Translations under genes and position numbers: made by a program | Notes under the pieces: model-generated | The model's input: the letters and a program-made list of their open reading frames with translations, nothing else | Databases searched by the model: none | What the model was told of the DNA's origin: nothing | NCBI GenBank assembly: GCA_016933475.1 | Contig: JAFGAW010000261.1 | Location: 1-33,461, forward strand | Length of the DNA: 33,461 nucleotides | Direction: 5' to 3' | Source: Thermoleophilia bacterium | GTDB taxonomy: Bacteria > Actinomycetota > Thermoleophilia > UBA2241 | Part shown: positions 1 to 33,461 of the stretch, in pieces | Layout: the number at the start of each line of letters is the position of its first letter | Position numbering within the stretch: the first letter of the stretch is position 1

Positions 1-235
1 CTACAGCACTACTCAGGACTTGACCCTGCCATGCCCCACGGTGTGAGTTCGCTCGCCACATCGGCCCGCAGATGCGACGGTTTCGGTGGCTGGCCCGACG
101 GTGCGACGACGACTTCCGTCGTTTGAGCGGTTGACATTCGCGCTTTCGCTGACTGCCCGGGAGGGCACCACTGCCCCGCCCGTGTCGCTGCCCATCGATC
201 GGAGTACGCGCCGTTAGACGACGGCGCCCTCAGCG
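1..235. other. Window edge, no supported gene
   Basis: No reading frame here looks like a protein of known type; the longest one, on the minus strand, has poor codon preference and no recognisable motif. A GGTTGACATT string near 129 resembles the outer end of the repeated element at 30.5 and 31.0 kb, but the rest of that element is absent. The stretch lies downstream of the FAD oxidoreductase gene and may be simple intergenic DNA. Confidence 0.4.
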
Positions 236-381
236 CCCGCGGCGCGGCTCAGCGACGGCGACGGTCGCGCGGGAGGGCCGCGCAGTACGCGTCGAACACG
301 CGACCCGCGGCGCGGCTCAGCGACGGCGACGGTCGCGCGGGAGGGCCGCGCAGTACGCGTCGAACACGCGACCCGCGGCGC
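236..381. repeat. 68-bp tandem duplication at a gene 3' end
   Basis: Positions 236-313 recur at 304-381 with a 68-bp period and no mismatch that I can see. The second copy contains the stop codon (317-319) and last codons of the minus-strand FAD oxidoreductase gene; the first copy lies just downstream of the stop. Because 68 is not a multiple of three, the duplication would shift frame if read through. It looks like a recent slippage or unequal-exchange event, or possibly an assembly artefact. Confidence 0.85.
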
Positions 382-1753
382 AGCGCGCGAAGCCCCGCGG
401 CCGGCCCTGCTCCTGGCGGCGGTCCCCGGTCTCCATGAGCCACGACATGCTCTGCACCATCGGCCAGCGCAGCGGCTCCGGAGGCACCAACGTCAGCGGC
501 GGGCCGACGACCGGCAGCCTGGCCCACTCGTCGTCGGCCCCGAGCACGAGCGACGCGAGTGTCTTCCCGCCCACCTTGGTCGGCGTGAGGCCGTGCCCGG
601 AGAAGCCGAGTCCGGCGTGCAGGTTGCCTGAGGGCGCCGTGTAGAAGAACGGCACACCGGCGCGGGCGACGTCCATCGGCCCGCTCCAGGCGGCGTCGAA
701 GCGCACGCCCTCGAGCTGGGGGAACAGCCGGAGGAGCTCGCTCGCGGCCAGCTCGGCAAGGCGTTGCGACTTGAGCGAGCGGCCTCCGATGCGCCCGCCG
801 TAGACCAGGCCCAGCCCGCCGCCGCCGATGGCGATGCGGTCGTCTTCGGTACGCCGCAGGTAGAGGACCATCTCGCGCGAGTCGGCGATGCCGGTGTGCG
901 TCGCCCAGCCGATCTCGCCGAGGCGCTCGGGGATCGGCTCCGTCACGACCATATAGTCGACGGCAACGGCGAAGGCACGACTCCAGTGTGGATCGGCCGC
1001 GGCCCAGGCGCCGGTCGTCACGACGACATGACCGGCGCGCGCACGAGCGCCCGGCGTGACGACCTCGGCCGGGTGGCCGGCGTGCAGCTCTCGCATGGGC
1101 GTGCCCTCGTAGATGCGCACGCCCCTCTCGAGCAGGACGCGCCTGAGCTCGCGCGCGAGCTTCGCCGGCTGGATCGTCGCGAGGTCGGGCGTGAAGACGC
1201 CGCCGCGGAACTGCGGCGAGTCCGCGACGCGCCGCGCGCCGGCGGCATCGACGGGCCGGAGTCGGTCGGAGAGCCCGTGCCTCGCCAAGATCTCCTGGCC
1301 CTCGGTGTCGGGCCCCGGCTGCCAGTCGCCGGCGCGCGCGTAGAGGATGCCCTCGTGGTGGAAGTCAATCGCGGCGTCGTGGCGTGCGACCCAGTCGCCG
1401 AGCTCGCCGACCTGGTCGGCGAGAAGCTCGGCGTAGCGCACGCCCTCGTCCTCGCCGAAGTAGTGGCACAGAGAGGCGAGCATGTGCCACGAGCACGAGA
1501 AGAAACCGCCGTTGGCACCGCTGCCGCCGGCGCCGCAGACGTCGGCCTCGAGAAGGACGAGGCCGAGGTCCGGCGCGCGCTCGGTGAGTTCGTACGCCGT
1601 CCAGAGGCCGGCGAAGCCGCCGCCGACGATGCAGACGTCGGCCGTCGTGTCGCCGGCCAGTTCCGGGCACGGCGCGCCCGGGTCGGCGGTGAGCGCCTTG
1701 CTAAGCCACCAGCTGCGCTCCCCGACCGGCGGTACGTGCACGTCGTCTGTCAT
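317..1753 (-). CDS. FAD-dependent oxidoreductase, DAO family
   Basis: A 478-residue flavoprotein of the D-amino-acid oxidase / glycine oxidase / gamma-glutamylputrescine oxidase superfamily. The Rossmann dinucleotide-binding motif is near residue 43 (VGGGFAGLWTAYEL), followed by the GGSGANGGFF stretch typical of the gamma-glutamylputrescine oxidase-like branch, and the second FAD-contact segment near the C-terminus (LGFSGHGLTPTKVGG). Such enzymes oxidise amines or imino acids to aldehyde or keto products with H2O2; the substrate cannot be read from sequence. The ATG follows a GAGAGG ribosome site. It lies 10 bp downstream of the class V aminotransferase gene, so the two are probably co-transcribed. 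The last 20 or so residues are arginine-rich and lie in the 68-bp tandem duplication, so the natural C-terminus may have been altered. Confidence 0.85.
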   Translation of the reverse strand: MTDDVHVPPVGERSWWLSKALTADPGAPCPELAGDTTADVCIVGGGFAGLWTAYELTERAPDLGLVLLEADVCGAGGSGANGGFFSCSWHMLASLCHYFGEDEGVRYAELLADQVGELGDWVARHDAAIDFHHEGILYARAGDWQPGPDTEGQEILARHGLSDRLRPVDAAGARRVADSPQFRGGVFTPDLATIQPAKLARELRRVLLERGVRIYEGTPMRELHAGHPAEVVTPGARARAGHVVVTTGAWAAADPHWSRAFAVAVDYMVVTEPIPERLGEIGWATHTGIADSREMVLYLRRTEDDRIAIGGGGLGLVYGGRIGGRSLKSQRLAELAASELLRLFPQLEGVRFDAAWSGPMDVARAGVPFFYTAPSGNLHAGLGFSGHGLTPTKVGGKTLASLVLGADDEWARLPVVGPPLTLVPPEPLRWPMVQSMSWLMETGDRRQEQGRPRGFARCAAGRVFDAYCAALPRDRRRR

Positions 1754-1763
1754 CCCGCACCTC

Positions 1764-3278
1764 TCATCCCTGTCTTCGATCCCGGTAGCTCCCCGCGAAG
1801 CGGACGAAGCGATGGACGTCGGCGAAGTCGGAGGCGATGCCGAGAGAGACGCGGATCGTGTTAGGCACGGTGCCGGTCGCGTCCTCGATCGTACGCTGGC
1901 ACTGCAGCAGCGTCATGGCCGCGGCCGGGTCGCTGAAGCAGCGCTCCATATCGTCGTGCGTGATGCGGTGCGCGACCTCGCCGTCACCCGGGTTGCAGAA
2001 GCAGCCGCTGCGGATCGAGATGCGTTCGCGGGCGGCCGCGGCCTCGACGTCGTAGACGTCGTACGGCCGCCCGTCCGGGTCGAGCAAGTGCAGCGCGATC
2101 GTGGCGCCGCGACACTCCCCGTCCTTCGGGCCGAAGACCTTGACGAGCGGCGAGCCGTCGCTGTGCGTCAGCGCCTGGAGCTCCTCGAGGAGCCAGCAGC
2201 CGAGGGCGCAGACGCGGTCGTGGATCTTGTCGATGCCGACCGCCTCGACGTGCTCGATGCCGAAGGTGACCGCCGGCAGTCCGAGGAAGTCGATGGTGCC
2301 GTCCTCGAAGCCGGTGGCGCCGGGCGCGAGGTGGTACCACTCCTCCTCCTGGACCGACGCCAATGTGATCGTGCCGCCTGCGAACCAGGGCCGCCGCAGC
2401 TTCGCGAGCGTCTCCCGGCGGGCGATGAGGCAGCCGGCGCCGGTCGGGTAGCCGAAGACCTTGTAGAACGAGATCGGGATGAAGTCGGCGCCGATCGCGT
2501 GCGCGTCGATGCGGTTCGTCGGGGCGAAGGCGGCGCAGTCGACGATCACGTCCCAGCCCAGGGCGCGGGCTTGCGCGACCCACTCGAGGGGGTGCTGGGC
2601 GCCGCTGAAATTGGACTGCGCCGGATAGGCGAAGAGCTTGGGACCGTCGCGCCCGGCGCCGCGGAGGGCAAGGAGGACCTGCGTCTCGTCGAGGCGCAGG
2701 TCCTCCTCGCGCACCGGGATGTAGGAGACCGCGGCCCCCTTGCGCGTCGCGAACTCGCGGATGCCGTTGACCGAGTTGTGGTTGTCGTAGCTGAGGAGGT
2801 AGACGCCGCCGGGCGCGAACGGGTACGACTCGCCGACCAGCTTCAGGGCGCCGCTGGCATTGGCGGTGAAGACGATCTCGAACTCGTTGTCGGGGGCGTT
2901 GAAGAAACGCCGGACGGCGCTGCGAGCTCCGGCGGCGAGCTCGGTGGCCGCGAGCGCCGTGGGGCTCTGCGAATGCGGGTTGCCGTACACGCCGTCGCGC
3001 AGCAACTCGAGGTGGCGCCGGAGCTGAGACTCCGCATAGAGGCCGGCGCCGGTGCAATCGAGATAGGTGTGCCCCAGACGGTCCAGACGCTCGTACTCGG
3101 TCGCGCGGAGCGCGTCGATCGCCGACGCGTCGTAGGCGGGGAAGCGCCGCAGGAAGTCGGTCAGGGCGGCGGCCGGCTGCGCCGCGCCGCCCGCTTCGGC
3201 TGCGCCGCCCCGCTCCGTCGCGCCGCCGTGCTCCGTCGCGCCGCCCTGCTCGGCTGCGTCGCGCGGCTGGTCGGGCAT
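1764..3278 (-). CDS. Class V aminotransferase, Moco-sulfurase-like
   Basis: A 504-residue PLP enzyme of the NifS/class V fold, closest in motifs to the N-terminal cysteine desulfurase domain of molybdenum cofactor sulfurases (Mocos/ABA3). The PLP lysine is K273 in SFYKVFGYPTGAG, and the cysteine-containing loop is SIRSGCFCNPG (C426, C428), as in Moco sulfurases. There is no C-terminal MOSC domain, so the persulfide acceptor, if any, is unknown. I chose the ATG at 3278; a start further upstream would add a Cys/Arg-rich leader. The first 30 residues are a degenerate GGA-x-x repeat (EQGGATEHGGATERGGAA), probably disordered. It sits 31 bp after the GNAT gene and 10 bp before the FAD oxidoreductase gene. 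A role as an aminotransferase or beta-lyase cannot be excluded. Confidence 0.8.
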   Translation of the reverse strand: MPDQPRDAAEQGGATEHGGATERGGAAEAGGAAQPAAALTDFLRRFPAYDASAIDALRATEYERLDRLGHTYLDCTGAGLYAESQLRRHLELLRDGVYGNPHSQSPTALAATELAAGARSAVRRFFNAPDNEFEIVFTANASGALKLVGESYPFAPGGVYLLSYDNHNSVNGIREFATRKGAAVSYIPVREEDLRLDETQVLLALRGAGRDGPKLFAYPAQSNFSGAQHPLEWVAQARALGWDVIVDCAAFAPTNRIDAHAIGADFIPISFYKVFGYPTGAGCLIARRETLAKLRRPWFAGGTITLASVQEEEWYHLAPGATGFEDGTIDFLGLPAVTFGIEHVEAVGIDKIHDRVCALGCWLLEELQALTHSDGSPLVKVFGPKDGECRGATIALHLLDPDGRPYDVYDVEAAAARERISIRSGCFCNPGDGEVAHRITHDDMERCFSDPAAAMTLLQCQRTIEDATGTVPNTIRVSLGIASDFADVHRFVRFAGSYRDRRQG

Positions 3279-3309
3279 AGTGCGGTCGGGCTCCGGGCGG
3301 ATTCGCGGC

Positions 3310-3933
3310 TCAGCGCCGTCGGCGCAGGAGCAGGAGCGGCACACCGTCGCGGTCGAGCTCGCCGGCGGCGGCGAAGTCGAGCTTCTCGAGCACCCGCAGG
3401 GCGCCGGCGTTGCCGGGCCTCACGAGGGCGGCGACGCTCTCGCGGTCGAGCGAGGTGAGCGCCAGGCCCGTCAGCGCCCTGGCGATCTCGGTCGCGTAGC
3501 CACACCGGCGGGCCTCGGGGGCGAGGGCGAACTCGAGCTCGACGACGCGCTTCTCGGCGAACGCCGCGGTGACGTCGTCGCCGGCGTCGACGAGGCCGGC
3601 GCGGCCGACGAAGAGCCGGGTCGCGCCGGCCTCCCGCGCCCTGCCTCCGACGCCGGCGGCATCCGCGGCCGCCGCGCCTTCGGCCTCGACGTCGTCACTC
3701 GACCGCACGTGCTTCTCGTACAGCGCGAAGAGCCCGTACCCGTACATGTGCCAATGCGGGGCAACGATCGCCGTCACCCACTCGCTCACGCCGTCGCTCG
3801 TCGCGGGATCGCCGATCCACTCCGCGACGGCCGGGTCCGCGTGCAGGCGCTCGAGGTCGGCGAGGTGCCGCTCCTCGACGCGCTGCGCCAGGAGACGCGC
3901 GGTGCGGAAGACCTCGGGCAGGGCACGGATCAC
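3310..3933 (-). CDS. GNAT acetyltransferase, RimJ/RimL type
   Basis: A 207-residue protein of the GCN5-related N-acetyltransferase family, in the RimJ/RimL-like group. It begins with the typical LRTARLL-like beta strand (FRTARLLAQRVEERHLADLERL) and has WIGD, the central strand FVGRAGL, the acetyl-CoA-binding region EARRCGYATEIARAL near residue 145, and a C-terminal ENxxAxRVLEKLDF-like helix (NAGALRVLEKLDF). It probably acetylates a protein N-terminus or small amine; the substrate is unknown. The start is GTG (3931-3933). It follows thrS by 34 bp on the same strand and looks like part of that transcription unit. A short alanine-rich insertion near residues 75-95 separates core strands. Confidence 0.85.
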   Translation of the reverse strand: MIRALPEVFRTARLLAQRVEERHLADLERLHADPAVAEWIGDPATSDGVSEWVTAIVAPHWHMYGYGLFALYEKHVRSSDDVEAEGAAAADAAGVGGRAREAGATRLFVGRAGLVDAGDDVTAAFAEKRVVELEFALAPEARRCGYATEIARALTGLALTSLDRESVAALVRPGNAGALRVLEKLDFAAAGELDRDGVPLLLLRRRR

Positions 3934-3967
3934 GTGGCCGGCCTCCGGGATGCGGGCAAGGCGCGCA

Positions 3968-6031
3968 TCACTCCGTTGCCTCCTCGCCGCTCATCTCGGC
4001 GACGCACCGTCGTATCGGGCTGGCCTGCTCGGGCAGGATGCGCGCCCGTACCTCGTCGGCGATGGCGCCGACGATGCAGTCGAGCGCCGCGTCGCCGCGA
4101 TCCTTGCCGCGCTGGCGCACACTCACGGTGTGCTCCTCCTGCTCGCGGTCGCCGACCACGAGCACGTAGGGCACCTTCTGCAGCTGCGTCTCACGGATGC
4201 GTTTGCCGAGCGACTCGGGGCGATCGTCGACCTCGACCCAGAGGTCGACGCCGACCTGGCGGGCCGCCGCGACCGTGGCTGCACGCACGGCGTGCGCGTA
4301 GGTCGCGTGCCGGTCCGAGATCGGCACGACCACGACCTGGGTCGGAGCGAGCCAGGTCGGCAGGTTACCGCCGTAGTGCTCGAGCAGGATGCCCATGAAG
4401 CGCTCGATGCTGCCCAGCAGGGCGCGGTGGATCATGACCGGCCGATGCTCTTCGTTGTCGGCCCCCGTGTAGCTGATGTCGAGGCGCTCCGGCATGGCGA
4501 AGTCGACCTGGATCGTGCCGCACTGCCAGGTCCTCCCCATGACGTCCCTGATGTGGAAGTCGATCTTGGGCCCGTAGAAGGCGCCGTCGCCGGGGTTCAG
4601 CTGGTACTCGGTCTTCTCGCTCTCGAGCACGCGCGTGAGCACGCCCTCGGCGGCGGCCCACATCTCGTCGGAGCCGATGCTCTTCTCGGGGCGCGTGCTG
4701 AGCTCGATCTTCACGTCGGTGAAGCCGAAGGCGGCGTAGATGTGGAGCATGAAGTGAAGGACGCCGCGGACCTCGTCCTCGAGCTGCTCGGGGGTGCAGT
4801 AGATGTGGGCGTCGTCCTGGGTGAAGTAGCGCACCCGGAAGAGCCCGTGGAGGACGCCGGAGAGCTCGTGGCGGTGCACCTGGCCGAGCTCGGCGTACCG
4901 CAGCGGCAACTCGCGGTAGGAGCGCCGGCGGCTCTTGTAGACGAGCAGGCCGCCGGGGCAGTTCATGGGCTTCACCGCGTACGGGTTGCCGTCGATCTCG
5001 GTGAAGTACATGTTGTCCTTGTAGTTGTCCCAGTGGCCGGAGCGCTCCCAGAGCTCGCGGCGCAGGATCTGCGGGGTGCGCAGCTCCTCGTAGCCGGCGT
5101 GCACGTGCTCGGCACGCCAGTAGTCGATCATCGCGTTCCAGAGGCGCATGCCCTTGGCGTGGAAGAAGGGGAAGCCGGGGCCCTCCTCGTGGAAGCTGAA
5201 GAGGTCGAGGTCGCGGCCGAGGCGGCGGTGGTCGCGCTGGCGGGCGAGCTCGAGCTGGTGCAGGTGCTGCTCGAGCTCCTTCTTCGAGGGGAAGGCGACG
5301 CCGTAGATGCGGGTGAGCATCACGTTGCGCTCGTCGCCGCGCCAGTACGCACCGGCGATGCTGGTGAGCTTGAACGTCTCCTTGCCGAGCCGGCCGGTGC
5401 TGGGCAGGTGCGGCCCGCGGCACAGGTCGACGAACTCGCCCTGGGTGTAGACGCTGATCGTGGGGACGGGGGCGCCCTCGGCCGCCGCGGCTGCGACGAG
5501 GTCTTCGATGAGCTCGACCTTGAAGGGCTGGTCGAGGACGACCGCCCCGCCGTTCTTGCCGAAGAGCGCGAGCGCCTCGTCGACAGGCAACTCGGCGCGC
5601 ACCGTCGGGTGGTCCTCGGCGACGATCTTCGCCATCTCGGCCTCGATGCGCGCGAGGTCGTCCTCGGTGATGGGGTCGGGGAGCTGGAAGTCGTAGTAGA
5701 AGCCGTTCTCGATGGCCGGGCCGATGGCGTACTTGGCGCCCGGCCACAGCCGCAGCACCGCCTGAGCCATGACGTGCGAGGCGGTGTGGCGCAGGACCTC
5801 GAGCGACTCGGGGTCGTCCGCCTTGAGCGTGACGATAGCGAGCGTGTCGCCCTCGTGCAGGGGCGCGGTGAGGTCGACGAGGCGCGGCTCGCCGTCGTCG
5901 GCCGCGGTCACGCGACCCGCGATGGCCGCCTTCGCCAGTCGCGGGCCGATCGCCGCTGCGGCGTCGGCCACGGTCGCGCCGTTGTCGAGCTCGAGCGGGG
6001 AGCCGTCGGGGAGGGTGACGTGCAAGGTCAT
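3968..6031 (-). CDS. thrS: Threonyl-tRNA synthetase
   Basis: Class II aminoacyl-tRNA synthetase charging tRNA-Thr in the cytoplasm; 687 residues, normal for bacterial ThrRS. Order of domains: TGS (about 1-68), the second additional (editing) domain with HTASH (H82, H86) and the downstream CRGPH motif, the catalytic core with FFHAKGM, MNCPGG, motif 2 around RYAELGQVHRHELSG, motif 3 GSIERFMGILLEHYGG, and the C-terminal anticodon-binding domain. The ATG at 6029-6031 is preceded by AAAGGA about 9 bases upstream; the reading frame stays open upstream, but the TGS domain starts here. No T-box signature is visible in the 229-bp leader. The GNAT gene follows after 34 bp. Confidence 0.97.
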   Translation of the reverse strand: MTLHVTLPDGSPLELDNGATVADAAAAIGPRLAKAAIAGRVTAADDGEPRLVDLTAPLHEGDTLAIVTLKADDPESLEVLRHTASHVMAQAVLRLWPGAKYAIGPAIENGFYYDFQLPDPITEDDLARIEAEMAKIVAEDHPTVRAELPVDEALALFGKNGGAVVLDQPFKVELIEDLVAAAAAEGAPVPTISVYTQGEFVDLCRGPHLPSTGRLGKETFKLTSIAGAYWRGDERNVMLTRIYGVAFPSKKELEQHLHQLELARQRDHRRLGRDLDLFSFHEEGPGFPFFHAKGMRLWNAMIDYWRAEHVHAGYEELRTPQILRRELWERSGHWDNYKDNMYFTEIDGNPYAVKPMNCPGGLLVYKSRRRSYRELPLRYAELGQVHRHELSGVLHGLFRVRYFTQDDAHIYCTPEQLEDEVRGVLHFMLHIYAAFGFTDVKIELSTRPEKSIGSDEMWAAAEGVLTRVLESEKTEYQLNPGDGAFYGPKIDFHIRDVMGRTWQCGTIQVDFAMPERLDISYTGADNEEHRPVMIHRALLGSIERFMGILLEHYGGNLPTWLAPTQVVVVPISDRHATYAHAVRAATVAAARQVGVDLWVEVDDRPESLGKRIRETQLQKVPYVLVVGDREQEEHTVSVRQRGKDRGDAALDCIVGAIADEVRARILPEQASPIRRCVAEMSGEEATE

Positions 6032-6106
6032 CTGGCGGGTCCTTTCGTGATGCGCGCCCACGTACCGTGCGGGGGCTGTTGACGCGGCCAGTGTAGCAGA
6101 GGCGGC

Positions 6107-6135
6107 CCCCGCGGCCCCCTCTGCGGGCCGCGGGG
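6107..6135. repeat. GC-rich inverted repeat upstream of thrS
   Basis: A perfect 10-bp inverted repeat (CCCCGCGGCC / GGCCGCGGGG) with a 9-base loop lies between the divergent thrS and lipoprotein genes. It could fold in transcripts in either direction, but no U-tract follows it and it resembles no known leader. A TACACT hexamer (minus strand, 6090-6095) next to it is a possible thrS -10 element without a convincing -35. Confidence 0.35.
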
Positions 6136-6240
6136 CGACCGACTTCAACGCCGACGCCGCGATGAAAACGACGCCGCGGGGTATCTGACGAGTCAAAGAG
6201 CAACGGCCCACCGGTCGCCGCCCAACGCGACTTCTCGGCC

Positions 6241-6260
6241 GAGGGGAGCGAGATCCCCTC
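6241..6260 (+). promoter_or_regulatory. Hairpin abutting the lipoprotein start codon
   Basis: GAGGGG (6241-6246) pairs perfectly with CCCCTC (6255-6260), loop of eight bases, ending at the base before the ATG at 6261. The left arm is the only purine-rich ribosome-site candidate for this start, so folding would mask it. If translation instead begins at the in-frame ATG at 6279, the hairpin lies in the leader. Confidence 0.4.
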
Positions 6261-7364
6261 ATGCGATGGACCAGACTCATGTCGAGGGTCCGAATCTGGG
6301 GCACGGTCAGCTCCGCGCTTCTCCTGCTCGCGCTCGCCGTCCCCGCGTGCAGCGGGTCGGGCCCCACAACCCACGTGAACCGGGACTACGGGTTTGCAAT
6401 CGACCTCGATTCGCGCTTCCACGAGGTCGACGGCAGTCGAGCCGCACCGGGCGCCGGCCCGGGTGCGCTCGAGCGACCTGACTTCGTGGTCGCCTTCGCC
6501 GACCCGGCGGGTCCCCGCATCCACGGCGTAGCGGCCGACGTCGTCGTCGTCAGGGTGATCGATCTCGGCGTGCCTGTGCCCGCCGGCGACCCCCGCTTGG
6601 GCAATCTCCCGCAGTTGCTGGCCGCGACACTCGCCTCGCGAGGGGACAGCGGCGTGCGGCGTGCGCCGGCGGTCCGCGTCGAAGGCGCCGTCAGCTGCGC
6701 CGCGGAGTACACCGACCCGCGCGGACGCCACGGACTCACGTGCATCGCCGTCGCCGGCCGCTACCTGTACGCCCTGGACGCCAAAGTGACGCACGAGACC
6801 CGCCCTGAGGTCTGGCCGCTGCTCACCGATGCGGCGGCCTCGTTTCGGGTACGGCCCGGCCCCGTGAGGCCTTCGGGCCCCCGCACGTACGTCGACAGCG
6901 GGCGCCAGTTCAGCATCTCGTGCGACCGTCGTTTCATGCGTCTGACCATCGCGCGGGGGTGCTGGGCCGCCGACGCCCTGCTCCTGCTCGCCGACCCTCT
7001 TTCGGGCGTCGCCGCCAACGGGCGGTTCCACGATGGCCTCATCGTGTACGCCGCGGCACTGCGGGACGGCGCGACCGCCGAGCACGGTCGCCTCATGGTG
7101 GCCCGGGTCCGTGCGGGGCTCGACCGGTGCGGCATGAAGTCCGTCTGTCCGGACCGACACACCCGGATCGGCGGCCTGCCGGCCTGTCTGCTGGAATCGC
7201 GCTGTCCCGACGGATCGCGCGACCTGCTCTGCGTGGTGTTCGCGAGCGGCTCCTGCTACTTCATCGAAGGCTGCGCTCAACGGTCGACGTGGGCGACCGT
7301 CAGGCCTCTGTTCGAGGCTGCCATGCGCTCGTTCAGGGTGCGCGTGCGACGCACCGAAGCATAG
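6261..7364 (+). CDS. Predicted lipoprotein with a repeated domain
   Basis: A 367-residue exported protein of unknown function. The N-terminus has arginines, a hydrophobic stretch (TVSSALLLLALAVPAC) and a plausible lipobox ending at Cys30 (VPAC), which predicts signal peptidase II processing. The mature part seems to hold two related units: one starting at THVNRDYGFAIDL with DSRFHEVDG, and another at RTYVDSGRQFSISCDRRFMRL, each ending in a WPLLTDAAASFRVR / VRPLFEAAMRSFRVR-like helix. The second half has several cysteines (GCWA, DRCGMKSVCPD, ACLLESRCPD, CYFIEGC) that could form disulfides. It starts either at 6261 or at the in-frame ATG 6279. The stop codon is TAG. It is transcribed divergently from thrS and convergently with the receiver gene. 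I do not recognise the family. Confidence 0.7.
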   Translation: MRWTRLMSRVRIWGTVSSALLLLALAVPACSGSGPTTHVNRDYGFAIDLDSRFHEVDGSRAAPGAGPGALERPDFVVAFADPAGPRIHGVAADVVVVRVIDLGVPVPAGDPRLGNLPQLLAATLASRGDSGVRRAPAVRVEGAVSCAAEYTDPRGRHGLTCIAVAGRYLYALDAKVTHETRPEVWPLLTDAAASFRVRPGPVRPSGPRTYVDSGRQFSISCDRRFMRLTIARGCWAADALLLLADPLSGVAANGRFHDGLIVYAAALRDGATAEHGRLMVARVRAGLDRCGMKSVCPDRHTRIGGLPACLLESRCPDGSRDLLCVVFASGSCYFIEGCAQRSTWATVRPLFEAAMRSFRVRVRRTEA

Positions 7365-7406
7365 CCGACGGGCGCGGGGTCGCCGGCGCCGTCGCCGAGC
7401 GCAGCG

Positions 7407-7907
7407 CTACTCGGCGATCAGGACGGAGTCGAGCGTGGCGCCGCCGGTGAAGCCGTCGTCGTCCTCGTCGTCTTCGCCGAACGCCTTGAGCTCGGCCTCG
7501 AGCGACGCCGTGCAAACGTCGCACGGGGCGAAGCGCTCAACGAGGCGCCGCCCGGCGTCGATACGGGCTCGCAGCTCCTCGGCGTCGACGGGGGTGCGGA
7601 CGCAGTCTCCGGCCCCCGCGTCGAGACCCTCGACGAGGCTCTGGGATCCCCGGGCAAGGAGGATGACGTAGGGCGAAGCGGGGTCGTCGAACTGACTCAC
7701 GAGCCGGCAGACCTCGAGACCGTCGAGGCCCGGGAGGTCCCAGTCGACGACGGCAAGCCGGGGACCGTCGGCAGCGAGCAGCAACTGCAGGGTCTCCTGC
7801 CCGTCGTCGGACTCCACCACCTCGAGGCCGTGCGCCGCCACGCGCGCCGCGACCCGCGCGAACGCGGCGCGGGCGGACGCATCCCCGTGTGCGATGAGCA
7901 CCTGCAT
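7407..7907 (-). CDS. Single-domain receiver with degenerate active site
   Basis: A 166-residue protein with a CheY-like receiver fold and a short acidic tail, no DNA-binding output domain. The phosphoacceptor aspartate is present (D55 in LAVVDWDLPGLDGLEV), but the acidic pair normally before it is replaced by His7-Gly8 (VLIAHGDASAR). The conserved lysine before the cis-proline is Thr105 (CVRTPVDAEEL). Mg-dependent phosphorylation is therefore doubtful and it may act as a pseudo-receiver. The tail has a CDVC pair and a run of Asp/Glu (GEDDEDDDGF). The start at 7907 follows a strong GGGAGGAG ribosome site. The stop codon is TAG. No histidine kinase is nearby. Confidence 0.75.
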   Translation of the reverse strand: MQVLIAHGDASARAAFARVAARVAAHGLEVVESDDGQETLQLLLAADGPRLAVVDWDLPGLDGLEVCRLVSQFDDPASPYVILLARGSQSLVEGLDAGAGDCVRTPVDAEELRARIDAGRRLVERFAPCDVCTASLEAELKAFGEDDEDDDGFTGGATLDSVLIAE

Positions 7908-8102
7908 GGCTCCTCCCGGTGGATGCCCACGCCCCCCTTGGGCGCGGGACATCCATGGTCTGCATCGACCCCGGCGCCCGGCGGCTGCATGGAACACCTG
8001 CCCAGAACCGGCATCGATGACGACCGTGGGGCGGCCCCGCCCTCGTGCGCGAGTCGTACGATGCACGGTGCACGATTCCGCGCGACGCTCTCGAAGACCG
8101 CC

Positions 8103-8517
8103 ATGACCCCCCACGCCGACCAGCCCGCCGCAGATGCCCCGTCGCCGCCCGGCGCGGGCGTCGTCGCCTGGCTGCTCGCCGCCCGAGACCCCGCGGTACG
8201 CCTCGCCACCCTGACGGGGCTCCTCGGCGAGCCGCCGGGAGCCCGGAAAGTCGAGGCGGCACGGCGCGCGATCATGGCTGAGGGCGTCGTGCCGTGGATC
8301 CTCGCGATGCTGCGGGAGCTTGGGCTGCCGGCGGCGGGCGTCCGCGACGAGCGGACGTACGAGGCCCTCGACCTCGTCCGCTCGAGGCAGGACGCCCACG
8401 GCTGCTGGAAGCTCGAGACCACGCAGAACGGCAAGCTCGTCGTCGACATCGAGGCCACGGGTCAGCTCAGCCGCTGGGTGACGCTCAGGACGCTACAGGT
8501 GCTGCGCGCGGCGGGGC
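8103..8517 (+). pseudogene. Internally deleted prenyltransferase/HEAT-like gene
   Basis: The N-terminal part (VAWLLAARDPAVRLATLTGLLG ... EAARRAIMAEGVVPWIL) matches the opening of the actinobacterial squalene-cyclase/prenyltransferase-like repeat proteins. The C-terminal part (LRELGLPAAGVRDERTYEALDLV, DAHGCWKLE, SRWVTLRTLQVLRAAGR) matches their end. Those proteins usually exceed 300 residues; here about 200 central residues are missing, joined in frame near residue 60. The natural stop is also gone: the frame continues to a stop at 8774, antisense to the convergent binding-protein gene. The part that still looks like protein ends near 8517. ATG 8103 has only a weak ribosome site. I read it as a decayed gene; a short expressed protein is possible. 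Confidence 0.55.
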
Positions 8518-8537
8518 GCGGGCGCCGTGGCGCCCGC
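8518..8537. terminator. Hairpin between convergent genes
   Basis: GCGGGCG and CGCCCGC pair around a six-base loop (CCGTGG). It lies 30 bp downstream of the stop of the minus-strand binding-protein gene and just after the last protein-like codons of the plus-strand remnant, so it can end transcription from both sides. No U-run follows. Confidence 0.6.
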
Positions 8538-8566
8538 GCCCGCCGCTCCCGCTCAGACGACTGCCG

Positions 8567-9775
8567 TCAGGCCGTCCTGATCTGGGTCCAGGCCTCCTGG
8601 TACATCGGCGCGAACTCGCCCAGGTCGAGGAAGGGCTCCGAGCGCGCCAGCTCCTCGTCGGTCGACCGCACGGCGAGCGCGAACTCGTCGGTGTACTCCT
8701 CCGACCCGTCGACCGGCGAGGCGCACCAGATCCAGCTCGCGTTCTTGCCCGAGACCTCGGGGCGCGTCACGTAGTCGATGAAGAGGTGGGCGCCGTACCG
8801 CTTCTCGGCGCTGGTCGGGACACACATGTTGTCCGTCCAGCGCATGAAGCCCTCTTCGGGCAGCACGTAGTCGACCGTCTCCCACGCCTCGTCGTCGCCG
8901 CCCATCGTGTCGATCGCCAGGAGGGCGTCGAAGTCCCAGCACATCACGAACGGGATGCCCTGGACGATCGAACGCTTCCTGTTGAGCGAGTCGTAGGCGG
9001 CGACGATCGGCTTCTGCTGGATCAGCTTGTCGGTCGCCTGGTCCAGCTCGGCCTGGTCGGTCGTGTTGCCCGAGAAGCCCAGGGACTTGAGCGACGCGCC
9101 CAGGCACTCGCGCTCGTCGTCGAGCATGATGATCTTGCCGTTGTTGGCCGGGTCGAAGAGCGTGTCCCACCGCGTGTACGTGCCGGGCGCCTTGTCGATA
9201 CGCACCGCGTAGCCCGTCGTGCCGTAGAAGTACGGCACGCTGTACTTCATGCCATCGTTGTCGGCCGGATCGTCGTACGCGGGCGCCCGGAACTCCGCAT
9301 TGATGAACTCGAAGCTCGGGATGTAAGAGAGGTCGAGCGGCTGCAGCAGCTCGCTCTTGATCAGGATCGAGACCATGTAATCGGACGGGATGATGACGTC
9401 CCACCCCGACGCCCCGGCCCGGAGCTTCGCGAGCAACTCCTCGTTGTTCGCGAAGTAGGTCTCGTTGGCCTTGATCCCGGTCTCCTTGCGGAAGTCCTTG
9501 CGCACGTCCGGATCCATGTAGTCGGTCCAGTTGTAGACCGTGATCTCGTCCGGTTTGGTCTCGTCCATCGGCGGCATCTCGACCGCCTGCGCACCGCCGC
9601 CCTCTTCCTCGCTCTCGCCGCAGGCCCCCGCCAGGGCCCCGACGGCGCCGGCCGAGAGACCGAGGATCAGCGCCCGCTCGACGAACTGGCGGCGCGTGAT
9701 GCCTCCCCGCCTGGCCTCCCTGCAGAGACCGACGAGCTCCTTCTCATGCTGCCTGAGACTATCCCTGTCGTTCAC
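8567..9775 (-). CDS. PotD-like substrate-binding lipoprotein
   Basis: A 402-residue periplasmic-type binding protein of the spermidine/putrescine (PotD/PotF) family. The N-terminus combines a twin-arginine motif (TRRQFVERAL, R28-R29) with a lipobox (LAGAC, Cys52), so it is probably exported by Tat and lipidated. Family signatures include ITVYNWTDYMDPDVRKDF, YDVIIPSDYMV-like GWDVIIPSDYMV, the hinge KYSVPYFYGTTGYAV, WDTLFDPANNGKIIMLDD and the C-terminal WTDNMCVPTSAEK. It lies 60 bp downstream of mtbB on the same strand, with no permease or ATPase gene beside it. Context suggests uptake of a methylated amine, betaine or polyamine for the methyltransferases upstream; that link is inference. Confidence 0.88.
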   Translation of the reverse strand: MNDRDSLRQHEKELVGLCREARRGGITRRQFVERALILGLSAGAVGALAGACGESEEEGGGAQAVEMPPMDETKPDEITVYNWTDYMDPDVRKDFRKETGIKANETYFANNEELLAKLRAGASGWDVIIPSDYMVSILIKSELLQPLDLSYIPSFEFINAEFRAPAYDDPADNDGMKYSVPYFYGTTGYAVRIDKAPGTYTRWDTLFDPANNGKIIMLDDERECLGASLKSLGFSGNTTDQAELDQATDKLIQQKPIVAAYDSLNRKRSIVQGIPFVMCWDFDALLAIDTMGGDDEAWETVDYVLPEEGFMRWTDNMCVPTSAEKRYGAHLFIDYVTRPEVSGKNASWIWCASPVDGSEEYTDEFALAVRSTDEELARSEPFLDLGEFAPMYQEAWTQIRTA

Positions 9776-9835
9776 ACCTTCCCCTTTCCACGTTCCCCGC
9801 CGGTCGTCCCCTGGAGCGTATGGAGCGCGCCACCT

Positions 9836-11236
9836 TCACCCGAGACTCGCGCCGTGGTGCCGTCGCTCGTCGAGCAGGCGCACCGCGGGGATCTCAAGGC
9901 CGAGCACCTCCGCGATGTTGGCCTTGGCCTCGATCGCCGTCGGTTCGTCGGGGTGGCTGATCTCGAAGGTGGTCAGCCGCCCCAGCCCGAGCTCGCCGCG
10001 ACGCTCGTTCATGAGCACCGGGTCGGAGAGCTCGGAGGGGTCCACCCCGAGCCGCTCGGCCACGTAGGCCTTCGCCTCCACCAACCGCATCCCGCGAGCC
10101 ATCTGCATGCGGGCGACCAGATCTCCGGCCGCCCTCATCCCGCCGAGGCCCGAGGCGCAGGCGTGCGCGATCGGCATGGCGAACATGTCGCCGGAGCCGA
10201 CCTACAAGCCGTCGAGGCGCAGGATGTCGACGCAGGCGCGCGAGGCGCGCGAGACGGCGTCGACCGGGTTGTAGGTGGTCATCGGCACGCCGCCCACGCC
10301 CATCCCGACGTTCATGTGGATCGGGATCGTCGCCTCGTCGACGCAGGGCTTCACGACGGTGCAGGCCCGGGCGACGTTCCAGGCCGCGGTCTTGCCGGTG
10401 TTCACGTTGACGGCCGGCCCGAACATGTGGGCGCCGGCCTTGGTCGCCAGGCGAAGCTGCTCGCGCGGCCAGAGGCCGGCGAGACGCACGCCGTCGTACT
10501 CGAGCTCGCCGTGCATGCCGAGCACGAACTCGCCGGCCATGCCGATCTCGATCCCGAACCCGGGGTAGCGGGCGCGCAACGCCTCGGCCGCCCGCAGCGT
10601 GGCGAGGAAGTCGCCGTCGCCGGCGGCGCCGGCGGTGTCGAAGTCGATGCCGTCGGCGCCGGACTCAGCGAGCTCGACGCCGACGTTGACCATGTCGGTG
10701 ACGGCGAACTCGATCGCCTCCTCCTGGCCGGCGCGGGCCTCGTCGAACCTGCCCAGGGGCAGCAGCTCGGCCCAGTTCGGCGCCGGCCCGTCCGGCCGGC
10801 AGTAGAGCCCGAGGTTAGGCATCGCCCCGTACTGCACCGGCACGGTCAGGGCGAGCTGGGCGTCGCGCATCGACTGCGCCTCGTAGGCGGTGATCGTCTT
10901 CACGGCCTTGAAGGAGTAGTCGTTGTGGCACAACTCGACGAGGTCGGCGGCGAAGCACTGCTCGTACATCTGCAGGTCCTGGAGGCGCGAGGCGAAGGTC
11001 TTGGCGCCCGAGCCGTCGTAGCTCAGCACGACCTCGGCGCCGATGTCGACGCCGGTGAAACGCGCCGGCGACGCGTAGATGTCGACCAGGTGCTCGATCT
11101 CGTCCTCGGCCAACGGCGGCACCTTGGCCCGCTTGACCGCCGCCTCGACCCCGGCGCGAACGTCGGCCTCGATCTCGCCGGGCGTCAGATGGACGAGTGA
11201 GCCGTCCCCCATGCGTGTGGGCACTCTGTAGGGCAA
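9836..11236 (-). CDS. mtbB: Dimethylamine methyltransferase with in-frame amber (Pyl)
   Basis: Corrinoid-dependent methyltransferase MtbB, which moves a methyl group from dimethylamine to a cognate corrinoid protein. The frame is interrupted once, by TAG at 10202-10204 (residue 345), and then continues with VGSGDMFAMPIAHACASG, GMRAAGDLVARMQMARGMR and VDPSELSDPVLM, which are the MtbB C-terminal landmarks. Upstream parts also match: ELCHNDYSFKAVK, QYGAMPNLGLYCRPDGP, GADGIDFDTAGAAGDGD, GMAGEFVLGMHGELEYDGV, MGVGGVPMTTYNPVDAVSRAS. Read through, it has 466 residues, against 467 that I recall for Methanosarcina MtbB. I chose the TTG at 11236: it lies 7 bp after GGGAGG and gives a 12-residue start up to RMGDG, as in the archaeal protein; GTG at 11245 is the alternative. 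It lies 83 bp after mttB. An automatic caller would split it into 10202-11245 and 9836-10186. Confidence 0.93.
10202..10204 (-). other. Amber codon at the pyrrolysine position of mtbB
   Basis: On the minus strand the codons read GGC TTG TAG GTC. In archaeal MtbB the pyrrolysine follows the same VDGI/LDGL turn. The ten bases GGCTTGTAGG are identical to those around the amber of mttB. Confidence 0.9.
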
Positions 11237-11319
11237 ACCGACCACCTCCCGCCGCGGCTTGGGCGCGGCCTCTCAGTAGCGTCCTTGCAGACCGCAGGAC
11301 CGTGCGACGACGACGTGCT

Positions 11320-12795
11320 TCAGCGACCCCGGGCGGCGGCGTCGCGGTCGGCCCCGTCGACGATCGCGCGGATCTCGGCGAGCACGTCGTCGGGGATCGG
11401 CTCCGGCACGTGCTCGTCGAGCAGGCGCCGCGCCTCCGCCGTCGAGCGTGCGTGGAGGTCCGAGCCCCCGGCAGCCGTCCAGTCCTCCCGGACACGGCGG
11501 TCGATGAGCTTGGGCTGCGACTGCGAGCGCATGAACTTGAGCGTCGAGTCAAGGCTGAGGAAGTCGCCGAAGGGCCCGACCTCCCTGATGTCGTCCACAC
11601 CGAGGAGCTCGTCGGTGACCGGCACGCCGCCCACGGCGTGCCGCACCATACGGGCGAACTCGTTGTCCATGACCATCTGTCCGAAGTCCAACGCCACACC
11701 CGACTCGATCATCCCCGCGCCGTAGATGAGGTTGGCTCCTGCCAACGCCGGCAGCAGCGCGGTGAGGGTCTTCTCGTGGCCGGTCTGGGCGTCGAAGACC
11801 TTGGAGTCGCCCTACAAGCCGGCCACGTAGCTGGGCAGAGAGTAGCGGCGCGCCAGGTAGGCGGCGGCGGCGCTGATGACGCCGCACTCGGGGGAGCCCA
11901 CCGAGGCCGCCGCGAGGCGCAGGTCCATGGCGGTCGTCGAGCTCCCGTAGAGCACCGGCGCCCCGACCTGGGTGAGCTGCGAGAGGGTGATGCCGGCGAG
12001 CACCTCGGCGTTGTGGACCACGAGCGTGCCGGCCAGGCCGACCGGGGCGGAGCCCCCGGCCATCGCCATCGAGAGGATGTTGCAGGGCATGCCGGCGCGG
12101 GCCGAGGCGACGATCACCTCGGAGCAGTCCCGGGGGAGCTTCAGGGGGCTCACCGGGCAGACGCCGGGCATGATGATCGGCCGCCGGCGGAGCTCGTCCC
12201 GCCCCCCGACCACGGCCGCCGCCATGTCCAGCATGACCTCGGTCTCCCACTTGGAGAGGGGGCCGGCGCAGATGTTCTTCGAGGTGTTGCAGAGCGCCGC
12301 TTCGTAGCTGTGGATCGTCGCCGTCTCAGGGGGCACGTCCTTGGCGCCGACGGCGATCTCGTACGCGTCGAGCTCGCCGAGCGCGTCGGCGAGGCGCGCC
12401 GTGTCGCCGACATCCTGCTTGGTCGGCGCCCGCCACTCCCCCGTCTCGCGATCGGCGATGACGATGCCCTCGCCGAACGTCGTGAACCCCACGCGCCCGG
12501 GATCGAGCATGATGTCGTCCTTGGGGTGGCGGCCGGCGGCGAAGACCCGCTCGGGCGCCGAGGCGATCGCGGCCTCGACCAGGTGCGGCGGGATCCTGAC
12601 GACGCCGGTCTTGCGGTCGACCGTGGCGCCCCCGCCGTCGAAGATGTCCATCGCCTCCGGGTCGTCGGTGAAGACCCCCGTGTACTCCAGGACCTCGAGC
12701 GTGGCGAGGTGGATGTCCCTGAACTCGTCCTCGCCGAAGACGTTGAGGCTGAAGCCGCCGCTGCGCACGCGGCCGGCATGGTCACGTCGCTTCAT
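11320..12795 (-). CDS. mttB: Trimethylamine methyltransferase with in-frame amber (Pyl)
   Basis: Corrinoid-dependent methyltransferase MttB, which demethylates trimethylamine. The frame is interrupted once, by TAG at 11812-11814 (residue 328), right after YSLPSYVAGL. It continues with GDSKVFDAQTGHEKT, LLPALAGANLIYGAGMIESG, MVMDNEFARMV, LIDRRVREDWTAAGGSDL and IRAIVDGAD, all matching the end of archaeal MttB. Upstream landmarks are VFGEDEFRDIHLATLEVLEYTGVF, FGEGIVIADRETGEWR, DVPPETATIHSYEAALCNTSKNI, PRDCSEVIVASARAGMPCNILSM and YGSSTTAMDLRLAAASVGSPE. The whole product is 491 residues, close to the archaeal length. Most bacterial MttB-superfamily members (MtgB type) lack Pyl, so the amber is diagnostic. 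ATG 12795 follows a GGAGGCGGG ribosome site. It is first in the mttB-mtbB-binding protein operon, behind the promoter at 12875-12902. Confidence 0.94.
11812..11814 (-). other. Amber codon at the pyrrolysine position of mttB
   Basis: Minus-strand codons read GGC TTG TAG GGC, following SYVAGL. Pyrrolysine of archaeal MttB lies at the same place, before the SDSK/GDSK motif. The flanking decamer GGCTTGTAGG is shared with mtbB. Confidence 0.9.
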
Positions 12796-12874
12796 CGTCC
12801 CGCCTCCCCCCAGAGACACTTGTGCCGCTTCGCTGGACGTAGAGGCGAAGCCGGCCGACACGATTGGCTGTACG

Positions 12875-12902
12875 TATATATCAACGCTTGAGCCGAGGTC
12901 AA
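12875..12902 (-). promoter_or_regulatory. Sigma70-type promoter of the mttB operon
   Basis: On the minus strand, TTGACC (12897-12902) and TATATA (12875-12880) are 16 bp apart; TATACG two bases further is an alternative -10. This is the only AT-rich patch in the 130-bp region between divergent mttB and the TetR gene. The direct repeat TCAACG (12881-12886 and 12899-12904, 18 bp apart) overlaps the promoter and is a candidate site for the neighbouring TetR protein. Confidence 0.7.
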
Positions 12903-12925
12903 CGTCTGGTGGTAGGGTTCGGGGC

Positions 12926-13621
12926 ATGGTTGATCCCCGACCCGAGATGGATGCCGCCGCAGGTCTCGCGACGCGCCCACGGCGCTCCCCCAATCCCGTC
13001 GCCAACAGAGACAAGCTCATCGAGGCGACGATCCGGTGCATCGCGACCTACGGCCCGGCGGGGGCCACCGTAGAGAGGATCACCGACCTGGCCGGGCTGT
13101 CTCGCGGCCTCGTACGTCACCACTTCGGCAGCAAACAGAGGCTGCTCTTCGAGGCCTTCGCACGACTCGCGGATGAGATGCGGGCGGCCTTCGCCAGTGC
13201 GGACCCGGCGGAGGAGCCGGACCCGGTCGGGGCGTTGCGCACCGCCATCGCCAACGAACTCGAGCAGACCGTCGCTTCTCCCCAGAGAGCTCGCGCCTGG
13301 TTCGGGTTCTGGCTCGCGGCGATGAGCGACGCCGACCTCCGCGAGGCCAACGAGCGGCTTTACACCGAGGAACGCGAGCGCTTCAGCGAGCTGTTCCGCG
13401 TCGCGGCGCAGCAGCAGGGGCTGGAGATCGACCACACAGAGGCCGGGATCGGGCTGGTCGCCCTGGTCGACGGCGCCTGGAACGAACTGCTCATGGAGGG
13501 CGCCCGGTTCGGGCTCGACAACGCGTATGCGCTGTGCGACCACTACATCGACATGGTCCTGCGGCAGGGCCGCGACGGCCGCGGCGGCTCGGTCGAGGGC
13601 GCATGCCCGCCGGCCGACTGA
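12926..13621 (+). CDS. TetR-family regulator, BetI-like
   Basis: A 231-residue repressor-type protein. The N-terminal helix-turn-helix spans about residues 24-70 (RDKLIEATIRCIATYGPAGATVERITDLAGLSRGLVRHHFGSKQRLLFEAF). The C-terminal half resembles the BetI ligand domain (RARAWFGFWLAAMSDADLREANERLYTEERERF, then GLVALVDGAWNELLMEG). BetI proteins respond to choline or betaine-type quaternary amines, which suits a gene divergent from mttB by 130 bp. I infer that it controls the methylamine operon and itself. ATG 12926 is preceded by a weak G-rich ribosome site; ATG 12947 is an alternative. It ends one base before the vapC remnant on the other strand. Confidence 0.85.
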   Translation: MVDPRPEMDAAAGLATRPRRSPNPVANRDKLIEATIRCIATYGPAGATVERITDLAGLSRGLVRHHFGSKQRLLFEAFARLADEMRAAFASADPAEEPDPVGALRTAIANELEQTVASPQRARAWFGFWLAAMSDADLREANERLYTEERERFSELFRVAAQQQGLEIDHTEAGIGLVALVDGAWNELLMEGARFGLDNAYALCDHYIDMVLRQGRDGRGGSVEGACPPAD

Positions 13622-13678
13622 CTAGGCCCCGAGCACCTCAAAGCCCAGCGCCCGGGCGGCAGCGAGTCCGTGAGATCG
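13622..13678 (-). pseudogene. 3' remnant of a second vapC toxin gene
   Basis: The minus strand encodes HGLAAARALGFEVLGA followed by TAG, nearly the same C-terminus as the intact VapC at 14226. Over 40 bp (13622-13661 against 14226-14265) there are two substitutions, and within the peptide they are synonymous (TTT/TTC, GTG/GTT). The frame runs into a stop upstream and the rest of the gene is missing, replaced by the GFA gene on the other strand. The pattern fits an older homologous toxin gene that was truncated. Confidence 0.65.
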
Positions 13679-13692
13679 CGTGAGGAGTCACT

Positions 13693-14109
13693 ATGGCGTT
13701 AAACGGCAGGTGTCTGTGCGGCGGCGTGACCTACGAGGTCGTGGGCGAGCTGCCGACGCACGACGGCGACCTCCCCTTACCCGTGTACTGCCACTGCACT
13801 GATTGTCAACTCCACACCGGTGGGGCGTTCTTCGCCTCGTGCATGGCGCCGCTCGCCCAGTTCGCTCTCACGCAGGGACGTGAGCTTCTCACACGCTATG
13901 AGACCAGGCCCGGGGTCTACAGATCCTTCTGCAGCCGCTGCGGGTCGTCCCTGTTCTACGAGAACCACGACGAGCCGGGGCAGCTGTACTTCGCGCTCGG
14001 CACCGTCCCCGGCTTCCCGCTGCAGCCCCGGGCGCACATCTTCGTGCGCAGCAAGGTGCCGTGGTACGAGATCGCCGACGACCTGCCTCGGTTCGACGCG
14101 TATCCGTGA
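13693..14109 (+). CDS. GFA / CENP-V family zinc protein
   Basis: A 138-residue protein of the glutathione-dependent formaldehyde-activating enzyme (GFA)/CENP-V fold. The zinc ligands are visible: CLCGGV near residue 8, CHCTDCQ near residue 34 and CSRCGSSLFYE near residue 79. Other family marks are GGAFFASCMAP, YRSFCSRCG and PRAHIFVRSKVPWYEI. Family members are often called S-(hydroxymethyl)glutathione synthases, but few have that activity, and in a likely glutathione-free bacterium the annotation should stop at the fold. Formaldehyde chemistry would fit the methylamine genes nearby, but this is only suggestive. The ATG follows GAGGAG. Confidence 0.85.
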   Translation: MALNGRCLCGGVTYEVVGELPTHDGDLPLPVYCHCTDCQLHTGGAFFASCMAPLAQFALTQGRELLTRYETRPGVYRSFCSRCGSSLFYENHDEPGQLYFALGTVPGFPLQPRAHIFVRSKVPWYEIADDLPRFDAYP

Positions 14110-14225
14110 GTCGATCGAAGGCTGGCACTGACTCGCCTTCTGCCCGTCCCATCAGTTGACGCCGGCGCGTTTGCGAGGCCTGCAGCCACTCGTCGACGCC
14201 CTGCGGTCGCTCGGCCGCCGACTCG

Positions 14226-14639
14226 CTAGGCCCCGAGAACCTCGAAGCCCAGCGCCCGGGCGGCGCGCGCCTGCTGTCGGTCGTGCGTCGCGAAGGCCAG
14301 GTCTGACGTGCGCCCGTCGCGCCACAGCAGGGCCGTGGCGACCTGGAGCGCGTCGAGGGTGCCGAGCTGGGTCGCGAAGCCACCCGCGGCACGCTCCATG
14401 ATGCGGCGTGACAGCGCGACGCGGTGCGCGTTTTTGACCTTCTGGAAGACGGCGCCGCGGCGCGCCAAGGCCTCGTCTTCGTCGATCTCGCGCCGGGCCA
14501 GGGCGTTGTCGACCGCCCGGAGACACTCGATGCGAGTCAGGTCGGAGGTGACCAGGTCGAACCGCTCGAGCTCACGAAGCGGCTGCGGCTGCTCGAGGAC
14601 GATGCGAAGTACGACCGAGGAGTCGACGTAGGCGATCAC
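14226..14639 (-). CDS. vapC: VapC-type PIN-domain toxin
   Basis: A 137-residue PIN-domain ribonuclease. Acidic residues of the active site are visible: D6 in AYVDSSVVLRIVL, E38 in TRIECLRAV, D96 in GTLDALQVATAL, and D114/D120 in the SDLAFATHDRQQARAARALGF region. VapC toxins cleave specific tRNA or rRNA loops and are neutralised by the cognate VapB. The gene overlaps the end of vapB by four bases (ATGA type), so the two are translationally coupled. The stop codon is TAG. Confidence 0.88.
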   Translation of the reverse strand: MIAYVDSSVVLRIVLEQPQPLRELERFDLVTSDLTRIECLRAVDNALARREIDEDEALARRGAVFQKVKNAHRVALSRRIMERAAGGFATQLGTLDALQVATALLWRDGRTSDLAFATHDRQQARAARALGFEVLGA

Positions 14640-14971
14640 TCGGCCTCGCCCCCGCCTTTGTCACGGCGGGGCCCGAGCGCCTCGCGGACGATCTCGGAGA
14701 GGCGCTCGTCGCGGGCGTCGCGGTCGGCACGGATCAGCTCGGCGGCGTCGGGCAGCCCAGCCGGCGGATGCCCGAGCACCGGCTCGAACAGCCCGGGCGC
14801 GCGAAGGTCTGGCGGGATGACGTCGAGGTCGTCCCAATCGGCCACCTCAACAGGGCCGAGCGTGGCCACCGGGATGTCGCGGCTGACCACGGTGAACGAC
14901 TTGCCCTCGCGCACCTCGCGAAGGTAGTGGCTCAGCTTGGATTTGAGCTCGGCGACGGTCACGCGTTCCAT
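14636..14971 (-). CDS. vapB: VapB/Phd-type antitoxin
   Basis: A 111-residue antitoxin of the Phd/YefM fold: MERVTVAELKSKLSHYLREVREGKSFTVVSRDIPVATLGP is the DNA-binding N-terminal half, followed by a Pro/Asp-rich toxin-wrapping tail. ATG 14969-14971 is preferred over an upstream TTG because the promoter -10 hexamer ends only six bases before it, which would give a leaderless message. The gene overlaps vapC by four bases. The pair is expected to repress itself through the operator described upstream. Confidence 0.88.
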   Translation of the reverse strand: MERVTVAELKSKLSHYLREVREGKSFTVVSRDIPVATLGPVEVADWDDLDVIPPDLRAPGLFEPVLGHPPAGLPDAAELIRADRDARDERLSEIVREALGPRRDKGGGEAE

Positions 14972-15006
14972 GGTCACAGTATGACCAGAAGTGGTCAAGA
15001 TGACAA
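14971..15006 (-). promoter_or_regulatory. vapBC promoter with three overlapping operator half-sites
   Basis: Minus-strand TTGTCA (15001-15006) and CATACT (14978-14983) are 17 bp apart, with transcription expected at or beside the vapB ATG. Half-sites TGGTCA/TGACCA occur at 14971-14976, 14982-14987 and 14992-14997, in alternating orientation and 10-11 bp apart. They form two overlapping palindromes (TGGTCA-5-TGACCA and TGACCA-4-TGGTCA) that cover the -10 and spacer. This is the layout expected for toxin:antitoxin autorepression. Confidence 0.7.
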
Positions 15007-15151
15007 TGGTCGGTGGGTCGCCACGCCCACGGCGCGCGCCCGTGAGGACGGCGATCGCCGTTCAGGGGATCCGGGCGTGCGGGCTGCGGGCGATCGCAGC
15101 GCTGGTCCCTCCCATCTCCGCAGTTCGCGACCGCAACGCACGCCTGGCGGC

Positions 15152-15175
15152 GCCGGCCGGCTTCGCCCGGCCGGC
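15152..15175. repeat. 9-bp-stem hairpin in the vapB/ABM intergenic region
   Basis: GCCGGCCGG and CCGGCCGGC pair perfectly around CTTCGC. No U-tract follows on either strand. The surrounding 300-bp region between vapB and the 103-residue protein gene otherwise shows only the operator at 15250 and no reading frame that I can support. Confidence 0.4.
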
Positions 15176-15249
15176 TGGGCTCTCGGACGAAGGGGGCGCT
15201 CCCGCTGCCCAGAACTGGCCGCGTTCCGGTCCGGCCAACGGTCCCGCCC

Positions 15250-15265
15250 ATACCCATAGGGGTAT
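15250..15265. promoter_or_regulatory. CsoR-type operator candidate, copy 1
   Basis: ATACCCATAGGGGTAT is a perfect 6-4-6 inverted repeat (ATACCC/GGGTAT), which is the core of copper-sensing CsoR and persulfide-sensing CstR operators. It lies 38 bp before the ATG of the 103-residue protein. The same position upstream of the paralogue at 23965 holds a similar site, and the bases GCCAACGGTCCCGC just upstream are also conserved. Confidence 0.6.
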
Positions 15266-15303
15266 AGGCACTCATCCTGACGATCAAGAAGAGAGGTACC
15301 CCC

Positions 15304-15615
15304 ATGTACGTCCTGAGCCTATGGCAGACCGTCCCGGACTACGCCGAGTGGAAGAAGCTCTTCGACAGCGACCCGCTCGGGCGGGAGAGGTCCGGCGTAC
15401 GCCGCTACACCATCACGCGGCCCGTCGACGACGAGCACACGGTGATCGGCGCGCTCGCGTTCGACAGCCTCGAGGAGGCCGAGGCCTTCGCCGCGCGCCT
15501 GCGCGAGATGTGGGAGGGCCCCGGCAGCGCGCTGGTGGCCGACGCGGGCCTGCGCATCAGCGAGGTCATCGAGGAGAAGACGATCGGCCGCGAGGCGGAG
15601 CGGAAGGCGGCCTGA
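15304..15615 (+). CDS. 103-residue ABM-like small protein, copy 1
   Basis: A small soluble protein beginning MYVLSLWQTVPDYAEWKKLFDSDPLGRE, with the core RPVDDEHTVIGALAFDSLEEAEAFAARLREMW. The strand-helix order and W/D residues resemble the dimeric alpha-beta barrel (ABM-like) superfamily, but no catalytic residue identifies a reaction. About four-fifths of residues are identical to the protein at 23965-24276. The ATG follows GAGAGG. The CsoR-like site upstream suggests induction by copper or reactive sulfur, which is inference. Its last codons form the first unit of a 22-bp tandem repeat. Confidence 0.8.
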   Translation: MYVLSLWQTVPDYAEWKKLFDSDPLGRERSGVRRYTITRPVDDEHTVIGALAFDSLEEAEAFAARLREMWEGPGSALVADAGLRISEVIEEKTIGREAERKAA

Positions 15616-15657
15616 GGCGGAGCGGAAGGCGGCCTGAGGCGGAACGGAAGGCGGCCT
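15592..15657. repeat. Three 22-bp tandem repeats over a stop codon
   Basis: Units at 15592-15613, 15614-15635 and 15636-15657 are identical except for one base in the third. The first contains the last seven codons and most of the stop codon of the 103-residue protein; the others lie downstream. The paralogue at 24276 has only one unit, so the expansion is specific to this copy. Confidence 0.85.
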
Positions 15658-15711
15658 TGGGCCAGCCGTTCGCCGTGGTGACCGACGAGCGCTGCGAGTC
15701 GATTGAGTCGT

Positions 15712-16440
15712 CTACTCGTCGTCGATGAGCCAGACGCGGACCTCGGCCGGCCCGTGGACGCCATAGCACATCACCCCGGCGATGTCGCCGCTGTGACTCG
15801 GGCCGGTGACGAAGGTGACGCACGCCGGCAGCGACGCGGCGGCGTCGTGCAGGCGGCCGAGCACGTCGCCGGGGCGCGGCACGAGCCGCGACGCGGGAAG
15901 AACGAAGCCGACGACGGGCGGCAGCAACGAGTGGCCCCGACCGCGGTCTCCGTGATGTCGGAGGGCGACGCTCCCCGTCTCCGCGATGCCCCACTCGGCC
16001 TCGCTGAGCCCGAAGTCGACGCAGCGCGGATCTTCGGTCCAGAGGTCGTCCAGCGCGGGCCAACGCAACGAGGGTGCGCAGGCGACGCCGGTCCACCCTC
16101 GCTCGCGCGCCAACGCCACGACCGCCGCCTGGGCTTGGCCGCGGTCGGACACCCGCACGGCCACGCCGCCGGCCTCGCCCAGGCGCGCCGCGAAGAGCTC
16201 GATGAGTCGGTGGCGATCCTCCGGCGGCCCACCTGCGGGACTTGCCGACGGTTCACCTGCGAGACCTGCCGGCGGCCGGGCCGCGCCCGGCTGGGCGACC
16301 GCCGGTCGGTTCACGCCCGGCTGCGCCCGGCTCGCAGCGACGCCGGGCGGCACGACCGGAGATGGCAGAGGGACGTCGCCGTCTGCGGCCGAGAGACGCA
16401 GCCGGGCGGCGACACGGGCGATGAAGACGTCCCGGTCCAC
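15712..16440 (-). CDS. lutC: LutC-like LUD-domain protein
   Basis: A 242-residue protein of the LUD (DUF162) family, the third subunit of the LutABC L-lactate oxidation complex. The conserved end WGIAETGSVALRHHGDRGRGHSLLPPVVGFVLPASRLV ... VTGPSHSGDIAGVMCYGVHGPAEVRVWLIDDE is typical. Residues 1-15 (VDRDVFIARVAARL) match the start of the family, followed by a Pro/Ala-rich low-complexity linker of about 60 residues that is longer than usual. I chose GTG 16440, two bases after the lutB stop (TGA-CC-GTG). The stop codon is TAG. Confidence 0.85.
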   Translation of the reverse strand: MDRDVFIARVAARLRLSAADGDVPLPSPVVPPGVAASRAQPGVNRPAVAQPGAARPPAGLAGEPSASPAGGPPEDRHRLIELFAARLGEAGGVAVRVSDRGQAQAAVVALARERGWTGVACAPSLRWPALDDLWTEDPRCVDFGLSEAEWGIAETGSVALRHHGDRGRGHSLLPPVVGFVLPASRLVPRPGDVLGRLHDAAASLPACVTFVTGPSHSGDIAGVMCYGVHGPAEVRVWLIDDE

Positions 16441-16442
16441 GG

Positions 16443-18038
16443 TCAGCGCCCCCTCCGCGCCGGGCTGCTGCTCGCGGGCGAGCCCGCGCGCGGGCGCCGG
16501 CGCCACAGCCGAGCGAAGCTCGCCGGCGCCGGCAGCGGCAGGTCGCGGGCGTCCGTCCAGGCACGCACGACACCGGGCGCGCGAAGCAGCCGGCTACGGC
16601 CGGAGGCGCCCGGCTCGAGCCGGCTCGCGGCACAGCGGCCGGGGTCGCACCCGCGCGCCGACCGCAAGATCGGTCGCAGCCCGCTCGCGACGCACAACGC
16701 GGCGTCCCACAAGCGGCGCCGCGTGGCCACGGCGGCGAAGCCCTTGAAGCCGAGCGCCCACCATCGCGGCTCGGCGGCCGAACTCGACCCCGAGCCCGAA
16801 GCCGGCACGGTGCTCGGGGCCGCGTTTGCGTCCGGGCTCGGCCCGGCTACCACGTCCGCCCTCAGTTCGAGCAACAGATCGCTGAGCGGCACCCGCGCCG
16901 GGCAGGCGTCGTCGCACGCGCCGCAGAGGGTCGAGGCGAAGGGCAGGTGCTCGCGGCCCTCCGACCCGTCGAGCAGCGGCGCGAGCACGGCTCCGATGGG
17001 CCCGGTGTAGACGGAGTCGTAGGCGTGACCGCCCATCGTGCGGTACACCGGGCAGAAGTCGGCGCAGCTCCCGCAGCGGATGCACTGCAGCACCGCCTGG
17101 TACTTGGTGCCCAGGATGCGCGAGCGCCCGTTGTCCACGATCACCACGTGGAGTTCTTCGGGGCCGTCAGCGTCTCCCTCCCGCCGGGGACCGGTGATCG
17201 CCGAGACGTAGGTGGTGAGGCGCTCGCCGGTGCCGGCCCGGGGGAGCATCACGAGCAGCGGCTCGAGGCTCCGCCAGTCGGGCACGAGCCGCTCCATGCC
17301 CATGACGACCACGTGGGTCGGCGGCAACGTGGTCGTCATCCGCCCGTTGCCCTCGTTGGTCACGAGGACCACGGTGCCGGTGGAGGCGACGCCGAAGTTG
17401 GCCCCGGAGACGCCGAGGTCGGCCGTGAGGAACCGGTCGCGCAGCGTGCGGCGCGCCGACGCGGCGAGCGCGTCGGGCTCCTCGGGCAGGTCCTCGCCCG
17501 CGGCGCGCGAGAGGATCTCCCTGATGCGCGGCAGGCGCATGTGCACGGCGGGCCCGGTGATGTGGTAGGGCCGCTCGCCGGCGAGCTGCGCGATGTAGGC
17601 GCCGAGGTCGGTCTCGGTCACCTCGGCGCCCGTGGCCGCGAGCGCCGCGTCGAGGCCGATCTCCTCGCTGACCATCGACTTGGCCTTGACGACACGACGG
17701 ACGCCCTTGCGGCGCGCGACGTCGGCGACGTACTCGCGCGCCTCCTCGGCATCGGCGGCGAAGAACACGTGCCCCCCGGCCCGCTCGACATTGGCGGCGA
17801 ACTCGGCGAGGTAGCGGTCGAGGTGGGCGAGGGTGTGGCGTCTTACGGCGGCGACGGCGTCACGCCACTCCTCGGCGTCTCCGAGGTCGTCGTGCGCCCA
17901 GCGGTGCCACCCCTGCTGCACGGCCTGGTAGTTGTCGAGCCATTCGTGAAGCGGCCGGTCGGCCACGGTGGCGCGGGCGACGGCGTCGAAGCGGGCGCGC
18001 GGCGTGTCGGCCGCGGGAGGGCGCGACCGCCGCCTCAT
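16443..18038 (-). CDS. lutB: LutB-like iron-sulfur protein
   Basis: A 531-residue LUD-domain iron-sulfur protein. The N-terminal LUD part has VVKAKSMVSEEIGLDAAL, ETDLGAYIAQLAGERPYHITGPAVHMR, FLTADLGVSGANFGVASTGTVVLVTNEGNGRM and HVVVMGMERLVP. The ferredoxin part has two cysteine clusters, CIRCGSCADFCPVYR and CGACDDACPARVPL, for two [4Fe-4S] clusters. The C-terminal 130 residues are a Pro/Ser/Arg-rich tail that is poorly conserved. The ATG at 18038 overlaps the lutA stop by ATGA and lutC starts two bases after its stop, so the three are translationally coupled. Together they oxidise L-lactate or a related 2-hydroxyacid to the keto acid. Confidence 0.92.
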   Translation of the reverse strand: MRRRSRPPAADTPRARFDAVARATVADRPLHEWLDNYQAVQQGWHRWAHDDLGDAEEWRDAVAAVRRHTLAHLDRYLAEFAANVERAGGHVFFAADAEEAREYVADVARRKGVRRVVKAKSMVSEEIGLDAALAATGAEVTETDLGAYIAQLAGERPYHITGPAVHMRLPRIREILSRAAGEDLPEEPDALAASARRTLRDRFLTADLGVSGANFGVASTGTVVLVTNEGNGRMTTTLPPTHVVVMGMERLVPDWRSLEPLLVMLPRAGTGERLTTYVSAITGPRREGDADGPEELHVVIVDNGRSRILGTKYQAVLQCIRCGSCADFCPVYRTMGGHAYDSVYTGPIGAVLAPLLDGSEGREHLPFASTLCGACDDACPARVPLSDLLLELRADVVAGPSPDANAAPSTVPASGSGSSSAAEPRWWALGFKGFAAVATRRRLWDAALCVASGLRPILRSARGCDPGRCAASRLEPGASGRSRLLRAPGVVRAWTDARDLPLPAPASFARLWRRRPRAGSPASSSPARRGR

Positions 18039-18760
18039 CTCCCCCACCCCTCCGCGAGCACTTCGGCGAGGTGTCTGACGCGCACACCGGCGCCGCGGCG
18101 CGACAACCGCCCGCCGATGTTCATGAGGCAGCTCATGTCGAGACCGAGCAGCTCGTCGGCCCCGGTCTCGAGGACGTGGTCGACCTTGTCGTCGACGAGC
18201 GACGACGAGATGACCGGCATCTTCACGGCGAACGTGCCGCCGAAGCCGCAGCACTCCTCGGCGCGCGGGAGCGGCACGTACTCGAGCCCTTCGACCATAC
18301 CCAGCAGGCGCTCGGGCTGCTCGACGACGCCGAGCAGACGGCGCGTGTGGCAGGAGTGGTGGAAGGTGACGCGCGCCTTGTGGCGCACCGGCAGCTCGGT
18401 GACGTCCATGACGTCGGTGAGGAACTGCGAGAACTCCCAGGTGCGCGCGGCGAGCGCCCGCGCCTCCGCCTCCTCCGTGAGGCCCTCGAAGAGCACCGGG
18501 TAGTGCCGGCGCACCATGGCGGCGCAGGAGCCCGAGATCGAGACCACGTGCTCGCTGACGGCGAACGCCTTCAGGTAGGCACGCGCCGCCGCGCGGGCCT
18601 CTTCACGGTAGCCGCTGTTGAAGGCCGGCTGGCCGCAACAGACCTGGCTCGGCGGGAAGTCGACCTCAACGCCGAGCGCCTCCATGACCTTCACGGCGGC
18701 GACGCCGACCTGGGGGTACAGGGCGTCGCCCAGACAGGTGATCATGAGCGACGCCTTCAC
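18035..18760 (-). CDS. lutA: LutA-like CCG-domain protein
   Basis: A 241-residue protein with two cysteine-rich CCG domains: SQVCCGQPAFNSGY near residue 40 and EECCGFGGTFAVKMP near residue 170, plus HHSCHTRRLLG. These ligate an iron-sulfur or heterodisulfide-reductase-type cluster in LutA/GlpC-like proteins. The GTG at 18758-18760 fits the family start (MKASLMITCLGDALYP); ATG 18745 would cut it by five residues. It overlaps lutB by four bases. The larA-like gene ends 66 bp upstream, close enough for one transcript. Confidence 0.9.
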   Translation of the reverse strand: MKASLMITCLGDALYPQVGVAAVKVMEALGVEVDFPPSQVCCGQPAFNSGYREEARAAARAYLKAFAVSEHVVSISGSCAAMVRRHYPVLFEGLTEEAEARALAARTWEFSQFLTDVMDVTELPVRHKARVTFHHSCHTRRLLGVVEQPERLLGMVEGLEYVPLPRAEECCGFGGTFAVKMPVISSSLVDDKVDHVLETGADELLGLDMSCLMNIGGRLSRRGAGVRVRHLAEVLAEGWGR

Positions 18761-18826
18761 GCGCGACAGCCCAGGAGCGATCGTCGTGATGCCGGAGGCT
18801 CGACCGTCATCTCCGGCCGGCGGCGA

Positions 18827-20128
18827 TCACGTCAGTCTCGAGAGCAGCACGCCCTCGCCGTCGAACGCCAGCGGCTCCGGCTCGGGCGCGACGACCAGGT
18901 CCGCCTCGGGGTGCAGCCGTGCGAGACACCCCGTAGACACCTCGAGGCGCTCCATCGCCAGGGTGTTGCGGATGTGCACCAGGCGCAGGTCGTCGAGCGT
19001 GTAGGGACGCAGGGTCGCGAGCGCGGCGGCGAGCGCCTGACGGTCGCTCGCGAAGGTGAGGGGGAGCTTGCCGTCCTCGGGAGCGCAGGAGGCGAGCGCG
19101 TTGGTGGCCGAGGCGGCGAGGTCGATCGCCTCAGTGAGCCGCAGGGGCGCCATGTCGACGGAGCCCAGCCCGCAGGCGTTGCCCTCCGTGGCCTCGGTCA
19201 GCGCCCGGACCACGATGCGCGTGACCCGCGGGGACTCGCGCGGCTCGGTCCAGACGCCGGTGGAGCGGCCGGTCACGTTGGGGTCCATGCCGGCTCCGCT
19301 CACGTCCTTGCCCATCTCGTCGACGAGCAGGACGTCGATGTCGTCGAGCGGCAGCCGCGGCAGGAGCGTGCGCGCGTACTCGAGCAACTCGGGCTCCTCA
19401 GTCTCCCAGTGCGGCGCCGGGAGAACGCGGACCGCGCAGGCACGGTGCCGCTGGTTCTCGACCAGGGCGATGCCGAGGATGACGGGCACGCGCTCGAGGA
19501 GCGCGCGCCCCGCGGTCGTGACCACGTCGGCAAGCCCGCGCTCGAGGGCGTGGCGGTGGCACGCCGTGGCGCCGGGCTCGTTGCCGAGGCCGATCACGAG
19601 CATCTTGGTGAGCCCGCTCTCGACCCGGCCGACGAAGTCCGTGTGGGGCTTCACGCGGTTGACGAGCACGATGCCGTCGGCCGCGGCAGCCTCCCTGTCG
19701 AGGAAGAGCGGCAGTCCCCCGGCCTCGCCGAGCGAGACGACCTCGACCGAGGCGCGGACGGGGGCGCCGACGGACTCCTCGGTGATGCCGCGCTCGGCCA
19801 GCACCGCCGCCTGCCCGGCGGCGGTGGCGTTGCCGTGCGAGCCCATCGCCGAGACGATGTACGGGCGGCAGCCCGCGTCGCGCAGCCGCGCGACGACGGC
19901 CCGCACGACCTCGGGCAGGCCGTCGATGCCGCGGCTGCCGACCCCGATGGCGACGGAGGCGCCGGGCGGCAGGGCCACACCGCCCCAGGCGGGGCTCCAC
20001 TGCCGCCCGACCTCGGCCGCCGCGTCGACCGGCGGTGGCGCCGCAAAGCGCTGCTCGACGAGGTGCATCGCCGGCAGCGGCAGCGCCTCCCAGCCGTCCG
20101 GCGGCTCGCAGAGCTCGATGACGGTCAT
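18827..20128 (-). CDS. LarA-like nickel-pincer isomerase family protein
   Basis: A 433-residue protein of the LarA/DUF2088 family. Recognisable parts are GVGSRGIDGLPEVVRAVV, the GSHGNAT loop (ligand-binding histidine), NRVKPHTDFVGRVESGLTKMLVIGLGN, and DVLLVDEMGKDVSGAGMDPNVTGR. LarA racemises lactate with a nickel-pincer nucleotide; many homologues act on other 2-hydroxyacids, so the substrate is open. Its place just before lutABC suggests that it converts the enantiomer or epimer not used by Lut. No larB, larC or larE cofactor genes are in the window. ATG 20128 follows GGGAGG. The aminotransferase gene ends 25 bp upstream. Confidence 0.8.
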   Translation of the reverse strand: MTVIELCEPPDGWEALPLPAMHLVEQRFAAPPPVDAAAEVGRQWSPAWGGVALPPGASVAIGVGSRGIDGLPEVVRAVVARLRDAGCRPYIVSAMGSHGNATAAGQAAVLAERGITEESVGAPVRASVEVVSLGEAGGLPLFLDREAAAADGIVLVNRVKPHTDFVGRVESGLTKMLVIGLGNEPGATACHRHALERGLADVVTTAGRALLERVPVILGIALVENQRHRACAVRVLPAPHWETEEPELLEYARTLLPRLPLDDIDVLLVDEMGKDVSGAGMDPNVTGRSTGVWTEPRESPRVTRIVVRALTEATEGNACGLGSVDMAPLRLTEAIDLAASATNALASCAPEDGKLPLTFASDRQALAAALATLRPYTLDDLRLVHIRNTLAMERLEVSTGCLARLHPEADLVVAPEPEPLAFDGEGVLLSRLT

Positions 20129-20153
20129 ACGGCCTCCCGCCCGGCAACGCGAC

Positions 20154-21305
20154 TCATGCCGTCTCCGCAGCAAGCGCCTCGAGAAAGCGCCGGTTCTGTT
20201 CGGGCGTGCCGACGGTGACCCGCATGCAGGTCGGCAACCCCCAGCCCGACGCAGGCCGCACGATGACGCCGCGATGCAGGAGCCGCTCGAAGAGCGCATC
20301 CGCGTTCTGCTTCACGTCGACGAAGACGAAGTTGGTCTGGCTGGGCACAGGGTCGAAGCCCAGGCGCGCGAGCTCCGCGACGAGGAGCTCGCGCCCCCGC
20401 CGGTTCTCCTCCACGCAGCGCTCGCGCCAGTCTGTGTCGGCCAGCGCGACAGGCCCGGCCGCCACCGAGAGCCGGTTCAGGTTGAAGGGCTCCTTGATGG
20501 TGTCGAGAAGCTGCCGCACGGCCGGCGCGGCGATGCCGTACCCGAGGCGCAGCCCGGCCAGACCATACGCCTTGGAGAAGGTGCGCAGCACGATCACGTT
20601 GTCGTGGCCGGCCTTGAAGTACTCGAGCCCGTCGGGGTACTCGGGGGCATCGGCGAACTCGAAGTAGGCCTGGTCGAAGACGACGGCCACCGTCGGCGGC
20701 ACCGCCGCGAGAAAGGCCGCGACCTCGTCGCGGCGGACGATCGTGCCCGTCGGGTTGTTCGGGTTGCACAGCCAGACGACACGCGTGCGCGGGGTCACCG
20801 CGGCCGCCATCGCCTCGAGGTCGTGGCGCAGGTCGCTGAGCGGAACGCGCACGACGCGGGCGCCCATGAGCTTGCTCGCCTCTTCGTAGCGGCCGAAGGT
20901 CACGTCGGCCACGACGACCTCGTCGCCGGGGCTCACGTAGAGCTGCGGGATGAGCTGGATGAGCGCCTCGGTCCCGTGGCCGACGAAGACGCTCTCCGCG
21001 GCCACTCCGTTGGCCTCGGCCAGGGCGCCCTTCAGATCGAAGAAGCTCTTCTCGGGGTACGTCGCGAGCTTGGGCAGGGTGGCCGCGATCGCCTCGAGCA
21101 CGCGCGGCGACGGCCCCAGCGGGTTCTCGTTGGACGACAGCTTGACGATGTCGCTGAGGCCGAGCTCCCGCTGCACCTCCTCGACCGTCATGCCGGCGAC
21201 GTACTCGACGAGCGTCAGCGCCTCGGGCCGGCAGCAGGAGGTCACGTCGTGCGGCGTCGCGTCGTGCGGCGTGCCTTCGTGCGGCGTCGCGCCTCCAGGC
21301 CTCAC
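20154..21305 (-). CDS. HisC-like class I/II aminotransferase
   Basis: A PLP aminotransferase of the histidinol-phosphate aminotransferase group, 383 residues from GTG 21305. Key segments are VKLSSNENPLGPSP, GHGTEALIQLI, WLCNPNNPTGTIV, VFDQAYFEFA and the PLP lysine in RTFSKAYGLAGLRLGYG, then SQTNFVFVD and MRVTVGTPEQNRRFLEAL. The GTG overlaps the lrp stop (GTGA), so translation is coupled; GTG 21245 is an alternative and would remove a repeated TPHD/ATPHD segment. It is embedded in an lrp-larA-lut cluster with no other his gene. It may therefore deaminate an aromatic or other amino acid to the keto acid rather than make histidine; this is inference. Confidence 0.85.
   Translation of the reverse strand: MRPGGATPHEGTPHDATPHDVTSCCRPEALTLVEYVAGMTVEEVQRELGLSDIVKLSSNENPLGPSPRVLEAIAATLPKLATYPEKSFFDLKGALAEANGVAAESVFVGHGTEALIQLIPQLYVSPGDEVVVADVTFGRYEEASKLMGARVVRVPLSDLRHDLEAMAAAVTPRTRVVWLCNPNNPTGTIVRRDEVAAFLAAVPPTVAVVFDQAYFEFADAPEYPDGLEYFKAGHDNVIVLRTFSKAYGLAGLRLGYGIAAPAVRQLLDTIKEPFNLNRLSVAAGPVALADTDWRERCVEENRRGRELLVAELARLGFDPVPSQTNFVFVDVKQNADALFERLLHRGVIVRPASGWGLPTCMRVTVGTPEQNRRFLEALAAETA
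21246..21290. repeat. 15-bp degenerate tandem repeat
   Basis: Three near-identical 15-bp units encode the aminotransferase N-terminal EGTPHD-ATPHD segment on the minus strand. It lies in the short stretch between the lrp stop and the first conserved aminotransferase residues. It makes the exact start codon uncertain. Confidence 0.6.
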
Positions 21306-21886
21306 GCCGCACCCCCGACGCCTCGGCCACCCGCCAGCTTGACCCGCCCGCGGCCGGCGTACTCGGCGGGGTGACCCGTGGCGGGCTCGGCCGTCGAACC
21401 GATCGCCTCGCCCTCCCACTTGTAGTTGAACTTCTCGGTGCGCATGACCATCGAGGTCTCGACCGAGGCCACACCCTCGATGGGCAAGAGCTCCTCGGTG
21501 ACGAAGCGGAAGAGATCGTCGTTGTCGCGCAGGAAGGCCTCGACCTGGATGTCGTACATGCCGCTCAGGTAGCCGACGTAGGAGACGTTGTCCATGGCGG
21601 CGATCTGCTCGCCGACGTCGCGCAGATTGCGGCCCGAGACCTTGATGTTGAGGACCGCGTCGACCGGGTAGCCGATCGCCGCCGGGTTGATGCGCACCGT
21701 CACGTGCGCGACCCCGCTGCCGACGAGACGGTCGATGCGCTGCCGCACCGTCGGCTGCGAGACGCCGACGGCGCGGGCGATGGCGGCGTTGGAGCGGCGA
21801 CCGTCCTCGCGGAGGAGCCGCAGGATGGCCCGGTCGAGCTCGTCGAGCTCGACGGCGCCAAACGGCGCCGACCCCTGTCGCGTCAT
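21302..21886 (-). CDS. Lrp/AsnC-family transcriptional regulator
   Basis: A 194-residue regulator. The N-terminal winged helix-turn-helix is LDELDRAILRLLREDGRRSNAAIARAVGVSQPTVRQRIDRLVGSGV (about 14-60), and the C-terminal RAM domain follows (VTVRINPAAIGYPVDAVLNIKV ... DIQVEAFLRDNDDLFRFVTEELLPIEGVASVETSMVM). A 35-residue Gly/Arg-rich tail after KFNYKWE is unusual. ATG 21886 follows GGAGGTGG. It heads the hisC-like/larA-like/lutABC cluster and is divergent from a solute-binding lipoprotein, so it probably controls both in response to an amino acid. Confidence 0.9.
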   Translation of the reverse strand: MTRQGSAPFGAVELDELDRAILRLLREDGRRSNAAIARAVGVSQPTVRQRIDRLVGSGVAHVTVRINPAAIGYPVDAVLNIKVSGRNLRDVGEQIAAMDNVSYVGYLSGMYDIQVEAFLRDNDDLFRFVTEELLPIEGVASVETSMVMRTEKFNYKWEGEAIGSTAEPATGHPAEYAGRGRVKLAGGRGVGGAA

Positions 21887-21934
21887 CAGCCACCTCCACC
21901 TCGATTGACCGTCAGAGTCTACATGAGTAAGAGC

Positions 21935-21952
21935 GATTCATCTACAAGAATC
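21935..21952. promoter_or_regulatory. Dyad in the lrp/solute-binding intergenic region
   Basis: GATTC (21935-21939) and GAATC (21948-21952) form an inverted repeat with an eight-base A/T-rich centre. The 235-bp divergent region is the most AT-rich stretch nearby. Lrp-family sites are loose AT-rich dyads of about this size, so this is a candidate operator. Confidence 0.4.
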
Positions 21953-21997
21953 AAGGCGTACCCGCGTCATTACTTTCATAATCGGGGGCTGATTTCG

Positions 21998-22026
21998 TTG
22001 ACAGCTCATCCATCCTGCATGACAAT
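21998..22026 (+). promoter_or_regulatory. Sigma70-type promoter of the family 5 binding protein
   Basis: TTGACA (21998-22003) and GACAAT (22021-22026) are separated by 17 bp. This would start a message about 90 bases ahead of the ATG at 22122. Confidence 0.65.
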
Positions 22027-22121
22027 GCCGGCGAAGCGCCGTCGGCCTCCGTAAGGGTGCCAACAGCTCGCTGAGGGAGCCGGCACGTCAGTCGATCGTG
22101 AGGGGGGAAGGAGGATGGGTG

Positions 22122-23765
22122 ATGACCATTGACGACCGCGGCTCTCCGCGCCGGATCGTGCGGGCGGAGGGCTTCGAGGCGTGGCGGTTCACGCGCCGCG
22201 ACCTGCTCAAGGGAGCGGCCGCCATCGGCGGCGCGGCTGCCTTCGGCGTCCCGATCCTCGCCGGCTGCGGTGAAGACTCCGAGACGGCGACGCCGAGCCC
22301 TGCGGCCGAGTCGCCGGTCAAGGGCGGCCACATCCGCTCCGGTGTCAGCGGCGGCAGTGCCAAGGACTCGCTCGACGCCCACACCGCCTACCTCACCGTG
22401 CCGCAGATCGGCATGCAGTGGCAGCTCTACGACTCGCTGCTCGGGTTCGACCCCGACCACAAGATGATCTACCTGCTGGCCGAGTCGTACGAGCCCAGCG
22501 CCGACGCCACCGAGCACGTCGTGCGGCTCAAGCCCGACCTCGTCTTCCACAACGGCAAGACAGTCACCGCCGACGATGTGGTCGCGAGCTACCTGCGGAT
22601 CCTCGACCCGAAGACGGGGGCCGCCGGCGTCGACCTGCTCAGCGACCTCAGCCCGAGCGGCATCAAGAAGCTCGACGATCTCACGGTGCAGTTCACGCTC
22701 GACCGCCCGAACGCCATCTTCTGGGAGTCCCTGGCCTTCTTCTGCAACGCGATCGTGCCCGAGGGCTACGACCCCAAGGTCGACACCGGCCTGATCGGCA
22801 CCGGGCCCTGGGTCATCGACTCCTACTACCCGGGCGACAAGGCGCACTTCACCGCCAACCCCGACTACTGGGGCGAGGGGCCGTACGCCGACGAGCTCAC
22901 GATGACCCAGTTCGCCGACTCGACGGCACGCCTCAACGCCCTGCTCGACGGCTCCGTCGACCACATCGAGCTCGTCGAGGCCGCGCAGACCGAGGTCATC
23001 AAGGGCAACGCCGACCTGACGCTCCTCGAGGCGAAGTCCGGCGGCTGGAAGCCCTTCACCATGCGCATCGACAAGAAGCCCTTCGACGACGTGCGCGTGC
23101 GACAGGCGATGCGCCTGATCGCCGACCGCCAGCAGATGATCGACCAGGCGCTGGCCGGCTACGCGTGGCTCGGCAACGACATGTACGCCCCGTACGACCC
23201 GGGCTACCCGAGCGACCTGCCGCAGCGCACGCAGGATCTCGAGCAGGCCAAGTCCCTGCTCAAGCAGGCGGGGTACGAGGGCCTCACCGTCGAGCTGACG
23301 ACGTCGTCCGCGGTCGGCTCGGGCATGGTCGAGGCCGCCCAGGTCTTCGCCGAGCAGGCCAAGGGCGCCGGCGTGACCATCGACGTCAACAACGTCGACG
23401 CCGGCATCTTCTACGGCGACGACTACCTGCAGTGGGACTTCGCGCAGGACTACTGGGCGACGCGCAACTACCTCGCCCAGACCAAGCTCTGCACCACCCC
23501 CGACGCGCCCTACAACGAGACCCACTGGCAGGACGACGAGTGGCAGGCGCTCATCGACGAGGCCTTCCTCACCTCCGACGAGGCGAAGCGCAACGAGCTC
23601 GTCCGAGCGGCCGAGACGATCGAGTACGAGCGCGGCGGCTTCATCGTCTGGCAGCACAACATCCTGCTCGACGCCTACAACAACAGGCTTGGCGGCGTGA
23701 TCCCCGACACGTGGGGGCAGTCCGCCTGCAAGAACCGCTACAACCTCATGTACTTCAGGTCGTAG
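22122..23765 (+). CDS. Family 5 solute-binding lipoprotein (DppA/OppA type)
   Basis: A 547-residue extracellular binding protein for an ABC importer of peptides, nickel or similar solutes. A Tat motif (FTRRDLLKG, R25-R26) and lipobox (LAGC, Cys49) predict a Tat-exported lipoprotein. Family landmarks are WQLYDSLLGFDPDHK, FHNGKTVTADDVVASYLRIL, GTGPWVIDSYYPGDKAHFTANPDYWG, FDDVRVRQAMRLIADRQQMID and the long C-terminal lobe. ATG 22122 lies 7 bp after AAGGAGG; an upstream GTG (22098) has no such site. There are no permease or ATPase genes beside it. Divergence from lrp suggests amino-acid or peptide uptake controlled by that regulator. The stop codon is TAG, followed by a 20-bp-stem terminator. Confidence 0.9.
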   Translation: MTIDDRGSPRRIVRAEGFEAWRFTRRDLLKGAAAIGGAAAFGVPILAGCGEDSETATPSPAAESPVKGGHIRSGVSGGSAKDSLDAHTAYLTVPQIGMQWQLYDSLLGFDPDHKMIYLLAESYEPSADATEHVVRLKPDLVFHNGKTVTADDVVASYLRILDPKTGAAGVDLLSDLSPSGIKKLDDLTVQFTLDRPNAIFWESLAFFCNAIVPEGYDPKVDTGLIGTGPWVIDSYYPGDKAHFTANPDYWGEGPYADELTMTQFADSTARLNALLDGSVDHIELVEAAQTEVIKGNADLTLLEAKSGGWKPFTMRIDKKPFDDVRVRQAMRLIADRQQMIDQALAGYAWLGNDMYAPYDPGYPSDLPQRTQDLEQAKSLLKQAGYEGLTVELTTSSAVGSGMVEAAQVFAEQAKGAGVTIDVNNVDAGIFYGDDYLQWDFAQDYWATRNYLAQTKLCTTPDAPYNETHWQDDEWQALIDEAFLTSDEAKRNELVRAAETIEYERGGFIVWQHNILLDAYNNRLGGVIPDTWGQSACKNRYNLMYFRS

Positions 23766-23797
23766 CGGCCGGCACGACGACCGACGCAGAGCGCACG

Positions 23798-23841
23798 GCG
23801 CGGGGCGCCCGCGGCCCATCCGGGCCGCGGGCGCCCCGCGC
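23798..23841 (+). terminator. 20-bp perfect-stem terminator
   Basis: The arms 23798-23817 and 23822-23841 are perfectly complementary around the loop ATCC, 32 bp after the binding-protein stop. The stem is almost pure G/C. Only a short GTTCGG follows, with no U-run, as is common for hairpin terminators in high-GC actinobacteria. Confidence 0.8.
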
Positions 23842-23909
23842 GTTCGGCGACGCCTGGTCAGGGCCCGTTCGGTCGACGGTCACGGCCCGTCCCGCCAACG
23901 GTCCCGCAC

Positions 23910-23925
23910 GTACCCCCCGGGGTAT
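23910..23925. promoter_or_regulatory. CsoR-type operator candidate, copy 2
   Basis: GTACCCCCCGGGGTAT aligns with the site at 15250-15265 and contains TACCCC/GGGGTA arms. It lies at an equivalent position, 39 bp before the ATG of the paralogous gene. The preceding GCCAACGGTCCCGC is also shared. Confidence 0.55.
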
Positions 23926-23964
23926 ACCGGGACATCTACAGGATCACGAACGAGAGGAAGCGTC

Positions 23965-24276
23965 ATGTACGTCCTCAACTTCTGGCACACCGTCCCCGAC
24001 TACACGGAATGGAAGAAGGTCTTCGACAGCGACCCGCTGGGCCGCGAGGCCTCCGGCGTACGTCGTCACACCCTTACACGACCCGTCGACGACGAGCACA
24101 CGGTGATCGGCGCGCTGGCGTTCGACAGCCTGGGCGAGGCCGAAGCCTTCGCCATCCGGCTACGGGAAGTGTGGGAGGGCCTCGGCAGCGGGCTGGTGGC
24201 CGACGCCGGCTCGCGCATCAGCGAGGTCCTCGAGGAGAAGGTGTTCGATCGCGAAACGGAGCGGAAGGCCGCCTGA
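23965..24276 (+). CDS. 103-residue ABM-like small protein, copy 2
   Basis: Paralogue of the gene at 15304-15615, of identical length. It has MYVLNFWHTVPDYTEWKKVFDSDPLGRE, the invariant block RPVDDEHTVIGALAFDSL, and the same ending ERKAA. About 19 of 103 residues differ. The function is unknown; the fold is probably a dimeric alpha-beta barrel. The upstream operator and leader are conserved along with the coding region, so the whole expression unit was duplicated. A gagaggaa-type ribosome site precedes the ATG. Confidence 0.8.
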   Translation: MYVLNFWHTVPDYTEWKKVFDSDPLGREASGVRRHTLTRPVDDEHTVIGALAFDSLGEAEAFAIRLREVWEGLGSGLVADAGSRISEVLEEKVFDRETERKAA

Positions 24277-24292
24277 GGCCGGCCGGGGGCGG

Positions 24293-24874
24293 CTAGTCGG
24301 CCGTGGCGCCCGTCCCCCGCAGCAAGCCCGGAAGCATCGCCGCCCAGGCGCGAATCGCCGCCCAGTCGCGGTCGTCGTGGGCGGCGATGCCGTGCAGCGG
24401 GCTCGCCGGGAGCGCCGCGATCAACCTGTCGGCGACGCGCAGGCGGCCCGGATCGTACTTGCCGACGAACATCTCGGCGGCGACCGGATGCAACCACCCC
24501 AGCTTGGCGAGCGCGCCGTCGAGCTGCTGGCGAGCGGCGTCGAGGTCGTCGTCGGCGCTCAGCGGCCCGCAGGTGAGAAGCGCGACGGGCAGGCGCGCGA
24601 GCGCGGCGCGCTCGCGCTCGAGGAAGCGCGCCGCGCCCTTCAGCATGGCGCCCATGTAGAAGGGCGTGGCGAGCAGGACGCCGTCGTAGCCGACGTGGCC
24701 GACGTGGCCGTGCTCGCGAGCACCGCCGTCGTGGCCGTCGCCGACGGCGGCGTCCTTCGCGGCCGCCACCTCGACCGTGAGCCCGTGCTCGCGCAGGGTC
24801 GCCGCCGCAGCCTCGGCGACCTCACGCGTCGAGCCGTAGCGCGTCGCGTACGCGACCAGGACCGTATCGTTCAT
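24293..24874 (-). CDS. Flavodoxin-domain protein, HemG-like
   Basis: A 193-residue flavodoxin-fold protein. The FMN phosphate loop is YATRYGSTREVAEA (residues 8-21), and YDGVLLATPFYMGAMLKGAARFLERE matches the flavodoxin_5/HemG group, as does a C-terminal DWAAIRAWAAML helix. A His/Gly-rich insertion (GDGHDGGAREHGHVGHVGYDG) precedes the second strand. Such proteins can be menaquinone-dependent protoporphyrinogen oxidases or simple electron carriers; I cannot choose. ATG 24874 has GGAGTGG 7 bp upstream. A 13-bp repeat (CGTTCATCGTGCC) at the start makes a longer product possible. The stop codon is TAG. Confidence 0.8.
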   Translation of the reverse strand: MNDTVLVAYATRYGSTREVAEAAAATLREHGLTVEVAAAKDAAVGDGHDGGAREHGHVGHVGYDGVLLATPFYMGAMLKGAARFLERERAALARLPVALLTCGPLSADDDLDAARQQLDGALAKLGWLHPVAAEMFVGKYDPGRLRVADRLIAALPASPLHGIAAHDDRDWAAIRAWAAMLPGLLRGTGATAD

Positions 24875-24943
24875 CGTGCCACTCCGTTCATCGTGCCTCT
24901 CCCCTTCTCCGCGCACGAGATCCGCGCGGGCCGGGTCTTCTCC

Positions 24944-25693
24944 TCACCCTCGGACGGCACCCGCATCGAGCCGGCGCTCTCGTCGGGCTCGCACAGTGTC
25001 AGCGTGAGCCGACTCGCTCTCTGCACCGGCCCCCGCCTCGGCCCCGGCCCCCGCCTCGGCCCCGGCCCACGCGTCGCGCACGAGGCTCAGGACCGCGGTG
25101 AGAAGGAGCAGGCCGAAGGCGGCGCAGATCGCCGCGATCACCAGCGCCGCGCTCTCGACGCCCCAGAAGTAACTGAGCATCGGGACGCCGGGCAGGAGGA
25201 AGAGCCATGCGGCGAGGCACGCGGCGAGCGCCGCCGGCCACAGCCCAGCCCATCCCCATGCGCGCCCGCGCGTGAGGCGCCGGCCCGCGCGGGCGCGCCG
25301 CCCGCGGCTCGGCGCGCCCCCCAGCACCGCCGTGAGCCCGACCAGAGTGCCGAGCAGCGGCGGGCCGAAGCCGCCGCCGACGAGCAGCAGCACGAGCGCG
25401 AGCCCGATGAGCACCAGCCCGCCGTGCCGGCGCTGGACGAACGCCACCGACCACACCATCACGAGGAGCGACACGGCGATGGTGAGAATCTCGGCGGCGA
25501 GCAGGTCCGGCACGACCGTGAGGGCGGGCTCACCGCTCTGGATGCGGAAGAACGCCGAGCCCGGCCACGACTGGATCACCAGCCCGGCCGGCCTGACGCT
25601 GCCCTGCAGCAGCTCGCCCAGGCCGTGCTCGATGCCGGCCAGCGCCACCACGCTGCCGAAGACCGCGACGACGGTGCGCGTCGCCCGTCCCAT
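24944..25693 (-). CDS. Multi-spanning membrane protein, unknown function
   Basis: A 249-residue integral membrane protein with about six hydrophobic segments: TVVAVFGSVVALAGIEHGLG; LLAAEILTIAVSLLVMVWSVAFV; GGLVLIGLALVLLLVGGGFG; PPLLGTLVGLTAVLGG; WPAALAACLAAWLFLLPGV; and ALVIAAICAAFGLLLLTAVLSLV. The C-terminus is an Ala/Gly/Glu repeat (GAEAGAGAEAGAGAE) encoded by an 18-bp tandem repeat near 25034-25075. ATG 25693 is preceded by a strong GGAGGAGGAG site. It lies 69 bp upstream of the flavodoxin gene and 99 bp downstream of the TetR gene on the same strand, so the three may form one unit controlled by that TetR. Confidence 0.75.
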   Translation of the reverse strand: MGRATRTVVAVFGSVVALAGIEHGLGELLQGSVRPAGLVIQSWPGSAFFRIQSGEPALTVVPDLLAAEILTIAVSLLVMVWSVAFVQRRHGGLVLIGLALVLLLVGGGFGPPLLGTLVGLTAVLGGAPSRGRRARAGRRLTRGRAWGWAGLWPAALAACLAAWLFLLPGVPMLSYFWGVESAALVIAAICAAFGLLLLTAVLSLVRDAWAGAEAGAGAEAGAGAESESAHADTVRARRERRLDAGAVRG

Positions 25694-25792
25694 GCTCACT
25701 CCTCCTCCCTCAACCGCACGCTCGACCACGCCGCATGATCGTTCGCTCGCGGTCACCCGCCGATCACCCAGCTGACCGCGCCACGCACCGGT

Positions 25793-26341
25793 TCACCCCG
25801 CCGCGCCGACGAGCAGGCGGTGCACGGCGGCGAGCGCCGCCGCCTCAGCGTCGCTCGCCGGGTCGTCGCGCAGCCTGCGCACCGCCTCGGTGCCGATCGC
25901 CACGAGGAACGCCGCGGTCATCTCCGGGTCGTCCACGTGCAGCTCGCCCGACGCGCTGCCCTGCTCGATCAGCGTGCGCAGCATCGGCGCGAACACCTGC
26001 GCGTTGACGTCGTTGACGATCTCGGGAGGCTCCGTCTCGTCGCGGTAGGGGTCGGCGCCGAACCCGCGCCGCGCATCGGCGAAGGCGATGGCGACCGCCT
26101 GCTCCACACGCCCGAGGGCGGTCGGCGCGGTCAGCAACGACTCCACGTGCCGGCGCTGCTCCCGCGCCCAGAGCTCGACCGCGTACCGGTACAGCTCCTG
26201 CTTGCTCGGGAAAAGCTCGTAGATCGTCTTCTTCGAGATGCGCAACGCGCGCGCGACGTCCTCGACCGCGGCCCGTCGGTAGCCGTAGCGCAGCACGAGG
26301 CCGCGGAACTCGGTGGCGATCTGGTCTTTGGTGGCGGGCAT
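25793..26341 (-). CDS. TetR-family regulator
   Basis: A 182-residue TetR protein. The helix-turn-helix is near residues 8-55 (ATEFRGLVLRYGYRRAAVEDVARALRISKKTIYELFPSKQELYRYAVELW). The ligand domain runs to LLVGAAG and has no feature that indicates a ligand. ATG 26341 follows AGGAG by five bases. It has an unusually clear promoter and a perfect palindromic operator upstream, so it is very probably autoregulated and may control the membrane protein and flavodoxin genes downstream. Confidence 0.88.
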   Translation of the reverse strand: MPATKDQIATEFRGLVLRYGYRRAAVEDVARALRISKKTIYELFPSKQELYRYAVELWAREQRRHVESLLTAPTALGRVEQAVAIAFADARRGFGADPYRDETEPPEIVNDVNAQVFAPMLRTLIEQGSASGELHVDDPEMTAAFLVAIGTEAVRRLRDDPASDAEAAALAAVHRLLVGAAG

Positions 26342-26361
26342 GTTGCTCCTGTGGATACGCA

Positions 26362-26378
26362 GAAACGATTCTCGTTTC
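26362..26378. promoter_or_regulatory. Perfect TetR operator
   Basis: GAAACGA-TTC-TCGTTTC is a 17-bp palindrome with 7-bp arms. It lies immediately downstream of the -10 box of the TetR promoter, covering the expected transcription start, as is typical for autorepression. Confidence 0.75.
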
Positions 26379-26385
26379 CTCGTAC

Positions 26386-26413
26386 ATTCTACCTACGCCG
26401 CGGCGGGTGTCAA
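26386..26413 (-). promoter_or_regulatory. Sigma70-type promoter of the TetR gene
   Basis: On the minus strand, TTGACA (26408-26413) and TAGAAT (26386-26391) are 16 bp apart. The hexamers are near consensus, and the operator follows at once. Confidence 0.8.
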
Positions 26414-26460
26414 GCGGCGGCACGCCGCCGTCGCTCCCGAACCCGGACCGCCGAGGCGCA

Positions 26461-26490
26461 TGGGCCTGCGGCGAGCTCGCCGCAGGCCCA
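26461..26490. repeat. 30-bp perfect palindrome
   Basis: A perfect 15+15 palindrome (TGGGCCTGCGGCGAG and its complement) lies between the divergent TetR and C39-like genes. As RNA it folds into a 13-bp stem. No upstream gene on either strand needs a terminator here, so it may be a protein-binding site or an insulator between the divergent promoters. Confidence 0.65.
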
Positions 26491-26642
26491 ACGCGCGCAC
26501 CCTTCCCCCTCCCCGACCCGGTGTGAAAGGATGAGAAGGATTCGTGTGAACGGAGCGCCGGAAGGGGTGTTGCTTCACGTCGTCATCTCGTCGAGGTTCA
26601 TCGCACGTATGTGTTCACAAGCGACTCCGGGAGGCGGTAAGG

Positions 26643-28628
26643 ATGCGCAGGAAGACACCGCAGATCGTGCTGTTGACGGCGTGTGTCGTCATGGTGATGC
26701 TGCTGTTCACATCGGCGGCGATGGCGAAGCCCGGTAAGAACGTCCGGTACTCCTACGACGAGCTCACGGCGGCGGGCGACTGCCTGCGACCCTTCACCCT
26801 GCTGGGCTACATCGACGGCACCATGATGAACCTGCGGGAGGTGTCCCCCACGGCCGACGTCTACACCGTCACAAACCCGAAGAAGCGGGTCTTCAAGTAC
26901 GCGGGCACCGTCGCCGGGAAGACCCGGCTCGTGGGCAACTACGTCGAGCTGTGGGACACCGATGGGGATGTGGTCGTCGACCGCATCCTCGTCGTGCCCA
27001 GGGCTCGAGGCAAGGTCTATTGGGACCCCGACATGTACTGGCTGGCTGGGGTCGCCGCGGAGACCGAGCCCGCGGTGGACGACGCCACCGGCGAGGCGCT
27101 CTACAGCAAGGAGTACAGGCTCCCGATGGGCGAGCGTCAGCTGGTCGGTTACGGCGTGGGCAGCTGGAGCGGCATCACCGATTTCTCCAATCTGCCCTCC
27201 GCGACCTACTGGCCGTTCATCGACTACTACAATGCCACGTCCAGCGACCGGCTCACGATCCTGACCGGCTACCGGACGTCTCTGCAGGTCACCGGCGGCA
27301 CTTGCGGCATGGCATCGGCTCTGAGCGCCCTCGACTGGTTCGGCGTGCGCAGGGACCTCAACGAGAAAGACATGATCGCCCTGCGACAGCCGAACACCAG
27401 GTGGGGCGGCTTCACGGGCCTCGCGCAGCTCATCAGCGTCTTCGACAACCTGGCGGCGACGCGCATCACGGGTGCGTGGGAGCTCCAATCGAGCTTCGAC
27501 GACCCGTACGCCCTGTTCGACCCTGCGTGGGTGAAGGCCACCTTGGCCGGCGGCTCCCCCATCATGGTCGGCTGGAACAGCTGGGGCGCCCACTGGCAGG
27601 TCATTGTCGGCTACGACGACATGGGGACCGAGGGCACCAACGACGACGTCCTCATCCTGATGGACCCGTACGACAGTACCGACCAGGAGAACGACGGCTA
27701 CACCATCCAGTCGTACGAGCGGCTCGCCTACGGCGTCGGGTTCGAGGACGTCGACCCGAGCGACGAGGGCGAGTACTGGCACACGAGCTACCTCGTGGCG
27801 ACGCCCTGCGACTGGGAGTACTGCCCCGTCATGGGCGAGGGCATCCCCGATGACCCGACCAACGTCGGCGACTTCACCGACGACCACAAGATCCCGTACG
27901 GTGACGCGGCCGCCGACCTCGCGCTGTACTACCCTGACACGCCGTGGATCGGCGACAACGGGCTCGCCGGGGCCGCGACCGCGGGGTACGAGCGCTCAGG
28001 TGACTACGACCACTCGCCGTACTTCAAGTTTTTCGACTGGTTCGACGCGGCGAGCACCGACAGTTTGACCCTGCTCGAGGGCTTCCGCACCACGCAGCAG
28101 GTGACCGAGTGGACCTGCGGCCCCTCGTCGCTGTTCATGGTCAGGGACTGGTTCGGCATGAACGACGAGGGCCTGACCGAGATCGACCTGGCGCAGATGC
28201 GACCCGACACCACGCCGGGCCCGACCCTGGTCGACGACCTGACGACCGTGATCGGCACGCTGAACGCCGACTACAACGAGGACTGGGTCTACTTCGACAT
28301 GCGGCAGTACGACGCGGCCGGCGGCTGGGTCGGCGACCTGATCCCCGAGGTGCTCGCCCAAGGCATCCCCATGATGATCGCCTGGGACGAGTGGGGCGGC
28401 CACTGGCAGGTCATCATCGGCTACGACGACATGGGGACGGAGGCGACGCAGGACGACGTGCTCGTGCTGGCCGACGCCTACGACACCAACGACCACAACC
28501 AGGACGGCTACTTCCTCGAGTCGTACGAGCGCCTGATCTACGGCTGGACGTTCCGCATGGGCGAGGACGGCACCTTCGTGGTGGCGTACCCGGAGAGCCA
28601 GTTCCCGGGGCTCGACTTCCTGGACTGA
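26643..28628 (+). CDS. Secreted protein with two C39-like papain-fold domains
   Basis: A 661-residue exported protein. The signal peptide is at residues 1-28 (hydrophobic VVMVMLLFTSAAMA, cleavage before KPG). A linker of about 175 residues follows, then two related domains that each show the Cys-His-Asp order of C39-like peptidases. Domain 1 has C221 in GGTCGMAS, H317 in WGAHWQVIVGYDD and D341 in LMDPYD. Domain 2 has C492 in EWTCGPSS, H587 in WGGHWQVIIGYDD and D611 in LADAYD. Cys-to-His and His-to-Asp spacings are almost the same (96/24 and 95/24), so this is an internal duplication with both active sites kept. The substrate is unknown; a bacteriocin-leader role is unlikely without an ABC transporter. 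ATG follows GGGAGG. Confidence 0.85.
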   Translation: MRRKTPQIVLLTACVVMVMLLFTSAAMAKPGKNVRYSYDELTAAGDCLRPFTLLGYIDGTMMNLREVSPTADVYTVTNPKKRVFKYAGTVAGKTRLVGNYVELWDTDGDVVVDRILVVPRARGKVYWDPDMYWLAGVAAETEPAVDDATGEALYSKEYRLPMGERQLVGYGVGSWSGITDFSNLPSATYWPFIDYYNATSSDRLTILTGYRTSLQVTGGTCGMASALSALDWFGVRRDLNEKDMIALRQPNTRWGGFTGLAQLISVFDNLAATRITGAWELQSSFDDPYALFDPAWVKATLAGGSPIMVGWNSWGAHWQVIVGYDDMGTEGTNDDVLILMDPYDSTDQENDGYTIQSYERLAYGVGFEDVDPSDEGEYWHTSYLVATPCDWEYCPVMGEGIPDDPTNVGDFTDDHKIPYGDAAADLALYYPDTPWIGDNGLAGAATAGYERSGDYDHSPYFKFFDWFDAASTDSLTLLEGFRTTQQVTEWTCGPSSLFMVRDWFGMNDEGLTEIDLAQMRPDTTPGPTLVDDLTTVIGTLNADYNEDWVYFDMRQYDAAGGWVGDLIPEVLAQGIPMMIAWDEWGGHWQVIIGYDDMGTEATQDDVLVLADAYDTNDHNQDGYFLESYERLIYGWTFRMGEDGTFVVAYPESQFPGLDFLD

Positions 28629-28710
28629 GAGCGTAGGAGGCCCGAGCAGGCGAGAGGGCAGCGCACAGCTGACACGCGCTCAGGTGCGCGAGCGCCCGCG
28701 AAGGCGGATG

Positions 28711-28749
28711 GAAGAGGGCGGGGCCGGCTGTGCCGGCCCCGCCCTCTTC
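28711..28749. terminator. 18-bp perfect-stem bidirectional terminator
   Basis: The arms 28711-28728 and 28732-28749 are perfectly complementary with the loop TGT, and TCTTC/GAAGA ends give weak pyrimidine runs on both sides. It separates the plus-strand C39-like gene from the minus-strand HEPN gene. Confidence 0.8.
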
Positions 28750-28799
28750 TCCCCACGAGCAAGAAGCGCACAGGTCGACGGAGGCGCAGGGCACGCTGG

Positions 28800-29126
28800 T
28801 CACTTCTGCGGCCCCAGCCGCGGATGCGCGCCCGCGAGCGATTCGAGCACTCGTCCCCGGAATGCCAGAGCCTCCTGCACCAGCTCCCCGACGTCCGCCG
28901 CACTCACGCCACCGGCCCGGTCGTAGTCGGACGCGTTGCGCAGAACGCGGCAGGAGTCGAAGTAGACGGCCAGCTCGCGGACGTCCTCGCCCATGAGTTC
29001 GGGCAGCGCCTGCAGGGTGACGGCGTGATGCCCGCGCTGCGCGACCGCCCGATAGCCTGAGGCGGCGAGGACGATCGTGGCGCGACCGAGGACACGGGAC
29101 TCAACCCAGCGCTGCAAGCGCGTCAT
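28800..29126 (-). CDS. HEPN-domain protein, N-terminally shortened
   Basis: A 108-residue partner of the nucleotidyltransferase upstream. The recognisable HEPN part is ATIVLAASGYRAVAQRGHHAVTLQALPELMG ... LAVYFDSCRVLRNASDYDRAGGVSAADVGELVQEALAF. Relatives have about 30 more residues between the first helix (MTRLQRWVESRVL) and ATIVLAASGYR; here that segment is missing in frame, which may be an internal deletion. ATG 29126 overlaps the end of the nucleotidyltransferase gene by 26 bp. In MNT/HEPN pairs the HEPN protein is the RNase toxin and the MNT modifies it. With the deletion, toxicity is uncertain. Confidence 0.65.
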   Translation of the reverse strand: MTRLQRWVESRVLGRATIVLAASGYRAVAQRGHHAVTLQALPELMGEDVRELAVYFDSCRVLRNASDYDRAGGVSAADVGELVQEALAFRGRVLESLAGAHPRLGPQK

Positions 29127-29709
29127 CGTCGCCCACGAGCCACATCCGCGGGCCGTCCAGCACCGAGGTGACGAAATGGTCACGGCCACGCACGCGCGCC
29201 GCGAATTCGTCGCGCGGCACGATGACCGGGTTCAGCTCGCGACCGAGTGACACGGCAGCCGACGCCAACGCGACGGACAGCTCCTTGCGACCGACAGCGC
29301 CGACGACGAAGAGGTCGACATCGCTGCCGGCCACGTCGTCGCCGCGCGCGACGGAACCGAACACGAACGCGAGCTGGATCCTCTCCCCCAGGGGCGCAAG
29401 CGCAGCCCTCAAGCTCTCGCCCGCCCCGACTGTCTTCGCCATGAGTGCACGTAGTTCAGGGAACGCCGCATGGCCAGCCGCCGCCTGGTAGTACACGCGA
29501 TTGCCGTGAGTACGACGCTCGACGAAGCCGGACCGCTCGAGCCGCACGAGGTCGCGCTGCAGCTGACGAAGGTGCGCGCCCGTGACCCGCTGCAGCTCGC
29601 GCTGGTAGAAGCCCCGGCCCGGCTCGCCGGTGAACGCAGCAAGAAGCCGCGCGATCGACCCGGAGGCGAACAGCGCCTCTATGCCCTTCTGACTACTCTT
29701 CGTCGTCAT
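29101..29709 (-). CDS. Winged-helix plus MNT nucleotidyltransferase
   Basis: A 202-residue fusion. Residues 1-75 form a winged helix-turn-helix (IARLLAAFTGEPGRGFYQRELQRVTGAHLRQLQRDLVRLERSGFVERRTHGNRVYYQA). The rest is a minimal nucleotidyltransferase domain with the GSVARGDDVAGSDVDLFVVG motif (GSx..D-x-D). These are typical MNT antitoxins, and the winged helix probably gives self-regulation. ATG 29709 starts the conserved part; an upstream in-frame ATG adds a Cys/Arg-rich leader crossing the likely promoter. The perfect palindrome CGATATATCG lies 19 bp upstream. Confidence 0.85.
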   Translation of the reverse strand: MTTKSSQKGIEALFASGSIARLLAAFTGEPGRGFYQRELQRVTGAHLRQLQRDLVRLERSGFVERRTHGNRVYYQAAAGHAAFPELRALMAKTVGAGESLRAALAPLGERIQLAFVFGSVARGDDVAGSDVDLFVVGAVGRKELSVALASAAVSLGRELNPVIVPRDEFAARVRGRDHFVTSVLDGPRMWLVGDDDALAALG

Positions 29710-29727
29710 TTGACAACACATAGTAGT

Positions 29728-29737
29728 CGATATATCG
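29728..29737. promoter_or_regulatory. AT-centred palindrome upstream of the MNT gene
   Basis: CGATATATCG is a 10-bp palindrome in the only AT-rich patch between 29710 and 29903. It may be a -10 region or an operator for the winged-helix protein. I see no gene in the rest of this 194-bp interval. Confidence 0.35.
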
Positions 29738-29903
29738 GCGGCAATGCAAGGCCGGCGTGCAAGCGAGACCGGGCGGGCAGCAAGCGACGATGCGAACGTG
29801 ACGGCCATGACGCCAGTCTGTGCTCGCGGGGGTGCGCCCGCCAGAGTGACAAAGCCGACGCAGGGAGACGGTCAGGTGAGTGGCGACCGAGTGAGGCGAC
29901 AGG

Positions 29904-30569
29904 TCAGTCGGGCCGCATCCGGTCCGGGGGTAGTTGATGTCGCGCGTAGCTGCTCGCCTTCAGCGTGAACGCGGCGTCGGCCACGCGCTTGAGCTCGGCG
30001 TTGGCCCGCCGGTACGGGAAGAGAACGGCGAGCGTCTTGCGGGAGTCGCGGTCGCGTGCGGTCTTGACCGCCGGGACGAGATCGGTGTCGCCGGTGACGA
30101 GCACCACCGTGTCGCAGGCGTCGTCACAGACCAGGCGGGTCAGCGTCGCGCCGATGGCGACGTCGGTCTCCTTCTCCTCGTACGTGATGAAGCGCCGTCC
30201 GCAGATGGGACACGTGCGTTCCCTGCGCTTGAACTGCCCGAGGCGCGTCTCGACCCCCGTGGCGCGCAGCGCCTCCAGGTAGCGAGACTGGCGCAGGACC
30301 ACACCGGGCCGTCGCGCCTCGAGATGATGGGGCAACGCGGAGAAGTGGATGACGCCCTGAAGCTCGTTGTGCCCCGGCAAGGCATGCAGGTAGGAAGTGC
30401 AAAGGGACGCGACGTCCAGCCGCCGCAGCCGCCGCCCCAGAGCGCGCTCTCCCTCCACCACGGAGTGGTACAGGTTGAACCCGTCGACGAGGAAGACGGC
30501 GCGGTTGACGATCGACCCCCTGAAGAGAAAAGCCCCCGGGGTCGCAACCCCGGGGGGCCCACGGAGCAT
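29904..30569 (-). CDS. NYN-domain nuclease
   Basis: A PIN-like NYN-domain protein, probably an RNase. The acidic catalytic residues are in AVFLVDGFNLYHSV, EEKETDVAIGATL and VVLVTGDTDLVPAVKTA, with a zinc-ribbon-like CPICGRRF before the second. The conserved protein starts at about 30510 (VNRAVFLVDGFN), but no ATG, GTG or TTG is found between there and 30569. The only canonical start is the ATG at 30569, which lies inside the repeated element at 30503-30643 and would add an 18-residue leader read through its terminator-like hairpin. An ATC at 30512, behind AGGGGG, is a non-canonical alternative. Regulation through the element is likely. Confidence 0.8.
   Translation of the reverse strand: MLRGPPGVATPGAFLFRGSIVNRAVFLVDGFNLYHSVVEGERALGRRLRRLDVASLCTSYLHALPGHNELQGVIHFSALPHHLEARRPGVVLRQSRYLEALRATGVETRLGQFKRRERTCPICGRRFITYEEKETDVAIGATLTRLVCDDACDTVVLVTGDTDLVPAVKTARDRDSRKTLAVLFPYRRANAELKRVADAAFTLKASSYARHQLPPDRMRPD
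30520..30556 (-). terminator. Attenuator-like hairpin in element copy A
   Basis: CCCCCGGGG and CCCCGGGGG arms around a six-base loop, then CTTTTCTCTT on the minus strand. It lies between the element promoter and the NYN coding region, so expression of NYN would need readthrough. Confidence 0.55.
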
Positions 30570-30592
30570 GCCCCGTGGGGGTGGATAGCGGG

Positions 30593-30621
30593 AGTATCGC
30601 CCATCGTTGGGAGAAGGTCAA
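30593..30621 (-). promoter_or_regulatory. Promoter in element copy A
   Basis: TTGACC-17-GATACT on the minus strand. The same hexamers and spacing occur in copy B although the spacer sequence differs, so selection on the promoter is likely. Confidence 0.65.
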
Positions 30622-30643
30622 GAACTGCCTGCAAATGTCAACC

Positions 30644-30756
30644 TTCAGCGGCTCCCGTGACGAGAAAGGATCCGGACCCCGGCGCGGCCCTGCCACGTTC
30701 GCGAAGCGTCCGTGCGGCCTTACGGGTCGCGCCTTCGCTCTGGGCCAGTCGGTCAC
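30644..30756 (-). pseudogene. hicA-like toxin remnant
   Basis: Starting at GTG 30756, the minus strand reads MTDWPRAKAR, which matches the opening of HicA-type toxins (MSxWPSTKAR), directly after the hicB stop. The similarity is then lost; a RKAARTLRERG segment that would suit the next helix lies in another frame, and nothing HicA-like remains after it. The sequence then meets element copy A at 30643. A 40-residue frame from ATG 30758-30760 also overlaps the hicB stop (TGATG). I read this as a frameshifted and truncated toxin. Confidence 0.4.
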
Positions 30757-30759
30757 GCA

Positions 30760-30969
30760 TCAGGTTGCGTTGAAGGAGATCTCGAGGAGGTCGCCGCTTC
30801 CTTCTTCATGTTCCAGCCGATCGGCGACAACGCGCAGGGCGAGCGCCTGGACCTTGGCGACCGCCTCGGCTTTGTCGGCGCCGTAGCACATCACGCCAGG
30901 CAGCTCGGTCACTTCGGCGAGCCAGCGCCCGTCCGTCACTTCTTCGAGCTCGATGTTGAACACGGTCAC
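30760..30969 (-). CDS. hicB: HicB-like antitoxin
   Basis: A 69-residue protein of the HicB/UPF0150 fold: FNIELEEVTDGRWLAEVTELPGVMCYGADKAEAVAKVQALALRVVADRLEHEE is the typical half-RNase-H-like strand-helix pattern. GTG 30967-30969 follows GGAGG by six bases. It begins 52 bp downstream of element copy B, whose promoter points at it. The expected toxin gene after it is degenerate, so this may be a solitary antitoxin. Confidence 0.75.
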   Translation of the reverse strand: MTVFNIELEEVTDGRWLAEVTELPGVMCYGADKAEAVAKVQALALRVVADRLEHEEGSGDLLEISFNAT

Positions 30970-31037
30970 CTCGCGCCTCCGGCAGTCGCCTGCCGGGATT
31001 GTACGACGAGTCACTCCATTGGTTGACGATGGGCCTC

Positions 31038-31074
31038 CAGAAAGAACGAACCCCCGGGGTCGCAACCCCGGGGG
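31038..31074 (-). terminator. Attenuator-like hairpin in element copy B
   Basis: CCCCCGGGG/CCCCGGGGG stem with a six-base loop, then TTCGTTCTTTCT on the minus strand, ahead of hicB. Confidence 0.55.
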
Positions 31075-31108
31075 GGCCACGGGATATACCCGTGGGGTGG
31101 TTGGCCAC

Positions 31109-31137
31109 AGTATCGGGGAGGTCTCCGCTCCAGTCAA
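31109..31137 (-). promoter_or_regulatory. Promoter in element copy B
   Basis: TTGACT-17-GATACT on the minus strand, pointing at hicB. An additional TTGACA lies 20 bp further upstream in both copies, so a repeated TTGAC motif may also be a protein site. Confidence 0.65.
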
Positions 31138-31227
31138 GAACTCCCTGCAAATGTCAACCTCTTGGCGGCTGGCAGGAGACCCAGAGGTGGACAGGGCGGC
31201 GCGCGTCGCAGCTTGGAGGGCGAAGGC

Positions 31228-31421
31228 TCAGTCACCGTCGAACGGCCGGAAGCCGTGCAGGTCGGGACCGATGACGCGGACGTGGCCGAGGGCCTGCGGC
31301 ACGCCGGCCTCCTCCACGTCCACGGCGTCGAGCTCCTTGGTCTCGAAGTCCTCGGCGTGCAGCTCCGGACAGCGCGGGTCGAGTCGGCCGCGACGAAGAA
31401 GACCTCGGCCCAGCCAGCCCT
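31228..31421 (-). pseudogene. Unidentified gene remnant
   Basis: From 31383 down to a TGA at 31228 the minus strand encodes 51 residues with almost only C or G at third positions: PRCPELHAEDFETKELDAVD then VEEAGVPQALGHVRVIGPDL. Upstream, the protein-like segment AEVFFVAADSTR lies in a different frame, which suggests a frameshift near 31385. Further upstream, coding character is lost in the 48-bp repeats. It looks like the end of a real gene whose start has gone. I do not recognise the family. Confidence 0.4.
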
Positions 31422-31470
31422 TGGACGCGTCTCCCCAGCTCCCCCGCGCACCGACCCGTCGCACCGCTGA

Positions 31471-31660
31471 GACGCCGGCTCGCAGTCGCCGAAGATCGGG
31501 CACATACCGTCTCCGAGAGACGCCGGTTCGCAGTCTCCAGCGACTGATCACGGGCCGTCTCCGACAAACGCCCGCTCGCGATCTCCTACGACTGACCACA
31601 CGCGGTCTCCGACAAACGCCCGGTCGGCTGACCGTCGCGACTCGCGGGGTATCAGCGAAG
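31471..31660. repeat. 48-bp-period tandem repeats
   Basis: Units start at 31471, 31519, 31567 and 31615 (the last partial), each 48 bp. The consensus opens with GACGCC or AACGCC and closes with GTCTCCGA. Copies are degenerate, roughly 60-75% alike, so the array is old. It lies in the 517-bp gene-poor stretch (31170-31686) upstream of the copper ATPase and may contain that gene's regulatory region. Confidence 0.7.
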
Positions 31661-31686
31661 GAACGACTCGTCTGGGACGTGAACGG

Positions 31687-33461
31687 ATGCAAAGGGCAGC
31701 CACCGACACGAAGACCGAACAGCGCGGATCTGCGGAGCACCACCCGCACGGCACGGGGCCGGGCGACGCGCCTGCGCACGCGGACTCCGGCGGCGACGGC
31801 GAGAAACACGCGGTCGACCACTCGGGGCACGAGGCGCTGTTTCGGCGTCGCTTCTGGGTCTCGCTGGCGCTCTCCGTCCCGGTGCTCGTCTTCAGCCCTG
31901 CGGTACAGGGGGCGCTGAACTACGAGATCCCGAGCTTCCCCGGCGAAGCCTGGATCACGCCGGTCCTCGCCGTGGCGATCTTCGTCTACGGCGGCCTGCC
32001 GTTCCTGCGCATGGCGTGGCCCGAGCTGCTCGAGCGGCGCCCCGGCATGATGACGCTCATCTCGCTGGCGATCTCGGTCGCTTTCGGCTACAGCATCGCA
32101 GCGCTGTTCATCCCCGGCGCGGAGGGCTTCTTCTGGGAGCTCGTCACCCTCATCGACGTCATGCTCCTGGGCCACTGGATCGAGATGCGAAGCGTGCGTC
32201 GCGCCTCGGGCGCCCTGCGCGAGCTCGCGCGACTGCTGCCCGACACGGCCGAGCGCATCGGGCCTGACGGGGAGACCGAGGAGGTCGGCGTCGACCAGCT
32301 CGACGACGGCGACCTGCTGCTGGTGCGGCCGGGCGCGAGCATCCCGGCGGACGGCACCGTGGACGATGGCGAATCCGAGGTCAACGAAGCCATGGTCACC
32401 GGCGAGTCGAAGCCCGTCGAGAAGGCCGCCGGCGACCGCGTGATCGCGGGCTCGATCAACGGCGACGGCAGCCTGCGCGTCCGCGTGACCGCGACCGGGG
32501 AGGGGACGACCCTCGCCGGCATCATGCGCCTCGTGGACGAGGCCCAGCGCAGCCGGTCGCGTACGCAGCTGCTCGCCGACCGGGCCGCCGGCTGGCTCTT
32601 CTACGTGGCGCTCGGGACGGCCCTGGTGACCGCGGTCGCGTGGACGGCGGCCGGAGCGGGGGCGCCCGACGTGGTCTCGCGGGTCGCCACGGTGCTGGTC
32701 ATCGCCTGCCCGCACGCCCTGGGCCTGGCGATCCCCCTCGTCGTGGCGCTCGTCACCTCGATCGGCGCCGCGCACGGGCTCCTGGTGCGGAGCCGGACCA
32801 GCATGGAGGAGGCGCGCCGCGTCGACGTGGTCGTCTTCGACAAGACCGGCACTCTGACGAGAGGCGAGTTCCGCGTCGCCCGCATGGCCGCCGCGGAGGG
32901 CGAGGACGAAGACCGGGCGCTCGCCCTGGCGGCGGCCATCGAGGGCGACTCGGAGCACCCCATCGCCGTCGGCATCCGCGCCAGCGCCGACGAACGCGAG
33001 CTCGCCCGGCCCGACGTCACGGACTTCCAGGCCATGAAGGGCCGCGGCGTGAAGGCCCGCAGCGAGGGGACCGACGTCCTGCTCGGCGGGCCCCGGCTGC
33101 TGGAGACGCTCGAGGTGACGGCCCGGGGGCGCATCGCGACGCTCCAGGACGAGGCTCGCGAGAAGGGCGAGACCGTCGTCTACCTCGCTCGCGACGGCGC
33201 CCTCGTCGCCGCCTTCGCGCTGGCTGACGTGATACGCGACGAGAGCCGCGCGGCCGTCGACCAGCTTCACGAGATGGGCATCGAGGTCGCCATGCTGACC
33301 GGCGACGCGGCCCAGGTGGCCGACGCCGTCGCGACCGAGCTCGGCATCGACCGCTCGTTCGCCGAGGTGCTGCCGGAGGACAAGGACCAGAAGATCGTCG
33401 AGCTGCAGGACGCCGGGCTGAAGGTGGCCATGGTCGGTGACGGCGTCAACGACGCCCCGGC
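31687..33461 (+). CDS. copB: CopB-type copper P-type ATPase, truncated by window end
   Basis: A P1B-type metal ATPase of the CopB/P1B-3 group; 591 complete codons are present and the gene runs off the window. The N-terminus is a His-rich tail (EHHPHGTG ... [13 protein letters not shown]) with no CxxC metal-binding domain, as in CopB. TGES (T238) marks the actuator, the membrane metal site is CPH (C341-P342-H343 in [13 protein letters not shown]), the phosphorylated aspartate is D385 in DKTGTLT, HP is in [12 protein letters not shown], and the window ends at [11 protein letters not shown] pumps export Cu(II)/Cu(I) or Ag. ATG 31687 has only a weak ribosome site. Expression by copper is expected; no clear CsoR site is visible just upstream. 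Confidence 0.92.

Follow-up and report, generated by a model that had tools for sequence, protein, structure and literature searches.

The best-known users of pyrrolysine are methanogens, together with some Bacillota and Desulfobacterota, and the question raised by this locus is whether an actinobacterium also uses this residue, decoding in-frame amber codons in two adjacent methylamine methyltransferase genes. The window, by which we mean the whole stretch of 33,461 nucleotides that was analysed, lies in contig C248 of a 2.49-Mb MAG (hereafter G000) with an estimated completeness of 80% and contamination of 5%. An initial annotation had placed a pyrrolysine-type mttB beside mtbB at 11320-12795, and we found its coordinates, strand and context to be right. 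We consider it very probable that the window carries the mttB and mtbB of an uncultured, pyrrolysine-encoding Thermoleophilia-like actinobacterium, in which the UAG at 11812-11814 is decoded as pyrrolysine and the two enzymes would form a route from trimethylamine through dimethylamine to monomethylamine. The two genes and their amber codons are as follows.

11320 to 12795, minus strand: mttB, a 491-aa trimethylamine:corrinoid methyltransferase with a single in-frame amber (TIGR02369; Foldseek match 7xcl)
11812 to 11814, minus strand: TAG of mttB, predicted to be read as pyrrolysine, residue 328, equivalent to Pyl334 of M. barkeri MttB (aligned to the X of PDB 7xcl)
9836 to 11245, minus strand: mtbB, a 469-aa dimethylamine:corrinoid methyltransferase, likewise with a single in-frame amber (TIGR02368)
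10202 to 10204, minus strand: TAG of mtbB, residue 348 (TAG in all 46 aligned MtbB)

The mttB frame runs from 12795 to 11320 with an ATG start, a TGA as its true end and a single internal TAG, and its read-through sequence is MKRRDHAGRVRSGGFSLN...SLPSYVAGL-TAG-GDSKVFDAQTGHEKTL..., with 163 conserved residues downstream of the TAG where about 160 had been claimed. When read through, the protein matches TIGR02369 (trimeth_pyl) at 684.3 bits, compared with a curated equivalog cut-off of 525 bits, and this one match spans residues 15-483, crosses the TAG and covers the entire profile (1-469 of 469). It also matches Pfam MTTB, and the neighbouring MtbB scores 450 bits with TIGR02368 (cut-off of 369 bits). 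In the alignment with PDB 7xcl, the TAG falls on the X that denotes pyrrolysine (YVAGL-TAG-GDSK versus YVAGS-X-SDAK), bearing out the proposal that the codon after SYVAGL lies at the MttB pyrrolysine site. To compare the protein with MttB and MtgB at the level of structure, we used a model built from 20 homologues (pLDDT 88.5), for which the best PDB match in Foldseek was M. barkeri MttB (7xcl, TM 0.94, 44% identity), followed by MtgB (2qne and 9yce, TM 0.90-0.92, 29-30% identity). Gly110, Met249 and Tyr364, which are active-site residues of M. barkeri MttB (PMC9842639), have equivalents in G108, M243 and Y358 of the window protein, and residue 109 is Glu rather than the Thr111 of M. barkeri, as it is in 41 of the 57 amber-bearing relatives. 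This gene is confirmed as a member of the MttB family with an amber codon at the pyrrolysine site, while the pocket residues known so far cannot separate trimethylamine from similar tertiary amines as the substrate.

An in-frame TAG can also be a sign of decay, and we therefore weighed the possibility that both genes are pseudogenes in which the ambers are nonsense mutations of a former pyrrolysine-free gene of the MtgB type. The use of TAG as an ordinary stop in this genome (described below) would fit such a history, as would the 80% completeness and 5% contamination of the MAG. Conservation of the codon speaks against it. In an alignment of 94 MttB-superfamily proteins, 57 with and 37 without an amber, TAG occupied the pyrrolysine column in all 57 amber-bearing relatives, while the amber-free homologues had A, S, H, L, V, T, C, G or F (mostly V/A/S/T/H/L) at this position. 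Among aligned MtbB, 46 of 46 had TAG at the column of the mtbB amber. In a tree of the superfamily the amber sequences form one cluster that takes in a single TAG-less gene. The window gene falls within this amber-bearing MttB clade, its sister being the gene at locus L016 of the Thermoleophilia MAG Loclat_bin-16816 (81% identity). The TAG at the pyrrolysine column and this placement set the window gene apart from the pyrrolysine-free MtgB-type homologues, a separation that the initial annotation had also drawn. Selection was also unchanged past the amber, as dN/dS between the window gene and that of L016 was 0.249 upstream of the TAG and 0.240 downstream, upholding the expectation of purifying selection beyond the codon. 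We looked for frame decay after the TAG among close relatives and saw none, and we looked for relatives with a sense codon at the site or a pyrrolysine-free placement; the close relatives keep the TAG, and the TAG-less gene (C191:759, discussed below) is not an ortholog of the window mttB. With the frame conserved and the pyl gene set complete, the pseudogene reading is rejected on the family-column TAG, the tree and the selection, and we regard its probability as negligible; the argument that two adjacent ambers, each at the family position, are very unlikely to be the product of decay has stood.

Reading these codons as pyrrolysine requires a dedicated machinery, and the host MAG encodes the full set for pyrrolysine synthesis, charging and tRNA. 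PylS-C (311 bits) and PylS-N are both on contig C103, and PylB (440 bits), PylC (307 bits, cut-off of 248) and PylD (186 bits) were also identified in G000. A tRNA-Pyl with the anticodon CUA lies at the edge of a contig (C76:4-76); it is 73 nt long with a 5-nt D loop, an extended anticodon stem and a tRNA-Pyl-like cloverleaf, and its stems covary across seven genomes. ARAGORN found no tRNA-Pyl on the 3.7-kb PylS locus of G000, and in G001, a genome of the same genus, tRNA-Pyl, PylB, PylD, PylS-C and PylS-N are all on one contig. A neighbour of pylS in G000 matches TIGR02370, the model for corrinoid proteins of the pyl type, at 222 bits (cut-off of 215.3); this protein (L041:19296-19940, contig C103) and a class-III aminotransferase are located between pylSc and pylSn. 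G000 also encodes a RACo-type corrinoid activator (C272). G001, G008 and G009 have RACo-type activators with an in-frame TGA; this was considered as a selenocysteine codon and rejected, as it is the terminal stop. Within the host family, PylS was found in 14 of 15 genomes. The host class as a whole had it in 19 of 399 genomes, which belong to only two families, and it occurred in 2 of 397 genomes sampled across the phylum.

TAG is not reserved for pyrrolysine in this genome. In a crude gene call on eight regions of G000, it ended 28 of 98 called ORFs, a count that includes pyrrolysine codons and some spurious ORFs, and several genuine genes of the window end in TAG, such as that of a solute-binding protein at 22098-23765. 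As TAG doubles as an ordinary stop, pyrrolysine decoding in this host would be partial, regulated or context-dependent.

Another concern with any MAG is that a contig has been binned wrongly, and the window could in principle derive from a pyrrolysine user of the Desulfobacterales type that was placed in an actinobacterial bin. The nearest non-actinobacterial relatives of the gene are indeed from Desulfobacterales (58-59% identity), and the contamination estimate of 5% leaves room for a stray contig. Against this, the GC content of the window (70.8%) and its tetranucleotide profile match those of other G000 contigs and of same-genus genomes (r 0.85-0.93), with an r of about 0.91 to the pyl contigs of G000 and only 0.49 to a Desulfobacterota locus. 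Genomes of the same family and the Thermoleophilia locus L016 have copies of their own, and the tree places L016 as sister to the window gene. We rejected contamination on composition (tetranucleotide profile and GC) and consider it extremely improbable.

The genes around the pair bear on how it may be used and controlled, and three further features flank it.

8567 to 9775, minus strand: PotD/PotF-like extracellular solute-binding protein (PF13416 and PotD-like matches)
12926 to 13621, plus strand: TetR-family regulator with a BetI-type C-terminal domain, divergent from mttB (PF00440, PF13977)
12869 to 12878, no strand assigned: TGTACGTATA, in the gap between tetR and mttB, a candidate operator for TetR whose function is predicted

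On the shared strand, mtbB is 74 bp downstream of mttB and the PotD-like gene is 60 bp downstream of mtbB; mttB and mtbB are probably co-transcribed. PotD-like homologues also adjoin other mtbB-mttB pairs, at C54 of G000 and C83 of G001. The probable regulator of the mttB-mtbB pair is the divergent TetR/BetI-like protein, and a TetR with 63% identity occupies the equivalent position beside the mttB of L016. The 10-mer TGTACGTATA is present in a single copy in the window and occurred in 0 of 100 shuffles (chance expectation of 0.00), and it recurs in the matching tetR/mttB gap of L016 (L016:1055-1064), the shared form being TRTACGTATA. We looked in the window for an inverted repeat ahead of mttB and found none, and a motif search of the window for a corrinoid protein gene was also negative. 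Elsewhere in the window there are two similar small genes of about 103 aa each (15304-15615 and 23965-24276), the single one tested having no Pfam match, and a nickel-pincer-dependent isomerase at 18827-20299 (NPN_iso_grp_22, 459 bits, cut-off of 400) that adjoins Lut-like lactate-utilisation genes.

Gene identity, the position of the amber, selection and the decoding genes are established at the level of sequence, and together with the biochemistry of the family they allow a route to be proposed. PylBCD would synthesise pyrrolysine, the split PylSn/PylSc enzyme would load it onto tRNA-Pyl(CUA), and this tRNA would decode the UAG at 11812-11814. Trimethylamine would then add to the pyrrolysine imine, as in the family generally, which would position a methyl group for transfer to the Co(I) of a pyl-type corrinoid protein whose gene lies outside the window. 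The dimethylamine product would be demethylated by the neighbouring MtbB to monomethylamine. The methyl group presumably then passes to tetrahydrofolate, a final transfer that we infer because the 80% complete genome gave no strong match to a pterin-binding methyl acceptor, only a weak fragment at a contig edge. There was likewise no MtmB match in this 80% complete genome, and monomethylamine may therefore be the end product. MtmB homologues that lack an amber are present in other genomes of the set (L168-L176; G001, G003, G007-G011 and G014), and MtqB was characterised in 2026 from this non-pyrrolysine kind of MtmB homologue (PMC13044021). An amber-bearing MtmB was seen in G011 and G017 only.

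The window pair is not alone in its genome. G000 has 38 MttB-superfamily matches in total, and the genomes G000-G014 have from about 20 to 38 such matches per 2-4 Mb genome. Among those in G000, at least five are amber-bearing MttB that exceed the cut-off (on C191, C151, C54, C272 and in the window). Together with six full amber MtbB this gives a minimum of 11 complete mttB/mtbB genes with an amber, and one further amber MtbB is partial. The TAG-less member of the amber clade is one of these paralogues (C191:759, L117:759-2171). It scores 638 bits with TIGR02369, which is over the cut-off, an amber-bearing mttB follows about 250 bp downstream of it, and it has Val (GTC) at the pyrrolysine site and Phe in place of Tyr364. 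The long branch of this gene leaves its precise position in the tree uncertain, and we read the gene from its sequence as a natural loss of pyrrolysine. The Gly110 column, which was 100% conserved across 66 sequences in a previous study (PMC9842639), has Ser or Asp in some of the amber MttB paralogues (L119:5596-7053, L120:8518-9972, L126, L127, L128, L098 and others), and L101 keeps the amber and has Phe at Tyr364. The Ser or Asp at Gly110, the change of Tyr364 to Phe and the replacement of pyrrolysine by Val hint at divergence toward new substrates, and it is possible, though doubtful, that these Thermoleophilia-like actinobacteria have, as a family, built up a large set of pyrrolysine-dependent demethylases in which paralogues have come to act on new methylated amines.

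Given five amber paralogues, the substrate of the window copy itself could be another tertiary amine. The enzyme would then still be a pyrrolysine-containing member of the MttB superfamily, with a tertiary methylamine other than trimethylamine as its physiological substrate. The number of amber MttB and MtbB genes in this one genome is in keeping with such specialisation, as are the PotD-like binding protein in the cluster and the separate branch that the window gene and L016 form, with at most 67% identity to the other copies. However, the tested active-site residues of MttB are kept with the exception of Thr111, the score is far above the trimethylamine equivalog cut-off, and the pairing with mtbB suits the sequential use of trimethylamine and then dimethylamine. 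We therefore consider a different substrate unlikely and favour trimethylamine for the window MttB, and the reading of the initial annotation as a pyrrolysine-type MttB is supported.

MttB and MtbB that encode pyrrolysine have been noted in Actinobacteriota before, in a 2023 study of Stordalen Mire (PMC10805028) which states in one sentence, with PylS unmentioned, that some Actinobacteriota MAGs express pyrrolysine-encoding mttB and mtbB. The genus named for them is RBG-16-64-13 (PMC10805028), and these MAGs resemble our host in their phylum, in having both kinds of gene and in the recognition of these genes by their amber codons. We found no description of pyrrolysine in Thermoleophilia in the literature searched, which did not extend to subscription papers. 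Actinobacterial pyrrolysine MttB and MtbB are thus already known (PMC10805028), and the added interest here lies in the paralogue expansion; the full pyl gene set of the host lineage we did not find described in the literature searched. A whole actinobacterial family with about 70% GC would combine a complete code expansion and many pyrrolysine genes with a TAG that still ends ordinary genes, so that the question of amber ambiguity becomes testable in a new clade. With these genomes a high-GC phylum contributes further PylS/tRNA-Pyl pairs, and they point to a possible sink for trimethylamine and dimethylamine outside methanogens. Standard gene callers would split each amber gene in two.

Among characterised enzymes, M. 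barkeri MttB (7xcl/7xcm/7xcn; PMC9842639) is like the window protein in its fold (TM 0.94), in the pyrrolysine column and in the equivalents of Gly110, Met249 and Tyr364, while the window protein differs in its 44% identity, in having Glu109 for Thr111, in its bacterial host and in the lack of an adjoining mttC. The glycine betaine methyltransferase MtgB (2qne, 9yce) shares the superfamily and fold (TM 0.90-0.92), but it is only 29-30% identical, is without pyrrolysine and acts on a quaternary amine. The pyrrolysine MttB of Desulfobacterota (loci L017-L024; compare PMC8318568) are amber enzymes with the TAG at the same column and 48-59% identity, although from a different phylum than the window host. 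The closest counterpart is the MttB of L016, which is 81% identical and shares the position of the TAG codon, the order TetR-mttB-mtbB and the intergenic motif, while an extra TAG-less gene of the MttB superfamily stands between its mttB and mtbB.

Follow-up and report, generated by a model that had tools for sequence, protein, structure and literature searches.

Bacteria usually divide the sensing of copper and of persulfide between two paralogues, CsoR and CstR. ScCsoR of Streptomyces coelicolor is a polysulfide sensor that needs Cys37 and Cys66 and binds ATACCn6GGTAT, and the ScCsoR/SCO0620 circuit resembles that of the regulator described here (P0003) in its CsoR-like repressor with Cys37/Cys66, its 16-bp operator of this type and its autoregulation (PMC7533328, partial text). 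In that circuit four genes (regulator, persulfide dioxygenase, rhodanese and sulfite transporter) are clustered (PMC7533328, partial text), whereas the likely targets of P0003 are scattered, with copA, genes of thioredoxin type and ABM genes among them. CstR of Staphylococcus aureus shares with P0003 two cysteines, the lack of a copper-ligand His and the same side of the tree; it directly controls a single operon and leaves copAZ to its paralogue CsoR (PMC5480029, partial text), while here one CstR-like protein is matched by many sites, copA included. TTHA1953 of Thermus thermophilus is likewise CstR-like with scattered targets, among them the thioredoxin SoxW, but its operator differs (TACNNTACNNNNGTANNGTA, without a G/C run) and copA of T. 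thermophilus is under a separate true CsoR, unlike here (PMC10318464, partial text). In Bacillus licheniformis a cluster of 11 genes has YrkD as its CstR-like sensor (PMC9918477, partial text), and the ABM gene SCO1909 is tabulated with a 2.2-fold value for mutant SCO2730::Tn5062 versus S. coelicolor (PMC6414726, partial text). In the papers searched, none joining "antibiotic biosynthesis monooxygenase" with "persulfide" was found, and those found on CstR, CsoR, copA and sulfurtransferase do not have the arrangement reported here in their titles or abstract openings. The present case differs from these systems in that a single CstR-like gene is matched by dispersed likely targets, copA and ABM-fold proteins among them.

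The window analysed is one whole contig of 33,461 nucleotides (C248 of G000, a 2.49-Mb genome in 295 contigs, 80% complete) and carries the genes for two paralogous proteins, P0001 and P0002, each preceded by a predicted CsoR/CstR-type operator (Table 1). The sequence-only reading had described CsoR-like palindromes 38-39 bp before two 103-residue proteins about four-fifths identical, and both parts of that description hold: operators A and B end 38 and 39 bp before the respective ATG, and the proteins are 82% identical. With a strict motif (ATACCC-N3..5-GGGTAT) the window yields one exact and one single-mismatch site, which are operators A and B, and no third site with ≤1 mismatch anywhere; dinucleotide shuffles of the window (n = 30) have a mean of 0.03 such sites. 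Both operators are pseudo-palindromes of the ATACCn6GGTAT type with TAC..GTA arms round a G/C run, operator A matching the pattern exactly and operator B deviating at the first base (G, not A). The operator A 16-mer, of which ~1e-4 copies are expected in the genome, recurs identically between thioredoxin and ilvD (G000:C4:11389), and a given 200-bp leader would contain a looser site by chance with a probability of ~2e-4.

Table 1. Coordinates of the predicted operators, adjoining blocks and paralogous genes in the window
Feature	Positions	Strand	Basis
CsoR/CstR-type operator A, ATACCCATAGGGGTAT	15250..15265	+	predicted; palindrome
Conserved block GCCAACGGTCCCGCCC adjoining operator A, 5' side	15234..15249	+	15/16 identical to operator B block
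P0001, paralogue A, 103 aa, ABM-fold	15304..15615 (incl. stop)	+	ORF, paralogue comparison
CsoR/CstR-type operator B, GTACCCCCCGGGGTAT	23910..23925	+	predicted; palindrome
Conserved block GCCAACGGTCCCGCAC adjoining operator B, 5' side	23894..23909	+	block comparison of both leaders
P0002, paralogue B, 103 aa, ABM-fold	23965..24276 (incl. stop)	+	ORF; AlphaFold2 pLDDT 92.5

Between the two leaders the operators are identical at 12 of 16 positions, with a variable centre and both palindrome arms kept. The 16 bp directly 5' of the sites (GCCAACGGTCCCGCMC) are conserved at 15 of 16 positions and the stretch from site to ATG at 26 of 41 columns. The earlier statement that the other leader bases had drifted is therefore only partly right.

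P0001 and P0002 have no direct Pfam or NCBIfam name. The direct match to Pfam ABM (PF03992) is absent for both, while 20 of 37 aligned relatives reach it at E ≤0.1 (best E 1.4e-7). A PDB profile search with the small proteins gave nothing credible, its top row being a repeat artefact. The AlphaFold2 model of P0002, made from the alignment of 37 rows, has a pLDDT of 92.5 and a pTM of 0.81 and folds as the ferredoxin-like beta-alpha-beta-beta-alpha-beta unit of the ABM or dimeric alpha-beta barrel type, in line with the ABM-like fold suggested earlier as a subject for structure prediction. Foldseek and VIA-align match the model to the ABM-type proteins RslO4, SnoaB, LsrG and MhuD, RslO4 giving the highest score cited (Z 10.8, rmsd 3.2 over 101 residues). 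From this model the ABM (dimeric alpha/beta barrel) fold can be confidently assigned to P0001 and P0002, which resemble RslO4, SnoaB, LsrG, MhuD and YgiN in fold and length but differ from them in sequence (about 6-22% identity in the listed alignments) and in having no direct Pfam ABM match. Neither paralogue has a cysteine, so a role as sulfur carrier is unlikely.

A profile search found relatives in 62 of 299 genomes of the class. P0001 and P0002 have no further copies in their own genome, and a scan of genome contigs with P0002 returned one distant relative and nothing more. G002 has a copy with 68% identity to P0002 whose leader retains ATACCTCCCCGGGGTAT, at a greater distance from the start codon, and also has a similar CCAACGG block; the ABM protein is absent from G001 of the same genus, and for the distant homologues in G003, G006 and G008 the 110 bp of leader sequence contain no site. 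Since all three close copies, spread over two of the genus's three genomes, are preceded by the site and the distant homologues are not, the regulon link is placed at the level of the genus, and the ABM proteins are predicted to be genus-specific members of a CstR-like regulon.

The csoR or cstR gene sought on the strength of the sequence-only reading is present once in the genome. P0003 (C125:4947-5234, minus strand) is its sole CsoR-family gene, matching CsoR/RcnR (DUF156, PF02583) with 86.1 bits at a curated cut-off of 22.8; a second such gene could be missing because the assembly is incomplete. Within the window's bacterial family 13 of 15 genomes have one PF02583 gene each and the other two have none. 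P0003 is free of histidine, and its cysteines are Cys37, Cys66 and Cys94. In the copper-sensing CsoR structures 4m1p and 4adz a His lies four residues before the second Cys, and P0003 has Lys62 there; it lacks the Cys-His-Cys ligands of a copper-sensing CsoR and has the two conserved cysteines without copper-ligand His that mark CstR (C37 and C66). All 12 full-length family members have Lys at this place. Across an alignment of 66 CsoR-family rows, 50 of them from the class (30 loci and 20 picked places), the ligand position is His in 37 (36 from the class plus S. aureus CsoR), Lys or Arg in 26 (12 from the window's family and 14 others) and Asn or Gly in 3, the last being two proteins annotated as CstR and one from Streptomyces clavuligerus whose gene is flanked by rhodanese and TauE genes. 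In the corresponding tree, which has few columns and leaves out the fragment L073, P0003 groups with CstR and the His rows separate from all others with a support of 99/97, long branches leaving the exact place of CstR unsure. Five class genomes (G017, G027, G052, G077 and G081) have one His-kind and one Lys/Arg-kind gene each. Judged by its residues and this grouping, the sensor appears to be of the CstR kind rather than a copper CsoR. Of the copper or persulfide control proposed earlier, the type of sensor favours the persulfide side, although copA is among the likely targets. No SQR, sulfurtransferase or persulfide dioxygenase was among the genes read beside sites, and P0003 is for this reason called CstR-like and not CstR. 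In the P0003 promoter TTGTCC and TATATT are 17 bp apart with ATATCCCCCCGGGGGGTAT across the spacer (in full, TTGTCC CATATCCCCCCGGGGGG TATATT), the palindrome filling the space between the -35-like and -10-like elements, and the regulator promoters of relatives have a similar layout.

Across the family's 15 genomes the strict motif has 37 occurrences and the reversed-pattern control one; base composition predicts ~2.5 at the GC of the window, with a range of 2.2 to 4.9 for GC 0.72 to 0.64. By our own count from the neighbours read, with representatives of the target families scanned, 31 of the 37 precede recurring thiol- or metal-linked genes. A tlpA/ResA-like thiol-disulfide gene, arranged back to back with the gene of a small zinc-ribbon protein, has sites in 8 genomes, and another 8 sites belong to ilvD, whose back-to-back partner is DUF302 or, in G000, thioredoxin (for G001 the reading covered just ilvD). 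Strict sites also precede copA (3), OsmC genes (3), ArsR genes (2), genes for DUF6951-like proteins (2, one of them scanned), a zinc-ribbon gene in G003 (two), a DsbH/DUF255 protein gene (1), a ferredoxin-like protein gene (G000:C202) and paralogue A (1). The names IlvD, PaaK, ArsR, NrfA, CcdA and ferredoxin-like are our own provisional assignments. The other six sites are G002:C14:71252, one of three in G003:C135, G011:C325 (contig end), G012:C26, G005:C9 and G005:C18. A given gene pair can have a 4-bp spacer in one genome and a 5-bp spacer in another, which fits one regulator. Among the classical CstR targets examined (SQR, persulfide dioxygenase, rhodanese and TauE), no gene has a site before it. 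A looser pattern in G000 gives six sites, at thioredoxin/ilvD, tlpA, copA/paaK, the ferredoxin-like gene and both paralogues, for 2.8 expected from base composition and 0 in the reversed control; this count alone is not strong evidence, and the family-wide strict pattern is. At G000:C125:17532 a site with one mismatch (ATACCCCTTGGGGTGT) is situated 3' of a gene read as the nitrite reductase NrfA and is likely a non-operator. Because there is one PF02583 gene, the operator class recurs in its own promoter and a putative regulon extends across the family, the CsoR-family control earlier proposed for both paralogues is well supported as a prediction.

CopA was searched for in all 15 family genomes, taking the best locus in each, and 12 leaders were usable, those of G011 (contig end) and of G004 and G006 (no start motif found) being unusable. 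A site with ≤1 mismatch is present in nine of the 12 (G000, G002, G003, G005, G007, G009, G010, G013 and G014); the best sites in G001 and G012 have two mismatches and that in G008 three, and shuffled copA leaders (40 each) never had fewer than two. The window itself contains a copper-type P-type ATPase gene (copB, as named before) that begins at 31687 and is cut by the end of the contig, scores above the TIGR01511 cut-off and has a CPH motif. Its presence agrees with the earlier description, but the implied tie to the paralogue sites is not supported, the copB leader containing no operator (best match three mismatches).

The full explanation that we find best, and hold to be fairly probable, is that P0001 and P0002 belong to a regulon held off by the single CstR-like repressor P0003, a reactive-sulfur/thiol regulon that also took over copA. 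Apo-P0003 would bind the palindrome and block RNA polymerase; persulfide or polysulfide would modify Cys37/Cys66 so that P0003 lets go of the DNA, and Cu(I) on the bare cysteines may release it as well. Thioredoxin, TlpA/CcdA, OsmC, DUF302, CopA and the ABM proteins would then be made, the last most likely as small dimeric cofactor-free enzymes or binders rather than sulfur carriers, acting on a reactive small molecule built up under that stress, such as a quinone. The presence of copA among the likely targets counts against this reading and points to copper, and P0003 might instead be the family's copper sensor, binding Cu(I) via Cys37, Cys66 and perhaps Cys94, with the ABM genes in a copper-stress regulon. 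The copA leader sites, the failure to find another CsoR-family gene in the family, the copper-type ATPase gene within the window and the sites at ilvD, whose product is a classical copper-damaged Fe-S enzyme, all fit such a sensor. However, Lys replaces the copper-ligand His in a protein without any His, P0003 groups with CstR apart from the His-bearing CsoR, thiol-disulfide proteins make up most targets, and the five class genomes with one gene of each kind fit a division of labour, leaving a pure copper sensor rather unlikely. Somewhat easier to entertain, though still tentative, is that a copper-type CsoR is absent from the family, that one His-free CstR-like sensor responds to reactive sulfur and to Cu(I) alike and pools copA with thiol-repair genes, and that in one genus it recruited cysteine-free ABM proteins, which would be detoxifying enzymes of a new kind for this combined stress.

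The paralogue sites could also be roleless remnants of a recent duplication, with only the other regulon members under control. The high identity of the paralogues, the equally conserved 16 bp upstream of the sites and the absence of the site before more distant homologues are what such a history would leave, but the third copy, in G002, keeps its site although the distance to the start codon has changed, the palindrome arms are both retained around a variable centre, and a looser site would rarely fall in a leader by chance; we consider this improbable. Still less credence is due to a FrmR-type general electrophile or aldehyde sensor running the regulon. FrmR is of the same family, with a weak match to P0003, and a GFA-domain gene lies at 13693-14109, yet by our own placement Cys66 of P0003 stands where FrmR has Glu64 (PMC5016687, partial text), and P0003 is without His. 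Among PDB entries FrmR scores below CstR, CsoR and InrS against P0003. We take PDB entry 7mq1 to be the pneumococcal CstR.

The switch type that the paralogues share with copper-pump and thiol-repair genes of relatives suggests a sulfur- or copper-stress response under a single repressor. A family with a single CstR-like gene, His-free in the window's genome, and with the operator also before copA would make copper sensing by bare cysteines directly testable, and equally the alternative that control by sulfur stress has been extended to copper export. For the unnamed group of ABM-fold proteins it provides a first regulatory context, and hence a condition in which to test them.

In the CstR-like regulators of other families of the class (L191, L193-L197, L199, L200 and L202), the aligned rows place the His one residue earlier, in an H-R...C arrangement, which makes a shifted ligand in these proteins conceivable.

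Within the window, no CsoR-type site was found for the copper-translocating P-type ATPase gene. Genes of lactate-utilisation type are situated between the two ABM-fold paralogues A (P0001) and B (P0002); next after them come genes for a Lar_N-domain protein, an aminotransferase and an Lrp/AsnC regulator. The PIN-domain gene and the adjoining antitoxin-like ORF possibly constitute a type II toxin-antitoxin pair. Paralogue B has flavodoxin-domain and TetR-type genes in its vicinity, and the G002 copy likewise has TetR-like and flavodoxin-like ORFs nearby (L076 8201-10001; assigned by eye). At its 3' end the P0001 gene finishes with a 22-nt stretch that serves as the unit of a threefold tandem repeat, which extends beyond the stop codon.

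Features surrounding the paralogues (window coordinates)
Feature	Position	Strand	Remark
PIN-domain gene, Phd/YefM-type antitoxin-like ORF	14226-14998	-	adjoining
Tandem repeat, three units	15595-15656		3' end of P0001 gene
LUD-domain/LutB-like/CCG genes	15712-18760	-	
Flavodoxin-domain and TetR-type genes	24293-26341	-	near paralogue B
Copper-translocating P-type ATPase	31687-33461	+	CPH motif; truncated by contig end

The leaders of sister ABM-like genes in five genomes, L041 (G003), L042 (G008), L136 (G007), L142 (G011) and L150 (G004), carry a distinct conserved palindrome, roughly TAGTGGGTCATNANCCACTA, that differs from the CsoR-type sites. The presence of this separate palindrome upstream of the sister group suggests that the paralogous ABM-like proteins are under a second regulator.
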